Assembly (NCBI RefSeq): GCF_008271365.1
Contig: NZ_CP043430.1
Location: 1,302,001 to 1,366,000, forward strand
Direction of reading: 5' to 3'
DNA from: Microbacterium sp. 1S1
Lineage (GTDB): Bacteria; Actinomycetota; Actinomycetes; Actinomycetales; Microbacteriaceae
Length of the DNA stretch: 64,000 nt
The stretch's first letter is position 1. Every line of letters starts with the position of its first letter. Below, one piece after another: positions 1-64,000 of this stretch. The notes beneath the pieces were generated by a model. That model saw only the letters and a program-made list of their open reading frames with translations. It did no database searches and was not told the origin of the DNA. Position numbers and translations under genes: made by a program.

Positions 1-1099
1 ACTGACGCAGCATCTTCTCGGGCGTCTCGACCTCCCCCTTCGCAGCGACCACGAGACCCTGCGAGGCGAGGTCGTCGACCTGGGTGTTGAACCAGTCGTT
101 GAACTCCATGGCGGCCTCGGGGTTCTCGCAGCCCTTCATGACCGAGACGCCGGACCCGCCGTCGGGGCCGCTCATCGCCCCGGCGCCGAAGTCGGGAAGC
201 TGGGCGACTCGCCACTGTCCCTCGGCGGGCGTACCGTCGAGCGAGTCGAGGAGGAAGCCGGCCTCCCACGCCGCGCCGACGTGGCCGATGAGGCTGCCGT
301 TGTTCAGCGCCGCCGTGAAGCCCTCGCCCCACCGCTCTGTCGCGAGCGTCTGCTTGCCGTCGAGCAGGCCCTGCCAGAAGGCGGCGACCCGCTCGGAGCC
401 CGCTCCCTCGGCGTCCACCTTCCACTCCTCGCCCTCGGTGGAGAACCAGGTGTCGCCGGCGGCCGCAGCCTGTCCGGAGAGCCAGTTCTGTGCCTCGTCC
501 GGCGTGAACGCCGTGACGAACTTGCCGGCAGCGGCGGCGGTGGCCGAGGCGGCGGTCAGGTCGTCGAGCGTCGCCGGGGCGTCGATGCCGAGCGCCTCGA
601 ACTCCGCTGCGTTGTAGAAGTAGACCAGGGGTCCGGTGTCCTGGGGAAGACCCACGATGGCGTCGCCGACCCGCATACCGCTGAACGCTCCGGCCGAGTA
701 GTGATCCTCGTACTTCTCGGCCTCGGCGGCGACGTCCTCCAGCAGCCCCTTCACGTAGAGCTGCGGCACCTCGGAGTATCCGGTCTGCGCGAGGCACGGA
801 CCGTTCCCGGCCTTGATGTCGGTCTCGAGCTTGAGGATCATGTCGCTGGCCTTGCCATCGAACTTCGTGGCCTTGACCTGGATGTCGGGGTGCTCCTCGT
901 TCCAGCGGTCGACGATCTCGGCGACTGTCGTCATGCCCTCCCCGTCGGGGAGGCGGTGCATGTACTCGATGGTGACCGGCTCTCCGCCGGCGTCGCCGCC
1001 TCCGGAGGCCGCCGGGGCGCAGGCCGCGAGTCCGAATGCCGACACCGCGCCGAGGGCGACGACCGCGGCGACGCGGGGGGTGCGTGAGGTGGGTGCCAT
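1..1099 (-). CDS. Extracellular sugar-binding lipoprotein of an ABC transporter (5' part, runs off left edge)
   Basis: 366 codons of a family 1 solute-binding protein are visible; the C-terminus lies outside the window. The N-terminus has a Sec signal with a lipobox GLAAC, so Cys27 is the probable lipidated residue and the protein would sit on the outer face of the membrane, delivering a sugar to ABC permeases. The ATG at 1097-1099 is preceded by AGGAG on the minus strand. Motifs such as VEIVDRWNEEHPDIQVK-like start of the mature domain, a LPQDTG segment and a C-terminal FNDW segment fit MalE-type proteins. The rest of its transport operon should lie to the left. A LacI-type operator candidate sits about 97 bp upstream (1196-1209). 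The substrate cannot be told from sequence. This is a second, separate sugar importer from the one at 8.5 kb. Confidence 0.88.
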   Translation of the reverse strand, partial: MAPTSRTPRVAAVVALGAVSAFGLAACAPAASGGGDAGGEPVTIEYMHRLPDGEGMTTVAEIVDRWNEEHPDIQVKATKFDGKASDMILKLETDIKAGNGPCLAQTGYSEVPQLYVKGLLEDVAAEAEKYEDHYSAGAFSGMRVGDAIVGLPQDTGPLVYFYNAAEFEALGIDAPATLDDLTAASATAAAAGKFVTAFTPDEAQNWLSGQAAAAGDTWFSTEGEEWKVDAEGAGSERVAAFWQGLLDGKQTLATERWGEGFTAALNNGSLIGHVGAAWEAGFLLDSLDGTPAEGQWRVAQLPDFGAGAMSGPDGGSGVSVMKGCENPEAAMEFNDWFNTQVDDLASQGLVVAAKGEVETPEKMLRQ

Positions 1100-1195
1100 G
1101 CTGTTCTCCTCTTTGAGGTCATGTTCCTGCGGATCGCCCGAAGCGGGAACGCGGCGAGGGTGCGCCGTCGATCACATGCACATCAAATCAGAAAA

Positions 1196-1209
1196 TGTTT
1201 GCGCTCACA
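1196..1209. promoter_or_regulatory. Candidate LacI-family operator
   Basis: TGTTTGCGCTCACA is an imperfect dyad around a central GCGC (TGT..GCGC..ACA). The shape is that of LacI-family operators, and the right half equals half of the ideal lac operator. It lies upstream of the sugar-binding protein gene on the minus strand. It differs from the operator at 8500, so a different regulator is likely. Confidence 0.5.
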
Positions 1210-1345
1210 AGACGCGGATCGGCGGTATCTCGCCGAGTCTGCGAGACCTTGAGGGAGCGCTGACATCACGGAGGACACGTGCGCCGTGCACCAGACGGCG
1301 ACAGGGCGAGGGCGCGCGGGCCGCGCATCGTCCTCCGGGTACGAC

Positions 1346-1376
1346 GAAACACCCGCACGAGCCGTGCGGGTGTTTC
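1346..1376 (-). terminator. Hairpin terminator after the DUF3073 gene
   Basis: A near-perfect inverted repeat with arms AAACACCCGCACG and CGTGCGGGTGTTT and a 3-nt loop lies 12 bp after the DUF3073 stop codon. There is no long T-run, as is common for actinobacterial terminators. It separates DUF3073 from the downstream sugar-binding protein gene. Confidence 0.7.
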
Positions 1377-1387
1377 GAACCGAGGGG

Positions 1388-1579
1388 CTAGGCCTTCTCT
1401 AGTTCGTCTTCGTCTTCGTCCGCGTACTCATCGGCCCACTTGTCGACGTAGGCGTCTTCGTCGGAGTCGCTCGAGTGCGCGAGCTCGCGCTCCAGCGCCG
1501 AGTAGTTCACCGACGGACTGTACGCCTTGAGTTCGCGGGCGATCTTTGTGTGCTTCGCCTTCTGACGGCCACGGCCCAT
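1388..1579 (-). CDS. DUF3073 family protein
   Basis: 63-residue acidic protein beginning MGRGRQKAKHTKIARELK, which is the conserved N-terminus of the actinobacterial DUF3073 family. The C-terminal half is strongly acidic (Asp/Glu-rich with KWADEYADEDED). Function is unknown. A longer reading frame to 1630 exists, but the ATG at 1577-1579 is chosen because the conserved MGRGRQKAKH motif starts there and a purine-rich GAGGGGG ribosome site precedes it. The gene is divergent from the universal stress protein gene. Confidence 0.88.
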   Translation of the reverse strand: MGRGRQKAKHTKIARELKAYSPSVNYSALERELAHSSDSDEDAYVDKWADEYADEDEDELEKA

Positions 1580-1637
1580 GCCTGAGACCCCCTCACGAGT
1601 TAGCTGCGGGCAGACGGGCGCCCGAGTCATTCACGAC

Positions 1638-1654
1638 ACCGGCTCGAGGCCGGT
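1638..1654. other. Short hairpin in the divergent promoter region
   Basis: ACCGGCTCGAGGCCGGT can form a 6-bp stem. It lies between the divergent DUF3073 and universal stress protein genes. No regulator can be assigned. Confidence 0.35.
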
Positions 1655-1727
1655 AAGAGTAGCATTCAGGATAGCACGCGGGGAACAGGCCCTGGCCCCG
1701 GCCAGGCTGGCGAAGGGAGCGATCTCC

Positions 1728-2270
1728 ATGACCGACAACACCTCCACTCCGTCCGATGAGGCCACGCAGAACGCCGCTCTGCAGAAGGCCGTCATCGTCG
1801 GCATGCAGGTCGATCAGGATCCGCACGTCCTCGACGAGGCGGTCCGGTTCGCCCGGCTGCTGAATACGCCGCTCGTCGTCGCACACGTCGACGTCACCCG
1901 GTTCGTGACGTACGAGGATCCGGACGGCTACGTGCACTCCGCCCCCATCGACATCAACTTCGACGCCGGCGCGGCCGAGTTCGAGGCCGTCGAAGCCGCC
2001 GCCGCCACGATCCTCGCGGGCAAGGGTGTCACGTGGACCGCGCGTCAGCTCGTCGGCGACCCCGCTCTGGCCATCAAGCAGCTCGCGAACAAGCTGGACG
2101 CGCAGCTCATCGTCGTCGGCACCAGGAAGCGCGGCATCGGCGAGTCGATCCGGGAGTTCTTCACCGGCTCCGTCGCCGCGCGCCTGGCCCATCGCCAGCA
2201 CCGCTCCGTGCTCGTCGTGCCGCTCGGGGAGTCCGTGCCGGACGAGCAGAAGGAGATCTGGCCGGAGTGA
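1728..2270 (+). CDS. Universal stress protein, UspA family
   Basis: 180-residue single-domain Usp protein. It has the typical Rossmann-like alpha/beta core starting KAVIVGMQVDQDPHVLDEAV and a C-terminal nucleotide-binding segment GTRKRGIGESIREFF followed by TGSVA, corresponding to the ATP-binding G-2x-G-9x-G-S/T signature of ATP-binding Usp proteins. It is probably a cytoplasmic stress or dormancy protein. The ATG at 1728 is preceded by AAGGGAG. A longer upstream frame exists but lacks family similarity. The gene stands alone, convergent with the PadR gene, with a strong hairpin terminator just after it. Confidence 0.9.
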   Translation: MTDNTSTPSDEATQNAALQKAVIVGMQVDQDPHVLDEAVRFARLLNTPLVVAHVDVTRFVTYEDPDGYVHSAPIDINFDAGAAEFEAVEAAAATILAGKGVTWTARQLVGDPALAIKQLANKLDAQLIVVGTRKRGIGESIREFFTGSVAARLAHRQHRSVLVVPLGESVPDEQKEIWPE

Positions 2271-2282
2271 TCCGGACGCGAT

Positions 2283-2314
2283 GAGGCCCCGCCGATGGAT
2301 GTCGGCGGGGCCTC
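2283..2314. terminator. Bidirectional terminator between the universal stress protein and PadR genes
   Basis: A perfect 13-bp stem (arms GAGGCCCCGCCGA and TCGGCGGGGCCTC) with a 6-nt loop lies between the two convergent stop codons, so it can serve both genes. Confidence 0.8.
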
Positions 2315-2332
2315 GTGCGCCGCTGTCGGAGG

Positions 2333-2959
2333 CTAGGACTCCGGCCGGCTCAGCGCGATCGTGACGGTGCGGGCGGCGTGGTCCAGCGCGTCTTCGAGCT
2401 CGGAGACCACTGCGGCGGGCAGTACTCCGCCTTTCGCGACGTGGGTGCGCAGATCCGTCCGGATCCGTGCACGGAAGGCGTTCACCACGGCGTCGGCGCG
2501 ATGCAGCTCCTCCCGGCTGGTCAGCCGCGCGTCCTCGCCCGCCGTGCGGGGCTTGTTCTTCGCCGCCGACCGGTCGTCCTTGGTCGCGGTCGCCAGGTCG
2601 GCGCGCAGGCTCTTCATCGCCTCCTGCACGCTCTGACGCACCTCGTTCGCGATCAGGCGGACGGTGTCGGTGATGCCCGCCTCGATGTGGGCGAGGTCGC
2701 CCTCGCGGGAGGCGAGTTCGGCCCGTCCGGCCTCGGTGATCGCGTAGATCGTGGTGCGTCCGTCGACCGTTTTCGTCACCAGCCCCTCCTCCTCGAGCTT
2801 CGCCAGCCGCGGGTAGATCGTGCCGGCGCTCGGGGTGTAGGTGCCGCCGGTGCGGTCCGTCAGCGACTGGATGATCCCGTAGCCGTGCTGCGGAGACTCC
2901 GCGAGCAGCGACAGCAGGTACAGGCGCAGATCGCCGTGGGAGAAGACCGCGGGGCTCAT
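2333..2959 (-). CDS. PadR family transcriptional regulator
   Basis: 208 residues. The N-terminal winged helix of PadR regulators is clear (LRLYLLSLLAESPQHGYGII at about 11-30, then TYTPSAGTIYPRLAKLEEEG and the wing TVDGRTTIYAITEAGR). The C-terminal helical part probably dimerises. The start ATG overlaps the stop of the upstream DUF4097 gene by four bases (ATGA), so the two are translationally coupled. PadR proteins usually repress their own operon; palindromic CACGATATATCGTG sites upstream of DUF4097 are the likely operator. The inducer is unknown. Confidence 0.9.
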   Translation of the reverse strand: MSPAVFSHGDLRLYLLSLLAESPQHGYGIIQSLTDRTGGTYTPSAGTIYPRLAKLEEEGLVTKTVDGRTTIYAITEAGRAELASREGDLAHIEAGITDTVRLIANEVRQSVQEAMKSLRADLATATKDDRSAAKNKPRTAGEDARLTSREELHRADAVVNAFRARIRTDLRTHVAKGGVLPAAVVSELEDALDHAARTVTIALSRPES

Positions 2960-3795
2960 GCTTCCCACTCCGGGTCGTTCTCGATCGTCTGCGGCACGCG
3001 ACGGAGGACCGTCACCCCTCCGGAGACGGAGTTGGCGCGGAGGTCGACGAAGCGACCCGCGAGCTCGCCGGTCGTGCCGTTGTAGGTGCTCGGCCCGGAG
3101 GAGCTGCGCTCGACGCCGTCGATGAGGAGGCGGCCGCTGAGCGATCGGATGACGTAGTTCGCCGCGAGGGACTCGTCGAGCCGGACGGTGGTGCCGCCGG
3201 AGACCGAGTTCACGGTGATCGTGTTGACGTCGCCGGCCGCGTCCACCAGCGTCGAGCCGGAGACGATGTCGACCGTGGCCTTGCGGATCGCGCCGGTGAC
3301 GGCCACATCGCCCGAAACGCTGTTGGCGTTGATCGAGCCGGTGAGGTTGCGCACCTGCACGTCGCCGGAGACCGAGTTCACGCTGAGGTCGCCGATGAGG
3401 GTGTCGACGATGATGTCGCCGGACACGGTGTTGAGTCGGGTGTCGTTGCGGATGCCGGACACCAGCGCACCGGCGCTGACGACTCCGAGGGTCAGGGCGA
3501 TGGAGCGCGGGACCGCCACGCTCACCTCGGCGCGCGGGCCGCCGGAACCGAAGTTCCGGAACACCTCGAGGAAGTTGTCCCAGCCCAGCTGGGGGTGGTC
3601 GATCTCGACCTCGCCGTCGCGGGACTCGATGCGGAGGTCCTTGGTGGTGACGCCGTGCACTTCGATTCGGATGCCGGGTTCGTCGTGCGCGATCACGTCC
3701 ACCTGCCCGCCGACGAGGCCCACCTTGAGCCGGGTCGCGGAGGCGATGTCGATGACGCGTTCCTCGCCGGGGGCGATGAGCCACTTCTCGGTCAT
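2956..3795 (-). CDS. DUF4097 family beta-helix-like adhesin-type protein
   Basis: 279 residues without signal peptide or membrane segment. The central and C-terminal parts carry recurring SVSG(D/G)V motifs (NTVSGDIIVDT, VNSVSGDVQVR, ANSVSGDVAVT, VNSVSGGTTVR, RANSVSGGVTV) spaced about 19-45 residues, as in the DUF4097 repeat, predicted to form a right-handed beta-helix. The first ~40 residues (EKWLIAPGEERVIDIA) match the usual start of the actinobacterial members. The ATG at 3793-3795 has AGGAG upstream. The gene is cotranscribed with padR; such pairs are common but the function is unproven, with cell-envelope stress sensing a possibility only. Confidence 0.85.
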   Translation of the reverse strand: MTEKWLIAPGEERVIDIASATRLKVGLVGGQVDVIAHDEPGIRIEVHGVTTKDLRIESRDGEVEIDHPQLGWDNFLEVFRNFGSGGPRAEVSVAVPRSIALTLGVVSAGALVSGIRNDTRLNTVSGDIIVDTLIGDLSVNSVSGDVQVRNLTGSINANSVSGDVAVTGAIRKATVDIVSGSTLVDAAGDVNTITVNSVSGGTTVRLDESLAANYVIRSLSGRLLIDGVERSSSGPSTYNGTTGELAGRFVDLRANSVSGGVTVLRRVPQTIENDPEWEA

Positions 3796-3821
3796 GTCTG
3801 CTTCTCCTGTGTCGAGGGATT

Positions 3822-3864
3822 CACGATATATCGTGTTGCCGTCACGATAACACGATATATCTCG
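3822..3864. promoter_or_regulatory. Probable PadR operator region (two CACGATATATC sites)
   Basis: 3822-3835 is a perfect 14-bp palindrome CACGATATATCGTG. 3851-3864 repeats it with one arm degenerate (CACGATATATCTCG), 29 bp away centre to centre, with a further half site TCACGATA at 3842. The AT-rich cores overlap the expected promoter of the DUF4097-padR operon, fitting autorepression by PadR (inference). Confidence 0.7.
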
Positions 3865-3892
3865 ATCGCACCACCCCCTCTTGCGATCGCGC

Positions 3893-3923
3893 TTGACCTT
3901 GACGTAACGGCAACTTCTACGGT
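3893..3923 (+). promoter_or_regulatory. MerR-type promoter with 19-bp spacer
   Basis: -35 TTGACC (3893-3898) and -10 TACGGT (3918-3923) are separated by exactly 19 bp, the long spacer characteristic of promoters activated by MerR-family regulators. The spacer holds the dyad TTGACGTAACGGCAA (3899-3913). It lies just upstream of the tipA-like gene, implying autoactivation. Confidence 0.75.
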
Positions 3924-3949
3924 GGAAGTCGACGAGCTGAGGAGGACGC

Positions 3950-4780
3950 ATGGAGGACCGGGACTGGTCGATCCAGGAGATCGCGAGACTCGCGGGGACC
4001 ACCAGCCGGACGCTGCGGCACTACGACGACATCGGGCTGCTGCCGCCGTCCCGCATCGCGAGCAACGGCTACCGGCACTATGACGCCGCGGCGCTCGTGC
4101 GGTTGCAGCGGATCCTCCTGCTGCGGGAGCTCGGGCTCGGGCTGCCGCAGATCCGCGACGTGCTGGGCCCGTCCGCGGGCTCAGGGACTCGCCCCGCGGG
4201 CTCCGGGAGCAGGAACGCGGAGGCATCGGCTCTCGAGACCCATCTCACGCTGCTGCGTGAGGAGCAGACCAGGCTGGCGCGGCAGATCGCGTCGGTCGAG
4301 AAGACCATCACGGCATTGAGAGGAGGTGAGAACCTCATGGCAGAGAACATGTTCGACGGCTTCGACCACACGCAGTACCAGCAGGAGGTCGAGGAGCGCT
4401 GGGGGAAGCAGGCCTACGCCGACAGCGACCGCTGGTGGCGGGGGATGAGCGACGCCGAGCGCGCCGACTGGCAGCAGCGCGTGTCCGACCTCGGGCGCGA
4501 CTGGATCGCCGCGGCGGAGAGCGGCGTCGACCCCGCGTCCCCCGAGGCCCAGGAGCTCGCGCGACGTCACGTCGCCTGGCTCACGGGCATCCCCGGCACT
4601 CCCGCCGCCGCCCTCCGACAGAGGCCGGATCCCGCGGTCAGGGCGTACGTCATCGGACTCGGAGAGATGTACGTGGCAGACCCCCGCTTCGCCGCGAACT
4701 ACGCGACGTCCTCGGGCGGCACGCACGGCGCGGAGTTCGTCCGCGACGCGCTCCGCATCTACGCGGAAGCCTCCCTCTGA
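3950..4780 (+). CDS. MerR family regulator with C-terminal TipAS antibiotic-recognition domain
   Basis: 276 residues. An N-terminal MerR winged helix-turn-helix (WSIQEIARLAGTTSRTLRHY, 6-25; GYRHYDAAALVRLQRIL, 40-56) is followed by a Gly/Ser-rich insertion (73-93), a coiled-coil dimerisation helix (95-122) and a TipAS-like domain (about 133-276, with YADSDRWW and DPRFAANYATSSGGTHGAEF). In Streptomyces TipA this domain covalently binds thiopeptide antibiotics and the long form activates its own promoter; ligand binding here is inferred from family. AGGAGG precedes the ATG at 3950. An internal, in-frame ATG at 4337 with a perfect Shine-Dalgarno suggests a separately made short form. Confidence 0.9.
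   Translation: MEDRDWSIQEIARLAGTTSRTLRHYDDIGLLPPSRIASNGYRHYDAAALVRLQRILLLRELGLGLPQIRDVLGPSAGSGTRPAGSGSRNAEASALETHLTLLREEQTRLARQIASVEKTITALRGGENLMAENMFDGFDHTQYQQEVEERWGKQAYADSDRWWRGMSDAERADWQQRVSDLGRDWIAAAESGVDPASPEAQELARRHVAWLTGIPGTPAAALRQRPDPAVRAYVIGLGEMYVADPRFAANYATSSGGTHGAEFVRDALRIYAEASL
4321..4780 (+). other. Internal translation start for a TipAS-only short isoform
   Basis: AGGAGGTGAG at 4321-4330 stands 6 nt before an in-frame ATG at 4337 (codon 130). Initiation there would give a 147-residue protein consisting only of the TipAS domain, as known for TipAS of Streptomyces lividans. Confidence 0.7.
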
Positions 4781-4792
4781 TCCGTCGAGCGG

Positions 4793-4863
4793 CCCCTTTG
4801 CGTGCGTCCCACCCCGGTGCGGACGTACTCAAAGGGCCGCTCGCACGCAAGGGGGTGGATCGA
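4793..4863. repeat. Dispersed 71-bp palindromic repeat, copy A
   Basis: This intergenic stretch matches 44118-44189 at roughly three quarters of positions. It has nested inverted repeats: CCCCTTTGCGTGCG pairs with CGCACGCAAGGGG, and CCCTTTGCGTGCGTCC pairs imperfectly with GGACGTACTCAAAGGG. It lies between the tipA-like gene and the small membrane protein gene and may also act as a terminator. Confidence 0.65.
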
Positions 4864-4892
4864 GAAAGGAGGGGAGGGCGTAGGGTCGAGCC

Positions 4893-5291
4893 ATGACGGG
4901 GCGAGGCCGACGAGCGCGACGGACGCGCGAGCCCGACCACCGCCCCGCATCGGGAGTCTTCGCGGCGGCCGCGACGTCCTACGCGGCGAACTGCGCCCTG
5001 GGCGCCGCGGTGGCGGCGCGCCTCATCGACACGCGTCGATTCCGCTGGGTCCACCACGCGCTCTACATCCTGACCTGCGTGACGACCGGATTCGCCGTCG
5101 TCGCGGGTCTCGCCACCGGCACTCCGCGTGGCCGCCGCGCCGCCCTGGCCCTCCTCCCCGCCGCCGTGCCGCTCGCCGTGATCCCCTCGGCCGGGACGCA
5201 CACGCGCCGGCACCCCCTCGTCGCTCTCACGGCGGCTCCCTTCGTCCTCGCGGGCCTCGTGGTCTCGCGCCGCCCCTCCGACCGGAAGTGA
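4893..5291 (+). CDS. Small membrane protein, unknown function
   Basis: 132 residues with an Arg-rich N-terminus followed by about four hydrophobic segments ([72 protein letters not shown]), so an integral membrane protein is likely. I do not recognise the family. A TAGGGT hexamer (4881-4886) exactly 6 nt before the ATG suggests a leaderless transcript. It ends 4 bp before the nitroreductase gene, so the two are probably cotranscribed. Confidence 0.65.
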
Positions 5292-5295
5292 CTGC

Positions 5296-6102
5296 ATGGA
5301 ACTCCTCGACGCCATCCGCCGCCGCAAGACCACGAACGGGGCGTTCCTTCCTGACCCGGTCTCCGAGGAGCATCAGCGCATCCTCCTCGAAGCGGCCGGT
5401 CGCGCGCCGTCGCAGCTCAACAGCCAGCCGTGGCGCTTCGTCGTGATCGAGAACCGCGACACGATCGACGAGATCGCGCGCATCTCCGGCGAGAGCATGA
5501 CCGAGGCGATGTCGAACGGGACGTTCTTCGAGCGGTACAAGCCGTACTTCCGGTTCAGTCAGGAGGAGATGGAGGAGAAGCGCAGCGGCATGCTGTTCGA
5601 CAAGCTCCCCGCGGCACTGCGTCCCTTCACATCGCAGGTGTTCACGAAGCGTGGGCAGACGCTCATGAACACGTTCGGCGTGCCGAAGACGCTGGGCTCG
5701 GAGAACCGGAAGCTGGTCGCCGGATCGCCCCTGCTGCTCGGCGTCATGCTCGACCGCAGCGAGTACCGACCGGGGCAGCTGTCGTCGTTCTACTCCGTCT
5801 TCAGCATGGGCGCGGCGATGGAGAACGTCTGGCTCACCACGGTCGAGCTGGGCATGGGCATCCAGTTCATCTCCTTCCCGATGGAGGTGCCGGGACGCTG
5901 GGACGAGATCGTGCGGCTCCTGCGGGTGCCGGACGACCTGGAGCTCATGGCCGTCTACCGGCTCGGCTACCTGCCGCCCGAGCAGCGCCGTCCCGCGATC
6001 GACTGGTCCAGCAGTCAGCGCAAGCTCGTGTCGCAGTACGTGTTCCGCGAGGACTGTGACACCCCGCAGCGAGGCTGGGACGCGCCGCCCACACGGTCCT
6101 GA
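5296..6102 (+). CDS. Nitroreductase family protein (FMN)
   Basis: 268 residues. The N-terminus [21 protein letters not shown] and [18 protein letters not shown] (about 34-51) are the FMN-binding start of the nitroreductase fold, and the C-terminal half has [19 protein letters not shown] and a [13 protein letters not shown] segment close to family ends. An insertion of about 60 residues follows the first helices, longer than minimal members. It probably uses FMN and NAD(P)H to reduce nitro or quinone compounds; the physiological substrate is unknown. It starts 4 bp after the upstream membrane protein gene and is convergent with the Rieske oxidoreductase gene. Confidence 0.87.
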
Positions 6103-6103
6103 G

Positions 6104-7633
6104 TCAGGCGCCCCCGGCCTTCCGCGGCAGCTCCTCGAGGTCGTTCAGCGCCGGTCCCTCGATGCGGGTGCCGTCCGCGGCGAACCGTGAGGCGTGCAGC
6201 GGACAGTCCCACGTGCACTCGGCGTCGTTCCAGTCGAGCACGCCGCCCAGATGCGTGCACACCGCGCTGACCGCCCGCGTCACGCCGTCGACCGTGGAGA
6301 TCGCGACCGGGCGACCGCCGCGGTTCGCCACCACGCCCTCACCCTCCGCGGGCTGTGGCACCGGCACGGGCGTGGTCTCCGCCTCGACCCAGCCCTTCGT
6401 GGCGGCGGCGGCAACCTTCGCGCCCTCGACCGCGCCGCGCGCGAGGTCGGCGGGGACGGTCAGGCGGGTGCCGAGGCGCAGCATCCAGGAGGGACGCTCG
6501 CTGCGCTTCGTCCCGATGATCTCCTCCGTGAGGCGAAGTGCGGCAGCGGGCGCGTTCGACAGCCCCCACTTCGCATAGCCGGTGGCGATCCGGATGCGGC
6601 CCAGGCCGCGCGGCAGCGCGCCGACGAAGGGGATGAGGTTGTGCGACTGGTAGTCCTGTGCAGACCAGCGGTGGGTCTCCTCCGCGTCCGGGAAGTGCAG
6701 CCGGGTCCACGCCACGAGATCCTCGATCGCGGCCGTCTCGCCGTCGGAGCGCCCGACCGGATGGCCGTTGCCGCCGACGATGAGCTGCGCCGTGCCTGCG
6801 GGGCCGTCGGCGGGGGATATCGGTCGGATCGACCGGGTCGGGCTGTCGGCGGAGATGAAGGTTCCCTCGGGCACGCCGCCGGAGACCCGGAAGGAGACGC
6901 AGTACGACCGCATCCCGGCGACCTTGGAGAAGTACAGACCGCGGTCGAGGATGGGGGTCCCCGTCGCGAGGACGATGTGCTCGGCGAACATCGGGCCCGC
7001 CGTCGTCTCCACCCGCGGCTCCGGCAGGGCGTGCGCCCCGGTCACGCGGACGCCGGTGTGCAGCGTGCCGCCACCGGCGACGAACTCCTTCGCGAGTGCG
7101 TCGGCGGCGGCGACCGGATCGATCGTCACCTGCGAATCCAGGGCAACCGCTCCCGCGACGGGGAACGGCGTCGAGAGCTCCCCCGCGGTGAGCAGGCGGG
7201 TCGGCAGTCCGGCCTCCCGCGCGGCCGCGTGCTGGGCGCGGACGGCTTCGAGCCCGTCCGGACCCTGCGCGTAGGTGTGGTCCGTGCGCTCGGTGTAGCT
7301 CAGGCCCGCGCTGTCGGCGAAACCGGTGAGCCACTCCATGCCGGCGCGGTTGGCGTCGACGTACGCCTGGACGAGAGCGGCCGGATGGTGCGTGCGGATG
7401 GTGGCGAGCTGCTGCCCCTGCAGAAGGGAGAGCTTGCCGGTGTTGCCACCCGTCGACAGCTCCGCCACGTCGCCCGCGTCGACGACCACGACGTCCAGCC
7501 CGGCGCGGGTCAGCAGCACGGCCGTGGAGAGTCCGGTGAGGCCGGCCCCCACGATGAGAACCTCGTGCCGGGTGCCCGGATCGAAGGGAGTGCCGTGGGG
7601 TGCGTCCTGGTCGACCTTCCAGAGTGGCTTCAT
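6104..7633 (-). CDS. FAD-dependent oxidoreductase with C-terminal Rieske [2Fe-2S] domain
   Basis: 509 residues from the chosen ATG. A DAO-type dinucleotide fold has GAGLTG at 29-34 with VVVVDAGDV following, and the substrate/FAD-binding domain spans to about 385. The last 70 residues form a Rieske domain with C459-x-H461 (CTHLGG) and C477-x2-H480 (CPLHASRF), so all four cluster ligands are present. Such DadA-Rieske fusions are cytoplasmic or membrane-peripheral oxidoreductases of unknown substrate. An in-frame ATG at 7699 would add 22 residues without family similarity, and the downstream start MKPLWKVDQ is preferred. Convergent with the nitroreductase, divergent from crcB. Confidence 0.85.
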   Translation of the reverse strand: MKPLWKVDQDAPHGTPFDPGTRHEVLIVGAGLTGLSTAVLLTRAGLDVVVVDAGDVAELSTGGNTGKLSLLQGQQLATIRTHHPAALVQAYVDANRAGMEWLTGFADSAGLSYTERTDHTYAQGPDGLEAVRAQHAAAREAGLPTRLLTAGELSTPFPVAGAVALDSQVTIDPVAAADALAKEFVAGGGTLHTGVRVTGAHALPEPRVETTAGPMFAEHIVLATGTPILDRGLYFSKVAGMRSYCVSFRVSGGVPEGTFISADSPTRSIRPISPADGPAGTAQLIVGGNGHPVGRSDGETAAIEDLVAWTRLHFPDAEETHRWSAQDYQSHNLIPFVGALPRGLGRIRIATGYAKWGLSNAPAAALRLTEEIIGTKRSERPSWMLRLGTRLTVPADLARGAVEGAKVAAAATKGWVEAETTPVPVPQPAEGEGVVANRGGRPVAISTVDGVTRAVSAVCTHLGGVLDWNDAECTWDCPLHASRFAADGTRIEGPALNDLEELPRKAGGA

Positions 7634-7707
7634 GCCGACAGTCAACGCCTCTCCGCGGGGCGGCCCCAACACCTTGACATCCGACGGCTGCGCTGGCATG
7701 CGGCGAC

Positions 7708-7713
7708 TACAGT
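7708..7713 (+). promoter_or_regulatory. -10 hexamer of a leaderless crcB transcript
   Basis: TACAGT ends 7 nt before the GTG start at 7721 and no ribosome-binding site lies between, which fits leaderless initiation. I see no fluoride riboswitch. Confidence 0.5.
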
Positions 7714-7720
7714 GGCCAGC

Positions 7721-8095
7721 GTGAATCTGCGTCGTGTCCTGCTCGTGGCGCTCGGCGGCACGCTGGGGACGGCGGCGCGGCTGGGGCTCGGGCTTCTCCT
7801 ACCCGATCAGGGCGGATTCCCCGTGGCCGTACCCGTGGCCAACGTGCTGGGCGCGGTGCTCATCGGGGTCGTGGCGGCACGGCTGCCGGCCTCCGCCGAC
7901 CTGCGCATCCTGCTGGGCACCGGTGTCCTCGGGGGCTTCACGACCTACAGCGCCTTCATGACGGGGACCGTGGACCTGTGGGCGTCGGCTCCGCTCCTGG
8001 CCGCCGCGTACGCCGCAGGCAGCCTGGTCCTCGGCCTCCTCGCGGCGGCCGCGGGCCTGTGGCTGGGACGCCCGCGCCGGGGAGCGCCGTCGTGA
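7721..8095 (+). CDS. crcB: CrcB/Fluc fluoride channel subunit 1
   Basis: 124 residues, four predicted membrane helices. Family motifs are present: GGTLGTAARL in helix 1, VAVPVANVLGAVLIGV in helix 2, and GTGVLGGFTTYSAF in helix 3, which holds the polar track and sodium site region. Fluc channels expel fluoride passively and work as dual-topology dimers; in Gram-positive bacteria two paralogues often form a heterodimer. The GTG start at 7721 is chosen because the hydrophobic N-terminus NLRRVLLVALGG begins there. The stop overlaps the start of the second subunit (GTGA), so equal synthesis is likely. Confidence 0.9.
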   Translation: MNLRRVLLVALGGTLGTAARLGLGLLLPDQGGFPVAVPVANVLGAVLIGVVAARLPASADLRILLGTGVLGGFTTYSAFMTGTVDLWASAPLLAAAYAAGSLVLGLLAAAAGLWLGRPRRGAPS

Positions 8096-8451
8096 GCCCG
8101 CTGCTCTTCCTCGCCGCCTCGCTCGCCGGGGGAGTCGGCGCCGTCCTGCGGTACCTCGTCGACCTCGGGATCGCGCGGCTCGCCGGGCGGCGGTTCCCGT
8201 GGGGGATCCTCGTCGTCAACCTCACGGGCTCGTTCGTGCTCGGGCTCGTCGCGACAGCGCTGCCGGACGCGGCGTTCGTGCTCGGAGCGGGGCTTCTCGG
8301 GGGCTATACGACCTTCAGCACCGCGATGCTCGATGCGGTCGTGCTGTGGCGGGACGGTGAGCGCGCGGCCGCGGTGTTCGACGCCGCCGGCATGCTCGCC
8401 CTCGGTCTCCTCGCCGCCGGACTCGGGCTGGCGCTGGGGTCCGCGCTCTAG
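8092..8451 (+). CDS. crcB: CrcB/Fluc fluoride channel subunit 2
   Basis: 119 residues. It has the canonical Fluc motifs GGVGAVLRYLVD (helix 1), WGILVVNLTGSFVLGL (helix 2, with the conserved pore Asn) and GAGLLGGYTTFSTAML (helix 3 break with the Phe of the fluoride pathway). It is closer to the consensus than subunit 1 and translationally coupled to it through a GTGA overlap. The pair probably forms a heterodimeric fluoride exporter in the membrane. Confidence 0.92.
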   Translation: MSPLLFLAASLAGGVGAVLRYLVDLGIARLAGRRFPWGILVVNLTGSFVLGLVATALPDAAFVLGAGLLGGYTTFSTAMLDAVVLWRDGERAAAVFDAAGMLALGLLAAGLGLALGSAL

Positions 8452-8459
8452 ACCGGTGC

Positions 8460-8489
8460 TTGCGGAGGGCCGACGCAGCGCGCTATTCT
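8460..8489 (+). promoter_or_regulatory. Promoter of the sugar ABC operon
   Basis: TTGCGG (8460-8465) and TATTCT (8484-8489) with an 18-bp spacer resemble -35 and -10 elements. The expected transcription start near 8496-8498 abuts the LacI-type operator. Confidence 0.5.
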
Positions 8490-8499
8490 CGCTGCTAAT

Positions 8500-8515
8500 C
8501 GTTTAACGCTAAACG
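8500..8515. promoter_or_regulatory. Candidate LacI-family operator of the sugar ABC operon
   Basis: CGTTTAACGCTAAACG is an inverted repeat (CGTTTA / TAAACG) around ACGC, with GTTTAAC/GTTAAC overlap to 8521. It lies at the predicted +1 of the operon that encodes its own LacI regulator at 11680, so autoregulated repression is likely. Confidence 0.65.
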
Positions 8516-8563
8516 GTTAACATCGCGCACCGCCTTCTCGTGCACCCGTCAAAGGAGACCTCG

Positions 8564-9826
8564 ATGCCCCGCACCTCCCGCCGCGCCCTCGGCGCTCTCG
8601 CCGCCTCCGCGGCCGCCGTCCTGGCACTCTCCGCCTGCTCGTCCTCCGCCACGGGGGAGTCCTCGGGCGGCGACATCACCCTCAGCTACGCGATCTGGGA
8701 CGAGAACCAGAAGCCCGCGATGGAGGACATCGCCGCCGCCTACACCGAGGAGCACCCGAACGTCACGATCGAGATCCAGGTCACGCCGTACAAGGAGTAC
8801 TTCACCAAGCTCCAGACCGCGGTGACGGGAGGCTCGGCCGCCGACGTCTTCTGGATGAACGGCCCGAACTTCCAGCTCTACGCCTCGAACGGGCAGCTCG
8901 CCCCGCTCGACGGCGTCGAGACCTCCGACTACCCCCAGGGGCTCGTCGACCTCTACACCTACGATGGTGAGCTCTACGGCGCCCCCAAGGACTTCGACAC
9001 GGTCGCGCTCTGGTACAACAAGTCGTTGTTCGACGCGGCCGGTGTGGAGTACCCGAGCGCGGGCTGGACTTGGGACGACTTCCGGGCCGCGGCCGCGAAG
9101 CTGACCGACCCCGCGAAGGGGCAGTTCGGCGTCGCCGCGAGCCAGTACGGCCAGGAGAACTTCTACAACTCCATCGCGCAGGCGGGCGGCGAGGTGATCT
9201 CGGCGGACGGGACGGAGAGCGGGTACGGATCGGCTGAGGCCCTGGAGGGCATCGAGCTGTGGACCGATCTCATCGCGGACGGCTCCTCGCCCTCCGCGCA
9301 GCAGATGACCGACACGAACCCGGAGGACTTCTTCCTCTCCGGCAAGGTCGCCATGTTCCAGAACGGTTCGTGGGCCGCCATCGCCTACGCCGACAACGCC
9401 GACATCGGCACGAGCGTCGACGTGGCCCCGCTGCCCGCCGGGCCGGAGGGCAACCAGAGCGTGATCCACGGCGTCGGGAACGTCGCGAACGCCAAGAGCG
9501 CGCACGTGGAGGAGGCCAAGGACTTCGCGGCCTTCGCGAGCGGTGAGCAGGCGGCGAAGATCCAGGCCGAGACCGGCACCGTGATCCCGGCGTTCAACGG
9601 CACGCAGCAGGCGTGGGTCGACGCGCTGCCGCAGTTCGATCTGCAGGTCTACATCGACGCACTGGAGACCGCCGTCCCGTACCCCGTGTCGAAGAACACC
9701 TCCGCGTGGACGAGCATCGAGAGCGAGGTGCTGTCGCAGGTGTGGTCCGGAGCGGTCTCCCCGAAGGACGGTCTGAAGGATCTCGCCGCGCAGATGCAGA
9801 CCGCGCTGGACGCCGAGCAGGAGTGA
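8564..9826 (+). CDS. Extracellular sugar-binding lipoprotein, ABC transporter
   Basis: 420 residues. Signal peptide with lipobox LSAC (Cys25), then a family 1 solute-binding domain (ITLSYAIWDENQKPAMEDIA, VFWMNGPNFQLY, GAPKDFDTVALWYNK, AMFQNGSWA). It captures a sugar outside the cell for the two permeases that follow. The ATG at 8564 is chosen over an upstream in-frame ATG at 8540 because AAAGGAG lies at 8551-8557 and the signal peptide begins there. First gene of a five-gene operon. No ATPase gene is present, so a shared MsiK-like ATPase elsewhere probably energises it. Confidence 0.93.
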   Translation: MPRTSRRALGALAASAAAVLALSACSSSATGESSGGDITLSYAIWDENQKPAMEDIAAAYTEEHPNVTIEIQVTPYKEYFTKLQTAVTGGSAADVFWMNGPNFQLYASNGQLAPLDGVETSDYPQGLVDLYTYDGELYGAPKDFDTVALWYNKSLFDAAGVEYPSAGWTWDDFRAAAAKLTDPAKGQFGVAASQYGQENFYNSIAQAGGEVISADGTESGYGSAEALEGIELWTDLIADGSSPSAQQMTDTNPEDFFLSGKVAMFQNGSWAAIAYADNADIGTSVDVAPLPAGPEGNQSVIHGVGNVANAKSAHVEEAKDFAAFASGEQAAKIQAETGTVIPAFNGTQQAWVDALPQFDLQVYIDALETAVPYPVSKNTSAWTSIESEVLSQVWSGAVSPKDGLKDLAAQMQTALDAEQE

Positions 9827-9830
9827 CGGC

Positions 9831-10793
9831 ATGACCGCCCTCGCGCCTCGCACGGTCGCCCCTGCGGCCGGGCGGACACCGGAGGCCTCGCCCTCCGGTG
9901 TCCGCCGGCGCCGCCGCACCCCCGGCACCTCACCGTGGTGGGCCCTCGTCTTCCTCGGCCCCACCGCCCTGGGCCTGGCCGTGTTCTACCTGTGGCCGAC
10001 CGTGCGCACGCTTATCATCTCCTTCACGAAGTCGGGCCCGTTCGGCGGTTCCGAGTGGATCGGGTTCGAGAACTACGTGCGGCTGGCCCAGGACCCGGAG
10101 CTCCTCGGTGCCCTGCGCAACACCGCGGTCTACACCGTGATCGCCCTCATCGGGATCCCCCTCGCGGTCGCGATCGCCGCACTGCTGAACACCACCGGTC
10201 TCAAGGGCCGCAGCGCCTACCGCACCCTCTATTTCATCCCCGTGGTCACCATGCCCGCGGCGATCGCCCTCGTCTGGCGCATGATCTACAACGGCGACTA
10301 TGGCGTGCTGAACTCGGCCCTCGGTGCCGTCGGCATCGAGGGACGGAGCTGGCTGACCGACCCGAACACCGCGCTGATCGCGATCGCCGTCGTCGGCATC
10401 TGGGCGGGGCTCGGGACCAACATCGTCATCTTCCTCGCCGGACTCCAGGGCATCCCCGACACGATCATGGAGGCCGCCGACCTCGACGGCGCGGGACCGG
10501 TGCGGAAGTTCTTCTCGATCACGATCCCGCTGCTGTCGCCCTCGATCTTCTTCGTCAGCGTCATCAGCGTGATCGGGGCCTTGCAGGTGTTCGACCTCAT
10601 CTACATGATGCTCGGCCGCAGCAACCCCGCGATGCCGAACACCCGCACGGTCGTCTACCTGTTCTATGAGGCGGGCTTCCTCGACAACGACCGTGGCTAC
10701 GCGGCCGCGGTCGCCTTCCTCCTGCTGCTGATCATCCTCGTGCTGACGATCGTGCAGTTCCGGTTGCAGAAGAAGTGGGTGCACTATGAGTGA
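9831..10793 (+). CDS. Sugar ABC transporter permease (MalF/UgpA type)
   Basis: 320 residues, six predicted membrane helices after a cytoplasmic Arg-rich N-terminus. The EAA loop that contacts the ATPase reads EAADLDGAGPVRKFFSITIP near residue 214. It starts 4 bp after the binding-protein stop and overlaps the second permease by 8 bp. An unusually stable hairpin (9871-9906) lies inside its first codons and may reduce downstream expression relative to the binding protein. Confidence 0.93.
   Translation: MTALAPRTVAPAAGRTPEASPSGVRRRRRTPGTSPWWALVFLGPTALGLAVFYLWPTVRTLIISFTKSGPFGGSEWIGFENYVRLAQDPELLGALRNTAVYTVIALIGIPLAVAIAALLNTTGLKGRSAYRTLYFIPVVTMPAAIALVWRMIYNGDYGVLNSALGAVGIEGRSWLTDPNTALIAIAVVGIWAGLGTNIVIFLAGLQGIPDTIMEAADLDGAGPVRKFFSITIPLLSPSIFFVSVISVIGALQVFDLIYMMLGRSNPAMPNTRTVVYLFYEAGFLDNDRGYAAAVAFLLLLIILVLTIVQFRLQKKWVHYE
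9871..9906 (+). other. Strong intragenic hairpin at the start of the permease gene
   Basis: Perfect 15-bp arms GGCGGACACCGGAGG (9871-9885) and CCTCCGGTGTCCGCC (9892-9906) with a 6-nt loop. It begins 40 nt into the permease coding sequence and encodes RTPEASPSGVRR. Possible mRNA stabiliser or attenuator at the binding protein/permease junction. Confidence 0.6.
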
Positions 10794-11676
10794 CGTCTCC
10801 CTCGACACCCGTGCGGTCGTCGGTGCGGCCCCCGCACGATCGCGGACGGCGGGTACGCCCCGGAACCGCGGACTGTGGATCGTGCACCTCGTGCTGATCC
10901 TGGGCGCCGCGCTCATGGTGTTCCCCTTCGTGTGGCAGCTGCTGACCTCGTTCAAGACGCTGTCGGACTCGGTGCAGGTACCGCCGTCGCTCCTCCCGCG
11001 GGAATGGGTCTTCACCAACTTCGCCGAGGTCTTCGACTCGATGCCCTTCGGGCAGATGTTCCTGAACTCCGTGCTCCTGACCGTCGGCCGCACGGTCGGG
11101 CAGGTCGCGCTGTGCACCATGGCGGGCTACGCCTTCGCGCGCATCGCCTTCCCCGGCCGGAACGCCCTGTTCGTCGTGTTCCTCTCGGTGCTCATGGTGC
11201 CGTCGCAGCTCTACCTGCTGCCCCAGTACGAGATCATCCAGTCGCTCGGCTGGCTGAACTCGCTGCAGGCGCTCATCGTGCCCGGCATCTTCAGCGCCTT
11301 CGGGACCTTCCTGATGCGGCAGTTCTTCCTCTCGATGCCTGCCGAGCTCGAAGAGGCGGCGCGCATCGACGGGGCGAATCCGTGGCAGACCTTCTGGCGG
11401 ATCATGGTTCCGCTCGCGAAGCCTGGCATCATCGCACTTGTGGTGTTCACCGTGCTGTGGTCCTGGAACGATCTGCTGTGGCCGCTGATCGTGACGACCG
11501 ATCCGGCGAAGATGCCGCTGTCGGTCGGACTCTCGCAGCTCGTCGGCATCCACGGCACCGACTACCCGGTGCTCATGGCGGGCGCCCTGCTGGCGACCCT
11601 GCCCATGCTGGTGACGTTCATGATCCTGCAGCGGCAGTTCATCCAGGGCATCGCGTTCAGCGGGACGAAGGGCTGA
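10786..11676 (+). CDS. Sugar ABC transporter permease (MalG/UgpE type)
   Basis: 296 residues with six membrane helices and the MalG-type EAA motif EEAARIDGANPWQTFWRIMVP near residue 188. The start ATG lies 8 bp inside the previous gene. It forms the membrane channel with the first permease. It is followed after 3 bp by the lacI-type regulator gene. Confidence 0.93.
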   Translation: MSDVSLDTRAVVGAAPARSRTAGTPRNRGLWIVHLVLILGAALMVFPFVWQLLTSFKTLSDSVQVPPSLLPREWVFTNFAEVFDSMPFGQMFLNSVLLTVGRTVGQVALCTMAGYAFARIAFPGRNALFVVFLSVLMVPSQLYLLPQYEIIQSLGWLNSLQALIVPGIFSAFGTFLMRQFFLSMPAELEEAARIDGANPWQTFWRIMVPLAKPGIIALVVFTVLWSWNDLLWPLIVTTDPAKMPLSVGLSQLVGIHGTDYPVLMAGALLATLPMLVTFMILQRQFIQGIAFSGTKG

Positions 11677-11679
11677 GAC

Positions 11680-12735
11680 ATGGCACAGCGTGAGCACGCC
11701 CCGGGCCGCCGTCCGACCTTGCGGATGGTGGCCGAGCGGGCCGGAGTGTCGACCGCGACCGTGTCGTACGTCTTCTCCGGGCGCGCCGGGGCGAGCGGGG
11801 CGGGCGTGGCCGAGGCCACCGCAGCGCGGGTGCTCGCCGCGGCGGACGAGCTCAACTATCGTCCGAACACGGCGGCCAGGGCGATCCGCACCGGCCGCAG
11901 CGGCATGGTGCAGCTCTCCCTCCACATGCTGAGCGACCCGTGGTCGCTGGCGGTCGCCGACGCCGTGAACGCCGAGGCGAACAAGCACGGCCTCACGACG
12001 CTCATCCTCGCCGACGGCGACTGGCACGCGGCCCTCGACCGGGTCGAGAGCGACGTGGCCTATCTCGACGGCGTCGGGCTGGACGAGGCGGATGCACGGC
12101 GGCTGGGCGACCTCGTCAAGCGCGGCCAGCGCCTGGTGGTGTTCTCGGAGCACCTGGAGCCGGACGGGTTCGACGTCATCCGCTCGGATGCGATACCGGG
12201 ATGCGAGCTCGCCATGGACCACCTGCTGGAGCGGCACACGGCCATCGGCTGCATCGCCGCAGAGGGCGCGGTCCGCCTCGCGGGGACGCGCGTCACGCGG
12301 TACACGCCGTACGTCGAGAAGCTGGCGGCCGCCGGGATCCCGCCGGACCCGGCATGGACCGTGACCTATGCCGAGACGCAGGCCAGCGCCTTCACCGCTG
12401 CCATCGAGTTGCTGTCGCGGGAGAACCGCCCGGAGGCCGTGTACGCGACGACCGACTTCGCCGCAATCGCAGCCATCAACGCCGCGCACATGCTCGGGCT
12501 CCGCGTGCCGCACGACGTCGCGGTGATCGGCGTCGGGAACACCCCGGACGCGCAGCTCATCGCCCCCACCCTCACCACCGTCGGACCCACGGACTTCTAC
12601 GAGCGTCAGGCGCGCATCATCGTGGAGCGGGCGCTCGAGAGCGACCCCTCACCCGGCGCGCTGCACGAGTTCCCCTGGGCGCTCATCCCCGGCGGTTCGA
12701 CCGACCTCGACGCCCCGGCGCCCCGCGGCCGCTGA
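11680..12735 (+). CDS. LacI family transcriptional regulator
   Basis: 351 residues. The N-terminal helix-turn-helix is TLRMVAERAGVSTATVSYVF (about 13-32), followed by a hinge ELNYRPNTAARAIRTGRSG and a periplasmic-binding-protein-like effector domain ending GGSTDLDAP. A Gly/Ala insertion (GRAGASGAGVAEA) lengthens the turn after the recognition helix. It is encoded within the sugar ABC operon 3 bp after the second permease, so it probably represses that operon at 8500-8515 until the sugar or a derivative binds. Confidence 0.92.
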   Translation: MAQREHAPGRRPTLRMVAERAGVSTATVSYVFSGRAGASGAGVAEATAARVLAAADELNYRPNTAARAIRTGRSGMVQLSLHMLSDPWSLAVADAVNAEANKHGLTTLILADGDWHAALDRVESDVAYLDGVGLDEADARRLGDLVKRGQRLVVFSEHLEPDGFDVIRSDAIPGCELAMDHLLERHTAIGCIAAEGAVRLAGTRVTRYTPYVEKLAAAGIPPDPAWTVTYAETQASAFTAAIELLSRENRPEAVYATTDFAAIAAINAAHMLGLRVPHDVAVIGVGNTPDAQLIAPTLTTVGPTDFYERQARIIVERALESDPSPGALHEFPWALIPGGSTDLDAPAPRGR

Positions 12736-12774
12736 GCCGTCCCCATTCTCCCCCTCTGTCACGAAGGACTTCTG

Positions 12775-14043
12775 TTGGACCTCCACATCGGCATCATCGG
12801 CTTCGGCGCGCGCTCGACCCTCCAGGAAGAGGTGCACCGGCCGGGGCACGGCTCCCGCATCACCGCCGTCTGCGACCTCGCCCCGCGCGCCCGTGAGGAC
12901 GCCAGGGCGCTCGTCCCCGACGCGCTCATCACCGACTCCCTCGACGAGCTGCTCGCGTCCGGGGTCGACGCGGTCATGGTGCTGACCCCGGACGACACGC
13001 ACGCCGCGCTGACCATCCGTGCTCTCGAGGCCGGGGTCCCCGTCTTCTGTGAGAAGCCCCTCGCGATCGACCTGGCCGACGCCGACCGCATGCTGGAGAC
13101 CGCCCGGCGGACGGGGACCCGGCTCTACATCGGCCACAACATGCGGCACATGCCCGTGATCACCCTCATGCGCAGGCTCATCCAGGCCGGCCGCATCGGT
13201 CAGGTCAAGGCCGTGTGGGTGCGGCACTTCGTCGGGCACGGCGGCGACTTCTACTTCAAGGACTGGCACGCCGACCGGAGCCGCACCACGGGACTCCTCC
13301 TGCAGAAGGGAGCGCACGACCTCGACATCATCCATTGGCTGGCCGGCGCGTACACCGAGCAGGTGGCGGCGATGGGCGGCCTGAGCGTCTACGGCGACAT
13401 CACCGATCGGCGGGACCGCACGGGGGAGCGGATGCCCGACTGGTTCAGCATGGACAACTGGCCGCCGACCGCGCTCACGGGACTCCACCCCGTCGTCGAC
13501 GTCGAGGACATCTCGATGGTGAACCTGCGGCTCGAGGGCGGGATCTTCGCGTCGTACCAGCAGTGCCACTTCACCCCGGACTATTGGCGGAACTACACGG
13601 TGATCGGCACGGAGGGGCGCATCGAGAACTTCGGCGATGTGGCCGGCAGTGAGGTGAAGCTGTGGAACCGCCGGCATGCCGGGGCGGCCGACGCGGACGA
13701 GGTGTTCATCGTGCCCGAGGTGCCCGATGCCGGACACGACGGGGCCGACGCGCTGCTCGTGGCGGAGTTCCTCCGGTTCGTGCGGCACGGTGGTCTCACG
13801 GCGACCTCCCCTGTCGCGGCGCGTGAGGCCGTGGCCGCCGGGATCCTCGCCACCGCGTCCCTCCGGGGCGACGGCTCCGCGATCTCCGTCCCCCGCTCGA
13901 CCCCGACCTCGTCGCCTACTTCGACCGCGGCCAGTCCCCCGCCCCCGCCCCTTCTTCCCCTTCTTCTCCTCCTTCTCCTTCTTCTCCTCCTTCTTCCCCC
14001 TTCTTCCCCTTCTTCTTCCCTCTCCTCCACCGCCTCGTCCTGA
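12775..14043 (+). CDS. Gfo/Idh/MocA family oxidoreductase with aberrant C-terminus (probable frameshift)
   Basis: NAD(P)-dependent sugar or cyclitol dehydrogenase type. Nucleotide-binding start IGIIGFGARS (5-14), the family EKP motif at 93-95, and GLLLQKGAHDLDIIHWL with the conserved Lys and His. The start is TTG at 12775, preceded by ACGAAGGA; no ATG fits. From codon 372 (13888) the frame leaves the family: the reading frame shifted by one base continues as PLDPDLVAYFDRGQ, a plausible natural ending, whereas the given frame enters a Pro/Leu/Ser low-complexity tail encoded by a C/T tract. One C missing from the run at 13890-13894 would explain this. Last gene of the sugar operon, likely acting on the imported sugar. 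Confidence 0.82.
   Translation: MDLHIGIIGFGARSTLQEEVHRPGHGSRITAVCDLAPRAREDARALVPDALITDSLDELLASGVDAVMVLTPDDTHAALTIRALEAGVPVFCEKPLAIDLADADRMLETARRTGTRLYIGHNMRHMPVITLMRRLIQAGRIGQVKAVWVRHFVGHGGDFYFKDWHADRSRTTGLLLQKGAHDLDIIHWLAGAYTEQVAAMGGLSVYGDITDRRDRTGERMPDWFSMDNWPPTALTGLHPVVDVEDISMVNLRLEGGIFASYQQCHFTPDYWRNYTVIGTEGRIENFGDVAGSEVKLWNRRHAGAADADEVFIVPEVPDAGHDGADALLVAEFLRFVRHGGLTATSPVAAREAVAAGILATASLRGDGSAISVPRSTPTSSPTSTAASPPPPPLLPLLLLLLLLLLLLPPSSPSSSLSSTASS
13948..14028. repeat. Pure polypyrimidine tract (81 nt of C and T)
   Basis: The plus strand holds only C and T from 13948 to 14028 in CTT/CTC/CCTT variations. Such mirror-like homopyrimidine tracts can form triplex DNA and slip during replication. 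It lies at the damaged 3' end of the Gfo/Idh gene. Confidence 0.85.
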
Positions 14044-14053
14044 CCCCCACCCC

Positions 14054-14430
14054 CGTGGGGTGCAATATGCCACCTCCACGGCGCCCCCCGCGCCCCTTTC
14101 CCGTCCCATCCCGCACCCCCCGACCCGCCCTGCCCGTCCCCTCCGTCTCCGGTGGGGGTGCAATATGCCACCCCCGCCGCGCCTCCCACGCTCCTTTCCG
14201 ATCCCGCACCCCGGCCCGCCCTCCCCCGGCCCCGCCCCGTCGTCCCCTCCGTCTCCGGTGGGGGTGCAATATCGCCACCCTCGCCGCGCCTTCCGCGCCC
14301 CTTTCCCGTCCCGCACGCCCCGAGCCCCCTGCCCCGGGTCGTCCCTCGGGCAGGGGAGCCCAATATGGCACCCCGCGCGCAGCCCGCAGGCGCCTTTCCG
14401 ATCCCGCTCCCCGCACTGCCACAGGAGGTC
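14054..14430. repeat. Four degenerate tandem repeats (about 94-106 bp) with GGGTGCAATAT dyads
   Basis: This fills most of the 564-bp gap between the Gfo/Idh and TetR genes. Each unit starts with a GGGTGCAATATGCCACC-like dyad (cores at 14061, 14159, 14265 and, degenerate, 14359) and continues through a shared CCTTTCC(C/G)(G/A)TCCC segment. The dyads are imperfect palindromes GGGTG..ATAT..CACCC. No coding function is apparent although frames stay open because of base composition. From 14430 to 14560 I see no feature. Confidence 0.8.
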
Positions 14431-14567
14431 CCCGCGCCCCCGGGGGGAGGCGGTGCGTGCGAGTGCGAAAAGGAGCCGAAAACGGGCGTCCGGGGTGCGG
14501 AAGTGATCCGGCGTCGCGGGAGGACGAGCCTGACGGAGCGGCTCTCAGGGAGTTCACACCGGAGCAA

Positions 14568-14588
14568 ATGTACAAACGTACATGTACG
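14568..14588. promoter_or_regulatory. Probable TetR operator
   Basis: ATGTACAAACGTACAT (14568-14583) is an inverted repeat, overlapped by the perfect palindrome CGTACATGTACG (14577-14588). It ends 19 bp before the TetR start codon, a position suited to autorepression of the TetR-RND operon. Confidence 0.75.
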
Positions 14589-14607
14589 CGCGTCCAGGAG
14601 GTGAGCG

Positions 14608-15195
14608 GTGGCGGAGAGTCTGCGTCGACGACGTGACCCCGAAGCGCGCCGCCGAGAGCTCGTCGCCGCGACCGCCGAACTGATCGTCGAGGTCGGGGCC
14701 GACGCCATCACCCATCGCATGGTCGCCGCCAGAGCCGGAGTGCCGCTCGGCGCGACCACCCAGTACTTCGACACCCTCGACGACCTGCGCACCGCCGCCT
14801 TCCGGTCTCTCGCGGACGAGATCGAATGCCGGCTCGACGGCGTGCGGCAGACTCTCGTCGAACGCGGAGCGGGGGCGGACGTCATCGCGGCGCTCGTGTA
14901 CGAGAGCGCCCGCGACGGGCACGCGGTGCAAGCGGATCGGGCCGTGGTCACGGCAGCCGTCCACGACCCGCGTCTGCGTGAGCTCGCCCGGCACCTGTCG
15001 GACCGTCTCGTCGAGCTCCTGGAGCCCACCTATGGCGCCGACCGGGCCCGAGCGGCGATGATCTTCATCGACGGCGTCATGTGGAGCACGCAGATCCGCG
15101 ACGTCGATCTCGAACAGTCCTTCCTCGAATCCGCACTGGCGCGGATCCTCGGAGAACCTCTCTCCCTCCCATCCGCAGCGACCGCCACCCCCTGA
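14608..15195 (+). CDS. TetR family transcriptional regulator
   Basis: 195 residues. N-terminal helix-turn-helix RRRELVAATAELIVEVGADAITHRMVAARAGVPLGATTQYF (about 14-54, spaced as in TetR/AcrR proteins), then an all-helical ligand domain. The GTG start at 14608 has AGGAGGTGA just upstream. It lies 16 bp before the RND pump gene, so it most likely represses that pump and itself through the GTACATGTAC operator; the inducer is unknown. Confidence 0.9.
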   Translation: MAESLRRRRDPEARRRELVAATAELIVEVGADAITHRMVAARAGVPLGATTQYFDTLDDLRTAAFRSLADEIECRLDGVRQTLVERGAGADVIAALVYESARDGHAVQADRAVVTAAVHDPRLRELARHLSDRLVELLEPTYGADRARAAMIFIDGVMWSTQIRDVDLEQSFLESALARILGEPLSLPSAATATP

Positions 15196-15211
15196 CACCG
15201 AGGACCCCGCC

Positions 15212-18200
15212 TTGTCGAAACTCGCCATCCTCAGCCTGAAGAACCGAGCGCTGATCGCGCTCGTGACGATCGTCGCCGCGGTGTTCGGCGGCCTCGCGCT
15301 CACGAACCTGAAACAGGAGCTCATCCCGTCGCTCGAGCTGCCGGCGCTCGTGGTCATGACCACGTACCCCGGCGCCTCCCCGGAGGTGGTCGAGAACGAC
15401 GTCTCCACGCCGATCGAGTCCGCGATCCAGGGCGTCCCCGACCTCGAGTCGACGACGGCGACGAGCACGACCAACGCGTCCATCGTGCAGGCGATGTTCT
15501 CCTACGGCACGAACCTCGCGACCGCGGAGCAGAAGATCCAGCAGGCGATCAACCGCATCTCCTCGCAACTGCCGGAGGACGTCACGCCCCAGGTGCTCTC
15601 GGTGTCGATCGACGACTTCCCGGTGATCCAGGTGGCGGTCACCGGGTTCGAGGACGCGGACAACGCCCAGGCGCAGCTCGAGAGCGTCGCGATCCCCGAC
15701 CTGGAGGATGTCGACGGGGTGAACGCGGCCGAGATCGTCGGCGGCGTCGGACAACGCATCACCGTCACGCCGGACGCCGCGAAGCTCGCGGCGGCGGGGC
15801 AGAGCACGCAGGCGATCACCACGGCACTGCAGCAGAACGGCACGCTCTTCCCCGGTGGCGACATCACCGAGGACGGCGAGACGCTGACGGTGCAGACCGG
15901 CGCCAAGATCACCTCGGTCGACGAGATCGCCGCCCTGCCCCTGGTCGGCACGGAGCTCACGATCGGAGACGTCGCGACCGTGGCCCAGGTGTCCGACCCG
16001 GTGACCTCGATCTCCCGCGTCGACGGCGAGGACGCCCTGTCGATCTCGATCACCAAGCTCCCCGCCGCGAACACAGTCGAGGTGTCGCAGGGGGTGCTCG
16101 CCGCGCTCGACGAGATCGGGGAGGCGCTGCCCGATGCCGAGTTCACGGTTGTGTTCGACCAGGCACCGTTCATCGTGCAGTCCATCGACACCCTCGCCAC
16201 GGAAGGCCTCCTCGGCCTCGTGATGGCGGTGCTCGTGATCCTCGTGTTCCTGCTGTCGGTGCGCTCGACGCTGGTCACCGCGATCTCGATCCCGACCTCT
16301 GTCCTCATCACGTTCATCGGGCTGCAGGCGTTCGGCTACTCCCTGAACGTGCTGACCCTCGGGGCGCTCACGATCGCGATCGGCCGCGTGGTCGACGACT
16401 CCATCGTGGTGATCGAGAACATCAAGCGCCATTACGTCGGCGACGCGGACAAGGGCGATGCGATCCGGCTCGCGGTGCGGGAGGTCGCCGCGGCCATCAC
16501 CGCGTCGACCATCACGACCGTGGCGGTGTTCCTGCCGATCGTGTTCGTCGGCGACATGGTGGGCGAGCTGTTCCGTCCGTTCGCGATGACGGTCACGATC
16601 GCGATGGTCGCCTCGCTCTTCGTGGCGCTGACGATCGTGCCGGTGCTCGCCTACTGGTTCCTCAAGCCCGGCAAGCCGCTCCTCGACGAGCACGGGAACG
16701 CGATCGACCCGGAAGACCCCGCCGCGCCGCCGACCACGCTCCAGCGCGGCTACCGCCCGATCCTCGGCTGGACGCTGAAGCACTCGGGCCTCACGGTGGC
16801 GCTCGCCGTGGTCGTCCTCGCCGGAACCCTCGCCGCCGCGCCGCTGATGAAGGTGAACTTCCTCAGCGACTCCGGTCAGAACACCATGACCGTGACGCAG
16901 GACCTCGGGCCGACCGCGAGCCTGCAGGCGAAGTCCGACGCCGCTGCTCCCGTCGAGGAGGCCCTCCTCGACATCGACGGCATCGAGCACGTACAGGCGT
17001 CGATCGGATCGAGCGGCTCCGCCCTTCGTGACGCCTTCTCCGGCGGGGCGGGGATCACCTACTCCGTGCTGACCGACGGAGACGCCGACCAGGAGAAGCT
17101 GCGCGCCGAGGTCCAGGACGCGATCGACGGCCTCGGCGACGAGGCCGGCGAGGTCACCGTCGCGGCGTCCGCCGGTTTCGGATCCAGTGACATCGAGATC
17201 ACCGTGACGGCGGCGAACGGCGATGACCTCGCCACTGCGACCTCCGCCGTGGTGGAGGAGCTCGACGGCCGGGAGGGCATCGGGCAGGTCACGGACAACC
17301 TCGCCGAGGCGCTGCCCTACATCGCCGTGGTCGTTGACCGTGAGGCCGCCGCGCGGGTCGGACTGTCCGAGGTCGCCGTCGGCACGATCGTGTCGAACAC
17401 GATGCGTCCGCAGCAGATCGGTTCGGTCGAGATCGACGACACCGCGCTGACCGTGTACCTCGTCAACCCGGAGCCGCCGACGACGGTCGCCGCCCTCCAG
17501 CAGCTCGCGATCCCCACGGCTACGGGCATCGTGCCGCTGCAGGACATCGCGACCGTGGAGCAGCGCAACGGTCCCACCTCGATCACCACCGAGCAGGGCC
17601 GCCGCACCTCGACGGTCACCGTGCCGCCCGCCTCGGACAACCTCGCGGTCGCCACCCAGTCGGTCACCGAGGCGCTCGCCGCGGCCGACCTTCCCGACGG
17701 CGCTTCGGCAGAGGTCGGCGGCGTCGCCTCGCAGCAGGCCGATTCGTTCGCGCAGCTCGGCCTGGCGATGCTCGCCGCGATCCTCATCGTGTACGTCGTG
17801 ATGGTGGCGACGTTCAAGTCGCTCCGTCAGCCGCTGCTGCTGCTGATCTCGGTCCCGTTCGCGGCGACCGGTGCGATCCTGCTGCAGATCGTGACGGGTG
17901 TGCCTCTCGGCGTGGCCTCGCTGATCGGCGTGCTGATGCTCATCGGTATCGTCGTGACGAACGCGATCGTGCTCGTCGATCTCGTGAACCAGTACCGGGA
18001 GAAGGGACTGTCGACCGCGGAGGCCGTGATGGCCGGTGGGGAGAAGCGTCTGCGTCCCATCCTCATGACCGCGCTCGCCACGATCCTCGCCCTCACACCG
18101 ATGGCGCTGGGGATCACCGGGCACGGCGGGTTCATCTCGCAGCCGCTCGCCATCGTGGTGATCGGCGGCCTCGTCTCGTCCACGGTGCTGACGCTCATCG

Positions 18201-18349
18201 TGCTGCCGACCCTGTACAACCTCGTCGAGGGAGCGCGGGAGCGGCGTCGGGCACGCAAGGACGAGCATCAGGACGCCCCGCCGGTGCCCGTCCACGCGGA
18301 CGGCACCCCGGTCAGTCGTCGGGAACTCCGCGAGCAGCACGGCGACTAG
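15212..18349 (+). CDS. RND family efflux transporter permease (SwrC/AcrB-like)
   Basis: 1045 residues with the RND architecture: helix 1 at about 11-31, a large extracytoplasmic domain, a six-helix bundle, a second extracytoplasmic domain and a final six-helix bundle. The proton-relay Asp pair in helix 4 is intact (D395-D396 in AIGRVVDDSIVVIENI). No adaptor or outer-membrane gene accompanies it, as in Gram-positive SwrC-type pumps. It starts with TTG at 15212. A hydrophilic tail (RRRARKDEHQDAPPVPVH) ends the protein. It probably exports amphiphilic compounds under TetR control. Confidence 0.92.
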   Translation: MSKLAILSLKNRALIALVTIVAAVFGGLALTNLKQELIPSLELPALVVMTTYPGASPEVVENDVSTPIESAIQGVPDLESTTATSTTNASIVQAMFSYGTNLATAEQKIQQAINRISSQLPEDVTPQVLSVSIDDFPVIQVAVTGFEDADNAQAQLESVAIPDLEDVDGVNAAEIVGGVGQRITVTPDAAKLAAAGQSTQAITTALQQNGTLFPGGDITEDGETLTVQTGAKITSVDEIAALPLVGTELTIGDVATVAQVSDPVTSISRVDGEDALSISITKLPAANTVEVSQGVLAALDEIGEALPDAEFTVVFDQAPFIVQSIDTLATEGLLGLVMAVLVILVFLLSVRSTLVTAISIPTSVLITFIGLQAFGYSLNVLTLGALTIAIGRVVDDSIVVIENIKRHYVGDADKGDAIRLAVREVAAAITASTITTVAVFLPIVFVGDMVGELFRPFAMTVTIAMVASLFVALTIVPVLAYWFLKPGKPLLDEHGNAIDPEDPAAPPTTLQRGYRPILGWTLKHSGLTVALAVVVLAGTLAAAPLMKVNFLSDSGQNTMTVTQDLGPTASLQAKSDAAAPVEEALLDIDGIEHVQASIGSSGSALRDAFSGGAGITYSVLTDGDADQEKLRAEVQDAIDGLGDEAGEVTVAASAGFGSSDIEITVTAANGDDLATATSAVVEELDGREGIGQVTDNLAEALPYIAVVVDREAAARVGLSEVAVGTIVSNTMRPQQIGSVEIDDTALTVYLVNPEPPTTVAALQQLAIPTATGIVPLQDIATVEQRNGPTSITTEQGRRTSTVTVPPASDNLAVATQSVTEALAAADLPDGASAEVGGVASQQADSFAQLGLAMLAAILIVYVVMVATFKSLRQPLLLLISVPFAATGAILLQIVTGVPLGVASLIGVLMLIGIVVTNAIVLVDLVNQYREKGLSTAEAVMAGGEKRLRPILMTALATILALTPMALGITGHGGFISQPLAIVVIGGLVSSTVLTLIVLPTLYNLVEGARERRRARKDEHQDAPPVPVHADGTPVSRRELREQHGD

Positions 18350-18361
18350 CCGCCGCGCGTC

Positions 18362-18440
18362 CACAACTCAGGAGAAGAGCCCCGGTTCCCGTCCGTCAGA
18401 CGGGGACCGGGGCTTTCGCGAGCGGTTCTCCTGAGTCGTG
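18362..18440. terminator. Compound palindromic element E1 (conserved outer arms, inner terminator hairpin)
   Basis: Outer arms CACAACTCAGGAGAA (18362) and TTCTCCTGAGTCGTG (to 18440) enclose a strong inner hairpin, AGCCCCGGTTCCCGTC with GACGGGGACCGGGGCT (18378-18414), followed by TTT. It separates the convergent RND and mutarotase genes. The outer arms recur at 21694 and 25803. Confidence 0.75.
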
Positions 18441-18448
18441 AACCGCGG

Positions 18449-19345
18449 TCAGGCGAAGGAGAGGCCCCACTCCAGGGTCCAGGTCTCGCCGGGAGCCAGG
18501 CGGCGCAGGCCGAGGCCGCTGTTGAACGCGTCCGCCGGGGCCGTCATCGGCTCGATCGCCACCGCCAGCGGGGTGCCGGGATAGTTCGTGGCCGTGTACA
18601 CCTGCACGAAGTCGAAGCCTTCGCCCTGCCAGAGGGTGATCGCGCGACCGTCGGGGGCGGTGAGGGTGTGCCGTACCCGTCCGTCGGGGTCGCGCTCGAG
18701 GTCGGTGAACCCGGTGTCGAGGGAGACGTCGCCGACGCGGAGGCCCTCGCGGAGGGCCGGATCGGCGGGGCGGGTGCCGATCGGGAGCATCCGGTCGTCC
18801 GTTTCGAACGCGGTACGGGCGGGGACGCGGAGCATCAGATCGTGCGGGTCGACGTCGCCGATGGTCGGGAACGGGTGCGTGCCGAGAGCGACCGGAGCCG
18901 GAGCGTCGGACCAGTTCGTGAGAGTGTGCGTGACCTCGACGCCGTCCGCGGTGAGGACATAAGCGACGGACGTCTCGATCAGGTACGGGTATCCCGTCTG
19001 CGGGAACACCGTCGCGCTCAGGGTCGCGGCGCCCTCCGTCTGCTCGACCGTGTAGGCGGTGTAGCGGAGGAGCCCGTGGCTGGCGGTGTTCGTCTTCGGC
19101 TCGCTGAGGGAGAGCTGGCGGTTCGTTCCGTCATCGTCCCACCGCCCGTCCCGGATGCGATTCGGCCAGGGCACCAGCACGACTCCGGAGCAGGACGGTG
19201 TGGGGACGTCGAGGGGGTACGGCGAGATGAGATCGACCTCGCCGATGCGCAGGCGACGCAGCGAGGCGCCGACCTGGGCGATCTGTGCGGTCACGTCACC
19301 GAGACGGAGGTGGACCTGGGTGCCGGTGGGGGAGACGGAGTTCAC
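18449..19345 (-). CDS. Aldose 1-epimerase (mutarotase) family protein
   Basis: 298 residues, galactose mutarotase-like beta-sandwich. Recognisable segments are VVLVPWPNRIRDGRW, SHGLLRYTAY with the conserved His, VALGTHPFPTIG with the second His, and AIEPMTAPADAFNSG with the catalytic Glu. It interconverts alpha and beta anomers of a sugar in the cytoplasm. The annotated start is GTG at 19343-19345; a TACGAT hexamer 6 nt upstream suggests a leaderless mRNA. A longer open frame upstream overlaps the helicase leader and lacks similarity. Confidence 0.88.
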   Translation of the reverse strand: MNSVSPTGTQVHLRLGDVTAQIAQVGASLRRLRIGEVDLISPYPLDVPTPSCSGVVLVPWPNRIRDGRWDDDGTNRQLSLSEPKTNTASHGLLRYTAYTVEQTEGAATLSATVFPQTGYPYLIETSVAYVLTADGVEVTHTLTNWSDAPAPVALGTHPFPTIGDVDPHDLMLRVPARTAFETDDRMLPIGTRPADPALREGLRVGDVSLDTGFTDLERDPDGRVRHTLTAPDGRAITLWQGEGFDFVQVYTATNYPGTPLAVAIEPMTAPADAFNSGLGLRRLAPGETWTLEWGLSFA

Positions 19346-19487
19346 CTCGACATCGTAAGGCCGGAGGCCGCAGGAGTGCGGGGGTCTCCCAGAGTCGGCG
19401 AGTAGGATGGACTGGTCGGCTTCGGACACCCGCGCAGGGCGCGGACGTTTTTCAGTGTGTGAAGTGTGAGTCCAGGGGCCGATGGTG

Positions 19488-19503
19488 CACGTCGATCGAC
19501 GTG
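19488..19503. other. Perfect 16-bp palindrome in the helicase leader
   Basis: CACGTCGATCGACGTG is a perfect palindrome about 120 bp upstream of the helicase start. It could be a protein-binding site or a hairpin in a long 5' untranslated region. The rest of 19346-19619 holds no gene I can support. Confidence 0.5.
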
Positions 19504-19619
19504 AATCAACCATCACAGGAATGGCCCCGGCCGCAGATCGTCCGGACTCCGCCCTCGTCGGAGTGCTTGCGCGTGCGCGCAGCGCTGTTCTCGTGCGAGA
19601 ACGCAAGAAGGACACCCGA

Positions 19620-21686
19620 ATGCCCAAGAACAAGAAGCCCCGCGGCGGTCGCGCCGCCGCGAACTTCGAGCCGCGCTACGGCGCCAAGAAGACATCGTTC
19701 CACGACCGTCACCGTCCGTCCGGCGGTCGGGACGCGGCGCGCGATGAGCGCCCCGCCCGCGACGACCGCGAAGGTCGCGCGACGAGCGGTTACGACCGCC
19801 GCCCGGGGAGCCGCAGCCCCGGCCACCGCGGCTACCGTCCGGACGAGGCGGAGTCCGGTGCCCCGAAGCGTCGGTGGAGCTCCCAGGAGCGCGCCGGCCG
19901 CGACGAGGCCCGCAACATCCGCAACCGTGCGGAGTCCGGGCGCCGCGAGGCCCCGCACCGCCGCGACGACCGCACCACGGGAGGCCGGTTCGAGGACCGC
20001 TCCGAGCGTCCGCGGTACGGCGACCGTGCCGGAACCGCGCGGTTCGACGCCCGTCCCCGTCGCGACGACCGGGGCGGTTCCGCACGCCAGGGATTCCGTG
20101 ACGGCGACCACCGTGACGGCGGACGTCCGCGGTTCGACGACCGCCGGACCGAGCGTCCTCGGTTCGACCGTGACGACCGCCCCCGCGGGGCCGACCGACG
20201 CGACGACCGCGGCCGCGCCGGCGATCAGGGAGGCGAGCGTTCCTACGACGCCGCCCGTGCGCGCCGTTCCTTCGACCGCGACCGCACGCAGCGCTCCTTC
20301 GAGGGGGGCCGCGAGCGGCCGTCGACCGGAGGGGCGTATCGCACCGAGCGCCCGCGTCGCGACGAGCGCCCTCCGCGTGACGAGCGTCCGACCCGCAGCG
20401 ACTGGAACGCGAAGCCGAAGGCGTCGTTCGAGCAGGCCGACGACGTCGTCCACGAGCGCCTCGAGGCACAGGCCGTGCAGGCCGTCGAGGTCGAGGGCGT
20501 CACCTTCGCCGACCTCGGCCTCGGCTCGAACATCACCGAGACCCTGAACAACATGGGCGCCGCGACGCCGTTCCCGATCCAGGCGGCGAGCATCCCGGCC
20601 GTCCTCGAGGGGCGCGACGTGCTCGCCCGCGGACGCACGGGCTCCGGCAAGACCATCGCCTTCGGCGCACCGCTCGTCGAGCGGGTGCTGCAGTCGCAGG
20701 CAGGCAAGCGCCGCGAGTTCGGCCGTGCGCCGCGCGCGATCATCCTCGCTCCGACGCGCGAGCTCGCGCTGCAGATCGACCGGACCATCCAGCCGATCGC
20801 CCGCAGCGTCGGCCTCTTCACGACGCAGATCTACGGCGGCGTGCCGCAGGGACGTCAGGTGGGCGCGCTGAAGAAGGGCGTCGATATCGTCATCGGCACC
20901 CCCGGTCGTGTCGAGGACCTGATGAACCAGGGCAAGCTCGACCTCTCCGACTGCCGGATCGCGGTGCTGGACGAGGCCGACCACATGTGCGAGCTCGGAT
21001 TCGTCGAACCCGTGCAGCGCATTCTCCGCCGCACGGCCGAGGGCAGCCAGAAGCTCCTGTTCTCCGCGACCCTCGACCGCGAGGTCGCGGCGCTGGTGGA
21101 CGAGTTCCTCGTGGACCCGGCCGTGTTCGAGGTCGCCGGTGAGGATCAGGAGTCCAGCACGATCGAGCACCGGGTGCTCGTGATCGAGCACCGCGATAAG
21201 GCCGACATCCTCACCTCCCTCGTCGACCGGGAGGGCAAGACGCTCGTCTTCGCCCGCACCCGTGCCTACGCCGAGATGCTGGCCGACCAGTTCGACGACG
21301 CCGGCATCCCCGCGGTGTCTCTGCACGGCGACCTCAACCAGGCCAAGCGGACGCGGAACCTGGAGAAGCTGACCTCGGGCCGGGTGAACGTGCTGGTGGC
21401 CACCGACGTCGCCGCTCGCGGCATCCACGTCGACGACATCGACCTCGTGGTCCAGGCCGATGCGCCGGACGAGTACAAGACCTACCTGCACCGCTCGGGT
21501 CGCACCGGTCGTGCGGGGCGTTCGGGCCGCGTCGTCACGCTCATCACACGTCAGCGCCAGCGTCGGATGACCGAGTTGCTCGGTCGCGCCGAGATCGAGG
21601 CCCCGTTCGAGCACGCTCGCCTCGACGACGACGTGATCGAGGAGATCGCCGGCCGCGCCCCGTCCGCCGCCGAGCTCACGTCCTGA
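19620..21686 (+). CDS. DEAD-box ATP-dependent RNA helicase with long RG/RD-rich N-terminus
   Basis: 688 residues. Residues 1-275 are a highly charged low-complexity region rich in RDDR, RPRFD and ERP motifs, probably disordered and RNA-binding. The helicase core follows: Q motif starting F296, Walker A GRTGSGKT (K344), PTREL, TPGR, DEAD at 451-454, SAT, and C-terminal motifs ATDVAARGIHVDD and HRSGRTGRAGRSG. The tail after the core is short, so the basic extension is N-terminal rather than C-terminal as in DeaD. The ATG at 19620 follows AAGAAGGA; an in-frame ATG 46 codons upstream lacks conservation. Likely role in ribosome assembly or RNA decay, perhaps in cold. Confidence 0.9.
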   Translation: MPKNKKPRGGRAAANFEPRYGAKKTSFHDRHRPSGGRDAARDERPARDDREGRATSGYDRRPGSRSPGHRGYRPDEAESGAPKRRWSSQERAGRDEARNIRNRAESGRREAPHRRDDRTTGGRFEDRSERPRYGDRAGTARFDARPRRDDRGGSARQGFRDGDHRDGGRPRFDDRRTERPRFDRDDRPRGADRRDDRGRAGDQGGERSYDAARARRSFDRDRTQRSFEGGRERPSTGGAYRTERPRRDERPPRDERPTRSDWNAKPKASFEQADDVVHERLEAQAVQAVEVEGVTFADLGLGSNITETLNNMGAATPFPIQAASIPAVLEGRDVLARGRTGSGKTIAFGAPLVERVLQSQAGKRREFGRAPRAIILAPTRELALQIDRTIQPIARSVGLFTTQIYGGVPQGRQVGALKKGVDIVIGTPGRVEDLMNQGKLDLSDCRIAVLDEADHMCELGFVEPVQRILRRTAEGSQKLLFSATLDREVAALVDEFLVDPAVFEVAGEDQESSTIEHRVLVIEHRDKADILTSLVDREGKTLVFARTRAYAEMLADQFDDAGIPAVSLHGDLNQAKRTRNLEKLTSGRVNVLVATDVAARGIHVDDIDLVVQADAPDEYKTYLHRSGRTGRAGRSGRVVTLITRQRQRRMTELLGRAEIEAPFEHARLDDDVIEEIAGRAPSAAELTS

Positions 21687-21693
21687 TCGCGTT

Positions 21694-21772
21694 CACAACT
21701 CAGGAGATGCGCATTCGAAGGCCCGGGAACCGCGGTTCCGGGGCCTTCCCACGCCCGGCCTCCTGAGTTGTG
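21694..21772. terminator. Compound palindromic element E2
   Basis: Outer arms CACAACTCAGGAG (21694-21706) and CTCCTGAGTTGTG (21760-21772) match perfectly. The inner hairpin pairs GAAGGCCCGGGAACC (21717) with GGTTCCGGGGCCTTC (to 21748) with one mismatch. It separates the convergent helicase and yaeQ genes. Same outer arms as E1, different inner stem, same 79-bp length. Confidence 0.75.
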
Positions 21773-21780
21773 GACGCGTG

Positions 21781-22320
21781 TCAGCCGAGCGTGTGCTCGT
21801 GCAGTGCCGTCGTCATGGTCGTGCCGTTGAGGTCGAGGTAAAGGACCCGCTCGGTGACCGTGAGGGTCAGGGTGTTCCGCCGCGCGAGGTGGGGCGTCGC
21901 GGTGTCGATGAAGCCGGGATCGAAGCTGTAGACCCGGATGTCCTCGGCGTTGTGGATGCGCTTGTCGGCCCACGGTGCCATGACCTTGGCCGGGTCGCGG
22001 TGCGTATAGACCACCGTCCGCTCCGCGAGGCGGGAAGCATGATGCAGTCGTGCGGCATCGGGAGCGCCCACCTCGATCCAGACGGTGATCCGTCCCGTGA
22101 GGTCGCGCACCAGAACCGCGGGCTCCTCGGTCTCGGAGACGCTGCCGCCGAACGCGACGCCCTCGGCGAACTCGAGCCCGTAAGCGAGGACGCGCGTGAG
22201 CATGTATGCGTCGGTCTCGGACGGATGCCGGGCCGCCCGGAGCGAGACGTCTTCGTACACGCCGCGATCGGTGTCGGCGAGCTGCATCTCGAACGTGTGG
22301 ACTGTCGAACCGATCGCCAT
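21781..22320 (-). CDS. yaeQ: YaeQ family protein
   Basis: 179 residues matching the YaeQ family along its length: an N-terminal strand IGSTVHTFEMQLADTDRGVY, the conserved SLRAARHPSETDAYMLTRVLAYGLEF, EPAVLVRDLTGRITVWIEVGAPDAARLHHAS and a C-terminal beta segment ending TALHEHTLG. YaeQ proteins have a PD-(D/E)XK-nuclease-like fold; the E. coli protein has been linked to suppression of rfaH defects, but a biochemical role is not established. A TAGGCT hexamer 8 nt before the ATG suggests a very short leader. Convergent with the helicase gene. Confidence 0.88.
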   Translation of the reverse strand: MAIGSTVHTFEMQLADTDRGVYEDVSLRAARHPSETDAYMLTRVLAYGLEFAEGVAFGGSVSETEEPAVLVRDLTGRITVWIEVGAPDAARLHHASRLAERTVVYTHRDPAKVMAPWADKRIHNAEDIRVYSFDPGFIDTATPHLARRNTLTLTVTERVLYLDLNGTTMTTALHEHTLG

Positions 22321-22363
22321 GATTCCCGAGCCTACGCGGCGCGGAGACCTCGCGCCGACCGGG

Positions 22364-23452
22364 TCAGAACAGCATCGGCTGCGTCGGGGCGGTGGCGCGC
22401 CCGCTTGGGGTGAACATCACCGTACCGCCCACCGGCGGCCCCGCCTGGACATGGCCCTGTCCCGGACGGAAACCGCGCCGCGGATAGTCGTCCTCGTGGC
22501 GGCCGTCGAGTCCGTGCATGCGGATCAGGGGACGAGCCCGTTTGGCCAGCCACTGCCGATACGGTTTCGGGGCCTCGACGGACGCCCCGGGGTACAGGCC
22601 GCGGTACGACGAGACGAGATCGGGACGGTTCTCACCGAGCCACTGGAAGAACCACGGCTTGACGCCAGGACGCAGATGCAGCGCGCCGTAGATCACGCTC
22701 CGTGCCCCGGCGGCCTTGATGCGGCGCAGGGCGTCGTCGATCGCGGCGAGAGAGTCGGTCAGGTGCGGCATGATCGGCATGAGGAACACCGTGACGGGGA
22801 ACCCGGCATCGGCGAGGGCCCGCACGGTGTCGAGGCGGGCCTGCGTGGTCGGGGCCCCCGGTTCGATCGCCTTCTGCAGCGCATCGTCGTACATCGCGAT
22901 CGACATCTGCACGTCGACCGGGACGCGCTGCGCCGCCTTCCTCAGCAGAGGGATGTCGCGGCGGATCAGCGTGCCCTTCGTGAGGATCGACATCGGCGTT
23001 CCCGACGCGGCCAGGGCCTCGATGATCCCCGGCATGAGGGCGTAGCGCCCCTCGGCCCTCTGGTACGGGTCGGTGTTGGTGCCGAGGGCGACCGTCTCGT
23101 GCTGCCAGCTCCCGCGGCGCAGCTCCCGCTCCAGCACCTCGACGACGTTGACCTTGACGACGATCTGCGAGTCGAAGTCGGCGCCGCCGTCGAGATCGAG
23201 GTACTCGTGCGTGCCTCGGGCGAAGCAGTACGTGCAGGCGTGAGAGCAGCCGCGATAGGGGTTGATCGTCCAGGCGAAGGGCATGCGGGAGGCGCCGGGG
23301 ACGTGGTTCAGGGCGGACTTCGACAGCACCTCGTGGAACGTCATACCGGAGAACTCCGGTGTGGTCACCGTGCGGAGGACACTGGATCGATTCTCGAGGC
23401 CCGGCAGTGCCGCCTCGTCGCCGTCCGCGAGCTTCTGTCCCTGCCACCGCAT
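22364..23452 (-). CDS. Radical SAM protein, Rv2578c / SplB-like family
   Basis: 362 residues. The 4Fe-4S motif is C69-x3-C73-x2-C76 (GCSHACTYC) preceded by FAWTINPYRGCSH, characteristic of the Rv2578c-type radical SAM family. A TIM-barrel core follows (LGTNTDPYQRAEG, SILTKGTLIRRD, QMSIAMYDDALQKAIEPGAPT). The C-terminal ~60 residues are Arg/Gly/Pro-rich. Substrate unknown; DNA-lesion repair has been proposed for relatives. The ATG at 23450-23452 lies 6 nt after TCGAAT, itself 17 bp after TTGACA, a good leaderless promoter. A longer open frame upstream overlaps the divergent vanY-type gene and is rejected. Confidence 0.87.
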   Translation of the reverse strand: MRWQGQKLADGDEAALPGLENRSSVLRTVTTPEFSGMTFHEVLSKSALNHVPGASRMPFAWTINPYRGCSHACTYCFARGTHEYLDLDGGADFDSQIVVKVNVVEVLERELRRGSWQHETVALGTNTDPYQRAEGRYALMPGIIEALAASGTPMSILTKGTLIRRDIPLLRKAAQRVPVDVQMSIAMYDDALQKAIEPGAPTTQARLDTVRALADAGFPVTVFLMPIMPHLTDSLAAIDDALRRIKAAGARSVIYGALHLRPGVKPWFFQWLGENRPDLVSSYRGLYPGASVEAPKPYRQWLAKRARPLIRMHGLDGRHEDDYPRRGFRPGQGHVQAGPPVGGTVMFTPSGRATAPTQPMLF

Positions 23453-23456
23453 GGTG

Positions 23457-23514
23457 CCATTCGAACAAAGAAACGAAACAATGTCAAGCGAGTATGGCAT
23501 CAATGTTCGAATGG
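23457..23514. promoter_or_regulatory. Divergent promoter with 11-bp inverted repeat
   Basis: CCATTCGAACA (23457-23467) and TGTTCGAATGG (23504-23514) are perfect inverted arms 36 bp apart. On the minus strand TTGACA (23482-23487) and TCGAAT (23459-23464), 17 bp apart, form the radical SAM promoter, so the left arm overlaps its -10. Confidence 0.6.
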
Positions 23515-23518
23515 AAGA

Positions 23519-24457
23519 ATGGAGCGCATGCCCTCCTCGCCGCACGCTCAGCATGCGGCGCCGCGCTCCCCGATCTTCGGCCCCGCCCTCCCGGTCGGGC
23601 TGGCGGTGACCGCGCTCGGCATGGTGCTGTCTCTCACCGGTGCGGCCGCGTCGCCGGCCGCTCCCGAAGAGCTGCCGCGCCCCGCCGCCGTCCTGCAGGT
23701 GCCGTCGGTCGAGAACGCCGCGACGCCCGCGGCCGACCCGTGTGCCGATCCCGCGGTGCAGAGCGCGATCGAGGCGGGAGACGACGCGGCCACCATCGCG
23801 GCGTTCGGCGGCGGGCTGCCCTTCCGCGACGCGGTTGTTGCGGGGAACGCGCCCTGTGTCTCCCTCAGCGATCCTGCCCGGATCTGGGTCGTGGTGAACA
23901 AGGGGCGTCCCCTCGACCCCGCCGCCTACGAGCCCGCGGGACTGAGCCAGGTACCGTTGCAGATGACGACGCCCTCCGGTCGCGTCCGTGCGGAAGTCGC
24001 CGACGCGGCCGGGCGCATGGCCGAAGCCGCCGTGACCGCGGGGGTCGGGCGCATCGGGGCGAACAACGGCTACCGCTCCTACGGTTTGCAGGTCGCGACC
24101 TACGATGCGCACGTGCGGGATCAGGGGCAGGCCGACGCGGATGCCGGCTCGGCGCGACCGGGGCACAGCGAGCATCAGACCGGGCTCGCCCTCGACGTCG
24201 TGGCGTGTGATGGAGGCTGTGGGGGCCTCGACGGGTTCGGCGCCACACGGCAGAGCGACTGGGTGGCCGCGCACGCCTGGGAATACGGATTCATCGTGCG
24301 CTACGAGGAGGGCGGCACCCCCGTGACCGGGTACGCCCCGGAGCCCTGGCACCTGCGCTACGTCGGCACGGAGCTGGCGGCGGCGTATCACGAGGGCGGC
24401 TATCGCACCCTCGAGGAGTTCTTCGGGCTGCCCGCGGCGCCCGACTACGGTCACTGA
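23519..24457 (+). CDS. D-alanyl-D-alanine carboxypeptidase, VanY family
   Basis: 312 residues. An N-terminal hydrophobic segment (ALPVGLAVTALGMVLSLTG, about 23-41) serves as signal peptide or membrane anchor. The C-terminal VanY metallopeptidase domain has RIGANNGYRSYGLQ, the zinc motif S217-x-H219-x2-G-x-A-x-D226, and H278 in EPWHLR, so all zinc ligands are intact. It would trim peptidoglycan stem peptides outside the membrane. The start is uncertain: ATG at 23519 or 23528 (GGAG just upstream of the latter). Cys residues at 75, 113, 230 and 234 may form disulfides. Confidence 0.87.
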   Translation: MERMPSSPHAQHAAPRSPIFGPALPVGLAVTALGMVLSLTGAAASPAAPEELPRPAAVLQVPSVENAATPAADPCADPAVQSAIEAGDDAATIAAFGGGLPFRDAVVAGNAPCVSLSDPARIWVVVNKGRPLDPAAYEPAGLSQVPLQMTTPSGRVRAEVADAAGRMAEAAVTAGVGRIGANNGYRSYGLQVATYDAHVRDQGQADADAGSARPGHSEHQTGLALDVVACDGGCGGLDGFGATRQSDWVAAHAWEYGFIVRYEEGGTPVTGYAPEPWHLRYVGTELAAAYHEGGYRTLEEFFGLPAAPDYGH

Positions 24458-24621
24458 GCGGCGGCGTCCGGAGGAGTGAGAAGCCGCCTCTGAGGCATTC
24501 CACAAACGCGGTACCCAGTGTCACCGTCGATGGGATGCATTCTCACAATCGCGTGTCCTGCCCCGTCTTTCCGCCGTAGACTCGCCGGAGCAAAGACGCA
24601 CGACACGTTCGGGAGGACGGC

Positions 24622-25785
24622 ATGGAACGCGACATCTACGAAGAGGATCACGAGGCATTCCGCGACCTCGTCAAGGATTTCGTCAAGCGCCACGTCACGC
24701 ACGCGGCGATCGAGAAGTGGGACGCCGCCGGAGAGGTGGACCGCGCGACGATGCGCGCCGCGGGTGAGGCGGGCATCATCGGGCTTTCCGTGCCCGAGGA
24801 GTTCGGCGGCGCCGGGATGCTCCAGGACTACCGCTTCCGCGCGATCGTCAACGAAGAGGTCATCGCTGCCGGAGCGGGCTCGCTCGCCGGGGCCTTCGGC
24901 ATCCAGGACGACCTGGCCGTGCCGTACCTCGTGCACATGGGTACCCAGGAGCAGAAGGAGAAGTGGCTGCCTCGCATGGCCACGGGCGAGGTCGTCGGCG
25001 CGCTCGCCATGACCGAGCCCGGCGCCGGGTCCGACCTCCGCGGCATCAAGACCACTGCGAAGAAGGTCGACGGCGGCTACCTCGTCAACGGTGCCAAGAC
25101 CTTCATCTCGTCGGGCGCGACCGCCGACCTCGTCGTGACCTTCGTCAAGACCGGCGAGGGCAACCGGCCCGACGCGTTCAGCCTCGTCCTCATCGAGAAG
25201 GGCATGGAGGGGTTCGACAACGGCAAGAAGCTGTCGAAGATGGGCTTCCACGGCCACGACACCGCCGAGCTGTCCTTCAGCGACGTGTTCGTGCCCGAGG
25301 AGAACCTCATCGGCGGCGTCGAGGGCAAGGGCTTCATCCAGCTCATGATGAACCTCCCGCTCGAGCGCCTCTCGATCGGCGTGGCCGGAGCCGCCGCGGC
25401 ACAGGCTGCGCTCGACTGGACGGTCGCGTACACGAAGGACCGCGAGGCCTTCGGCGAGCGCATCATCGACTTCCAGAACAGTCGCTTCACCATCGCCGAC
25501 ATGTCCGCCACGGTCGACGCGCTGTGGGCCTTCATCGACCGCGCGCTCCTCGCGTACAAGGACGGCAAGCTCTCGGCCGAGGAAGCCGCGAAGGTCAAGT
25601 TCTGGGCCACGGAGCGCGAGTGGGAGGTGCTCGACGCCGGGGTCCAGTTGCATGGCGGCTATGGCTACATCACCGAGTACCCCATCGCCCGGGCCTTCCT
25701 CGACGCCCGCGTGCACCGCATCTACGGCGGCACGAACGAGATCATGCGGGAGATCGTCGGACGGCAGATCGCCGGCAAGCGCTGA
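24622..25785 (+). CDS. Acyl-CoA dehydrogenase
   Basis: 387 residues, full-length FAD acyl-CoA dehydrogenase. FAD/substrate motifs AMTEPGAGSDL and TFISSGATADL, and C-terminal GGYGYITEYPIARAFLDARVH followed by YGGTNEIM. The position of the usual MCAD catalytic Glu is Gly (YGGTNEI), while Glu248 in LPLERLSIG occupies the place of the catalytic Glu of isovaleryl- and long-chain-CoA dehydrogenases; that points to a branched- or long-chain substrate. GGGAGGA precedes the ATG. The gene stands alone after a 164-bp gap in which I see no further feature. Confidence 0.92.
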   Translation: MERDIYEEDHEAFRDLVKDFVKRHVTHAAIEKWDAAGEVDRATMRAAGEAGIIGLSVPEEFGGAGMLQDYRFRAIVNEEVIAAGAGSLAGAFGIQDDLAVPYLVHMGTQEQKEKWLPRMATGEVVGALAMTEPGAGSDLRGIKTTAKKVDGGYLVNGAKTFISSGATADLVVTFVKTGEGNRPDAFSLVLIEKGMEGFDNGKKLSKMGFHGHDTAELSFSDVFVPEENLIGGVEGKGFIQLMMNLPLERLSIGVAGAAAAQAALDWTVAYTKDREAFGERIIDFQNSRFTIADMSATVDALWAFIDRALLAYKDGKLSAEEAAKVKFWATEREWEVLDAGVQLHGGYGYITEYPIARAFLDARVHRIYGGTNEIMREIVGRQIAGKR

Positions 25786-25802
25786 CGTCAGGCCCGGTCC
25801 CT

Positions 25803-25888
25803 GGGCATAACTCCGGAGAATCCCGATGACACGCCGGGGCGGTCCCGTCCGCCCCGGCGTGTCGTGCCGTGACTCCGGAGTTGTGCCC
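25803..25888. terminator. Compound palindromic element E3
   Basis: Outer arms GGGCATAACTCCGGAG (25803-25818) and CTCCGGAGTTGTGCCC (25873-25888) pair with one mismatch. The inner hairpin GACACGCCGGGGCGG / CCGCCCCGGCGTGTC (25828-25863) is a perfect 15-bp stem. It separates the convergent acyl-CoA dehydrogenase and siderophore-interacting protein genes. Arms are a variant of those of E1 and E2. Confidence 0.75.
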
Positions 25889-25893
25889 GTGGA

Positions 25894-26769
25894 TTACGGG
25901 AGGGGTGCCGCGGCGGCCTCGCGGGCGGCCCTGGAGGCGGGGGAGGCGGCGCCGATCTTCCAGTACCCGCAGAAGCTCACGGCGTTCTTGTCGACCCCGC
26001 GCTCGCCGACGAGCTGCTTGCGGGCGCCGGAGGCCAGCGCCTGCTCCCCGGCCGCATAGGCGTGGAACGGAGCGTCCGGGAGTGCCGTCCTGCCCAGGGC
26101 GTCAAGTGCAAGGGCACCGGGCGGGATCTCCCCCGGCCGCACGATCCAGACCACCTCGAGCCCGGGCGGGTGCGGGAACTCCAGGGCATCCTCCGCTGAA
26201 GGGACCTCGATGATCGCCGTCCCCGCGGCGTCGGCCGGCAGGGAGGCGCTGATCGACGCGATCGCGGGGAGGGCGGTCTCGTCGCCGACCAGCATCACTC
26301 GGTCGGTGCCGCGCTCGGGGTTGAAGGTCAGGCCCTCGTCGATGATGAGGACGTGCTCGCCGGGGGAGCAGGTCTCCGCCCACCGCGAGGCCGGACCGGC
26401 GGTGCCGTCGGCCGCCGAGCCGTGCAGGACGAAGTCGACGTCGAGCTCGGCGTGAGTTTCGGACGTGGCCGGGCGGTAGGCGCGCACGGTGTAGTTGCGC
26501 ATCACGGGGCGCTCGCCGTCGGGGATGCGGAGGAACTTCAGGTATCCGAACATCCGGTTCGCCTTGGCGGGCACCCGCTCCAGCCCCGCCTCACCCCCGA
26601 TCGGCAGGAACAGCCGGAACCACTGGTCGAAGCCCATCGGGCGGAAGCGGTCGATCTCACCGCCGCCCAGGGTCACCCGCATCCAGTGCGGGGCGAGCCG
26701 TTCGGTGCGGAGCACGGTGAGGTGCAGGAGCTCGGGCGTCTCCGGCTTGACCATCTTGCTGAATGCCAT
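25894..26769 (-). CDS. Siderophore-interacting protein (ViuB/SIP family FAD reductase)
   Basis: 291 residues. The FAD-binding domain contains PVMRNYTVRAYRP (the RxYT/S flavin motif) and DVDFVLHGSAADGTAGPASRWA; the SIP C-terminal NAD(P)H-binding domain has MLVGDETALPAIASI and AGEQALASGARKQLV, ending GYWKIG, all typical. SIPs reduce ferric siderophores to release iron in the cytoplasm. The gene is last in a minus-strand operon behind an ECF transporter ATPase and EcfT (10-bp gap, AAAGGTGA ribosome site), and a DtxR-like box precedes the operon, so an iron-uptake role is likely. An Ala-rich tail follows the domain. Confidence 0.92.
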   Translation of the reverse strand: MAFSKMVKPETPELLHLTVLRTERLAPHWMRVTLGGGEIDRFRPMGFDQWFRLFLPIGGEAGLERVPAKANRMFGYLKFLRIPDGERPVMRNYTVRAYRPATSETHAELDVDFVLHGSAADGTAGPASRWAETCSPGEHVLIIDEGLTFNPERGTDRVMLVGDETALPAIASISASLPADAAGTAIIEVPSAEDALEFPHPPGLEVVWIVRPGEIPPGALALDALGRTALPDAPFHAYAAGEQALASGARKQLVGERGVDKNAVSFCGYWKIGAASPASRAAREAAAAPLP

Positions 26770-26779
26770 GGGTCACCTT

Positions 26780-27592
26780 TCAGGGGAGCTGCCAGGGGAA
26801 GAAGAGGAGGAAGAGCGCGGCCGACACCGCGAGCATGGCCACGGTGAACACGGTGTCCCGCGTCCGGAACGGCACGAGATGCCGCTCGGTCCGCGTCGGA
26901 TGCGCGCCGAACGCGCGGGAGTCCATCGCGAGGGCCACGCGCTCCGCATGCCGGATGGCACCGGCGAGCAGCGGCACGATGTACCCCCAGCCGCGAGCGA
27001 TGCGGGCGAGAGGCCCGCGGCCGCCGTGGTAACCGCGCACGCGGTGCGCAGCCCGGATCACGCTCAGCTCGTAGCCGAAGCGCGGCACGAAGCGGAAGGC
27101 CGCCAGGGCCGTGTAGCCGATGCGGTACGGCACGCGCAGCTGCTGCACGCTCGCCCGGACCAGGTCGGACCCACTGGTCGTGAGACCTCCGACGAGGGCG
27201 AGCGCGACGATCGAGCCCAGCCGCAGCGCCGTGGCGAACCCGATGAGGAGCGCGCCGCTGTACAGGGTCCAGTCGCCGATCGTGAGGAGGGGTGCGGTGT
27301 CGTCGACCAGGGCAGCGTCGACCCAGAGGGCGAAACCGACGCCGATCGCCACCATCGCCCCGGGCAGGCCGAGCAGCAGCAGCGCGAGGAGCCGCCCCGT
27401 CACCCGCGCGCCCACGAGGAGGAGCACGTACGCGAGCACGAGGAACGCGGCCGGCGCCGCCAGGTCCCGCACGAAGACGAGGAGCAGCATCGCGGGGGCG
27501 AAGCCGGCGACCTTCGCGAGAGGGTTGAGCCCGTACAGGAACTGGCGCCGTGAGGTGGCCGTCAGCGGCGCGTACGGGTCGAGTGTGGTCAT
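26780..27592 (-). CDS. ECF transporter T component (EcfT/CbiQ family)
   Basis: About 270 residues with five to six membrane helices and the EcfT coupling region including FRFVPRFGYELSVIRAAHRVRG and ERVALAMDSRAFGA, which carries the second Ala-Arg-Gly/Ala-type signature that docks onto the ATPases. Start is uncertain: ATG at 27590-27592 or GTG at 27596-27598, the latter overlapping the upstream ATPase stop as GTGA. It couples the ATPase to an S component, probably the gene at 29343-29888. Confidence 0.87.
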   Translation of the reverse strand: MTTLDPYAPLTATSRRQFLYGLNPLAKVAGFAPAMLLLVFVRDLAAPAAFLVLAYVLLLVGARVTGRLLALLLLGLPGAMVAIGVGFALWVDAALVDDTAPLLTIGDWTLYSGALLIGFATALRLGSIVALALVGGLTTSGSDLVRASVQQLRVPYRIGYTALAAFRFVPRFGYELSVIRAAHRVRGYHGGRGPLARIARGWGYIVPLLAGAIRHAERVALAMDSRAFGAHPTRTERHLVPFRTRDTVFTVAMLAVSAALFLLFFPWQLP

Positions 27593-27594
27593 CG

Positions 27595-29262
27595 TCACGG
27601 GGCCGCCTCCCATCCGGCCTCCGCGAGCACGCGCTGCAGGGCCGGGACGCGCAACCCGGCGGAGGGGAGGATCACGGGGTCCGCGAAGAGCGCGGCCGTC
27701 GGGCCGGCGGCGCGCACCCGCCCCTCGGCCAGGACGACTGTGTCGCTGGCGTGCTCGGCGACGAGCTGCAGGTCGTGGGTGACGATGACGACGGTCGTGC
27801 CATCGGCGCGAAGACTCGCCAGCAGGTCGAGGAGTTCGGCGGCCCTGGCGCGGTCCTGGCCGAACGTGGGCTCGTCGAGGGCGAGCACCGCGGGACGCGT
27901 GATGAGGGCGGTTCCCACCGAGAGCCGTCGCTTCTCGCCACCGGAGAGGAGGAACGGGTGCACGCCGGCCTTGTGCGCCAGGCCGAACCGGTCGAGCATC
28001 TCCGCCACGCGGGTGGCCACCTCGGCGTCGGGCACATGGCGCAGCCGGAGTCCGTGGGCGAGTTCGTCGAACACCGTGGCGGCGATGAACTGGTGCTCCG
28101 GGTTCTGGAACACGAAGCCGATGCGCGCCGCGAGGTCACGAGGGGAGGCGGTGCCCGGGTCGATGCCGTCGACGGAGACCCGTCCCTTCGGTGGCGGGAC
28201 GACCCCCGCCAGCGCCTGGATCAGCGTGGTCTTTCCCGCGCCGTTGGCCCCGACGATCGCGGTGAGACTCCCGGCGGCGATGTCGAGGTCGACCCCGTGC
28301 AGGATCTCAGTGCGACGCCGCGCGACGGTGAGGCCCCGTGCCCGGATAATCGGCCCCCGATCGGCGGAGCGGGATGCCACGTCGGGCCTCCCCGCCGCGC
28401 GGGCAGGGCCTGGAGGCAGGGCGGCGGCCAGTGCCTCGGGCGTCAGCGGCAGCGGCTCGAGGACGATGCCCCGGTCGCGGAGGCGGAGCGCGGCGAGTGT
28501 CGCGGCAGGCAGCCAGACCCCCATGGCGACGAGCTCGTCCGCGTGCTCGCGGATGGTGTCCGCAGCCGGACCGTCGAAGACCACCCGGCCCTCGCGGTCG
28601 AGCACGATGGTGCGCGTGACGAAGCGCATCGCGGCATCGAGATTGTGCTCGACGAGGAGGATGGCGCGGTCTCCTGCCGCCACGACGTCGGTCAGCGCCG
28701 CGTAGACGTCGTCGATCCCCTGCGGATCGAGGTTGGCGGTCGGCTCGTCCAGCACGATGAGCGGAGAGCCCATCGCGAGCGCGCAGGCGATGGCGAGGCG
28801 CTGTCGGCCGCCGCCGGACAGGTGATCGGGGTTGTCGTCGCGGCGCTCCCACAGGCCGACGCGGTGCAGCGCGTCCTCGACACGGGTGCGCACGATGTCG
28901 AGCGGGAGCAGGAGGTTCTCGGGCCCGAAGGCGACCTCGTCGTACACGGTGCCGGTGACGATCTGGGCGTCCGGATCCTGGAACACCATGGCGACGTGCG
29001 TGCTGAGCGTCGCGGTGTGCGCCGTCGCCGTGTCGATGCCGCCGGCCTCGACGGTGCCGGACATGGTGGCGGGGAGCGCGTGCGGGATGAGGCCGTTGAG
29101 GGCCAGGGTGAGCGTCGACTTCCCGGAGCCGGAGGGTCCGAGCAACAGGACGACCTCGCCGGGATGGATGTCGAAGGTCACGTCACGCGGGGACGGGTGC
29201 GCCGCGTCCGCGTGGGTGAGAGTCAGCTCTCGCACGCGGAGGAGGGGTGCGGATGGGCGCAC
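27595..29262 (-). CDS. ECF transporter ATPase, two fused ATP-binding cassettes
   Basis: 555 residues, two ABC domains in one chain (EcfA-EcfA' fusion). Cassette 1: Walker A GPSGSGKST (K48), Q-loop FQDPDAQ, signature LSGGGRQRL (148-156), Walker B LIVLDEPT (E173). Cassette 2: GANGAGKTT (K344), FQNPEHQ, LSGGEKRRL (440-448), LALDEPT (E464). Both catalytic Glu residues are present; the first signature has G instead of Q at the fifth position. Linker 265-305 is Pro/Ala-rich. Coupled to ecfT by GTGA overlap, and 80 bp downstream of the S-component gene with a DtxR-like box in between. Confidence 0.92.
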   Translation of the reverse strand: MRPSAPLLRVRELTLTHADAAHPSPRDVTFDIHPGEVVLLLGPSGSGKSTLTLALNGLIPHALPATMSGTVEAGGIDTATAHTATLSTHVAMVFQDPDAQIVTGTVYDEVAFGPENLLLPLDIVRTRVEDALHRVGLWERRDDNPDHLSGGGRQRLAIACALAMGSPLIVLDEPTANLDPQGIDDVYAALTDVVAAGDRAILLVEHNLDAAMRFVTRTIVLDREGRVVFDGPAADTIREHADELVAMGVWLPAATLAALRLRDRGIVLEPLPLTPEALAAALPPGPARAAGRPDVASRSADRGPIIRARGLTVARRRTEILHGVDLDIAAGSLTAIVGANGAGKTTLIQALAGVVPPPKGRVSVDGIDPGTASPRDLAARIGFVFQNPEHQFIAATVFDELAHGLRLRHVPDAEVATRVAEMLDRFGLAHKAGVHPFLLSGGEKRRLSVGTALITRPAVLALDEPTFGQDRARAAELLDLLASLRADGTTVVIVTHDLQLVAEHASDTVVLAEGRVRAAGPTAALFADPVILPSAGLRVPALQRVLAEAGWEAAP

Positions 29263-29299
29263 GGCACGTTCCTGGTTCGACGGTGGGTGTGCCTCTAAC

Positions 29300-29318
29300 T
29301 TAGCTGAGCCTTACCTGT
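29300..29318. promoter_or_regulatory. DtxR/IdeR-type iron box upstream of the ECF ATPase
   Basis: TTAGCTGAGCCTTACCTGT matches the 19-bp DtxR/IdeR consensus TTAGGTTAGCCTAACCTAA at 14 positions, including the conserved central GCCT and the TTAG end. It is centred about 47 bp upstream of the ATPase start, where bound repressor would block transcription when iron is plentiful. Confidence 0.7.
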
Positions 29319-29342
29319 GCTGCCAGAACGGTCCGTGCGCGA

Positions 29343-29888
29343 TCAGCGGCGGGCGACGCCGGCGGTGCGCAGCGAGGAGCCGACGGCGAGGCCGATCGCC
29401 GTCCAGACCACAGGGCCGAGCACCGAGATCGCCAGGTACAGCAGCTGGGCCCACAGGGGCATCACCGCGAGGTTCGCGGCGAAGAACACCGCGACCGCCA
29501 CGACGACGCCGATCACGACGGCCGACGCGAAGAAGCGCCAGGCACCCCAGGAGCGGTAGCGGGTGAGCGCGGCGACGCCCTCCTGGATGAGCCCGAACAG
29601 CAGTGCCGTGCCGATGAACCGCAGCGACCACGCCGGGTTGAAGGCGCTCGCGATGAGGGCGGCGAACACGTGCGTGATGAGCGCCACGAAGGGCAGCCGC
29701 AGCACCTCCTGCGCGATGATGCCCGGCAGCACGTGCGAGCCCAGCACGAGGCCGTAGAGGAACAGCAGCGGACTGGCGAGAAGCAGAGGGGTGACCCAGC
29801 CGGCGATGCCGCCGAGGATGCCCGTCGCCACGCCGATCGCTGCGCAGATCAGCAGCACTCTGGTCGACAGGACGGAAGTTCGGGCCAC
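29343..29888 (-). CDS. ECF transporter S component (YkoE-like)
   Basis: 181 residues with five to six hydrophobic helices and no ABC motif. The pattern LLFLYGLVLGSHVLPGIIAQEVLRLP and LIQEGVAALTRYRSWGAWRF resembles the YkoE group of substrate-binding ECF proteins. It would bind the transported ligand within the membrane. The GTG start at 29886-29888 lies exactly 6 nt after TAGGCT, suggesting a leaderless transcript. YkoE relatives are linked to thiamin precursors, but the SIP gene and iron box downstream argue for an iron-related ligand here; this remains open. Confidence 0.78.
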   Translation of the reverse strand: MARTSVLSTRVLLICAAIGVATGILGGIAGWVTPLLLASPLLFLYGLVLGSHVLPGIIAQEVLRLPFVALITHVFAALIASAFNPAWSLRFIGTALLFGLIQEGVAALTRYRSWGAWRFFASAVVIGVVVAVAVFFAANLAVMPLWAQLLYLAISVLGPVVWTAIGLAVGSSLRTAGVARR

Positions 29889-30064
29889 GTCTCCAGCCTA
29901 CTGGCGACATTCGGAGACCCGGCCGCCGTCCACCCTGACCGATCGGCGTGAGCGGACTCGACCATCGTTCAGTTCTCGATCCTGCGCGGAGAAGCGGGGC
30001 TATGGTGAGCCGCGGTGCGGCAACGACGCCGCATCGGGATCATCGGGATCATCAGGAGCGAGAT

Positions 30065-33000
30065 ATGGGTCGAACACCCCTTCGGATCGCAGCAGCCACC
30101 ACCCTGGCCACGCTGTTCATCGCATCGACGGCCAGCGCGGGCTTCGCAGCGACCGGGGAGGTGACGCACCCGGTTCCGGTCGCCGGCACGCCAGGACACT
30201 ACATCGTGGTCATGAAGGCCGACCCGCTCGCCAGCTACGAAGGGGACATCAAGGGGCTCAAGGCGACGAAGCCCGCCGAGGGCGAGCAGCTCGAGACGCA
30301 GTCGCAGGACTCGCAGCGCTACGTCAAGCACCTCAAGTCCGAGCAGAAGAGCCTCATCAACGACGTCGGCGTCACACCGGACACGACCTACCAGGTCGTG
30401 CTCAACGGCTTCAGCGCCGACCTCTCCGGCGAACAGGTGGACCAGCTCCGTGCCTCGAAGGATGTCCTCGGTGTGTACCCCGATGAGATCCGGCACCCCG
30501 ATGCGCAGACCTCCACGGACTACCTCGGCCTCGGCGACGACCGCAAGGGCCGCGGCGGAGTGTGGCAGCAGACGGGAGGCGTGAAGAAGGCCGGTGAGGG
30601 CGTCGTGGTCGGCGTCATCGACACCGGCATCGCTCCCGAGCACCCGTCGTTCGAGGGCAAGAAGCTCAAGCAGCAGAAGAAGCAGAAGAGCCGGCACAAG
30701 GGCTCGGAGCCCTACACCGACGGCACCTACGTGTACTTCGACAAGTCAGACGGCGGACAGTTCCGTGGCGCGATGGTCGAGGGCCAGGACTGGGACGAGC
30801 GCGACTACTCGTCGAAGCTCATCGGCGGACAGTACTTCTTCGCGGGAGCTCAGGCCGCCGGCTTCGACTTCCAACACGACTATCTCTCCCCGCGCGACGG
30901 CGACGGCCACGGCTCCCACACGGCGAGCACCGCGGCGGGCAACTTCGGCGTGGAGGCCGGGATCGAGGGCGTCGACTTCGGAACGATCTCGGGCGTCGCA
31001 CCCGGGGCGAAGGTCGCCGCGTACAAGGCCTGCTATGTCGGGCCGGACACGAGCGTGACCACGGATGACATCTGCGCGCTCAGCGACCTCGTCGCCGCGA
31101 TCGACCAGGCCGTCGCCGACGGCGTCGACGTGATCAACTACTCGATCGGGGGCGGGGCCGCGAGCACCGTGATGGCGCCGGAAGACCTCGCGTTCCTCAG
31201 CGCCGCGGCCGCCGGTGTCTTCGTCGCGACCAGCGCCGGCAACGACGGACCGGATCCGGTCACCGCCGACCACGCCTCGCCGTGGTACACGACGGTCGCC
31301 GCCTCCACCATCCCGACGTGGGAAGGCACTGTGCAGTTCGACGGCTTCGAGCAGGCCGGCGCTTCGGTGACCGTGCCCTTCGGGGAGAGCGTCTCCGGGC
31401 CCTCCATCGCCGCGCTGGATGCCGCGGCAGCCGGGGCGGTGGACGCGCAGCTGTGCTTGCCGGGCACCCTCGACCCGGCGAAGGTCTCCGGGCACATCGT
31501 CGTCTGCGATCGCGGCGGCAACGCCCGCGCCGAGAAGTCCCAGGTCGTGAAGGACGCCGGCGGCATCGGCATGGTCCTGGTGAACGTGCCGGGTGGCGCG
31601 GACTCGCTCGACAACGACTTCCACGCGGTGCCGACCGTGCACCTGAACGCCGTGCACCGCGAGGCCGTGCTCGCCTACGTGCAGGGCGGAGTCGACCGGC
31701 CGATCACCCTCGTCGGAGAGAACACCACGGGCGTGACCACGCCGACCCCGCAGATCGCGGGCTTCTCGAGCCGCGGGCCGATGCTGGCCGACGGGAGCGA
31801 TGTGTTGAAGCCGGATGTCGCGGCGCCGGGCGTCGCGATCCTCGCCGCCACGCACAACGCCCCGGGCGAGGAGCCGACCTTCGGCATCCTCTCCGGGACG
31901 TCGATGGCCTCCCCGCACATCGCGGGCCTGGGTGCGCTGTACCTCGGCGAGCACCCGAGGGCCACCCCGGCGGAGATCCGGTCGGCCATGATGACCACCG
32001 CGTACGACACCGTGCTCCCCGACGGTTCGAAGAACACGAACCCGTTCGAGCAGGGCGCCGGACAGGTCGATGCGACGCGGTTCCTGAACCCCGGTCTGCT
32101 CTACCTCAACGGCTTCAAGGACTGGGCGGCGTTCCTCGACGGGAAGGGGCTGTCGGACTTCCCCGGCATCGACCCCATCGACGGCAGCGACCTGAACCAG
32201 GCATCGATCTCGATCGGCTCCCTGGCCAGCGCGCAGACCGTCACCCGCTCGGTCACCTCGACCGAGAAGGGCGTGTTCACGGCGAAGGCCTCCGTCCCCG
32301 GCGTGAACGTCACGGTCACGCCGTCCCAGCTCTCCTTCGACAAGCCGGGGCAGACCAAGACCTTCACGGTCACGTTCGACAGCACCACCGCGCCGGTCGA
32401 GCAGTGGGCCACGGGTTCGCTCACCTGGACGAGCAAGAAGAACACGGTGCGCTCGCCGATCGCGGTGTTCCCGGTCACGGCGGATGCCCCGGCCGAGGTC
32501 ACCGGCACCGGCGTCGACGGCAGCGCCTCGGTGGAGATCATCCCCGGGCTCGACGGCGACCTCGCGCTCGGTCTCTCGGGTCTCGCACCGTTCCAGCTCC
32601 TCACCGATCCGGGCAACCCCGTCGAGGGGCACTCGGGCAACGAGAACTCGGGCGACGCGAACAAGGACGTGTCCTGGATCGTCGACGTGCCGGAGGGCGC
32701 CACGCTCTCGCGGTTCGACCTCGACTCGTCCGACGACGAGGGCAGTGACCTCGACCTCACCGTCTACCGGGTCGTGGGCCCCGACGACCTGCGCTATTAC
32801 GAGCGGTGGCAGTCCGCGACCGGGTCGGCCGACGAGCAGGTCACGGTCCCGACACCGACCGCGGGTACCTACCTGGTCGTGGCGAACGTGTACGCGACCA
32901 CGGGACCGATGACGTGGGACATGACCTACGCCACCGTGCTTCCGGAGGGGGCGGGTTCGTTCACCGCGACGCCGAATCCGATCGCCGCGGTTCGTGGGGA

Positions 33001-33280
33001 GAAGGCGAGCTACGAGCTGAGCTGGACCGGTCTGGCCGCCGGCACCCGCTACCTCGGCCTCGTCCAGTACGGCGATTCGGACGTGCGCACCGTGGTGACC
33101 GTGACCGCGCCGGCCGGCGAGGCGCCGAGCCCGACGCCGGAGCCCTCGCCGACCCCGGACCCGACTCCGGACCCGTCTCCGGACCCGTCTCCGACGCCGG
33201 ACCCGTCTCCGACCCCGGACCCGAGCCCGACGTCGGAACCGACCCCGGATCCGACCCCGGAGACCGACACCCCCGGGTGA
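30065..33280 (+). CDS. Secreted subtilisin-like serine protease (S8) with PA domain
   Basis: 1071 residues. Signal peptide 1-29 (ATTLATLFIASTASAGFA), inhibitor I9-type prodomain about 45-142, then the S8 catalytic domain with Asp186 (VIDTGI), His282 (GHGSHT) and Ser613 (GTSMASPH). A protease-associated domain is inserted at about 450-550 (SGHIVVCDRGGNARAEKS), followed by FN3-like and bacterial pre-peptidase-type beta domains (about 700-1000). The last 45 residues are a Pro/Thr/Ser/Asp repeat tail with no LPxTG or membrane anchor, so release or loose wall association is likely. AGGAGCGAG precedes the ATG at 30065. The 176-bp gap upstream shows no other feature. Confidence 0.93.
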   Translation: MGRTPLRIAAATTLATLFIASTASAGFAATGEVTHPVPVAGTPGHYIVVMKADPLASYEGDIKGLKATKPAEGEQLETQSQDSQRYVKHLKSEQKSLINDVGVTPDTTYQVVLNGFSADLSGEQVDQLRASKDVLGVYPDEIRHPDAQTSTDYLGLGDDRKGRGGVWQQTGGVKKAGEGVVVGVIDTGIAPEHPSFEGKKLKQQKKQKSRHKGSEPYTDGTYVYFDKSDGGQFRGAMVEGQDWDERDYSSKLIGGQYFFAGAQAAGFDFQHDYLSPRDGDGHGSHTASTAAGNFGVEAGIEGVDFGTISGVAPGAKVAAYKACYVGPDTSVTTDDICALSDLVAAIDQAVADGVDVINYSIGGGAASTVMAPEDLAFLSAAAAGVFVATSAGNDGPDPVTADHASPWYTTVAASTIPTWEGTVQFDGFEQAGASVTVPFGESVSGPSIAALDAAAAGAVDAQLCLPGTLDPAKVSGHIVVCDRGGNARAEKSQVVKDAGGIGMVLVNVPGGADSLDNDFHAVPTVHLNAVHREAVLAYVQGGVDRPITLVGENTTGVTTPTPQIAGFSSRGPMLADGSDVLKPDVAAPGVAILAATHNAPGEEPTFGILSGTSMASPHIAGLGALYLGEHPRATPAEIRSAMMTTAYDTVLPDGSKNTNPFEQGAGQVDATRFLNPGLLYLNGFKDWAAFLDGKGLSDFPGIDPIDGSDLNQASISIGSLASAQTVTRSVTSTEKGVFTAKASVPGVNVTVTPSQLSFDKPGQTKTFTVTFDSTTAPVEQWATGSLTWTSKKNTVRSPIAVFPVTADAPAEVTGTGVDGSASVEIIPGLDGDLALGLSGLAPFQLLTDPGNPVEGHSGNENSGDANKDVSWIVDVPEGATLSRFDLDSSDDEGSDLDLTVYRVVGPDDLRYYERWQSATGSADEQVTVPTPTAGTYLVVANVYATTGPMTWDMTYATVLPEGAGSFTATPNPIAAVRGEKASYELSWTGLAAGTRYLGLVQYGDSDVRTVVTVTAPAGEAPSPTPEPSPTPDPTPDPSPDPSPTPDPSPTPDPSPTSEPTPDPTPETDTPG

Positions 33281-33284
33281 CCCC

Positions 33285-33371
33285 CGGCACGGCTGCACGA
33301 CACCGGCACGGCCGCACGACGGAATCCGTCGTGCGGCCGTGCCGTCATATGCGGGTCGTGCAGCCGTGCCG
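33285..33371. terminator. Nested double palindrome after the subtilase gene
   Basis: Outer arms CGGCACGGCTGCACGAC and GTCGTGCAGCCGTGCCG (perfect 17 bp) enclose an inner palindrome with 19-bp arms (33305-33323, 33325-33343) that is itself a near copy of the outer arm. The sequence GGCACGGC(T/C)GCACGAC thus occurs four times, two in each direction. Starts 4 bp after the stop codon; likely terminator. Confidence 0.75.
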
Positions 33372-33500
33372 ACGTGTGGGGGCGTCCGTTCGTCGCACGA
33401 CCGCCGCCGCTCGTCGCAGCGTCCCCCGATCCGGGCGCGACGGCGAGGCATGCTCCCTACCGTGGGGACACGCAATGATGCGTCCACCGAGGAGAACCCC

Positions 33501-35786
33501 ATGACAGTACCTTCGTCGCGCCGCCGTGACGGCGCCGGGCTCGTCGACGACGACCCCGTCATCGAGACCGACCCGAACCTCCCACCCGTCGCCCTCTCGG
33601 CGGAGCACGAGGCGAAGAGCCGCCGCTGGACCCTCCCGAAGATCCTGCTGTGGACGGCCATCGCCCTGCTCGGCGGCGTCGCCTGGGTGATGCTCGCCAT
33701 CGTGCGCGGCGAGACCGTGAACGCGATCTGGTTCGTGTTCGCCGCTGTCTGCACCTACCTCATCGGCTACCGCTTCTACTCCAAGGTCATCGAGCGGTAC
33801 ATCACCCGCCCCGACGACCGCCGGGCCACTCCGGCCGAGGTGAAGCAGGACGGCAAGGACTACGTCCCCACCGACCGTCGAGTGCTCTACGGCCACCACT
33901 TCGCCGCCATCGCCGGTGCCGGCCCGCTCGTCGGCCCCGTGCTCGCGGCGCAGATGGGCTATCTCCCCGGCACCATCTGGATCATCGTGGGCGTCGTGCT
34001 CGCGGGAGCCGTGCAGGACTACACCGTCCTCTTCTTCTCGATGCGCCGCGGCGGCCGCACCATCGGCCAGATGGCGCGGCAGGAACTCGGCAAGATCGGC
34101 GGTACCGCGGCGATCATCGCCTCGCTGCTCATCATGCTCATCATCGTGGCGATCCTCGCGCTCGTGGTCGTCAACGCGCTCGGCGAGAGCCCGTGGGGCG
34201 TCTTCTCCGTCGCGATGACCATCCCGATTGCCCTCTTCATGGGCGTGTACCTCCGCTATCTGCGTCCCGGCAAGGTGACCGAGGTCTCGATCATCGGGTT
34301 CGTGCTGCTCATGGCCGCGATCATCGGCGGCGGCTGGGTCGCCGGCACCGAGTGGGGTCAGGCCATCTTCCACCTCGACCGCACCACGATCGCGTGGGGC
34401 ATCATCATCTACGGCTTCATCGCCGCGGTGCTGCCGGTCTGGCTGCTGCTCGCTCCCCGCGACTACCTCTCCACGTTCATGAAGATCGGCGTCATCGTGA
34501 TGCTCGCCGGCGCGATCGTCCTCGTGCGCCCGGAGATCTCCGTGCCCGCGATCAGCATCTTCGGCGAGAACGGCATGGGGCCGGTGTTCGCGGGCCCGCT
34601 CTTCCCGTTCCTCTTCGTGACGATCGCGTGCGGTGCGTTGTCCGGCTTCCATGCCCTCATCGCGTCGGGCACCACGCCGAAGCTCGTGGAGAAGGAGCGG
34701 CAGACCCGGTTCATCGGCTACGGCGGCATGCTCATGGAGTCGTTCGTCGCGATCATGGCCCTCGTCGCCGCGATCTCGATCGATCAGGGCATCTACTTCG
34801 CGATGAACGCCCCCACGGCCGCGACCGGCGGCACCGTGGAGGGAGCCGTCGCCTTCGTGAACTCGCTCGGGCTGACCGGGGTGAACCTCACCCCCGACAT
34901 GCTCACCGGGACGGCGGCGGCCGTCGGCGAGGAGTCGATCGTCTCCCGCACCGGCGGGGCTCCGACCCTCGCGCTCGGCCTCGCGCACATCATGCAGCAG
35001 GCCCTCGGCGGGCAGGCGCTCATGGCGTTCTGGTACCACTTCGCGATCATGTTCGAGGCGCTGTTCATCCTCACGGCGGTGGATGCCGGCACCCGAGTCG
35101 CCCGCTTCATGTTGCAGGATTCGATCGGAGCCTGGTTCCCGAAGTTCCGCGACGTCTCCTGGCGCCCCGGCGTGTGGATCTGCACGGCGATCATGGTGGC
35201 CGGCTGGGGAGCGATCCTCATCCTCGGCGTCACCGACCCGCTCGGCGGCATCAACACGTTCTTCCCGCTGTTCGGCATCGCGAACCAGCTGCTCGCGGCG
35301 ATTGCGCTCGCCGTGGTGCTGGCCATCGTCGCCAAGCGCGGTCGCAGCTACGTCCGCTGGCTGTGGATCATCGCGCTGCCGCTCGCCTTCACCGCGGCCG
35401 TGACCATCACCGCGTCGCTCTACAAGATCTTCTCGCCGGTGCCGGCGATCGGATACTGGGCGAACCACTTCCGCTACCTCGAAGCCCTGAACTCCGGCGA
35501 CACCGCGCTCGGCGAGCCGGAGGTGCTGCAGGCCGTCATCCGCAATACCGCGGTGCAGGGCACGCTGTCGATCATCTTCGTGGTGCTGGCGATCATCGTG
35601 ATCGTCATGGCGGTCATCGCGACCGTGAAGGCGATCCGCAACGGCGGCGGCGAGAACACCGAGGACCCGGCCGTGCCGTCCCGCCGCTTCGCCCCGGCGG
35701 GGTTCCTGCCCGACGCGGAGGAGCGCGAGCTGGAGAAGCGGTGGGAGCCGATCCTCGCCGACGAGCGCGCGGCGGCACGGCACTGA
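33501..35786 (+). CDS. cstA: CstA family carbon starvation / pyruvate transporter
   Basis: 761 residues with about 16-18 membrane helices. Conserved CstA segments include YRFYSKVIERYI, the GHHFAAIAGAGPLVGPVLAAQMGYLP signature (about 131-157, family-typical), QDYTVLFFSMRRGGRTIG, FHALIASGTTPKL and DAGTRVARF. CstA and BtsT carry pyruvate or, in some species, peptides by proton symport. The N-terminus has about 45 hydrophilic residues. GAGGAG precedes the ATG at 33501. Followed within 2 bp by the ybdD-type gene, then by a LytS/LytR pair and an SSS symporter, which suggests control by extracellular carboxylate (inference). Confidence 0.93.
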   Translation: MTVPSSRRRDGAGLVDDDPVIETDPNLPPVALSAEHEAKSRRWTLPKILLWTAIALLGGVAWVMLAIVRGETVNAIWFVFAAVCTYLIGYRFYSKVIERYITRPDDRRATPAEVKQDGKDYVPTDRRVLYGHHFAAIAGAGPLVGPVLAAQMGYLPGTIWIIVGVVLAGAVQDYTVLFFSMRRGGRTIGQMARQELGKIGGTAAIIASLLIMLIIVAILALVVVNALGESPWGVFSVAMTIPIALFMGVYLRYLRPGKVTEVSIIGFVLLMAAIIGGGWVAGTEWGQAIFHLDRTTIAWGIIIYGFIAAVLPVWLLLAPRDYLSTFMKIGVIVMLAGAIVLVRPEISVPAISIFGENGMGPVFAGPLFPFLFVTIACGALSGFHALIASGTTPKLVEKERQTRFIGYGGMLMESFVAIMALVAAISIDQGIYFAMNAPTAATGGTVEGAVAFVNSLGLTGVNLTPDMLTGTAAAVGEESIVSRTGGAPTLALGLAHIMQQALGGQALMAFWYHFAIMFEALFILTAVDAGTRVARFMLQDSIGAWFPKFRDVSWRPGVWICTAIMVAGWGAILILGVTDPLGGINTFFPLFGIANQLLAAIALAVVLAIVAKRGRSYVRWLWIIALPLAFTAAVTITASLYKIFSPVPAIGYWANHFRYLEALNSGDTALGEPEVLQAVIRNTAVQGTLSIIFVVLAIIVIVMAVIATVKAIRNGGGENTEDPAVPSRRFAPAGFLPDAEERELEKRWEPILADERAAARH

Positions 35787-35787
35787 G

Positions 35788-36033
35788 ATGACCCACGCGA
35801 TGGATCGGACGGATGCCGCGACCTCCCCGCTGCGGGCGCTGTGGAGCGCCCTCGGCCGGGTCGGCCGCGGCATCCGCTGGTACATGACGACGCTGATGGG
35901 CGACACCGCGTACGCCACGTACGTCGCCCATCACCGTCGGCATCATCCGGACGAGGAGCCGCTGACGGAGCGGCAGTTCTGGCGTCAGCGGATGGACGAC
36001 CAGGACCGCAATCCCGGTGCCCGGTGCTGCTGA
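35788..36033 (+). CDS. YbdD/YjiX family small protein
   Basis: 81 residues. The core VGRGIRWYMTTLMGDTAYATYVAHHRRHHPDEEPLTERQFWRQR-type sequence and the ending GARCC match the YbdD/YjiX family that almost always follows CstA/BtsT genes. Recent work on enterobacterial homologues indicates such proteins are needed for transporter activity; here the role is inferred from synteny. The gene begins 1 bp after the cstA stop codon. Confidence 0.9.
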   Translation: MTHAMDRTDAATSPLRALWSALGRVGRGIRWYMTTLMGDTAYATYVAHHRRHHPDEEPLTERQFWRQRMDDQDRNPGARCC

Positions 36034-36038
36034 CCCGT

Positions 36039-36098
36039 CGACGGGCTCAGGACCCTTCGATCGGCTCAGAGGCCCAAGCCGGGTCGCTGAGCCCGTCG
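36039..36098. repeat. REP-like palindrome with CTGAGCCCGTCG arms
   Basis: CGACGGGCTCAG (36039-36050) and CTGAGCCCGTCG (36087-36098) are perfect inverted arms, with a third degenerate copy CTTCGATCGGCTCAG in the loop (36055-36069). The motif TCGCTGAGCCCGTCGAAG is of the kind widely dispersed between genes of high-GC bacteria. It probably also ends the cstA-ybdD transcript. Confidence 0.7.
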
Positions 36099-36143
36099 AA
36101 GCGTCGGCCGCTGGACCCGCCGTCGCGTCCCTAGGCTGAACGC

Positions 36144-37325
36144 ATGAACGACGTCGTCCTCGCCGCGGTCCTCGGCGCGCTCGGCGGCATCGTCCTCACG
36201 GCGCTGCTGCTCCTCGCCCGACGGTTCGCGCGCGGGGCGGCGGACCTCGGCAGCGAGGCGGAACAGGGGGCGCTGCGGGCGTTGCATCAGGCGAGTCTCG
36301 CCGCGCCTCACCTCCGCGGCGGACTGACCGGCCCGGACGTGGTCACGGCGGCGCGGCACCTGCGGACTCTGCTGGGGAGCGCCGCGGTCGCCATCGTCGC
36401 CGAGGGCGACACGGTCACGCTCGACGGGGCGGCGGACGGGCTGGAATCCGCCGCCGTGCGGATCGCCGCCCAGGTGCGTCGATCGGGTCGGCGTCAAGTG
36501 TTCCCGGCGCCGTCGCGGACGGACGACCTGGAGGCCGTCGGCGCGCCCATCCTCGTCGACGGGGTCATCGTCGGGGTGGTCGTCGCCTTCGCGTCGCCCG
36601 TGCGCGCTGCACTCGTGCGGGCGGCAGAGGAGGTCGCCGACTGGTGTGCGGCACAGGTCGAGCTCGGCGGGCTCGAGGCGTCGCGCACGCAGCTCGCCGA
36701 GGCCGAGCTCCGCGCCCTGCGCGCGCAGATCTCCCCGCACTTCATCTACAACGCCCTCACGGCGATCGCCTCGTTCATCACGACCGACCCCGACCGCGCC
36801 CGCGACCTCGTGCTCGAGTTCGCCGACTTCACCCGGTACTCCTTCCGACGGCAGGGAGAGTTCACCACGCTCGCGGAGGAGCTGGGCAGCATCCACTCGT
36901 ACCTCGAACTGGAGCGTGCGCGCTTCGGCCATCGCCTGAGGGTGACGCTGCAGATCGCACCGGAGACCTTGGCGACGGTCATCCCCTTCCTCTCGGTGCA
37001 GCCGCTGGTGGAGAACGCCGTGCGGCACGGCCTGGAGCCGGGGGAGGGCGGCGGCGAGATCCGCATCACCTCGCGCGACGACGGCACGCACACCGAGATC
37101 CTCGTGGAGGACGACGGCGTGGGTATGGACCCTGAGGGTCTGCGCGCTCTGCTGACGGCGCGCGACGAGGGCGGTCACGTGGGCCTGCGGAACGTCGACA
37201 CCCGGCTCCGCCAGGTCTATGGGAGTGGGGGAGGGCTGGTCGTGGAGACCAACGCCGGCGCGGGTACCCTGGTGCGCATGCGAGTCCCGAAATCGCAGCC
37301 CCTCCACGATCCGGACGACGACTGA
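36144..37325 (+). CDS. LytS-type sensor histidine kinase with a single membrane helix
   Basis: 393 residues. One N-terminal membrane helix (VLAAVLGALGGIVLTALLLLA), a GAF-like sensor domain (about 65-170), then the His_kinase domain with LRAQISPHFIYNALTAI (H199) and an HATPase domain with QPLVENAVRHGL and EDDGVGM. E. coli BtsS and LytS have five or more helices; this shorter form must sense differently. TAGGCT exactly 6 nt before the ATG suggests a leaderless transcript. The response regulator starts 8 bp after the stop. Likely senses carbon-source state for the adjacent transporters. Confidence 0.9.
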   Translation: MNDVVLAAVLGALGGIVLTALLLLARRFARGAADLGSEAEQGALRALHQASLAAPHLRGGLTGPDVVTAARHLRTLLGSAAVAIVAEGDTVTLDGAADGLESAAVRIAAQVRRSGRRQVFPAPSRTDDLEAVGAPILVDGVIVGVVVAFASPVRAALVRAAEEVADWCAAQVELGGLEASRTQLAEAELRALRAQISPHFIYNALTAIASFITTDPDRARDLVLEFADFTRYSFRRQGEFTTLAEELGSIHSYLELERARFGHRLRVTLQIAPETLATVIPFLSVQPLVENAVRHGLEPGEGGGEIRITSRDDGTHTEILVEDDGVGMDPEGLRALLTARDEGGHVGLRNVDTRLRQVYGSGGGLVVETNAGAGTLVRMRVPKSQPLHDPDDD

Positions 37326-37333
37326 GGAGCGGC

Positions 37334-38052
37334 ATGATCGACGTCCTCGTCGCCGATGACGAGCAGCCGGCCCTCGATGAGCTCGTGCACCTGCTGCGTG
37401 CCGACCCGCGCATCGGCGAGATCCTCACGGCGGGCAACGGCGCCGACGCCCTGCGGCAGCTCTCCGCCCGTGCGGTGCGGATCGCATTCCTCGACATCCA
37501 CATGCCGGGCCTCCGCGGCACCGAGCTCGCCCGCGCGCTCCTCGCCCTCGCGGAGCCACCGGCGGTCGTCTTCGTCACCGCCGACGAGGCCCGCGCGGTC
37601 GAGGCGTTCGAGCTGCGTGCGGCCGACTACCTCCTCAAGCCGGTCCGGCGGGAGCGGTTGCGCAGCGCGGTGGACCGGGTGATCGAGCAGGACGCCGCCC
37701 CGCGCGGGGAGGACGAGGTGCTGCCGGTGACGGTCGGTGCGGCCGTGCGGTTCGTCCGACGCAGCGACGTTCGCTGGGTGCAGGCGCAGGGTGACTACGC
37801 GCGCCTGCACACCGAGGACGACGGTCCGGGCCACCTCGTGCGGATCCCCCTGTCCGAACTCGAGGCACGGTGGGCCCCCGCGGGGTTCCTGCGTATCCAT
37901 CGCTCCACCCTCGTGCGGATCGACGCGGTGACCGAGGCACGGCTGTCCGGCGGGGAGCCCACGGTCGTCGTCGGCGCGCTGGTCCTGCCGGTGAGCAGGA
38001 GACTCGTCTCGGCGGTGCGGGAGGCGCTCCTGCGGGGGAGGGGCCGGGGTGA
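37334..38052 (+). CDS. LytR/AlgR-type response regulator (3' end frame uncertain)
   Basis: About 238 residues. Receiver domain with phospho-acceptor D54 (AFLDIHMPG) and Lys in YLLKPVRRERL; LytTR DNA-binding domain about 133-235 (VRWVQAQGDYARLHT, GFLRIHRSTLVRID, LPVSRRLVSAVREALL). As given, the frame has no stop at the domain end: it runs through the next gene and into the symporter as one 847-codon frame. One extra G in the G-rich run 38034-38049 would place the TGA at 38050-38052 in frame, overlapping the next start as GTGA, the arrangement seen elsewhere here. I therefore end the gene there. Confidence 0.8.
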
Positions 38053-38423
38053 GCGAGGCACCGAAGCGGGTGCGGGTCACCGCGGACGCCCCGCCCCGCC
38101 GCTCCTCCGCCGCGACGCGGGGGATCGCTCTGCCCGGAGCGCCGGTCGCGGAAGCCGACGCCGTCTACGCGCGTGCTCTGATGCGCAGCCAGCTCCGGCT
38201 CGCGCTCGGCACCGTCGCCGGCTTCGTCGTGGTCGTCGTCGCGCTGGCGCTCGGGATCGCGCTCATCCCCGAGATCGACGACATCGTCATCGGCGGGCTG
38301 CCGCTGTCGTGGCTGCTCCAGGCCTTCGCGTTCTATCCCGTGATCCTCGTCTTCGCGGTGCTGTACGTGCGCACGGCGGTCCGCAACGAGCGGCGCTACC
38401 GTGCCCTGCGGGACAGAGAATGA
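38049..38423 (+). CDS. Two-TM membrane protein preceding the symporter (DUF485-like)
   Basis: 124 residues: an Arg/Pro-rich 45-residue N-terminus, helix 1 LALGTVAGFVVVVVALALGIAL, helix 2 LLQAFAFYPVILVFAVLYV and a charged end ERRYRALRDRE. Position and topology resemble DUF485/YjcH-type proteins that precede ActP-like symporters, though sequence similarity is weak by eye. GTG start at 38049; stop overlaps the symporter ATG (ATGA). A role as a symporter partner is inferred from coupling only. Confidence 0.75.
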   Translation: MSEAPKRVRVTADAPPRRSSAATRGIALPGAPVAEADAVYARALMRSQLRLALGTVAGFVVVVVALALGIALIPEIDDIVIGGLPLSWLLQAFAFYPVILVFAVLYVRTAVRNERRYRALRDRE

Positions 38424-39877
38424 ACGTCGTCCTCGACCTCGTGGGCGTCGCACTGGTCGTCATCGCGACCCTCCTCATCGGGGTCTACGGGCTGCGGGTG
38501 TCGCGGACGACCAGCGACTTCTTCGTGGCATCGCGAACGGTCCGTCCGGTATGGAACGCCTCGGCGATCAGTGGTGAGTACCTCTCGGCCGGTACGTTCC
38601 TCGGCCTCTCCGGGCTGGTGCTGCTGGACGGGGCCCGCGGGTTCTGGTTCCCCATCGGGTACGCCGCGGGCTATCTGCTCGTCCTCGTCTTCGTCGCCGC
38701 GCCCCTGCGCCGCAGCGGTGCGTACACCATCCCCGACTTCGTCGAGGCCCGGCTCGGCTCGGCGACAGCGCGCCGCGTCACCAGCCTCGCGGTGCTCATC
38801 ATCGGCTGGCTCTACATCGTCCCCCAGCTCCACGGCGCGGGGATCACGCTCGTCGTGGTCGCCGGACTGCCGGAGTGGGTCGGCGCCGTGACGGTCGCGG
38901 TGCTCGTGGCGGCGGCGGTCGCCGCGGGGGGCATGCGCGCCATCACCTTCGTGCAGGCGTTCCAGTACTGGCTCAAGCTCACGGCCCTCCTCGTGCCGGT
39001 GGTGTGCATCGCATTCGCGCTGGGCGGCGGTCCCCACGATTTCGATCCCGCGCTCGTCTTCCCCGTGGAGGCCGGACCGTCCGGCTTCGACGCCTACGAG
39101 ACCGCGTCGCTGCTGCTCGCCCTGCTCCTCGGGACGATGGGGCTGCCTCACGTCCTGGTGCGGTTCTACACGAGCCCGACGGGGGCCTCCGCGCGGCGGA
39201 CCACCGTGATCGTCATCGCCATGGTGAGCGCGTTCTATGCCGTGTCGAGCGCGATGGGGCTCCTCGCGCGGATCGCGGCCCCGGACCTCGCACGCCCCGG
39301 GCTCGCGGACACGGTGGTGCTGCAGTTGCCGTCACGGGTGTTCCCCGGGCCCGTGGGCGAGGTGCTGACAGCCCTCATCGTGGCCGGGGCCTTCGCCGCC
39401 TTCCTGGCGACCTCGGCCGGACTCGTGGTTTCGCTCGCGGGGGTCATCAGCCAGGACGTCTTCTCCGGCTCGGTGCGCTCGTTCCGCCTCTCCGCGGTGC
39501 TGTGCGCGCTCGTGCCGCTGGGCGTCGCGCTGCTCAGCGCCCCCGCGGGCCTCGTCTCGAGCGTGGGGGTGGTGTTCGTCGTGGCCGCGTCGACGCTCTC
39601 GCCCGTGGTGCTGCTGGGCGTGTGGTGGCGTGGCCTCACCGGGCGCGGGGCGGTCGCGGGCATGGTGTGCGGCGGCGTCGCGACCGGGCTCGCCCTGCTC
39701 GTGCACGCCGCGGTGGACGGCGTGGGCGTCGCGGCGCCCTACCTCGCGCAGCCCGCCGCCTGGACGATCCCGCTGGCGACCGGGGTCACGGTCGCCGTGT
39801 CGCTGCTCGACCCTCGCGGGCCCTCGCCCCGGACGGACCGCTTCCTCGCGCGCGTGCACACCCCCGACCGCGTCTGA
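38420..39877 (+). CDS. Sodium:solute symporter family transporter (SSS, ActP-like)
   Basis: 485 residues with about 13 membrane helices. SSS motifs include FFVASRTVRPVWNASAISGEYLSAGTFLG, YTIPDFVEARLGS, QAFQYWLKLTALLVPVV and MGLPHVLVRFYTSPTGASARRT, closest to the acetate/pyruvate branch (ActP, MctC). It probably imports a short-chain carboxylate with sodium or protons. It is the last gene of the LytS/LytR operon and is followed by the composite minisatellite. Confidence 0.9.
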   Translation: MNVVLDLVGVALVVIATLLIGVYGLRVSRTTSDFFVASRTVRPVWNASAISGEYLSAGTFLGLSGLVLLDGARGFWFPIGYAAGYLLVLVFVAAPLRRSGAYTIPDFVEARLGSATARRVTSLAVLIIGWLYIVPQLHGAGITLVVVAGLPEWVGAVTVAVLVAAAVAAGGMRAITFVQAFQYWLKLTALLVPVVCIAFALGGGPHDFDPALVFPVEAGPSGFDAYETASLLLALLLGTMGLPHVLVRFYTSPTGASARRTTVIVIAMVSAFYAVSSAMGLLARIAAPDLARPGLADTVVLQLPSRVFPGPVGEVLTALIVAGAFAAFLATSAGLVVSLAGVISQDVFSGSVRSFRLSAVLCALVPLGVALLSAPAGLVSSVGVVFVVAASTLSPVVLLGVWWRGLTGRGAVAGMVCGGVATGLALLVHAAVDGVGVAAPYLAQPAAWTIPLATGVTVAVSLLDPRGPSPRTDRFLARVHTPDRV

Positions 39878-40688
39878 CCCTGCTTCTGCTTCCTACTCCC
39901 GCTCTCGCTCTCGCCGGGACAGGCGACCGCGCGGTAGCAGGCAGGTGAATGCCCATCGAGCCTGAGCCCGCGCGAGTGCCTGAAGAGCGGGGTCGGTGTG
40001 GCCCGGTCAGGGGGCTCCAGCGCGACGGCAGGCACTGGAGCGAGAACAGGCAGGGAGCAGGGAGGCCTCAACGGGCGGGAGCGCGTGTCGGGGCGCGGTA
40101 GCGAGTTCGCGCGGGAGGGCAGGCGGTGGCCCGAGAACAGGCAGGGAGAGTCAGGAGTGCCTGCGCTGGCGGGAGTGTCTGACCCCGCGGGAGGGCCTGA
40201 CCCCGCGGGAGTGCCTGACCTTGCGGGAGTGCCTGAGCTAGCGGGAGTGCCTGACCCCGCGGGAGTGCCTGCGCTGGCGGGAGGGCCTGACCCCGCGGGA
40301 GTGCCTGACCCCGCGGGAGTGCCTGACCCCCGCGGGAGTGCCTGACCCCGCGGGAGTGCCTGACCCCGCGGGGGTGCCTGCAGTGACGCGGGTACCCGGG
40401 GCCGGGGCCAGCGGGGTCGTGTACGGGGACAGGTGATCGCGCGGGAACAGGCAGGGAGCATCAGGAGTGCCTGTGCTGGCGGGAGTGCCTGACCCCGCGG
40501 GAGTGCCTGACCGCGCGGGAGTGCCTGACCGCGCGGGAGTGCCTGCCCGCGCGGGAGGGCCTGCAGCGGCGCGAGGACCCGGGTCCGGGGCTCGCGGAGT
40601 CGTGTGCGGGGACAGGTGATCGCGCGGGAACAGGCAGAGGGCACTGGGAGTGCCTGACCCCGCGGGAGGGCCTGCAGTGGCGCGAGGG
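39878..40688. repeat. Composite minisatellite with 18-bp units in blocks of about 12, 5 and 2
   Basis: The whole gap between the convergent symporter and pirin genes is repetitive. The unit CCCCGCGGGAGTGCCTGA (18 bp) recurs about 12 times at 40163-40380, five times at 40470-40563 and about twice at 40643-40673. Each block is led by a GGGACAGGTGATCGCGCGGG-like segment (40425, 40608, and a degenerate one near 39915) plus AACAGGCAG, and closed by GCAGTGGCGCGAGG. The lead copies are 183 bp apart. An Ala/Pro/Gly/Gln-rich minus-strand frame spans it but shows no protein character. Confidence 0.9.
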
Positions 40689-41606
40689 TCAGAGGGTGCG
40701 GCTGCGCGGCATGAGTCGCACCGGCGGCAGCGGGGGCGCGGGGATGCGCTGATCGTGCCCCTCGACGACGCCGAAACGGGAGGACGCGGACTCCCAGTCC
40801 TCGCGGGCGGCGGCGATCTCCTCGTGGGAGCGTCCGGCGAAGTTCCACCACATCACGACGTCGTCCTCGAAAGGCTCCCCGCCGAGGAGGAAGAGCAGCC
40901 CGCCCTCGCTGCTGGTGACCTCGACGCCGTCGCGGGAGTCGCCCAGGTAGAGCATGTCGTTCCGGGTCATGGCGTGCTCCGGTACCGCGGCGTCGCCCTC
41001 GACGAGAAGCAGCGCATGCTCCCACTCCGGCTGCAGCGGCAGGCGCACGGTGGTCCCCGCCGGGACGACGATCTCCGCCCCGACGATCGGCGTGTGCACG
41101 GTGGCGGGCGAGCGCACGCCCGCGAACTCGCCGAGCACCACGGTGGCCGTGGCGTCCGTGCCGGTCGCGGCCGGGAGCGTCGTCGTGGGCAGGTCGGTGT
41201 GCCGCTCGAAGCCGCCGTCGCCGTGGCGCGCCGAATCGGGGAGCACGACCCAGAACTGCAGCGCGTCCAGCGGCACCGGCCCGTCGCCGACGGAGTACTC
41301 CGAGTGTGAGATGCCGTTGCCGGCGGTCATGAGGTTCAGCTGGCCGCGCCGGAGGTCGGCATCGCTGCCCAACGAGTCACGGTGCCGGATCTCGCCGACG
41401 AGCGGCCAGGTCACCGTCTGCAGCCCGATGTGCGGGTGCGGCTCGACACGCATCCGGGTCTCGGCCGGGCCGAACCGGTCGAGGAAACACCATGCGCCGA
41501 TCGTGGGGAGGTTGCGATGCGGCAGCACCCGCAGCACCTCCATGCCGCGTACGCCGCCGAGCGGGACCGCCCGAGGCTCGAGGACGATGCGACGCTGCCC
41601 GATCAT
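40689..41606 (-). CDS. Pirin family protein
   Basis: 305 residues, bicupin. The N-terminal cupin carries the iron ligands HPHIGLQTVTW (two His) and the later GISHSEYS (His and Glu), so the metal site is complete; GEIRHRDSLGS lies between. Bacterial pirins include quercetin dioxygenases and redox-linked regulators; substrate unknown. The ATG overlaps the stop of the upstream acetyltransferase gene (ATGA), so the two are coupled. The extreme C-terminus is short and basic. Confidence 0.9.
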   Translation of the reverse strand: MIGQRRIVLEPRAVPLGGVRGMEVLRVLPHRNLPTIGAWCFLDRFGPAETRMRVEPHPHIGLQTVTWPLVGEIRHRDSLGSDADLRRGQLNLMTAGNGISHSEYSVGDGPVPLDALQFWVVLPDSARHGDGGFERHTDLPTTTLPAATGTDATATVVLGEFAGVRSPATVHTPIVGAEIVVPAGTTVRLPLQPEWEHALLLVEGDAAVPEHAMTRNDMLYLGDSRDGVEVTSSEGGLLFLLGGEPFEDDVVMWWNFAGRSHEEIAAAREDWESASSRFGVVEGHDQRIPAPPLPPVRLMPRSRTL

Positions 41607-41971
41607 TCCGCCCTGCCCGTGGGGTCCTCGCTCGCGCGCGTCGACTCTTCCTGCACCGGGAGGTCCTGCACCGCGCCGGGGCGCCGCGGCCAGCGGATCT
41701 CGGCACCGGGGACCTCGTGGGTCTGCAGGTACTTGGCGATGTACGGGCAGAGCGGCACGATCGCGTCGCCCGTCGAGGCGACGTCGGCCAACGCCGCCGC
41801 CGCCAGCTTCCCCGCGAGCCCCTGGCCCTGGAAGGCGGGGTCGATCTCCGTGTGCAGGAAGCGGATCGCACCGGGGCGGGTGTCGAACTCGGCGAACCCG
41901 GCCAGCACCTCATCGGAGTGGATCTCGTAGCGGGAGGCCTCGTCGTTGCGGGTCACGGTGATGTCGGTCAT
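41603..41971 (-). CDS. GNAT-like N-acetyltransferase, YjdJ/NAT-CG type
   Basis: 122 residues. The small single-motif GNAT fold (Acetyltransf_CG) shows RYEIHSDEVLAGFAEF, the FLHTEIDPAFQGQGLAGKLAA acetyl-CoA loop, and IVPLCPYIAKYLQTH with the conserved Cys-Pro-Tyr. The last ~25 residues (VQDLPVQEESTRASED) are an acidic extension. Protein or small-molecule substrate unknown. First gene of the pirin pair, divergent from recQ. Confidence 0.87.
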   Translation of the reverse strand: MTDITVTRNDEASRYEIHSDEVLAGFAEFDTRPGAIRFLHTEIDPAFQGQGLAGKLAAAALADVASTGDAIVPLCPYIAKYLQTHEVPGAEIRWPRRPGAVQDLPVQEESTRASEDPTGRAE

Positions 41972-42064
41972 CGGGGGTTCCTTCCGGCGTCTGAACCAAA
42001 CCTACGCCCGGGACCGGCGGTTCGGGCCTGTGGACGTGGCCGTGCCGCTGTCCGTCGGGGTGAT

Positions 42065-42070
42065 TACGCT
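42065..42070 (+). promoter_or_regulatory. -10 hexamer of a probable leaderless recQ transcript
   Basis: TACGCT ends 6 nt before the recQ ATG. GGAGGA fills the gap but touches the start codon directly, too close for a normal ribosome site, so leaderless initiation is the better explanation. Confidence 0.5.
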
Positions 42071-42076
42071 GGAGGA

Positions 42077-44098
42077 ATGCCGCACACTCCCCGTGACCCG
42101 TACGAAGGATGGGTCCCCGAGCTGGGTGCGGGGTCAGAGCAGCCGTGGGACGACGGGTGGGAGCCGACCGAGCCCCCGGAGCCCATGGACTGGGAGCCGC
42201 AGGGCCCGGGCTTCGAGCCGCCGCTCGACTGGGGTCCGGGGCCAGCGACCGCCGTCGCGCCAGCCGTCCGCCGTGCCGCACCGCGCCGGTTCCCGTCGGC
42301 GCGCGAGGCGCTGCACACGGTGTTCGGCTACGACGACTTCCGCGGCGATCAGGCCGCCATCGTCGAGCAGGTCATCGGGGGCGGTGACGCCGTCGTCCTC
42401 ATGCCCACGGGCGGTGGCAAGAGCATCACCTACCAGGTGCCCGCGCTCGTCCGCGAGGGCACCGGACTGGTGATCAGCCCGCTCATCGCCCTCATGCACG
42501 ACCAGGTCGACGCGCTGCGCGCCAACGGTGTGAACGCCGCGTACCTCAACTCCACCCAGTCGATCGAGGAGCGCCGCGAGGTCGAGCGCGCGTACGTCGC
42601 CGGGGAGCTCGACCTCGTCTACGTCGCACCGGAGCGACTGTCGAGCGCGCAGACGACGTCCCTCCTGCAGCGCGGCACGCTCAGCGTCATCGCGATCGAC
42701 GAGGCGCACTGCGTGTCGCAGTGGGGACACGACTTCCGACCCGACTACCTCGCGCTCGGCGACCTCGGCGAGCGATTCCCCGGCGTCCCGCGCATGGCCC
42801 TCACGGCCACCGCGACGCGGGCCACGCACAGGGAGCTCACGGAGCGCCTTCGTCTCGACACGGCGAAGCACTTCGTCGCGAGCTTCGACCGCCCGAACAT
42901 CCAGTACCGCATCGTCCCGAAGGTCGACCCCCGCAAACAGCTCGTCCAGTTCATCCGGTCGCAGCCGGAGGGGGCGGCGGGCATCGTGTACGCGCTCAGC
43001 CGCAAGTCCGTCGAGCAGACGGCGACCTATCTGTCCGCGCAGGGTCTCGACGCCCTGCCGTATCACGCGGGGCTGCCCGCCGAGGTGCGGGCGGCGAACC
43101 AGTCGCGCTTCCTCCGCGAGGACGGCGTGGTGATGGTGGCGACCATCGCGTTCGGCATGGGCATCGACAAGCCCGACGTGCGCTTCGTCGCCCACATCGA
43201 TCTGCCGAAGTCGGTCGAGGGGTACTACCAGGAGACCGGTCGCGCCGGCCGCGACGGCGAACCGTCCGTGGCGTGGATGGCCTACGGGCTCGGCGACGTC
43301 GTGCAGCAGCGCCGTCTCATCGACCAGAGCCCCGGCGACCGCACGTTCAAGATGCGGATGGGACAGCACCTCGACGCGATGCTCGCCCTCTGCGAGACCG
43401 TGGAGTGCCGGCGACAGAACCTCCTGGCGTACTTCGGACAGGACTCGCAGCCGTGCGGGAACTGCGACACCTGCCTGGATGACACGGCGACCTTCGACGG
43501 TCTCGTCCCGGCGCAGAAGCTGCTGTCCACGATCGTGCGCCTCAAGCGTGAGCGCAATCAGGCCTTCGGTGCGGGCCACCTCATCGACATCCTTCGCGGG
43601 GCATCGACCGAGCGCATCCGCCAGCAGCGGCACGATTCGCTCGCGACCTACGGCATCGGCGCCGACCTCTCCGACCAGGACTGGCGGAGCGTGGTGCGTC
43701 AGCTCCTCGCCCGGGGCATCCTCGTGGCGCAGGGCGACTACGGCACGCTGGCCCCCGGGGAGGCGGCCGCCGGCGTGCTGCGCGGCGAGACTCCGGTGCC
43801 GCTTCGGAAGGACACCATCGGGCGTTCGTCGTCGCCGGCTCGCGCGCGGAAGGCGAGTGCCGCCGACACGCTCGACGCCGGCGACCGCGAACTGTTCGAG
43901 GCGCTCCGTTCCTGGCGCGCCGAGACGGCGCGGGAGCAGGGTGTCCCGGCGTACATCGTCTTCGGCGACGCGACGCTGCGCGCTCTCGCCGAGCATCGCC
44001 CGGCCTCGCATGCCGATCTCGACGGCATCACCGGGATCGGGGCCAAGAAGCGTGAGGCCTACGGCGACGGCATCCTCGCCGTGATCGCCGCGTCCTGA
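42077..44098 (+). CDS. recQ: ATP-dependent DNA helicase RecQ
   Basis: 673 residues. A 75-residue acidic, Trp/Pro-rich N-terminal extension (PWDDGWEPTEPPEPMDWEP) precedes the core, which is unusual. Helicase motifs follow: F..FRGDQ (motif 0), MPTGGGKS (Walker A), DEAHCVSQWGHDFRPDY, ATATRATHREL, and ETGRAGRDGEP. The RQC zinc-binding Cys residues are present (CRRQNLL..., CGNCDTC), and an HRDC domain ends the protein (RELFEALRSWRAETA onward). It unwinds DNA during recombination and repair. The ATG at 42077 is chosen; larger upstream frames overlap the GNAT gene. Confidence 0.93.
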   Translation: MPHTPRDPYEGWVPELGAGSEQPWDDGWEPTEPPEPMDWEPQGPGFEPPLDWGPGPATAVAPAVRRAAPRRFPSAREALHTVFGYDDFRGDQAAIVEQVIGGGDAVVLMPTGGGKSITYQVPALVREGTGLVISPLIALMHDQVDALRANGVNAAYLNSTQSIEERREVERAYVAGELDLVYVAPERLSSAQTTSLLQRGTLSVIAIDEAHCVSQWGHDFRPDYLALGDLGERFPGVPRMALTATATRATHRELTERLRLDTAKHFVASFDRPNIQYRIVPKVDPRKQLVQFIRSQPEGAAGIVYALSRKSVEQTATYLSAQGLDALPYHAGLPAEVRAANQSRFLREDGVVMVATIAFGMGIDKPDVRFVAHIDLPKSVEGYYQETGRAGRDGEPSVAWMAYGLGDVVQQRRLIDQSPGDRTFKMRMGQHLDAMLALCETVECRRQNLLAYFGQDSQPCGNCDTCLDDTATFDGLVPAQKLLSTIVRLKRERNQAFGAGHLIDILRGASTERIRQQRHDSLATYGIGADLSDQDWRSVVRQLLARGILVAQGDYGTLAPGEAAAGVLRGETPVPLRKDTIGRSSSPARARKASAADTLDAGDRELFEALRSWRAETAREQGVPAYIVFGDATLRALAEHRPASHADLDGITGIGAKKREAYGDGILAVIAAS

Positions 44099-44117
44099 CG
44101 CTCTCTGCGCCGCCCCA

Positions 44118-44189
44118 CCCCTTTCCGTGGGAGCCACCCCTCTGCGGACGCCCGCAACGGGCCGGGACGCACGGAAGGGGGTGGGTCGA
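44118..44189. repeat. Dispersed 72-bp palindromic repeat, copy B
   Basis: Matches 4793-4863 with about 75% identity and one indel. The ends pair: CCACCCCTTTCCGTG (from 44114) with CACGGAAGGGGGTGG. It lies 20 bp after recQ and may act as its terminator. The remaining 44190-44342 shows only an AGAGGA ribosome site at the end. Confidence 0.65.
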
Positions 44190-44342
44190 CGGGCCGGCCG
44201 AGGCGGAAGCTGTCGCGAGCCGACAATGAGGGGCGCGGACGGGGCGGCCAGGCATTGGAGGGTGTGGACAGGGGACTTCGTGTCGTTTTGTCGCACACCT
44301 ACCATGAAGGCATCCACCTTCGTCTCTCCGAGAGGAATGCTC

Positions 44343-46406
44343 ATGGTCGACGCCGCCGTCCGCCCTTCGACGACACCTGACCCGCGCGAGAGCGCGACCG
44401 CCCCGCGGATCGATGTCGCCCGCCTGAACGACGCCCTGATGGGCACCTGGGGCGACGTGCGCCGCCAGGCCCGCGAGATGATCAAGGACTCCGCGTTCTG
44501 GCGGAAGGACGAGCTCGGCAAGGACGACCACCGCGAGCGCGTCCTCAGCCAGCTCCACCTGCTCGTCGACAACAAGGCCGTGCACCGGGCGTTCCCGAAG
44601 CGCTTCGGCGGCGAGGAGAACAACGGTGGCAACATCGCCGGGTTCGAGGAGCTCGTGGCCGCCGACCCGAGCCTGCAGATCAAGTCGGGCGTGCAGTGGG
44701 GACTCTTCGGCTCCGCGATCCTCCAGCTCGGCACGAAGGAGCACCACGACACCTGGCTCCCCGGTGTCATGGACCTGTCGATCCCCGGCGCGTTCGCGAT
44801 GACGGAGATCGGTCACGGCTCCGACGTCGCCGCGGTCGGCACCACGGCGACCTACGACCCGGAGACGGAGGAGTTCGTCATCCATACGCCGTTCCGGGGC
44901 GCGACGAAGGAGTACCTCGGCAACGCGGCGCTGCACGGCGTCGCGGCCACGGTCTTCGCCCAGCTCATCACCAACGGCGTCAATCACGGCGTGCACTGCT
45001 TCTACGTGCCCCTGCGTGGTGAGGATGGCGTGGACCTTCCCGGCATCGGCCGCGAGGACGACGGCCTCAAGGGCGGGCTCAACGGCATCGACAACGGGCG
45101 CCTCTCGTTCGATCACGTGCGCATCCCGCGCACGAACCTGCTGAACCGCTACGGCGACGTCGCCGCCGACGGCACCTACTCCAGCGCGATCGACAGCCCC
45201 GGCCGCCGCTTCTTCACGATGCTGGGCACTCTCGTGCAGGGACGGGTCTCACTCGACGGCGCCGCCTCCTGGGCGTCCGCCCTCGGCCTCCACATCGCGA
45301 TCACCTACGCCACGCAGCGGCGCCAGTTCGACGGAGCGGACGGCCAGGAGGTCGTGCTCATGGACTACGGCAAGCACCAGCGCCGCCTGCTCCCGCGCCT
45401 CGCCACGACCTACGCGCAGATCTTCGCGCACGACGAGTTCCTGCAGAAGTTCGACGGCGTCTTCTCCGGTCGCACCGACACCCCGGACGACCGTGAGGAC
45501 CTCGAGACCCTGGCGGCGGCACTCAAGCCGCTGTCGACCTGGCACGCGCTCGACACGCTGCAGGAAGCACGCGAGGCCTGCGGCGGCGCCGGCTTCATGT
45601 TCGAGAACCGTCTGGTCGGACTCCGCCAGGACCTCGACATCTACGTCACCTTCGAGGGCGACAACAACGTCCTGCTGCAGCTCGTCGGCAAGCGGCTGCT
45701 GACCGACTACGCGAAGCAGTTCCAGGGCAAGGACGCCGCGGCGCTCGCCCGGTACGCCGTCGGCATGACCGCCGGCAAGGTGTTCCACGGTGCCGGACTC
45801 CGTCAGCTCGGCCAGGCGGTGACCGACTTCGGTCAGGTCGCCCGTTCGGTGGAGCGCGGACTGCGCGAGGAGCAGCAGCACGACCTCCTCGCGGGGCGTG
45901 TGCAGCAAATGGTCGCCGACATCGCGACCCGCCTGCGCGCCGCCGGGAAGGACAAGACGCTCGGAGCGCGGCTGTTCAACGAGAACCAGGCCGAGCTCAT
46001 CGAGGCGGCCAGGGCGCACGGCGAGCTTCTCCAGTGGGAGGCCTTCACCGACGCCGTCCACGTGATGGACGACGCCGAGACGAAGAAGGTCATGACCTGG
46101 CTGCGCGACCTCTTCGGCCTGCAGCTCATCGAGAAGCACCTCGCCTGGCACCTCATCCACGGCCGGCTGTCCACCCAGCGAGCCGCGGCCGTGTCGAGCT
46201 ACATCGACCGGCTGTGCGCCCGACTGCGTCCGTACGCACTCGACCTCGTCGATGCATTCGGCTACCAGCCCGAGCACGTGCGAGCACCGATCGCGAGCGG
46301 TGCGGAGAAGCAGCGGCAGGACGAGGCCCGTGCGTACTACGCCGAGCTCGAAGCCTCCGGTCAGGCCCCGGTGCTGGAGAAGGTCCTCAAGCGACAGAAG
46401 CGCTGA
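44343..46406 (+). CDS. Acyl-CoA oxidase-like / acyl-CoA dehydrogenase fusion
   Basis: 687 residues, with an N-terminal acyl-CoA dehydrogenase fold ([52 protein letters not shown]) and the C-terminal ACOX domain of acyl-CoA oxidases. The oxidase-type catalytic Glu is present in [12 protein letters not shown]. In actinobacteria such proteins can act as oxidase (making hydrogen peroxide) or dehydrogenase in beta-oxidation. ATG at 44343 is chosen because AGAGGA lies 6 nt upstream; an in-frame ATG at 44337 sits directly on that site. Followed 55 bp later by an alcohol dehydrogenase gene. Confidence 0.9.
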
Positions 46407-46461
46407 GCGGATTCATCGGCGGGGGCGGATAGTCTCGGCGGGTACCGACCCGAGGAGCACC

Positions 46462-47508
46462 ATGTCGACCGTCAACGCCTACGCCGCCCCCGCCGAAGCA
46501 GCCCCGCTGGAGAAGACCGTCATCGAGCGGCGGGAGCTGGGCCCGCACGACGTCCTCATCGACATCGCCTTCGCCGGCATCTGCCACTCCGACATCCACA
46601 CCGTCCGCGGCGACTGGGGTCCGCAGCAGTACCCGCTCGCCCCGGGACACGAGATCACCGGAACCGTCGCCGCGGTGGGGGCTGAGGTCACGAAGCACGC
46701 CCTCGGCGACCGCGTCGGCGTCGGCTGCCTCGTGAACTCGTGCCGGGAGTGCGTGTACTGCCTCCGCGGCGACGAGCAGTTCTGCACGCAGGGCGCGGTC
46801 GGCACCTACGGGGCGGTCGACCGCGACGGCACGATCACCCAGGGCGGCTACTCGCAGCAGGTCGTCGTCACCGAGGACTTCGTGCTGCGCATCCCTGACG
46901 CCCTCCCCCTGGACGCGGCGGCTCCGCTGCTGTGCGCTGGCATCACCACGTACTCGCCGCTGCGGCACTGGAAGGTCGGACCCGGCTCGCGCGTCGCGGT
47001 GGTCGGGCTCGGCGGCCTCGGCCACATGGGCGTGCAGATCGCGCATGCCCTCGGCGCGGAGGTGACGGTGCTGTCGCAGACCCTCGCGAAGCAGGACGAC
47101 GGTCTCCGCCTCGGCGCCGACCGTTACTTCGCCACGGGCGACCGCGACACCTTCCGGGAGCTTCGCGGTTCCTTCGACGTGATCCTCAACACCGTGAGTG
47201 CCGTCATCGACCTCCGCTCCTACCTCGGGCTGCTCGACGTAGACGGCACCATCGTGTGCGTCGGTGCTCCGGCGGAGGCCCTCGCCCTGAATGCGGGGTC
47301 GCTGATCGCCGGGCGACGCTCCATCGCCGGCTCCAACATCGGGGGCATCCGGGAGACCCAGGAGATGCTCGACTTCTGCGCCGCACACGGCATCACCGCG
47401 CAGATCGAGGTCATCCCCGCGTCGGGGATCAACGAGGCGTACGAGCGTGTCCTCGCGTCCGACGTCCGTTACCGGTTCGTCATCGACGCCGCCACCTTCG
47501 CCGACTGA
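46462..47508 (+). CDS. Zinc-dependent alcohol dehydrogenase, CAD/YahK type
   Basis: 348 residues of the cinnamyl-alcohol-dehydrogenase branch. Catalytic zinc ligands C41 (GICHSDI), H63 (GHE) and C158; structural zinc Cys 94, 97, 100 and 108 ([16 protein letters not shown]); nucleotide-binding GLGGLG at 182-187, with Ser/Gln-Thr after the second strand favouring NADP(H). Such enzymes reduce a broad range of aldehydes. CGAGGAG precedes the ATG. The gene follows the acyl-CoA oxidase gene in the same direction but may have its own promoter. Confidence 0.92.
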
Positions 47509-47675
47509 CGCGTCCCCTCGCGGCTCTCCCGCCTCGGGACCGAGGGAGTTCGCGGTTCGGGATGAAAGACGTGCGTGTGGATGGCCCGTCGGGTGGGCTA
47601 TCGATCCCGCACCCCTGCAGGGAGGAAGGGAAGAGGGGAGAGGGGAGGGTCGGTGGAGGCGGCTACGGTGAGGGC

Positions 47676-48245
47676 ATGACCTCGCTCCTCACGGGCCCTG
47701 ATGGCCGCGTCCGCTGCGCCTGGGTGGGCGACGACGCCGAGTACCGCCGGTATCACGACGAAGAGTGGGGCACCCCCCTGCACGGCGATCGCGCGCTGTT
47801 CGAGAAGATGGCGCTCGAGGGATTCCAGGCGGGGCTGTCCTGGATCACGATCCTGCGGAAGCGCCCGCGGTTCCGCGAAGTGTTCGCCGGATTCGAGCCT
47901 GAGCGGGTGGCGGCGTTCGACGAGGGCGACGTGGAGAGGCTGATGACCGACACCGGGATCATCCGCAATCGCGCCAAGATCCTCGCGACGATCGGGAACG
48001 CGCGCATCGTGCAGGAGCTCGCCGACGGGGAGCTGGACGCGCTCATGTGGTCGTTCGCCCCGGAGCCGACGGGAGTCCGGCCGGCGACCTTCGCCGACGT
48101 GCCGGCCGTCACTCCGGAGTCGACCGCACTGAGCAAGGAGCTTCGGCGACGGGGCTTCCGTTTCGTGGGGCCGACGACCATGTACGCGCTGATGCAGTCC
48201 GCGGGCATGGTGGACGACCACATCGCGGGGTGCTGGCGCGCATGA
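47676..48245 (+). CDS. tag: DNA-3-methyladenine glycosylase I
   Basis: 189 residues. The Tag family signature is complete: zinc ligands in VRCAWVG (Cys) and YHDEEWG (His) near the N-terminus and HIAGC (His, Cys) at the C-terminus, and the alkyl-base pocket EGFQAGLSW. It removes 3-methyladenine from DNA. The ATG at 47676 lies 6 nt after TACGGT (47664-47669), so the mRNA is probably leaderless. A purine-rich stretch (47622-47655) precedes it. Longer upstream frames overlap the alcohol dehydrogenase gene. Confidence 0.93.
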   Translation: MTSLLTGPDGRVRCAWVGDDAEYRRYHDEEWGTPLHGDRALFEKMALEGFQAGLSWITILRKRPRFREVFAGFEPERVAAFDEGDVERLMTDTGIIRNRAKILATIGNARIVQELADGELDALMWSFAPEPTGVRPATFADVPAVTPESTALSKELRRRGFRFVGPTTMYALMQSAGMVDDHIAGCWRA

Positions 48246-48255
48246 CCCGCGCGGT

Positions 48256-48275
48256 GATGGGGAAACCTCCCCATC
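48256..48275 (+). terminator. Weak hairpin after tag
   Basis: GATGGGG and CCCCATC arms with a 6-nt loop lie 10 bp after the tag stop codon. A short stem without T-run; it may separate tag from the large operon that follows. Confidence 0.4.
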
Positions 48276-48374
48276 GAGCGATATTCCGGTACGTGGTTAG
48301 GATGTACGGGAGTTCCGTGGGCCATCGTGCCGCGGTGGAGTCAGAGGGATGTTGACCCTGGGGGGGAACCGGGA

Positions 48375-51300
48375 ATGAAGGCGCTGTCCTGGATGCGGGC
48401 GCGACCCAAGACGCTGGCGTCCGCCGCCGGCGTGACCGTGGGCGTCATCGCGCTCACCACGATGGCCTTCACCTACGAGGGGTTCCCGACCACCAAGGTC
48501 GACCTCAACGACGGCGGCGTCTGGATCACGAAGACGTCGAGCCTGCTCGTCGGGCACTTCAACCACGAGTCGACGGTCCTGGACGGCGGTCTGCGTACGA
48601 CCAGTGAGGACTACGACATCCTGCAGGATGCGTCGAACGTGCTCGTCGTCGACGAGAGCGCGTCCACCGTGACCGCGGTCGACCCGGCCCGCGTCTCCCT
48701 CGGCGACTCCACCCTCATCCCCTCCAACGCCAAGGTCGCCCTCGGTGGCGACACCGCCGCCATCCTCGACCAGGACTCGGGCGATCTGTGGGTCGTGCCG
48801 GTGGAGGGCATCGCGTCGTTCGCGATCGAGGCCGCCGAACCCGTCGTCGAGCTGGGGGACGACTCCGACGTGACCGTCGCGCAGGACGGCACCGTCTTCG
48901 GCCTGTCCGGCGAGCGCGGCGAGGTCGTCACGGTGCCCGTCGACAACGAGGGCGCCCCCGGCGAGCCGTCCGCGGCGTCGGTCGGCGAGCTCGACGTGAG
49001 CGAGCGCCCCTCCATCACGGCCGTCGGCCGCACCCCGGTCGTGCTCGATCCGGCGGCGGGCGTCGTCACGTCGCCCGGCGGCTTCCGCACCGAGGTCGCG
49101 AACGTGGCCGACGCGGTGCTGCAGCATGCCTCGGCCGAGACCGACGCGGTGGCGCTGGCGACCCCGTCGGCCCTGGTCAGCGTGCCGCTGGACGGCAGCG
49201 AGCCGCAGGAGACCTCCGCCGGCGGCGAGGGGACCGCTGCGGCCCCGGTCTGGCTGCGCGGCTGCACCTACGGAGCCTGGGCCGGCTCGGCGACGTTCAT
49301 CCGCGAGTGCCCGGGCGACGGCGACGACGTGAACGCGCCGATCGACGGGGCCGAGGACTCGTCCAGCCTCACCTTCCGGGTGAACCGCGACGTCATCATC
49401 CTCAACGACGCGGTCGGCGGTGCCGCCTGGCTCGCCAACGAGAGCCTGCAGCGCGTCGACAACTGGAACGACCTCACGCCGCCGGAAGGCGAGACGGAGA
49501 ACCAGGAGGACTCGACGGAGGAGACGGTCGAGACCACCCTCCCCGAGCGCAGCGAAGAGAACACACCGCCGATCGCCGAGGACGATTCCTACGGCGTGCG
49601 ACCGGGGGCGACGACGCTGCTGCCGGTTCTGGACAACGACAACGACCCCGACGGCGACGTGCTGGTGGCGGCCCTCGCGGAGGCACAGCCGTCCATCGGG
49701 ACGGTGCAGCCGATCAACAACGGTGGCTCGCTGCAGATCGCGGTGGACGAGAACGCCTCCGGCACCGCGAGCTTCACCTACGAGGTCGACGACGGCCGCA
49801 AGGGCAAGGACACGGCGGTGGTCACGCTCACCGTGCGGGACTGGAGCGAGAACAAGGCCCCCGAGCCGAAGCGGAAGACGTCGCTGGCGGTGGAGACCGG
49901 CGGCACGATCTCGTACAACATCCTCCCGGACTGGATCGATCCGGACGGCGACGACATCTACCTGAAGGAAGTGGTCGCCGCCCCCGGAGACGAGGTGGAC
50001 TTCAGCCGCGACGGTCAGATGACGTACAAGGCCACCGCGAGCCTGCAGGGCCGCAAGGACATCATGGTCACGGTCGCCGACGCCTCGGGCGAAGTGGGCA
50101 CGGCGTCGATCGCGCTCGACGTGCGGCCGCAGGGCTCGACGAGCCCGAAGACGAACGCCGATCACGTGGTGACCCACGCCGGTGAGCAGGTCACCGTCGC
50201 GCCCCTCACGAACGACACGAGCACGAGCCGGGAGCAGCTCCGCCTGACCCGTGTGCTGGAGACCCCCGGGGCGACCATCGAGCCGAACACCCCGAACAAG
50301 ACGTTCACGTTCATGGCCCCGAACCCCGGGGTGTACTACGTGCAGTACCAGGTGTCCACCGGGCCGAAGAACGGCGAGGGGCTCGTGCGCGTCGACGTGA
50401 TGCCGGAGTCCGAGAACGACCTGCCCCCGGTCGCGGTCCGCGACGTGGCGCTGCTCCCCACGGGAGGTGACGTGCTGCTCGGCGTGCTCAACAACGACAC
50501 CGATCCCGCGGGCGGCATCCTCGTCGTGCAGTCCGTGTCGATGGACCCGAGCACCGGCATCTCGGTCTCCGTGCTCAACCACGAGACCCTCCGCATCACC
50601 GACCAGGGAGCGCTGGACGAGCCCGTCCGCATCGGCTACCGCATCTCGAACGGCTCGAAGTCGGCGGACGGCGAGGTGGTGGTGATCCCGATCCCCGCTC
50701 CGGACGAGATCCTGCCGCCGATCGCGAACCCGGACACGGCGACCGTCCGGACGGGCGACGTCGTGACCATCCCCGTGCTCGACAACGACTCGCACCCGAG
50801 CGACGACGTGATGCACGTCGAGCCCGAGCTCGTGGAGACGGTGGACCCCGACGACGGGGAGGCGTTCGTGTCGCAGGATACGGTGCGCTTCAAGGCCGGC
50901 TCCGAGGCGAAGACCGTCTACCTCACCTACGAGGTCTCCGACTCGCGGCAGCAGAAGGCCGCCGGATACGTCACGATCCAGATCCTGCCCGTCGACGAGG
51001 AGACCAACGCGGCGCCCCGTCCCAAGGACCTCACCGCCCGCGCCCTCGCCGGCAGCGACGTGGACATCGCGGTGCCGCTGGACGGGATCGACACGGACGG
51101 CGACTCGGTCGAGCTGCTCGGCATCGATTCGAGCCCGACCAAGGGTCGCATCACGACGGTCGGGCCCAACTACTTCACGTACGAGGCAGGCACAGACGCG
51201 TCCGGAGTCGACTCGTTCACCTATCGCGTGCGCGACCGCCTCGGCAAGGAGGGCGTCGCCACCATCCGTGTCGGCATCGCTCCCGCCGAGCAGGTCAACC

Positions 51301-54300
51301 AGGCGCCGTACGCGGTGAAGGATGCCGTCGTCGTGCGTCCGGGCCGCGAGATCGCGGTGCCGGTGCTGGAGAACGACTCCGACCCCGAGGGTGACAAGAT
51401 CGCTCTCGTCGAGGACGGTCTCGAGGTGCCGGAGAACCTCAAGGCCCGCGTCTCGGGGGACCGCGTGATCGTGACCGCGCCCGACAGCGAGGTGGAGACC
51501 TCCCTGCAGTACACCGTGAGCGATGCTCGCGGGGCGTCGTCCACCGCGACGCTGCAGATCACGGTCGACGAGGACGTGCCGCTGCAGGCCCCCGTCGCCC
51601 GGGACGACCGGCTGCAGCCCTCCGACCTGAAGGACGGCGGGCTCTCGGCCGACCTGGAGATCCTCAAGAACGACGAGGACCCCGACGGCACGAAGGACCG
51701 CCTCGACGTCGAGGTCGGCGCGGGCGGAACACTGCTCGAGAACGGGAAGGTGCGGGTCACCGTCACGGACGAGCTGCAGCTCATCCGCTACACGCTGACC
51801 GACCCGGACGGTCTGCAGGCCTCGGCCTTCATCTTCGTTCCCTCGCGCGACGGCCTGCGTCCCACCCTCACCTCGACCAAGCCCGTCGAAGTCGTGAGCG
51901 GTGAGACGAAGAAGCTGCCGCTGTCGGAGTACGTCACGGTTGCCGGCGGCGGGGAGGTGCGCATCACCGAGAAGGCGAAGGTGAGCGCGATCCATGCCGA
52001 CGGCGCGGACCTCCTGGTCGACGCCAGCACCCTGGTCTACACCTCGGCCGAAGGATACTTCGGCCCGGACGCCCTGACGTTCGAGGTGACGGACGGCGAC
52101 GGCCCGGACGACCCCGAGGGGCGGAAGGCGACGCTGAGCATCCCGATCAACGTGCTCCCGCCGGACAACCAGCAGCCGACCTTCATCTCGGGTCAGGTGG
52201 ATGTCGCCCCGGGCGAGGACGCGAGCGAACTCGATCTGGCCGCCCTCACCGACGACCCCGATCCCGAGGACAAGGGCGAGCACGAGTACACGTTCGTGGG
52301 CGGCGACGGGAACGGCATCTCGGCCCGCGTGGACGGCGACAAGCTCCTCGTCGAGGCGTCCTCGACCGCCAAGAAGGGTACCTCCGCCTCGCTCCAGATC
52401 CGCGTGACGGACGGCGAGACCGAGCCCGTCGACGGCACAGTGACCGCACGGGTGACGGCGTCCACGCGGGCGATGCCGACCGCGAACACCGACACGATCG
52501 CCGAGGCGGACGCGGGGCAGACGATCACCGTCCCCGCCCTCGCCAACGACTTCAACCCGTTCCCGGAGACCCCGCTGAAGATCGTCGGCGCGGTCACCGA
52601 GTCCGGCCGCGGCGAGGCGTCGTTCACCGACGACGAGGTCCGGGTCACCCCGGCCGAGGGTTTCGTCGGGACGCTCGTCGTGCGCTACCGCATTCAGGAC
52701 GCGACGCAGGATGTCGACCGCGAGGTCAACGGCCAGATCGTCGTGACGGTGCAGGACGTTCCGGAGGCCCCCGGCACCCCGGTCGTGACGAGCGTGCAGG
52801 ACCGCACCGTCGTGGTGTCGTACTCGGCGCCGTCGAACAACGGTGCGGTGATCGAGAAGTACACGGTGAAGTCCGTCGGCGGGAGCGCCTACTCCAAGGA
52901 GTGTTCGTCGACGACCTGCACCCTGGACGGGCTGACGAACAACGTCGAGTACACGTTCCAGGTGACCGCGACCAATCGCGTGGGCGAGTCGGAGCCCTCC
53001 GGCGTCTCCGAGGTCGCCCGCCCGGACGCCCGCCCCGACACCCCGAACCCCCCGACGCTGAAGTTCGGCGACAAGTCGCTGGAGGTCGCCTGGAAGACCC
53101 CGAGCACCCCGGGCTCCCCGGTCGAGCGCTACACGCTGGAGATCTCTCCCGCACCGCCCTCCGGGATCACGCAGAAGGAGGTCACGGGGAACTCCGTCAC
53201 GTGGGAGGGACTCGAGAACGGGTCGGACTACCAGGTGCGGGTGCAGGCCCACAACCGCGCCCCGGAGCCGTCGAGCTGGAGTGGGTGGTCGGCCTCCGAG
53301 ATCCCGGCCGGTCCGCCGATGGCCGCGGGGGCTCCCGCGACCAAGGAGCTCGAGCCGGTCGGCAACCAGGCGCAGATGCTCGTGAGCTGGACGCCGCCGA
53401 ACAACAACGGCGACGCGATCAGCGCGTACCAGCTTCAGGTCCTCGAGGGGGGTTCCGCGTTCCGGACCCTGACCCCCGGCGCCCAGGCGCAGAGCCAGGC
53501 CGTGACCGTTCCCACGTCCGAGTCGGCGTACACGTACCGCATCCGCGCCTACAACAAGGCCGGGTGGGGACCGTGGAGCGAGCAGTCGGCGCCACGTCGC
53601 GGGGTGACGCCCCCCGGTGCGCCCACGAGCCTCCGCGTGACGCAGGAACTCGATCGTGCCCTCGAGATCTCGTACCAGCAGGCGTCCCGCAACGGCGCCC
53701 GCACGGACGAGATCAGCTACCAGTACCGCCTCAACGGCGGGGACTGGAGGGGCCTGAGCGGCACCCGCATCGGCGGCCTCACGAACGGCCAGAACTACCG
53801 CGTCGAGCTGCGTGCCGTCGCGACGGTCGACGGCGTCACGTACTCGGGCGCGGTGTCGAACGCGGCGAACGGCAACCCGTACGGCAAACCGGGCACCCCG
53901 CAGGCCTCGGCCAGCGGCGGCGCGACCCAGGTCACGCTGAACTGGAACGCGAACGGCACCGCGAACGGTCGCGACATCACCCGCGTCCAGATCTCGATCG
54001 ACGGGGGCGGCTGGGAGGACGTCGGTATCTCCGGTTCCCGCACGGTCGGCAACGGCTACAACCAGGGCCACAGCATCCGCGTGCGCGCGCAGGATGCGGC
54101 GGGGCAGTGGACGCCCGAAGCGTCGGCCTCCGCGAGCTCGGGCCCACCCCCCGCGCCGCGGGCCTGGGTCACCCGGGGCACCTCGGGCTACTGGCCCGGA
54201 CAGTGCACCGACGGCACGTGTGCGAAGTTCGTCATCAACACCTCCAACTTCCCGGCCGGTCGCTACCAGGTGTATTGCAACAGCAACGCCCCGACGGCCG

Positions 54301-54443
54301 GTCCCCGGTTCGCCGGCGGCAGCAGCTGGAACATCCCGGCCAACGGCGCCATCGAGATCGGCTGCTTCCACGGTGCGGGCGGCCGGGGCTACCAGGTGTG
54401 GGTCACGATCGGCGGCACCGACTACGAACGAACGAACTGGTGA
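48375..54443 (+). CDS. Giant membrane-anchored surface protein with Ig-like and fibronectin type III repeats
   Basis: 2022 residues. An N-terminal membrane helix (about 14-33) anchors a large outside part: a repetitive 350-residue region resembling a propeller, then about eleven cadherin/Big-type Ig-like repeats (about 400-1440), each starting with an (A/P)P.A..D pattern and a LDND-(D/S)-PDGD-type calcium-site motif, then four to five FN3 domains (about 1470-1890), and a Cys-containing C-terminal domain with GQCTDGTC and IGCFHG. First gene of the cluster with MoxR, DUF58, transglutaminase-like protein, FHA, phosphatase and kinase. In bifidobacteria the FN3 protein of the equivalent cluster is proposed to sense or bind external ligands. 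The start ATG follows GGGAACCGGGA. Confidence 0.87.
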   Translation: MKALSWMRARPKTLASAAGVTVGVIALTTMAFTYEGFPTTKVDLNDGGVWITKTSSLLVGHFNHESTVLDGGLRTTSEDYDILQDASNVLVVDESASTVTAVDPARVSLGDSTLIPSNAKVALGGDTAAILDQDSGDLWVVPVEGIASFAIEAAEPVVELGDDSDVTVAQDGTVFGLSGERGEVVTVPVDNEGAPGEPSAASVGELDVSERPSITAVGRTPVVLDPAAGVVTSPGGFRTEVANVADAVLQHASAETDAVALATPSALVSVPLDGSEPQETSAGGEGTAAAPVWLRGCTYGAWAGSATFIRECPGDGDDVNAPIDGAEDSSSLTFRVNRDVIILNDAVGGAAWLANESLQRVDNWNDLTPPEGETENQEDSTEETVETTLPERSEENTPPIAEDDSYGVRPGATTLLPVLDNDNDPDGDVLVAALAEAQPSIGTVQPINNGGSLQIAVDENASGTASFTYEVDDGRKGKDTAVVTLTVRDWSENKAPEPKRKTSLAVETGGTISYNILPDWIDPDGDDIYLKEVVAAPGDEVDFSRDGQMTYKATASLQGRKDIMVTVADASGEVGTASIALDVRPQGSTSPKTNADHVVTHAGEQVTVAPLTNDTSTSREQLRLTRVLETPGATIEPNTPNKTFTFMAPNPGVYYVQYQVSTGPKNGEGLVRVDVMPESENDLPPVAVRDVALLPTGGDVLLGVLNNDTDPAGGILVVQSVSMDPSTGISVSVLNHETLRITDQGALDEPVRIGYRISNGSKSADGEVVVIPIPAPDEILPPIANPDTATVRTGDVVTIPVLDNDSHPSDDVMHVEPELVETVDPDDGEAFVSQDTVRFKAGSEAKTVYLTYEVSDSRQQKAAGYVTIQILPVDEETNAAPRPKDLTARALAGSDVDIAVPLDGIDTDGDSVELLGIDSSPTKGRITTVGPNYFTYEAGTDASGVDSFTYRVRDRLGKEGVATIRVGIAPAEQVNQAPYAVKDAVVVRPGREIAVPVLENDSDPEGDKIALVEDGLEVPENLKARVSGDRVIVTAPDSEVETSLQYTVSDARGASSTATLQITVDEDVPLQAPVARDDRLQPSDLKDGGLSADLEILKNDEDPDGTKDRLDVEVGAGGTLLENGKVRVTVTDELQLIRYTLTDPDGLQASAFIFVPSRDGLRPTLTSTKPVEVVSGETKKLPLSEYVTVAGGGEVRITEKAKVSAIHADGADLLVDASTLVYTSAEGYFGPDALTFEVTDGDGPDDPEGRKATLSIPINVLPPDNQQPTFISGQVDVAPGEDASELDLAALTDDPDPEDKGEHEYTFVGGDGNGISARVDGDKLLVEASSTAKKGTSASLQIRVTDGETEPVDGTVTARVTASTRAMPTANTDTIAEADAGQTITVPALANDFNPFPETPLKIVGAVTESGRGEASFTDDEVRVTPAEGFVGTLVVRYRIQDATQDVDREVNGQIVVTVQDVPEAPGTPVVTSVQDRTVVVSYSAPSNNGAVIEKYTVKSVGGSAYSKECSSTTCTLDGLTNNVEYTFQVTATNRVGESEPSGVSEVARPDARPDTPNPPTLKFGDKSLEVAWKTPSTPGSPVERYTLEISPAPPSGITQKEVTGNSVTWEGLENGSDYQVRVQAHNRAPEPSSWSGWSASEIPAGPPMAAGAPATKELEPVGNQAQMLVSWTPPNNNGDAISAYQLQVLEGGSAFRTLTPGAQAQSQAVTVPTSESAYTYRIRAYNKAGWGPWSEQSAPRRGVTPPGAPTSLRVTQELDRALEISYQQASRNGARTDEISYQYRLNGGDWRGLSGTRIGGLTNGQNYRVELRAVATVDGVTYSGAVSNAANGNPYGKPGTPQASASGGATQVTLNWNANGTANGRDITRVQISIDGGGWEDVGISGSRTVGNGYNQGHSIRVRAQDAAGQWTPEASASASSGPPPAPRAWVTRGTSGYWPGQCTDGTCAKFVINTSNFPAGRYQVYCNSNAPTAGPRFAGGSSWNIPANGAIEIGCFHGAGGRGYQVWVTIGGTDYERTNW

Positions 54444-54480
54444 CGGGCACTCCGTCCATCCGAGAGGAAGCAGTGACTCC

Positions 54481-55452
54481 ATGACAATGACCCCCGAGCA
54501 GGCCGCCTGGTTCCACGGCACCTTCCAGCGCCTGGTGGAGAACGTCGACAAGGCGGTGCAGGGCAAGCGCGAGATCGTCGGTCTCGTGCTGGCCTCGATG
54601 CTGGCGGAGGGCCACGTGCTCCTGGAGGACGCCCCTGGCACCGGCAAGACGAGCCTCGCGAAGGCCCTCGCCGCGACGGTGCAGGGCACGAGCGCGCGCA
54701 TCCAGTTCACGCCCGACCTGCTGCCCTCCGACGTGACGGGTGTGACGATCTACGACCAGCAGTCGCACCGGTTCGAGTTCCACAAGGGTCCGATCTTCGC
54801 GTCGATCGTGCTCGCCGACGAGATCAACCGCGCCTCCCCGAAGACGCAGTCCGCACTGCTCGAGGTCATGGAGGAGTCGCGGGTCACGGTCGACGGCGTC
54901 ACGCACGAGACGGGCCGCCCGTTCCTCGTGATCGCGACCCAGAACCCGGTGGAGCAGGCCGGAACGTACAAGCTGCCCGAAGCGCAGCTCGACCGGTTCC
55001 TCATCAAGACCTCGATCGGATACCCCGACCTCGCCGTGACCGAGAGCATCCTCGCCGGTGCCTCCGACCGCAACCCCTCCGCCGGCCTGTCGGCCATCAT
55101 CACCACGAGCGCCGTAGCCGACATGGCTGACCTCGCCGCCACCGTGCACGTCGAGCCCGCCGTACTCCGCTACGTCGCAGAGCTGGCGGAGGCGACGCGT
55201 GCCGACAGCGCCATCCGCCTGGGCGTCTCGGTGCGCGGAGCCATCGCGATGGTCCGCGTCGCCAAGGTGTGGGCAGCCGCCCAGGGCCGGCACTACGTGC
55301 TTCCCGACGACATCAAGGCGCTCGCCCGTCCGGTGTGGCAGCACCGCCTGCTGCTCGACGCCGAGGCCGAGTTCGCCGGCACGAGCAGCGAGACCGTCAT
55401 CGGCCGCGTGCTCGACGGCGTCGCGGCCCCCCAGGCGCGAACGGCGGCCTGA
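54481..55452 (+). CDS. MoxR family AAA+ ATPase
   Basis: 323 residues. Walker A APGTGKT (52-57 region, K56), Walker B VLADEIN (D113, E114), sensor 1 ATQNP and the MoxR lid domain. MoxR ATPases act as chaperones in maturation of protein complexes and typically pair with DUF58 proteins, as here: the DUF58 gene follows with a TGATG overlap. Start ATG at 54481, with AGAGGAAG 14 nt upstream; a second in-frame ATG lies two codons later. Confidence 0.93.
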   Translation: MTMTPEQAAWFHGTFQRLVENVDKAVQGKREIVGLVLASMLAEGHVLLEDAPGTGKTSLAKALAATVQGTSARIQFTPDLLPSDVTGVTIYDQQSHRFEFHKGPIFASIVLADEINRASPKTQSALLEVMEESRVTVDGVTHETGRPFLVIATQNPVEQAGTYKLPEAQLDRFLIKTSIGYPDLAVTESILAGASDRNPSAGLSAIITTSAVADMADLAATVHVEPAVLRYVAELAEATRADSAIRLGVSVRGAIAMVRVAKVWAAAQGRHYVLPDDIKALARPVWQHRLLLDAEAEFAGTSSETVIGRVLDGVAAPQARTAA

Positions 55453-56714
55453 TGACCGCGGAGGCCCTGCAGGCGCCGCCGGCGCCGACGGATCGCGACG
55501 CCGGGTGGCGGGACATCGCGGCCGTCGTCGGCGCGCGGGTCCTGGCGCGCCTCCGGCTCATCGCCGCCGCCGTCCGTCCGCTCGCCTGGGTGCTGATGGC
55601 GCTCGCGGTGGGCTTCTGGGTCCTCGGGCAGCTCGCCGGCTGGGTGGAGTTCACCGTGGCCGCCGTCGTGATCGCGATGGCGGTCGCCGTGTGCGCCCTG
55701 TTCCTCATCGGACGCACGGCGTACGACGTCTCGCTCGACCTGGCCCGCACCCGCGTGGTCGTGGGAGAGCGGGCGGTCGGCGCACTGACCCTCGCGAACC
55801 GGGGGACGCGGGCGATCCTGCCGTCGCGCGTCGTGCTGCCCGTGGGATCCGGCCGTGGCGAGTTCGGCATCCAGCGGCTCGCGCCGGGCGAGGAGGCCGA
55901 GGAGCTCTTCGCCATCCCCACCCACCGTCGCGGCGTCGTGAAGGTCGGACCGGTGAGCGTCGTGCGCGGCGATCCGCTCGGGCTGTTCGAACGGGCGCAT
56001 CGGCGAGATGAGCCGGTGGACCTCTTCGTCCACCCCCGCACGGTCCTCTTCGACGGCCAGTCGCTCGGCTACCTGCGCGACCTCGAAGGGCTCCCGGCGG
56101 CCGACCTCTCCCGCGACGACGTCTCCTTCCACGCCCTGCTCGAGTATCAGCCGGGAGACGACCTCCGGCACGTGCACTGGCGCTCGACCGCGCGCACCGG
56201 CACGATGATGGTCCGCCAGTACGAGGAGACACGGCGCTCGCACTTCGTGATCGGCCTGTCCCGGTCCGCCGCCGACTACGACACCGCGGACGACTTCGAG
56301 CTCGGCATCTCCGCAGCCGGGTCGATCGGGCTCCGGGCACTGCGCGACTCGCAGCGCGTCGACCTCCGCGTGCAGGGGCGCGAACTGCCGTCGGGCACGG
56401 GGAAGCAGCTCCTCGACTCCCTTTCCGCGGTGGAGCACAGCAAGCCGCGGGAGGGCGGGATCGCCGAACTCGCCGGTGTCGTGGCCGCCACGATGCCCCT
56501 CGCGAGCGTGGTCGTACTCGTCTGCGGCTCGCGGGTGCGCGCCGACGACCTCCGTCTGGCCTGCTCCCGGTTGCCGTTCGGCGCCCGCGTGCTGGCCGTG
56601 GTCACCGACACCACCGCGTCCGCCCCGTCCCTGCGCCGGATCGGCGAGGCGGACGTCGTCACCGTCGGCGCGCTGGAGCAGCTCCCGCTCGCGCTGCAGA
56701 AGGTTCTCGCATGA
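55452..56714 (+). CDS. DUF58 domain membrane protein
   Basis: 420 residues. Two N-terminal membrane helices (LAWVLMALAVGFWVLGQLAG and FTVAAVVIAMAVAVCALFLI) are followed by a beta-rich section and the DUF58 core, DDVSFHALLEYQPGDDLRHVHWRSTAR, where the RxYxxGDxxRxIxW-type motif reads LEYQPGDDLRHVHW, then KTGTMMVRQYE-like. DUF58 folds resemble von Willebrand A domains, a MoxR partner. Overlaps moxR by TGATG and the next gene by ATGA. Confidence 0.92.
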   Translation: MTAEALQAPPAPTDRDAGWRDIAAVVGARVLARLRLIAAAVRPLAWVLMALAVGFWVLGQLAGWVEFTVAAVVIAMAVAVCALFLIGRTAYDVSLDLARTRVVVGERAVGALTLANRGTRAILPSRVVLPVGSGRGEFGIQRLAPGEEAEELFAIPTHRRGVVKVGPVSVVRGDPLGLFERAHRRDEPVDLFVHPRTVLFDGQSLGYLRDLEGLPAADLSRDDVSFHALLEYQPGDDLRHVHWRSTARTGTMMVRQYEETRRSHFVIGLSRSAADYDTADDFELGISAAGSIGLRALRDSQRVDLRVQGRELPSGTGKQLLDSLSAVEHSKPREGGIAELAGVVAATMPLASVVVLVCGSRVRADDLRLACSRLPFGARVLAVVTDTTASAPSLRRIGEADVVTVGALEQLPLALQKVLA

Positions 56715-59113
56715 CCGCGTCCGCTCCGGCACCGGGCGGCCTCGCCCTGCGCCGCTGGATCCTCGACCTCGCGGCCAGCGTGCTGCTCATGGTCACGGCC
56801 CTGGTCGGCTTCTGGCCGACGTTCGCCGGGCCCTCGTTCCTTCCCGCTGTGGTGGGCGGCATGCTGCTCGGCCTCGCGATCGCGGCCGTCGCCGCCTGGC
56901 GCCGGTGGGGCATCCTCATCGTCACGGGGCTGACGCTCGCCGCCTACTTCCTCTTCGGCGGGGCGCTCGCCGTACCGCAGACGGCCATCCTGGGCGTGAT
57001 CCCGTCGCTGGAGACGCTGCAGAAGCTCGCCGTGGGCACGGTCACGTCATGGAAGCAGATGCTGACGACCGTCGCCCCGGTCGCGGCGGCGGACGGTCAC
57101 CTCATCGTCCCCTTCCTGCTGTCGCTGGTGTTCACCGTGGTGACGGCCTCCCTCGCGCTGCGCCTGGACCGGGTGGCCTGGGCACTGATCCCCGCGGGCG
57201 TGCTGTTCATGCTCGTCATCGCCCTCGGCACGCCGGAGCCGGCCTTCCCGCTCGTGCAGGGGCTCGTCTTCGCCGTGGTGAGCATGGCATGGCTCGCGCT
57301 GCGTCAGCTGTGGGCGCCGCAGAACATGGCGGTCTCGGTGAGCGAGGTCGATCCCGCACGGGCCGCCCACATGCGCACCCGACGCCTGCTCGCGGGGGTG
57401 GCCGTGCTGGCCGTCGCCGGGGGCGCCGGCGTCGCCACGAGTGCGATCGCCTCCCCCGCGCAGCCGCGGCACGTCTTCCGCGACGTGATCATCCCGCCCT
57501 TCGACATCCGCGACTACCCCAGCCCCCTGCAGGCGTTCCGCAAGAACGTGCGCGACGACGCCGACGAAACGCTGTTCACGGTGCAGGGGCTGCCCAAGGG
57601 CGCCCGCATCCGCACAGCCGTCATGGATCAGTTCGACGGCATGGTCTACAACGTCACCGACGGCGGTCCGACCTCGTCGAGCGCCTTCTCTCCTCTCCGG
57701 TCGAACATGGCGCCGGAGGCCGAGGGCGTGCCCGTCACGCTGAAGATCGCCATCGACGGCTACCGCGGCGTCTGGATGCCGACTGCCGGCGAGCTGGCGG
57801 AGATCCGGTTCGACGGCGACCGCGCCGAGGACCTGCGGCGGGGTACCTACGTCAACACGGCGACCGGCACCGCGGTCGCGACCCCCACGCTCGGGAAGGG
57901 CGACGAGTACGCGGTCGACGCGATCCTCCCCACGCAGCCCGACGACAAGCAACTGGCCGAGGTACCGTTCGGCCGCGTCACGATGCCGAAGCCGAGCAAC
58001 GTGCCGGAGGAGCTGACCTCGCTCGCCGCCGAGACCGTGGCCGGTGCCGAGACCCCGATCGAGCAGGTGCGCGCGCTGGAGAACTTCCTCGCCGAGGGGG
58101 GCTTCTTCAGCCACGGCCTGGAGGGCGAGGTGCTGTCCCGCGCCGGGCACACGGCCGAGCGCATCTCGACGCTGGTCGGCGCCGATCAGATGATCGGCGA
58201 CGACGAACAGTACGCGGTCGCCATGGCCCTGCTCGCCGGCCAGCTCGACATCCCGGCGCGGGTCGTCATGGGGTACTACCCGGACGAGGAGCAGGCCGAC
58301 GCGGCGGTGTTCGAGGCCACGGGCGACACCGTGCACGCGTGGGTCGAGGTGAACTTCGACGGCGTCGGCTGGGTGACCTTCAACCCGACGCCGCCCGAGG
58401 ACCAGGTGCCCAACGACCAGAACACGAAGCCGCGGGTGGACCCGAAGCCGCAGGTGCTGCAGCCGCCGCCTCCCCCGCAGGAGCCGGTCGACCTGCCGCC
58501 CACGCTGCCCGACGACCGCGAGTCCGAGGACGAGACGCTCAACCTCGCGGAGATCATCGGAGTGATCCTCCTCATCGGCGGGATCTCGCTCGCGGTCATC
58601 GCCCTGCTCATGTCACCGTTCATCGTCATCGGCGCGTGGAAGGCCGCGCGTCGCCGTTCACGCCGATCGGCTCCTCGCACCGCCGACCGCATCAGCGGCG
58701 GCTGGGACGAGCTGACCGACCGGGCGATCGACTACGGCGCCCGACTGGCTCCGAACGGCACGCGGGGGGAGGAGGCCGCTGTCGTCGCCTCGACGCTCAC
58801 GGTGCCGCGGGTGACCGGACTGGCCGCGCGCGCCGACGCCGAGGTCTTCGGGCCCACCGAGCCCACTCCCCAGGACGTGGACGCCTTCTGGCAGGAGGTC
58901 GATGAGATCGTCGGCGGCCTGGGCGAGGAGGCCGGGTTCTGGAAGCGCGTCAAGGCACGCCTGAGCCTGCGCTCGCTGCTGGGCGGCAGCGCCGTCTCGC
59001 AGGGCTTCCAGAGCCTGAAGGACGCCGCGGCCGCCCGAGTGCGGCGCGAACCTGGCACCATCGAGAGCAACAAGGACACGACGCCGTCGTCCTCCGAGAG
59101 GGAGACCCCATGA
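56711..59113 (+). CDS. TgpA-like transglutaminase-fold membrane protein, catalytic residues not conserved
   Basis: 800 residues. About seven N-terminal membrane helices (20-250), an extracytoplasmic transglutaminase-like domain (about 260-570), a Pro-rich linker, one further helix (about 613-640) and a cytoplasmic tail. In active members the Cys-His-Asp triad reads GDCEQ, HAW and DPT. Here the positions are GDDEQ (D498), VHAW (H542) and FNPT (N558): Cys is Asp and Asp is Asn, so peptide cross-linking is unlikely. A structural or binding role is inferred. Coupled to its neighbours by ATGA overlaps. Confidence 0.9.
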   Translation: MTASAPAPGGLALRRWILDLAASVLLMVTALVGFWPTFAGPSFLPAVVGGMLLGLAIAAVAAWRRWGILIVTGLTLAAYFLFGGALAVPQTAILGVIPSLETLQKLAVGTVTSWKQMLTTVAPVAAADGHLIVPFLLSLVFTVVTASLALRLDRVAWALIPAGVLFMLVIALGTPEPAFPLVQGLVFAVVSMAWLALRQLWAPQNMAVSVSEVDPARAAHMRTRRLLAGVAVLAVAGGAGVATSAIASPAQPRHVFRDVIIPPFDIRDYPSPLQAFRKNVRDDADETLFTVQGLPKGARIRTAVMDQFDGMVYNVTDGGPTSSSAFSPLRSNMAPEAEGVPVTLKIAIDGYRGVWMPTAGELAEIRFDGDRAEDLRRGTYVNTATGTAVATPTLGKGDEYAVDAILPTQPDDKQLAEVPFGRVTMPKPSNVPEELTSLAAETVAGAETPIEQVRALENFLAEGGFFSHGLEGEVLSRAGHTAERISTLVGADQMIGDDEQYAVAMALLAGQLDIPARVVMGYYPDEEQADAAVFEATGDTVHAWVEVNFDGVGWVTFNPTPPEDQVPNDQNTKPRVDPKPQVLQPPPPPQEPVDLPPTLPDDRESEDETLNLAEIIGVILLIGGISLAVIALLMSPFIVIGAWKAARRRSRRSAPRTADRISGGWDELTDRAIDYGARLAPNGTRGEEAAVVASTLTVPRVTGLAARADAEVFGPTEPTPQDVDAFWQEVDEIVGGLGEEAGFWKRVKARLSLRSLLGGSAVSQGFQSLKDAAAARVRREPGTIESNKDTTPSSSERETP

Positions 59114-60423
59114 CGCAGCCCGCGCTCGAACAGATCGCGCCGATCTCCCGCCGTGCCATCGCCTACCTGATCGACGCCGCGATCGCCGGCGTGCTCGGCG
59201 CCCTGCTCGGCGGGGCACTGGTGCTCGTGGCGCAGTTCTCCGGGAGCCTGGAGGCGATGCTGACCACCCTGCTCATCGGGGCGCCGATCGTGGGCCTGCT
59301 GCTGCTCGCCTGGTTCGTCGTGTACACGGTGATGCAGACCGGCGCTGGCTCCGTCGGGATGCGCCTGCAGCGGCTGCGGCTCGTGTCGGCGGCCGACGGC
59401 TCAGCGATCGGCTTCGGTCGGGCGCTGCTGCGCAACATCGTGTTCGGGCTGGCCGGTGCGATCGTGGTCGGCTACTTCAGCCCGCTCTTCGACGGGTCGG
59501 GACGGTTCCAGGGCTGGCACGACAAGGCGGTCGGGTCGCTGATGCTCGATGCCGAGGTCCCGGCCCCGGAGCCCGAGCCGGAGCCCGTCCCGGTCGAGGA
59601 GGCTCCGCCGCTGCTGCCGGCCCCCTCGTTCGAGCGGCTCCCTCCCGCGCCGATGCCCGGGTTCGCCCCGGCCGGTGCGCCCGCCGCTCCCGCGGCGACC
59701 CCTGCGGCGCCCGTCGGCTCTCCCGCAACGACCGCAGCGCCGCCCCTGCCGACGTCTGACTCCGGGATGATCGCGTACGTGCCGGGGATCACCCAGGGCT
59801 CACGCCCGGTGCGCCCGCCGATGCCGCCCGCCCCGGCGACTCCCGCCGCGGAGACTCCCGCGTCCACGGACACCGCGCCCCCTGCTGCCCCGCCGGCACC
59901 TCCCGCTCCCGCGGCTGCTCCCGCTCCCGCGGCTGCTCCCGCTCCCGCGGCTGCTCCCGCCACTCCGTCCGCCGTGCCCGCGCCGCCCGCCCCGCCGGCC
60001 GCGGCGGTCCGCGCTCCTGTGGCGGCACCCGGCGCGGCCGCCACTCCGGCCACCGTGACCGAGGACGACGACCTCGAGGAGACGCGCATCAGCATCCCCG
60101 GTCACCGGCTCGTGTTCACGTGGGATGACGGCACCCGGATCCCGGTCTCGCGCCGGACGGTCTTCGGGCGCAACCCCGCAGTGGAGGAGGGCGCGACCGT
60201 GGTGCCCGTGCGCGACGAGACGCTCTCGCTGTCGAAGACGCACTTCGAGGCCGCGTCCGAGACCTCCGGCGGCTGGGTGCTCGACCGGCACTCGACCAAC
60301 GGCCTGACCATCGTGCGCGACGGGCAGCGGATCGCGTGCCCGCCCGGGCAGCGCGTCCCGATCCGGCTCGGCGACGTCATCGAGATCGGCGACCGGGTCG
60401 TGATGGTCGGAGGCTACGCATGA
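59110..60423 (+). CDS. RDD-family membrane protein with C-terminal FHA domain
   Basis: 437 residues. RDD domain with three helices (about 10-145; ISRRAIAYLIDAAIAGVLG, QTGAGSVGMRLQRLRLV), a 190-residue Pro/Ala linker containing three identical PAPAAA units encoded by an exact 18-bp repeat (59901-59957), and an FHA domain (about 345-437) with FGRNP, SLSKTHFE and DRHSTNG, the phosphothreonine-binding residues. It probably tethers phosphorylated partners of the cluster kinase to the membrane. ATGA overlaps on both sides. Confidence 0.9.
   Translation: MTQPALEQIAPISRRAIAYLIDAAIAGVLGALLGGALVLVAQFSGSLEAMLTTLLIGAPIVGLLLLAWFVVYTVMQTGAGSVGMRLQRLRLVSAADGSAIGFGRALLRNIVFGLAGAIVVGYFSPLFDGSGRFQGWHDKAVGSLMLDAEVPAPEPEPEPVPVEEAPPLLPAPSFERLPPAPMPGFAPAGAPAAPAATPAAPVGSPATTAAPPLPTSDSGMIAYVPGITQGSRPVRPPMPPAPATPAAETPASTDTAPPAAPPAPPAPAAAPAPAAAPAPAAAPATPSAVPAPPAPPAAAVRAPVAAPGAAATPATVTEDDDLEETRISIPGHRLVFTWDDGTRIPVSRRTVFGRNPAVEEGATVVPVRDETLSLSKTHFEAASETSGGWVLDRHSTNGLTIVRDGQRIACPPGQRVPIRLGDVIEIGDRVVMVGGYA
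59901..59957 (+). repeat. Three exact 18-bp repeats in the RDD-FHA linker
   Basis: TCCCGCTCCCGCGGCTGC repeats about three times in phase with the reading frame, encoding alternating Pro/Ala. Copy number could vary by slippage without a frameshift. Confidence 0.8.
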
Positions 60424-61238
60424 GCGCCCCGCTCCTCGTGTCCACCGGCGCGGCCACGCACTCCGGACTCCGTCGTCCTCTGAACGAGGACTCCTACATG
60501 GCCTCGGCACCGTTGTTCCTCGTGGCCGACGGCATGGGCGGACACGAGGCGGGGGAGCGCGCGAGCGCGGCCGTGATCGACGAGTTCGCCCGCTACATCG
60601 GCCGCACCGACCTCGAACTCGACGATCTGCTCGAGGCGTTGGCTCGGGCGCGGCAGGCCGTCGAGGACCTGTCCACCGCGGGGAACGGTCGAGCGGGGAC
60701 CACCCTGAGCGGCGTCGTGGTCGCCTCGGTCGAGGGCATGGGTTACTGGCTCACCGTCAACATCGGCGACTCCCGCACCTACCGTTTCGCGGACGGGGAG
60801 CTGGAGCAGATCAGTGTCGATCACTCCGTCGTGCAGGAGCTCATCGAGTCGGGCGAGCTGACGGCCGAGGAGGCGGCGACCGACCGCCGTCGCAACATCA
60901 TCACGCGGGCGATCGGGGCCAGCAGCACGGGCGACGCCGACTACTGGCTGTTCCCTGCCGAGCTCGGCGACCGGATGCTGGTGTGCTCCGACGGGCTCAC
61001 CACCGAGGTTCCCGACGAGCGCATCCGCCAGATCCTCGCCGCGGAGCCCGACCCGCAGCGCGCCGCCGACGTCCTCATCGACGAGGCCGTGCAGTCCGGG
61101 GGCCGCGACAACATCACCGTGGTCGTCGTGGACGCCGTGTCGGTCGCCTCACGACCGGGCACGCGCCTCCTGTCCGACGACACCGACATCGACGCCGACA
61201 CGCGCCCGCGCGAGGCCGCAGCAGGAGGGGTTCGCTGA
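60420..61238 (+). CDS. PP2C family protein serine/threonine phosphatase
   Basis: 272 residues. PP2C motifs are complete: RRPLNEDSY, LVADGMGGHEAGE (metal Asp), GDSRTYR, VCSDGLT and SGGRDNITVVVV (metal Asp). It would dephosphorylate proteins modified by the kinase encoded downstream, as in PstP/PknB pairs. The cytoplasmic enzyme has no membrane helix, unlike PstP. Start ATG overlaps the previous stop (ATGA); stop overlaps the next start. Confidence 0.93.
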   Translation: MSAPLLVSTGAATHSGLRRPLNEDSYMASAPLFLVADGMGGHEAGERASAAVIDEFARYIGRTDLELDDLLEALARARQAVEDLSTAGNGRAGTTLSGVVVASVEGMGYWLTVNIGDSRTYRFADGELEQISVDHSVVQELIESGELTAEEAATDRRRNIITRAIGASSTGDADYWLFPAELGDRMLVCSDGLTTEVPDERIRQILAAEPDPQRAADVLIDEAVQSGGRDNITVVVVDAVSVASRPGTRLLSDDTDIDADTRPREAAAGGVR

Positions 61239-62566
61239 TGCAGACGAGTTACCGACCGGGACAGTGGTACCTGATCGTCATCCCCGGCGCCCTGGTGGCG
61301 CTGCCGCCGGACGTCCCCGGAGCCACCGTCACGGCGCTGTGGGAACGTCTGCCCGCCGAGCGCAGCCTCGCGACGGTCATCGACGTGCTCACGACGCAGG
61401 CCGGCGGATCGTTCGCCGCCATGCCGTCGTTCGTGGCCGCGGTGCTGGAGGGCGCGGATGCGCGGGTCGCCGTCCGCGGTCCGCTGACCGTGCGCGTGAC
61501 CGGGGGCGAGACTTCTGCGGCCGCTTTCTCGGGCGCGGACGTGACCACCTGGAGCGAGCGTTTCGTGCCCGGCGCCGCGACGATCGAGCTCACCGTCGAG
61601 GAGGACGGCAGCGGCACCGCGCTCCCGGTCCACGCGGGCATCGTGCTCGCGGCGGCGGTCACCGCGGACATCGAGCCGGCCGATGCCGACACCGTGCTCG
61701 ACAGCGCCGGACCGGCGCCGGTACTCGACGAGTCCGTGCGCCCGACACCGCCCGCCACGGACGCCGCCCCGCAGGCCACCGCGCCCCCCGTCTCCGGGCT
61801 GCCCGCGGCGCCCGTGCCCGGCACCTCCGTGCCGCTGCCGCCCCCGCCTGTCGTCGCGCCTGTGCCGGCGGCGGCGGAGGAGGAGCCGTCCGTCCCGGAG
61901 GAAGAGACGGAGTCGCCGACGCCGGTGACCGACGACGCGGTGATCGAGGCGACGCTCGTACCCACCGAAGCGACCTTCGCGCCTCCGGTGGACGAGTTCG
62001 ACCACCTCTGGGGCGAGACCGTGCACACACCCATCGAGGCCGCCGCTGTGCGCCCGAGCGAGGAGCCCGAGCCGGCCGCCGCCGACCCGGCCGTCGTGGA
62101 TCCCGGAGGCGACCACGACGGCTCGACGATCTCCGCCGCCGATCTGCGCGAGCTCCGCCAGCAGCCGGCCGCCGCGCCGGACGCACCGACCGAGGTCATC
62201 CCGGTGGCCGAACCCGCCGCGGTCGCCGCCGGGCGCATCCGCGTCTCGACCGGCCAGGTCGTCACGCTCGACCGCACCGTCATCATCGGCCGCCGCCCGC
62301 GGTCCACCCGCGCCAGTGGGACGAACATGCCGCACTTGATCGCGGTCGACAGTCCCCAGCAGGACATCTCGCGCAGCCACCTCGAGGTGCGACCGGAGGG
62401 CGACACGGTCGTCGTCATCGACCTGCACACGACCAACGGTTCGACGCTGCTCCGCCCCGGGGCCGACCCCGTCCGGCTGCACCCGGGCGAGCAGACGCTC
62501 GTGCTGTCCGGCGACGTGGTCGACCTGGGCGACGGGGTGACTGTCGCCTTCGAGGACCTGCCGTGA
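61238..62566 (+). CDS. FHA domain protein
   Basis: 442 residues. An N-terminal domain of about 150 residues (GQWYLIVIPGALVALPPDVPG onward) of unknown fold is followed by an acidic, Pro/Ala-rich low-complexity region (150-325) and a C-terminal FHA domain (about 335-440) with IIGRRPRS, ISRSHLEV and TTNGS. FHA domains bind phosphothreonine, so it is a likely substrate or adaptor of the cluster kinase. GCAGGAGGGG precedes the ATG at 61238, which overlaps the phosphatase stop. Confidence 0.9.
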   Translation: MQTSYRPGQWYLIVIPGALVALPPDVPGATVTALWERLPAERSLATVIDVLTTQAGGSFAAMPSFVAAVLEGADARVAVRGPLTVRVTGGETSAAAFSGADVTTWSERFVPGAATIELTVEEDGSGTALPVHAGIVLAAAVTADIEPADADTVLDSAGPAPVLDESVRPTPPATDAAPQATAPPVSGLPAAPVPGTSVPLPPPPVVAPVPAAAEEEPSVPEEETESPTPVTDDAVIEATLVPTEATFAPPVDEFDHLWGETVHTPIEAAAVRPSEEPEPAAADPAVVDPGGDHDGSTISAADLRELRQQPAAAPDAPTEVIPVAEPAAVAAGRIRVSTGQVVTLDRTVIIGRRPRSTRASGTNMPHLIAVDSPQQDISRSHLEVRPEGDTVVVIDLHTTNGSTLLRPGADPVRLHPGEQTLVLSGDVVDLGDGVTVAFEDLP

Positions 62567-64000
62567 GCCGTCGCCCCTCCCCGCCGCCCGCCCTCCCCGG
62601 CTTCACGTACGTGGAGCCGCTGGGCACCGGTGGCTTCGCGGACGTCTTCCTGTACGAGCAGGAGATGCCGCGGCGCCGGGTCGCGGTCAAGGTGCTGCTC
62701 GCCGATCGCATCTCCAGCGGTGCGGCGCAGGAGTTCGCCGACGAGGCGAACGTCATGGCCATGCTGTCCACCCACCCCGCGATCGTCACGATCTACCAGG
62801 CGGGAGTCGCAGGAGACGGCCGCCCCTACCTCGTGATGGAGTACTGCCCCCGGCCGAACCTGCAGCTCCGTTCCCGCAAGGAGCCGTTCTCGGTGGCCGA
62901 GGCGTTGCGCGTGGGCATCCAGGTCGCGGGCGCGGTGGAGACCGCTCACCGCGCCGGCGTCCTGCACCGGGACATCAAGCCCGCCAACATCCTCGTCACG
63001 GAGTACAACCGTCCCGCGCTGACTGACTTCGGCATCGCGTCCACGACGGGCGCGACCGGCGAGTCCTCGGGCATGTCGATCCCGTGGTCCCCGCCCGAGT
63101 CGTTCGCCGAGCCGCCGCAGAGCGGCCCCCGCACCGATGTGTGGGCTCTCGGCGCCACGCTGTACACCCTGCTCGCCGGGCGGTCGCCGTTCGAGCGTCC
63201 GGGAGAGCGCAACTCCAGCGCCGACCTCATCGAGCGCATCGAGCGGGCGGCGCTGCCGGCGCTCGCCCGACCGGACTCCCCGGAGAGCCTGCAGCGGCTG
63301 CTCGAGCGGGCGATGGCGAAGAATCCGGACGACCGGTTCCCCAGCGCCGTGGCCTTCGCCCGCGCCCTGCAGAAGATCCAGATCGAGCTCTCCCACTCGG
63401 TGACGCCGATCGACATCGTCGACGACCACCCGCCTGCGGAGGATCTGGAGGACGACAACGACGGTCTCACGCGGGTGCGGGAGATCGTCAGCATCGACCC
63501 CGGTATGGCCTCCACCTCGACCCGTCCGTCCGCGGCCACGCAGCCGAAGGGGCCTGCTGTCGTCGTGCCGGACGCGCCCCGGTTCACGCTCCCCGTGCGC
63601 GTCGACGATGCCGTGGAGCAGACCCAGCGCCGCGATGCCGCTGCGAATTCCGCGGTCGCCACCCCGGAGGCTCCCGTCGCGCCGGCGGCGCCCGGCCCTG
63701 ACCGCGACGACCGGACCATCCTCCGACCGCCGCAGGTCGTACACCCGGAGGCCGCTCCCGTGCCGGCGCCGTCACCCGCGCCGGCCGCCGAACCCGCCGC
63801 GCCGGCACCGGCCGCCGACACCGTCGCGCCGGAGAAGCCGCGGTCCCGCCGCGGACTCTGGATCGGCCTGGCCGCTGCGGCGGTCGTGATCGTCGTCGGC
63901 GGCATCGTCGGCCTCAACCTCCTCGTCGCCGGGCTCGCGCCGGAACCGGCGCCCGAGACCACCGAGGCGGCGGTGGATCCGCAGGACCCGGTGTCCGACG
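62563..64000 (+). CDS. Membrane serine/threonine protein kinase (Hanks type), 3' end outside window
   Basis: 479 residues visible. Kinase domain about 14-280: Gly loop LGTGGFADV, VAVKVL (K43), E61, catalytic loop HRDIKPANIL (D137), DFG at 155-157 and WSPPESF in place of APE. A Pro/Ala-rich juxtamembrane region (about 290-425) leads to one membrane helix (about 430-455); the rest would be extracellular. GTG start overlaps the FHA stop (GTGA). Resembles Pkb2-type kinases of the bifidobacterial FN3 cluster; likely phosphorylates the FHA proteins upstream. Confidence 0.93.
   Translation, partial: MSRRPSPPPALPGFTYVEPLGTGGFADVFLYEQEMPRRRVAVKVLLADRISSGAAQEFADEANVMAMLSTHPAIVTIYQAGVAGDGRPYLVMEYCPRPNLQLRSRKEPFSVAEALRVGIQVAGAVETAHRAGVLHRDIKPANILVTEYNRPALTDFGIASTTGATGESSGMSIPWSPPESFAEPPQSGPRTDVWALGATLYTLLAGRSPFERPGERNSSADLIERIERAALPALARPDSPESLQRLLERAMAKNPDDRFPSAVAFARALQKIQIELSHSVTPIDIVDDHPPAEDLEDDNDGLTRVREIVSIDPGMASTSTRPSAATQPKGPAVVVPDAPRFTLPVRVDDAVEQTQRRDAAANSAVATPEAPVAPAAPGPDRDDRTILRPPQVVHPEAAPVPAPSPAPAAEPAAPAPAADTVAPEKPRSRRGLWIGLAAAAVVIVVGGIVGLNLLVAGLAPEPAPETTEAAVDPQDPVSD

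Follow-up and report, generated by a model that had tools for sequence, protein, structure and literature searches.

The eight-gene cluster in the window (the whole 64,000-nt stretch of DNA analysed) probably, though not securely, makes up the upstream half of a type VII secretion (T7SS) locus, the half that supplies its envelope and regulatory parts. All eight open reading frames were free of internal stops and lay where a preliminary description of this DNA had placed them (Table 1), and their products belonged to the Pfam families that it had named; the FHA match of the RDD-FHA protein, at 19.1 bits, was slightly under the Pfam cut-off of 20.7. The overlaps that it had reported from moxR onward were also seen, with 1 or 4 bases shared at each junction; a gap of 37 bases, with no overlap, separates the giant gene from moxR. 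The operon, described as having eight genes, does not end at the kinase: the kinase stop is 257 bases beyond the window, and the overlapping chain runs two genes further. The T7SS ATPase had been missed because the window ends there.

Table 1 Features of the cluster and of its downstream continuation. Positions are those of the window; adding 1302000 gives the coordinate in genome C1.
Feature	Position	Strand	Basis
Giant surface protein, 2022 aa	48375..54443	+	ORF, Pfam, domain counts
Giant: N-terminal transmembrane helix, residues ~13-32, after basic residues	48411..48470	+	Sequence
Giant: membrane-proximal beta-propeller, residues ~44-371, no Pfam call	48504..49487	+	AF2, Foldseek
Giant: stalk, 11 Ig-like (Big_9) domains, residues 396-1449	49560..52721	+	
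Giant: five FN3 domains, residues 1464-1924	52764..54146	+	
MoxR AAA+ ATPase	54481..55452	+	Pfam; Walker A and B intact
DUF58 protein	55452..56714	+	Pfam; TGATG start
Membrane pseudo-transglutaminase (TGL), TgpA_N and Transglut_core, predicted cytosolic tail	56711..59113	+	Pfam, TgpA-like fold
TGL: codon of Asp498, catalytic Cys position	58202..58204	+	GDDEQYA vs e.g. GYCEQFA
TGL: codon of His542, second triad position, kept	58334..58336	+	
TGL: codon of Asn558, third triad position	58382..58384	+	Asp/Glu in Cys-bearing relatives
RDD membrane domain fused to FHA domain	59110..60423	+	Pfam
PP2C phosphatase	60420..61238	+	Pfam
FHA protein, conserved unnamed N-terminal domain	61238..62566	+	Pfam
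Ser/Thr kinase, catalytic motifs intact	62563..64257 (window ends at 64000)	+	
FHA-like protein	64254-64979 (outside window)	+	ATGA/GTGA overlap chain
EssC-like T7SS ATPase, 1490 aa	64976-69448 (outside window)	+	Overlap chain, family match
WXG100 gene	69765-70061 (outside window)		Pfam and NCBIfam match

In the window's genome, the successive starts of the kinase, FHA-like and EssC-like genes overlap by ATGA and GTGA; counting the giant gene, 10 or more genes make up the operon. The EssC-like ATPase had a ubiquitin-like domain, an FHA domain and FtsK domains. Its scores were under the curated cut-offs for EssC (522.6 bits, where the cut-off is 778.4) and for EccCa, and its nearest solved relatives were 4nh0 and YukB (9qks). 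The profile of its N-terminus matched the redesigned ubiquitin 2mlb (whole-sequence E = 5.2e-4), a likeness of sequence only. The WXG100 protein matched the Pfam WXG100 family at 1.2e-14 (54.8 bits, cut-off 27.3) and its NCBIfam model at 44.8 bits (cut-off 44.85). The general marks of a T7SS, an EccC/EssC-type FtsK ATPase and a WXG100 gene, were thus both found just outside the window. None of the T7SSa parts EccB, EccD, EccE and MycP was found among the downstream open reading frames scanned, nor were the T7SSb parts EssA, EssB and EsaA among those scanned in the cluster and downstream.

The linkage recurred across genomes. Among the matches listed (149 EssC and 150 TGL places), EssC lay within 25 kb of the cluster TGL in 52 of the 76 genomes of the order with both on one contig, where about one linked genome was expected, and more than 25 kb away in the other 24. 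The linked genomes came from nine families, and EssC and TGL were co-oriented in all 52. This count missed same-strand EssC-like frames adjoining L068 and L071, as well as opposite-strand frames in 3 of 60 fetched regions (L103, L115 and L123); because of the latter, co-orientation is not universal. Microbacterium itself contained five linked and five unlinked genomes (G265, G280, G448, G482 and G492). An EssC match was found at only 34 of 80 loci in a set collected by a Cys-free motif, several of which are incomplete.

Twenty regions were picked for layout comparison because they were linked, and they therefore show the layout of a linked locus and not its frequency. Fourteen had the order TGL, RDD-FHA, PP2C, FHA, kinase, FHA-like, EssC; L258 had the same gene set with RDD-FHA before TGL, and in four further regions EssC came immediately after TGL. 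Of the 21 regions compared, 11 gave a WXG100 match. At L272 and L273, the cluster lies elsewhere in the genome and an RDD-FHA gene adjoins EssC; the argument for a split locus is weakened because the G280 cluster also has its own RDD-FHA gene (L065). L271 had EssC without the giant, and that genome gave no giantN match. Parsimony favored a linked ancestor (6 versus 8 changes) on 72 tips, 28 of them scored as unknown for linkage, after the removal of six tips that were candidates for the unlinked state but had no direct evidence for it; the support shrank, to 7 versus 6 changes, without L124 and L205.

The assignment of the cluster to the PFNA type described in Bifidobacterium held, since the kinase, FN3 giant, MoxR AAA, DUF58 and transglutaminase-like genes are clustered. 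As given in the available part of PMC8430577, that operon is pkb2-fn3-aaa-atp-duf58-tgm, to which some species add prpC, a hypothetical gene and fha; the eight-gene clusters of four species already include the phosphatase gene prpC and an FHA gene. The cluster had been said to add two FHA proteins; the RDD-FHA fusion and a second FHA protein are indeed present, but an FHA gene is already part of the published operon. All five core genes, the phosphatase and FHA are thus common to both, whereas the cluster described here has the RDD-FHA fusion, extra FHA proteins and the continuation into the EssC-like ATPase. The kinase gene is first in Bifidobacterium and last (eighth) here; the kinase-first order was seen in ten f68 regions.

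Profile search of the giant protein gave 11 Big_9 Ig domains, in agreement with the "about eleven" repeats first counted, and five FN3 domains; one more very weak match to each family overlapped a neighboring domain. The number of Ig domains, about 11, was nearly constant among copies. An AF2 model of residues 40-400 (pLDDT 87.1, pTM 0.84) resembled, by Foldseek, the YVTN propeller 1l0q and BamB, with 795 PDB matches at E ≤ 0.001. Taken together, these results describe the giant as a beta-propeller, anchored in the membrane, with an Ig stalk of almost constant length. By inspection, its topology would be type II, with the N-terminus inside; a Cys-containing domain lies at the C-terminus, which ends in GGTDYERTNW with no hydrophobic tail. 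The reported calcium-type motifs were seen as DxD motifs typical of these families, and would be putative binding sites. Such motifs are ordinary in Big_9 and cadherin-like domains, so calcium-binding Ig repeats were dropped as a novelty.

The transglutaminase-like protein, which had been taken at face value, is a predicted pseudoenzyme. Residues 256-600 have a TgpA-like fold, shared with TgpA of Pseudomonas aeruginosa (6g49, 6g4h), but the catalytic Cys is replaced by Asp498. The Cys was absent from all 72 surface-protein-linked copies, several of them near copies and bifidobacteria included, and present in all 20 MoxR-DUF58-TGL cassettes examined that lack the surface protein; because a single tree branch divides the two groups, this is one lasting evolutionary contrast, not 92 independent ones. 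The triad was missing in the 13 bifidobacterial copies examined. The Cys-bearing cassettes have the same gene order, and none of the 20 regions matched the giant, kinase or EssC. The window's genome also has a catalytic paralogue, at C1:127220-127591. The 80-locus set was left out of the Cys count because its search pattern required the Cys-free motif; it served for alignments, folds, junctions and the counting of giants.

Three other explanations bear on these results. The transglutaminase might still be an enzyme, with catalysis by the Asp, Glu or Ser that stands in place of the Cys or by a different residue. The match to TgpA (6g4h, E = 1.9e-14) and the Ser found in 18 of 72 linked copies would suit this idea, to which we give very little credence: the position was otherwise occupied by Asp (31), Glu (10), Ala (8) or Gly (5), the triad His was kept in only 23 of the 72, and the third position varied freely in a scaffold whose residues were nearly invariant. 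It is also improbable, if less so, that MoxR, DUF58 and a noncatalytic TGL scaffold assemble or maintain the giant fibre at the membrane with secretion uninvolved, a form of the earlier proposal that MoxR/DUF58 would mature the giant. In its favor, the giant, DUF58 and TGL were matched in all 60 of the regions fetched, and MoxR in 57, making them steadier than the kinase, phosphatase and FHA genes, and MoxR is a substrate of the B. longum kinase (PMC8430577, in the text available); however, the EssC linkage would be left unexplained, and the giant was matched without any other cluster gene in 6 of 20 giant-seeded regions of ~20 kb.

The remaining explanation is a stand-alone PFNA signalling or adhesion operon, in which the giant would act in adhesion or sensing and the kinase, phosphatase and FHA proteins would report its state; the T7SS, though often adjacent, would have a separate function. 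The main counter-evidence to the T7SS reading belongs here: 10 of 15 bifidobacterial genomes with PFNA showed FtsK-like matches only and no EssC. In addition, FN3 of B. bifidum S17 mediates adhesion and the PFNA genes of B. longum GT15 are activated by TNF-alpha, both as cited in the part of PMC12607495 drawn on here. Against it stand the linkage itself, 52 of 76 same-contig genomes among the matches listed with 52 of 52 co-oriented and about one expected, and the translational overlaps, which run through to EssC. We consider this explanation rather unlikely.

If the cluster is instead the upstream half of a T7SS locus, the EssC-like protein would be the motor for WXG100-type substrates, and the stalk would carry the FN3 region across the wall. 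Threonines phosphorylated by the kinase would be read by the FHA domains of RDD-FHA, FHA2, FHA-like 3 and EssC, so that the machine is assembled or switched, with PP2C resetting it. MoxR and DUF58 may remodel or gate the membrane complex. The dead transglutaminase domain could dock or sense outside the cytoplasm, and its conserved cytosolic tail would be coupled to MoxR-DUF58. In lineages with no nearby EssC, the module would persist as a split locus or alone. The earlier idea of an envelope structure joined to phosphosignalling is reasonable.

Several T7SS variants share parts with this locus, as described in the available sections of PMC11217815 (Garrett et al. 2024). T7SSd and T7SSe have an EssC-like ATPase with FHA, WXG100, a membrane kinase and an Ig-rich giant, and T7SSe also a phosphatase and an FHA protein; T7SSc has a vWA protein and T7SSf an AAA+ protein. 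MoxR, DUF58 and the pseudo-transglutaminase are extra here relative to T7SSd and T7SSe, and the main text of that paper contains no occurrence of MoxR, transglutaminase or fibronectin. TsdI of T7SSd has a signal peptide and a C-terminal helix, whereas the giant has an N-terminal anchor; the sections drawn on give T7SSd no ubiquitin-like component, whereas here a predicted ubiquitin-like domain is fused to EssC. T7SSb (Yuk/Ess) has an FHA-bearing EssC and a wall-spanning extracellular component, EsaA; its kinase is the pseudokinase EssB, whereas the kinase here appears active. MoxR-vWA-beta-propeller ternary systems (PMC7159879, as far as available) offer a possible analogy, with MoxR likewise beside a beta-propeller protein; here the propeller would be extracytoplasmic and on a membrane stalk. 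It is possible, though we put it forward tentatively, that the locus is an undescribed Actinomycetales T7SS subtype with PFNA proteins as its core, comprising an EssC with FHA and ubiquitin-like domains fused to it, a propeller-based stalk of 11 Ig domains across the wall, MoxR-DUF58 and a transglutaminase turned pseudoenzyme, and that bifidobacterial PFNA is derived, with EssC lost in most species.

A literature search combining the PFNA operon with T7SS variants did not find the two literatures to meet. Joining PFNA, known for host-commensal signalling and cytokine-binding FN3, with T7SS variants would give both a testable hypothesis: the bifidobacterial operon, so far investigated as a host immune-signal sensor, may form one half of a secretion machine that has been little described. 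Its "transglutaminase" is presented as presumably a cysteine protease (PMC8430577, in the part available). Because every linked copy examined lacks the nucleophile, work directed at cross-linking would probably miss its role. A pseudoenzyme retained throughout a clade, next to a kinase, phosphatase and ATPase that look intact, would be a clean system for the role of a dead transglutaminase fold in a membrane machine.

Some smaller observations were made. A promoter scan found no site; five terminator-like sites were found, every one on the minus strand (2.4 expected). PADLOC matches looked like general kinase, AAA and PP2C similarity, and an anti-phage reading was set aside. PF20030 matched the MoxR protein at 2.1e-10, more weakly than its general AAA models. 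An FN3-like kinase tail was weakly indicated (63 of 77 tails at E ≤ 1). In DUF58, an Asp is changed to Ser in the window copy and lost in 47 of 73 linked copies, and is kept in 20 of 20 catalytic cassettes; loss of a metal site as a second dead site was only noted, since these controls themselves do not have the full DxSxS motif.

All eight open reading frames of the operon proposed in the preliminary description were present where it had placed them, and Pfam matches bore out the assigned families: Big_9/fn3, AAA_3 (MoxR), DUF58, TgpA_N plus Transglut_core, RDD, PP2C, FHA and Pkinase. The FHA match of the RDD protein was sub-threshold. From moxR onward all junctions overlapped, as had been claimed, by 4 or 1 bases; the giant surface protein, described as directly upstream, is separated from moxR by a 37-base gap. 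The catalytic motifs of the kinase and the Walker motifs of MoxR were intact. The window is part of a single 3.4-Mb contig, and its nearest named relatives are Microbacterium. The operon runs on past the window edge, and the table below gives its continuation.

Coordinates of features in and around the cluster (L003, a region of the window's genome that takes in the kinase stop and what follows it; TGL, transglutaminase-like protein)
Feature	Position	Strand	Remarks
Methyladenine glycosylase match	ORF end 48245		ORF 5' of giant
DUF58	55452-56714		
Kinase stop	L003:1758 (window-equivalent 64257)		within ATGA that starts the next gene
241-aa FHA-like protein	starts in ATGA at kinase stop, stops in GTGA		FHA-like motif by eye
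1490-aa EssC-like protein	starts in GTGA ending 241-aa gene		FHA and FtsK/SpoIIIE domains
WXG100 gene	~300 bases 3' of EssC	same	Pfam 1.2e-14
762-aa protein	L003:9054-11342	-	beyond WXG100 gene; weak T7SS-signal match (7.4e-5, under cut-off); possible substrate
Second MoxR-DUF58-TGL cassette (L004)	G000:C1:120000-134000		window's genome
TGL of L004	C1:127220-127591		Cys intact
Extra PFNA-like TGL match	G280:C1:2512696-2515125		two pieces, each in 1164-aa frame; genome also has cluster L065

The 241-aa protein had no Pfam match at E<=0.01. The best models for the 1490-aa protein were those of the type VII secretion system (T7SS), EssC (522.6 bits, cut-off 778.4) and EccCa (359.7 bits, cut-off 509.15), both below cut-off, and its closest solved relatives by sequence were 4nh0 and B. 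subtilis YukB. In a profile search its first ~90 residues matched a redesigned ubiquitin (E 5.2e-4); this fused N-terminus calls to mind the ubiquitin-like component that excerpts of PMC11217815 describe as a separate T7SS protein. The nearest T7SS description, in excerpts of the same paper, is T7SSd/e, with an FHA-bearing EssC, WXG100, a kinase and an Ig-rich giant, to which T7SSe adds a phosphatase and an FHA protein. Its main text contains no occurrence of MoxR, transglutaminase or fibronectin, nor, in exactly these spellings, of Microbacteri, Arthrobacter or Bifidobacterium (the abstract has "Bifodobacterium"). A joint search of an open-access library with T7SS and PFNA terms gave two PFNA papers, neither containing "type VII secretion"; the term "T7SSd" appeared in one paper of that library. 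Excerpts of PMC12067865 compare the mycobacterial moxR operon with PFNA. The PFNA-linked layout is probably a T7SS variant that is new relative to the descriptions in that library.

In the window TGL the catalytic Cys position is occupied by Asp (GDDEQYA), the His is retained and the third position is Asn. The Cys was absent from all 60 TGLs of the broad set (regions of up to 20 kb each). A surface-protein match lay on the TGL strand in every one of these regions, the largest frame being <1400 aa in L078, L108 and L124. Because these regions were obtained by similarity to Cys-free queries, a search seeded with the giant was also made; it gave a TGL in 10 of 20 regions, none with the Cys. Around other TGLs, MoxR-DUF58-TGL was found in 21/21 loci (L205-L224 and the window genome's own L004). 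Twenty kept the Cys and had no surface-protein, kinase or EssC match; the exception, L205, had an FN3 protein, kinase and EssC and lacked the Cys. L004, with no giant or kinase match, is a natural positive control for the window TGL.

In a tree of 92 TGLs built with the triad columns excluded, a single branch (SH-aLRT 100) split 72 Cys-lost proteins (60, 10, L205 and the window) from 20 Cys-kept ones. The Cys column of the former held D31 S18 E10 A8 G5, and the His was retained in 23 of the 72. Residues G496, E499, Q500, R517, G521, W544, E546, W554 and P561 were 94-100% conserved in them, as were membrane-proximal R253, P262 and P263 and cytosolic-tail R685, F713 and W727, the latter two groups being present in 0-20% of Cys-kept relatives. 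AlphaFold2 modeled residues 256-600 with pLDDT 88.8 and pTM 0.85, and the predicted fold matched TgpA (6g4h, E 1.9e-14). With the Cys lost, scaffold residues conserved and a TgpA fold predicted, the fold is retained and the known chemistry lost; the window-type transglutaminase thus looks dead, which corrects the PFNA annotation. A DUF58 Asp, kept in 20/20 catalytic cassettes and lost in 47/73 giant-linked copies, is possibly a second decayed site. On L168, a contig filed as Stenotrophomonas maltophilia P13 that is probably contamination, the TGL is Microbacterium-like, with 58% identity to that of the window.

Residues 40-400 of the giant were predicted to form a beta-propeller (pLDDT 87.1, pTM 0.84). 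The top Foldseek matches of this model were the YVTN propeller of an archaeal surface-layer protein, which also has PKD domains, and BamB. The Ig count was nearly constant across 146 giants, a set that includes loci of the named set of 80, biased toward close relatives: 120 giants had 11 Ig domains and 144 had 10-12. Among the 57 broad-set giants (L065-L124) of >1400 aa, 39 had 11, 16 had 10, one had 9 and one had 8; FN3 domains varied from 1 to 7. In the 39 with exactly 11, each repeat best matched the window repeat of the same number in 409/429 cases, whereas the window giant's own repeats average 27% identity. The Ig stalk is an old rod with fixed repeat positions, unlike surface repeats with copy gain and loss.

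EssC-like matches (E<=1e-60, any T7SS type) occurred in 190 of the 297 genomes of the order. Among matches listed, 92 genomes had both EssC and the cluster TGL, 76 of them on one contig; the two lay <=25 kb apart in 52 of the 76 (nine families), where random placement would give about one, and on the same strand in all 52. In the window's genus five genomes were linked and five unlinked, again among matches listed. In the broad-set regions, which often stop short of where EssC would start, EssC was strongly matched in 11 on the same strand as TGL and in 3 on the opposite strand; the FHA-like gene was matched in 24 of 60, always on the TGL strand. The three opposite-strand cases are EssC-like frames near the cluster in L103, L115 and L123, the first two forming a very divergent branch. 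In 20 regions picked as linked, the order TGL, RDD-FHA, PP2C, FHA, kinase, FHA-like, EssC was found in 14; L258 had the same genes with RDD-FHA preceding TGL, EssC immediately followed TGL in four (L254, L263, L265, L267), and it lay 5' of the giant in L270. The FHA-like gene followed the kinase in 46 of the 47 named-set loci in which both were found, and overlapped its stop by 4 bases in 36 of the 47. An RDD-FHA gene adjoined EssC in two genomes with the cluster elsewhere (L272, L273); genome G280 carries one in its cluster (L065) besides the copy beside EssC. Parsimony on the TGL tree, with 28/72 tips scored unknown, favored an ancestor with linkage, at 6 changes vs 8 (6 vs 7 without L124/L205). 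The EssC-cluster linkage is no local accident. In three Microbacteriaceae genomes (L268-L270) the cluster was linked to another EssC type, which is divergent and differs at its N-terminus; the motor may be exchangeable.

The gene chain, the linkage, the broken triad, the propeller and rod, and the intact kinase and MoxR motifs were computed. In the mechanism we propose, EssC would drive secretion and the giant's rod would span the cell wall; FHA domains would read kinase marks that PP2C removes, and MoxR-DUF58 would act on the membrane complex. The pseudo-transglutaminase would serve as a docking or sensing domain whose conserved tail couples it to the cytosol. In Bifidobacterium, according to excerpts of PMC8430577, MoxR is phosphorylated by the PFNA kinase.

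Ten bifidobacterial regions had the published PFNA order (kinase, FN3, MoxR, DUF58, TGL), with PP2C next in some; L090 alone gave no MoxR match. All 13 bifidobacterial TGL copies examined read GDSEQYA with the His replaced, and the Cys loss covers Bifidobacterium PFNA too. Of the 15 bifidobacterial genomes in which PFNA was present, 10 had no EssC; the EssC match was full-length in three (at a distance of 34 kb from PFNA in G364 and G419) and fragmented in two (~47 kb off in G405). A WXG100 gene was present in 10/10 bifidobacterial genomes tested; in the EssC-less G377, G433, G491, G501, G541 and G511 it was on another contig or >700 kb from PFNA. The phosphoketolase of G377, a member of this bifidobacterial group, is nearly identical to PDB 3ahc, from B. 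breve. EssC was >25 kb from TGL in 24 of the 76 same-contig genomes (among matches listed), L271 had EssC without a giant, and in 6 of the 20 giant-seeded regions (L225, L228-L231, L241) the giant was the sole cluster gene matched across ~20 kb. The PFNA-EssC coupling is thus frequent, and probably old, yet not obligate. Tandem giants were also seen, e.g., in genomes G448, G483 and G366 and at locus L244.
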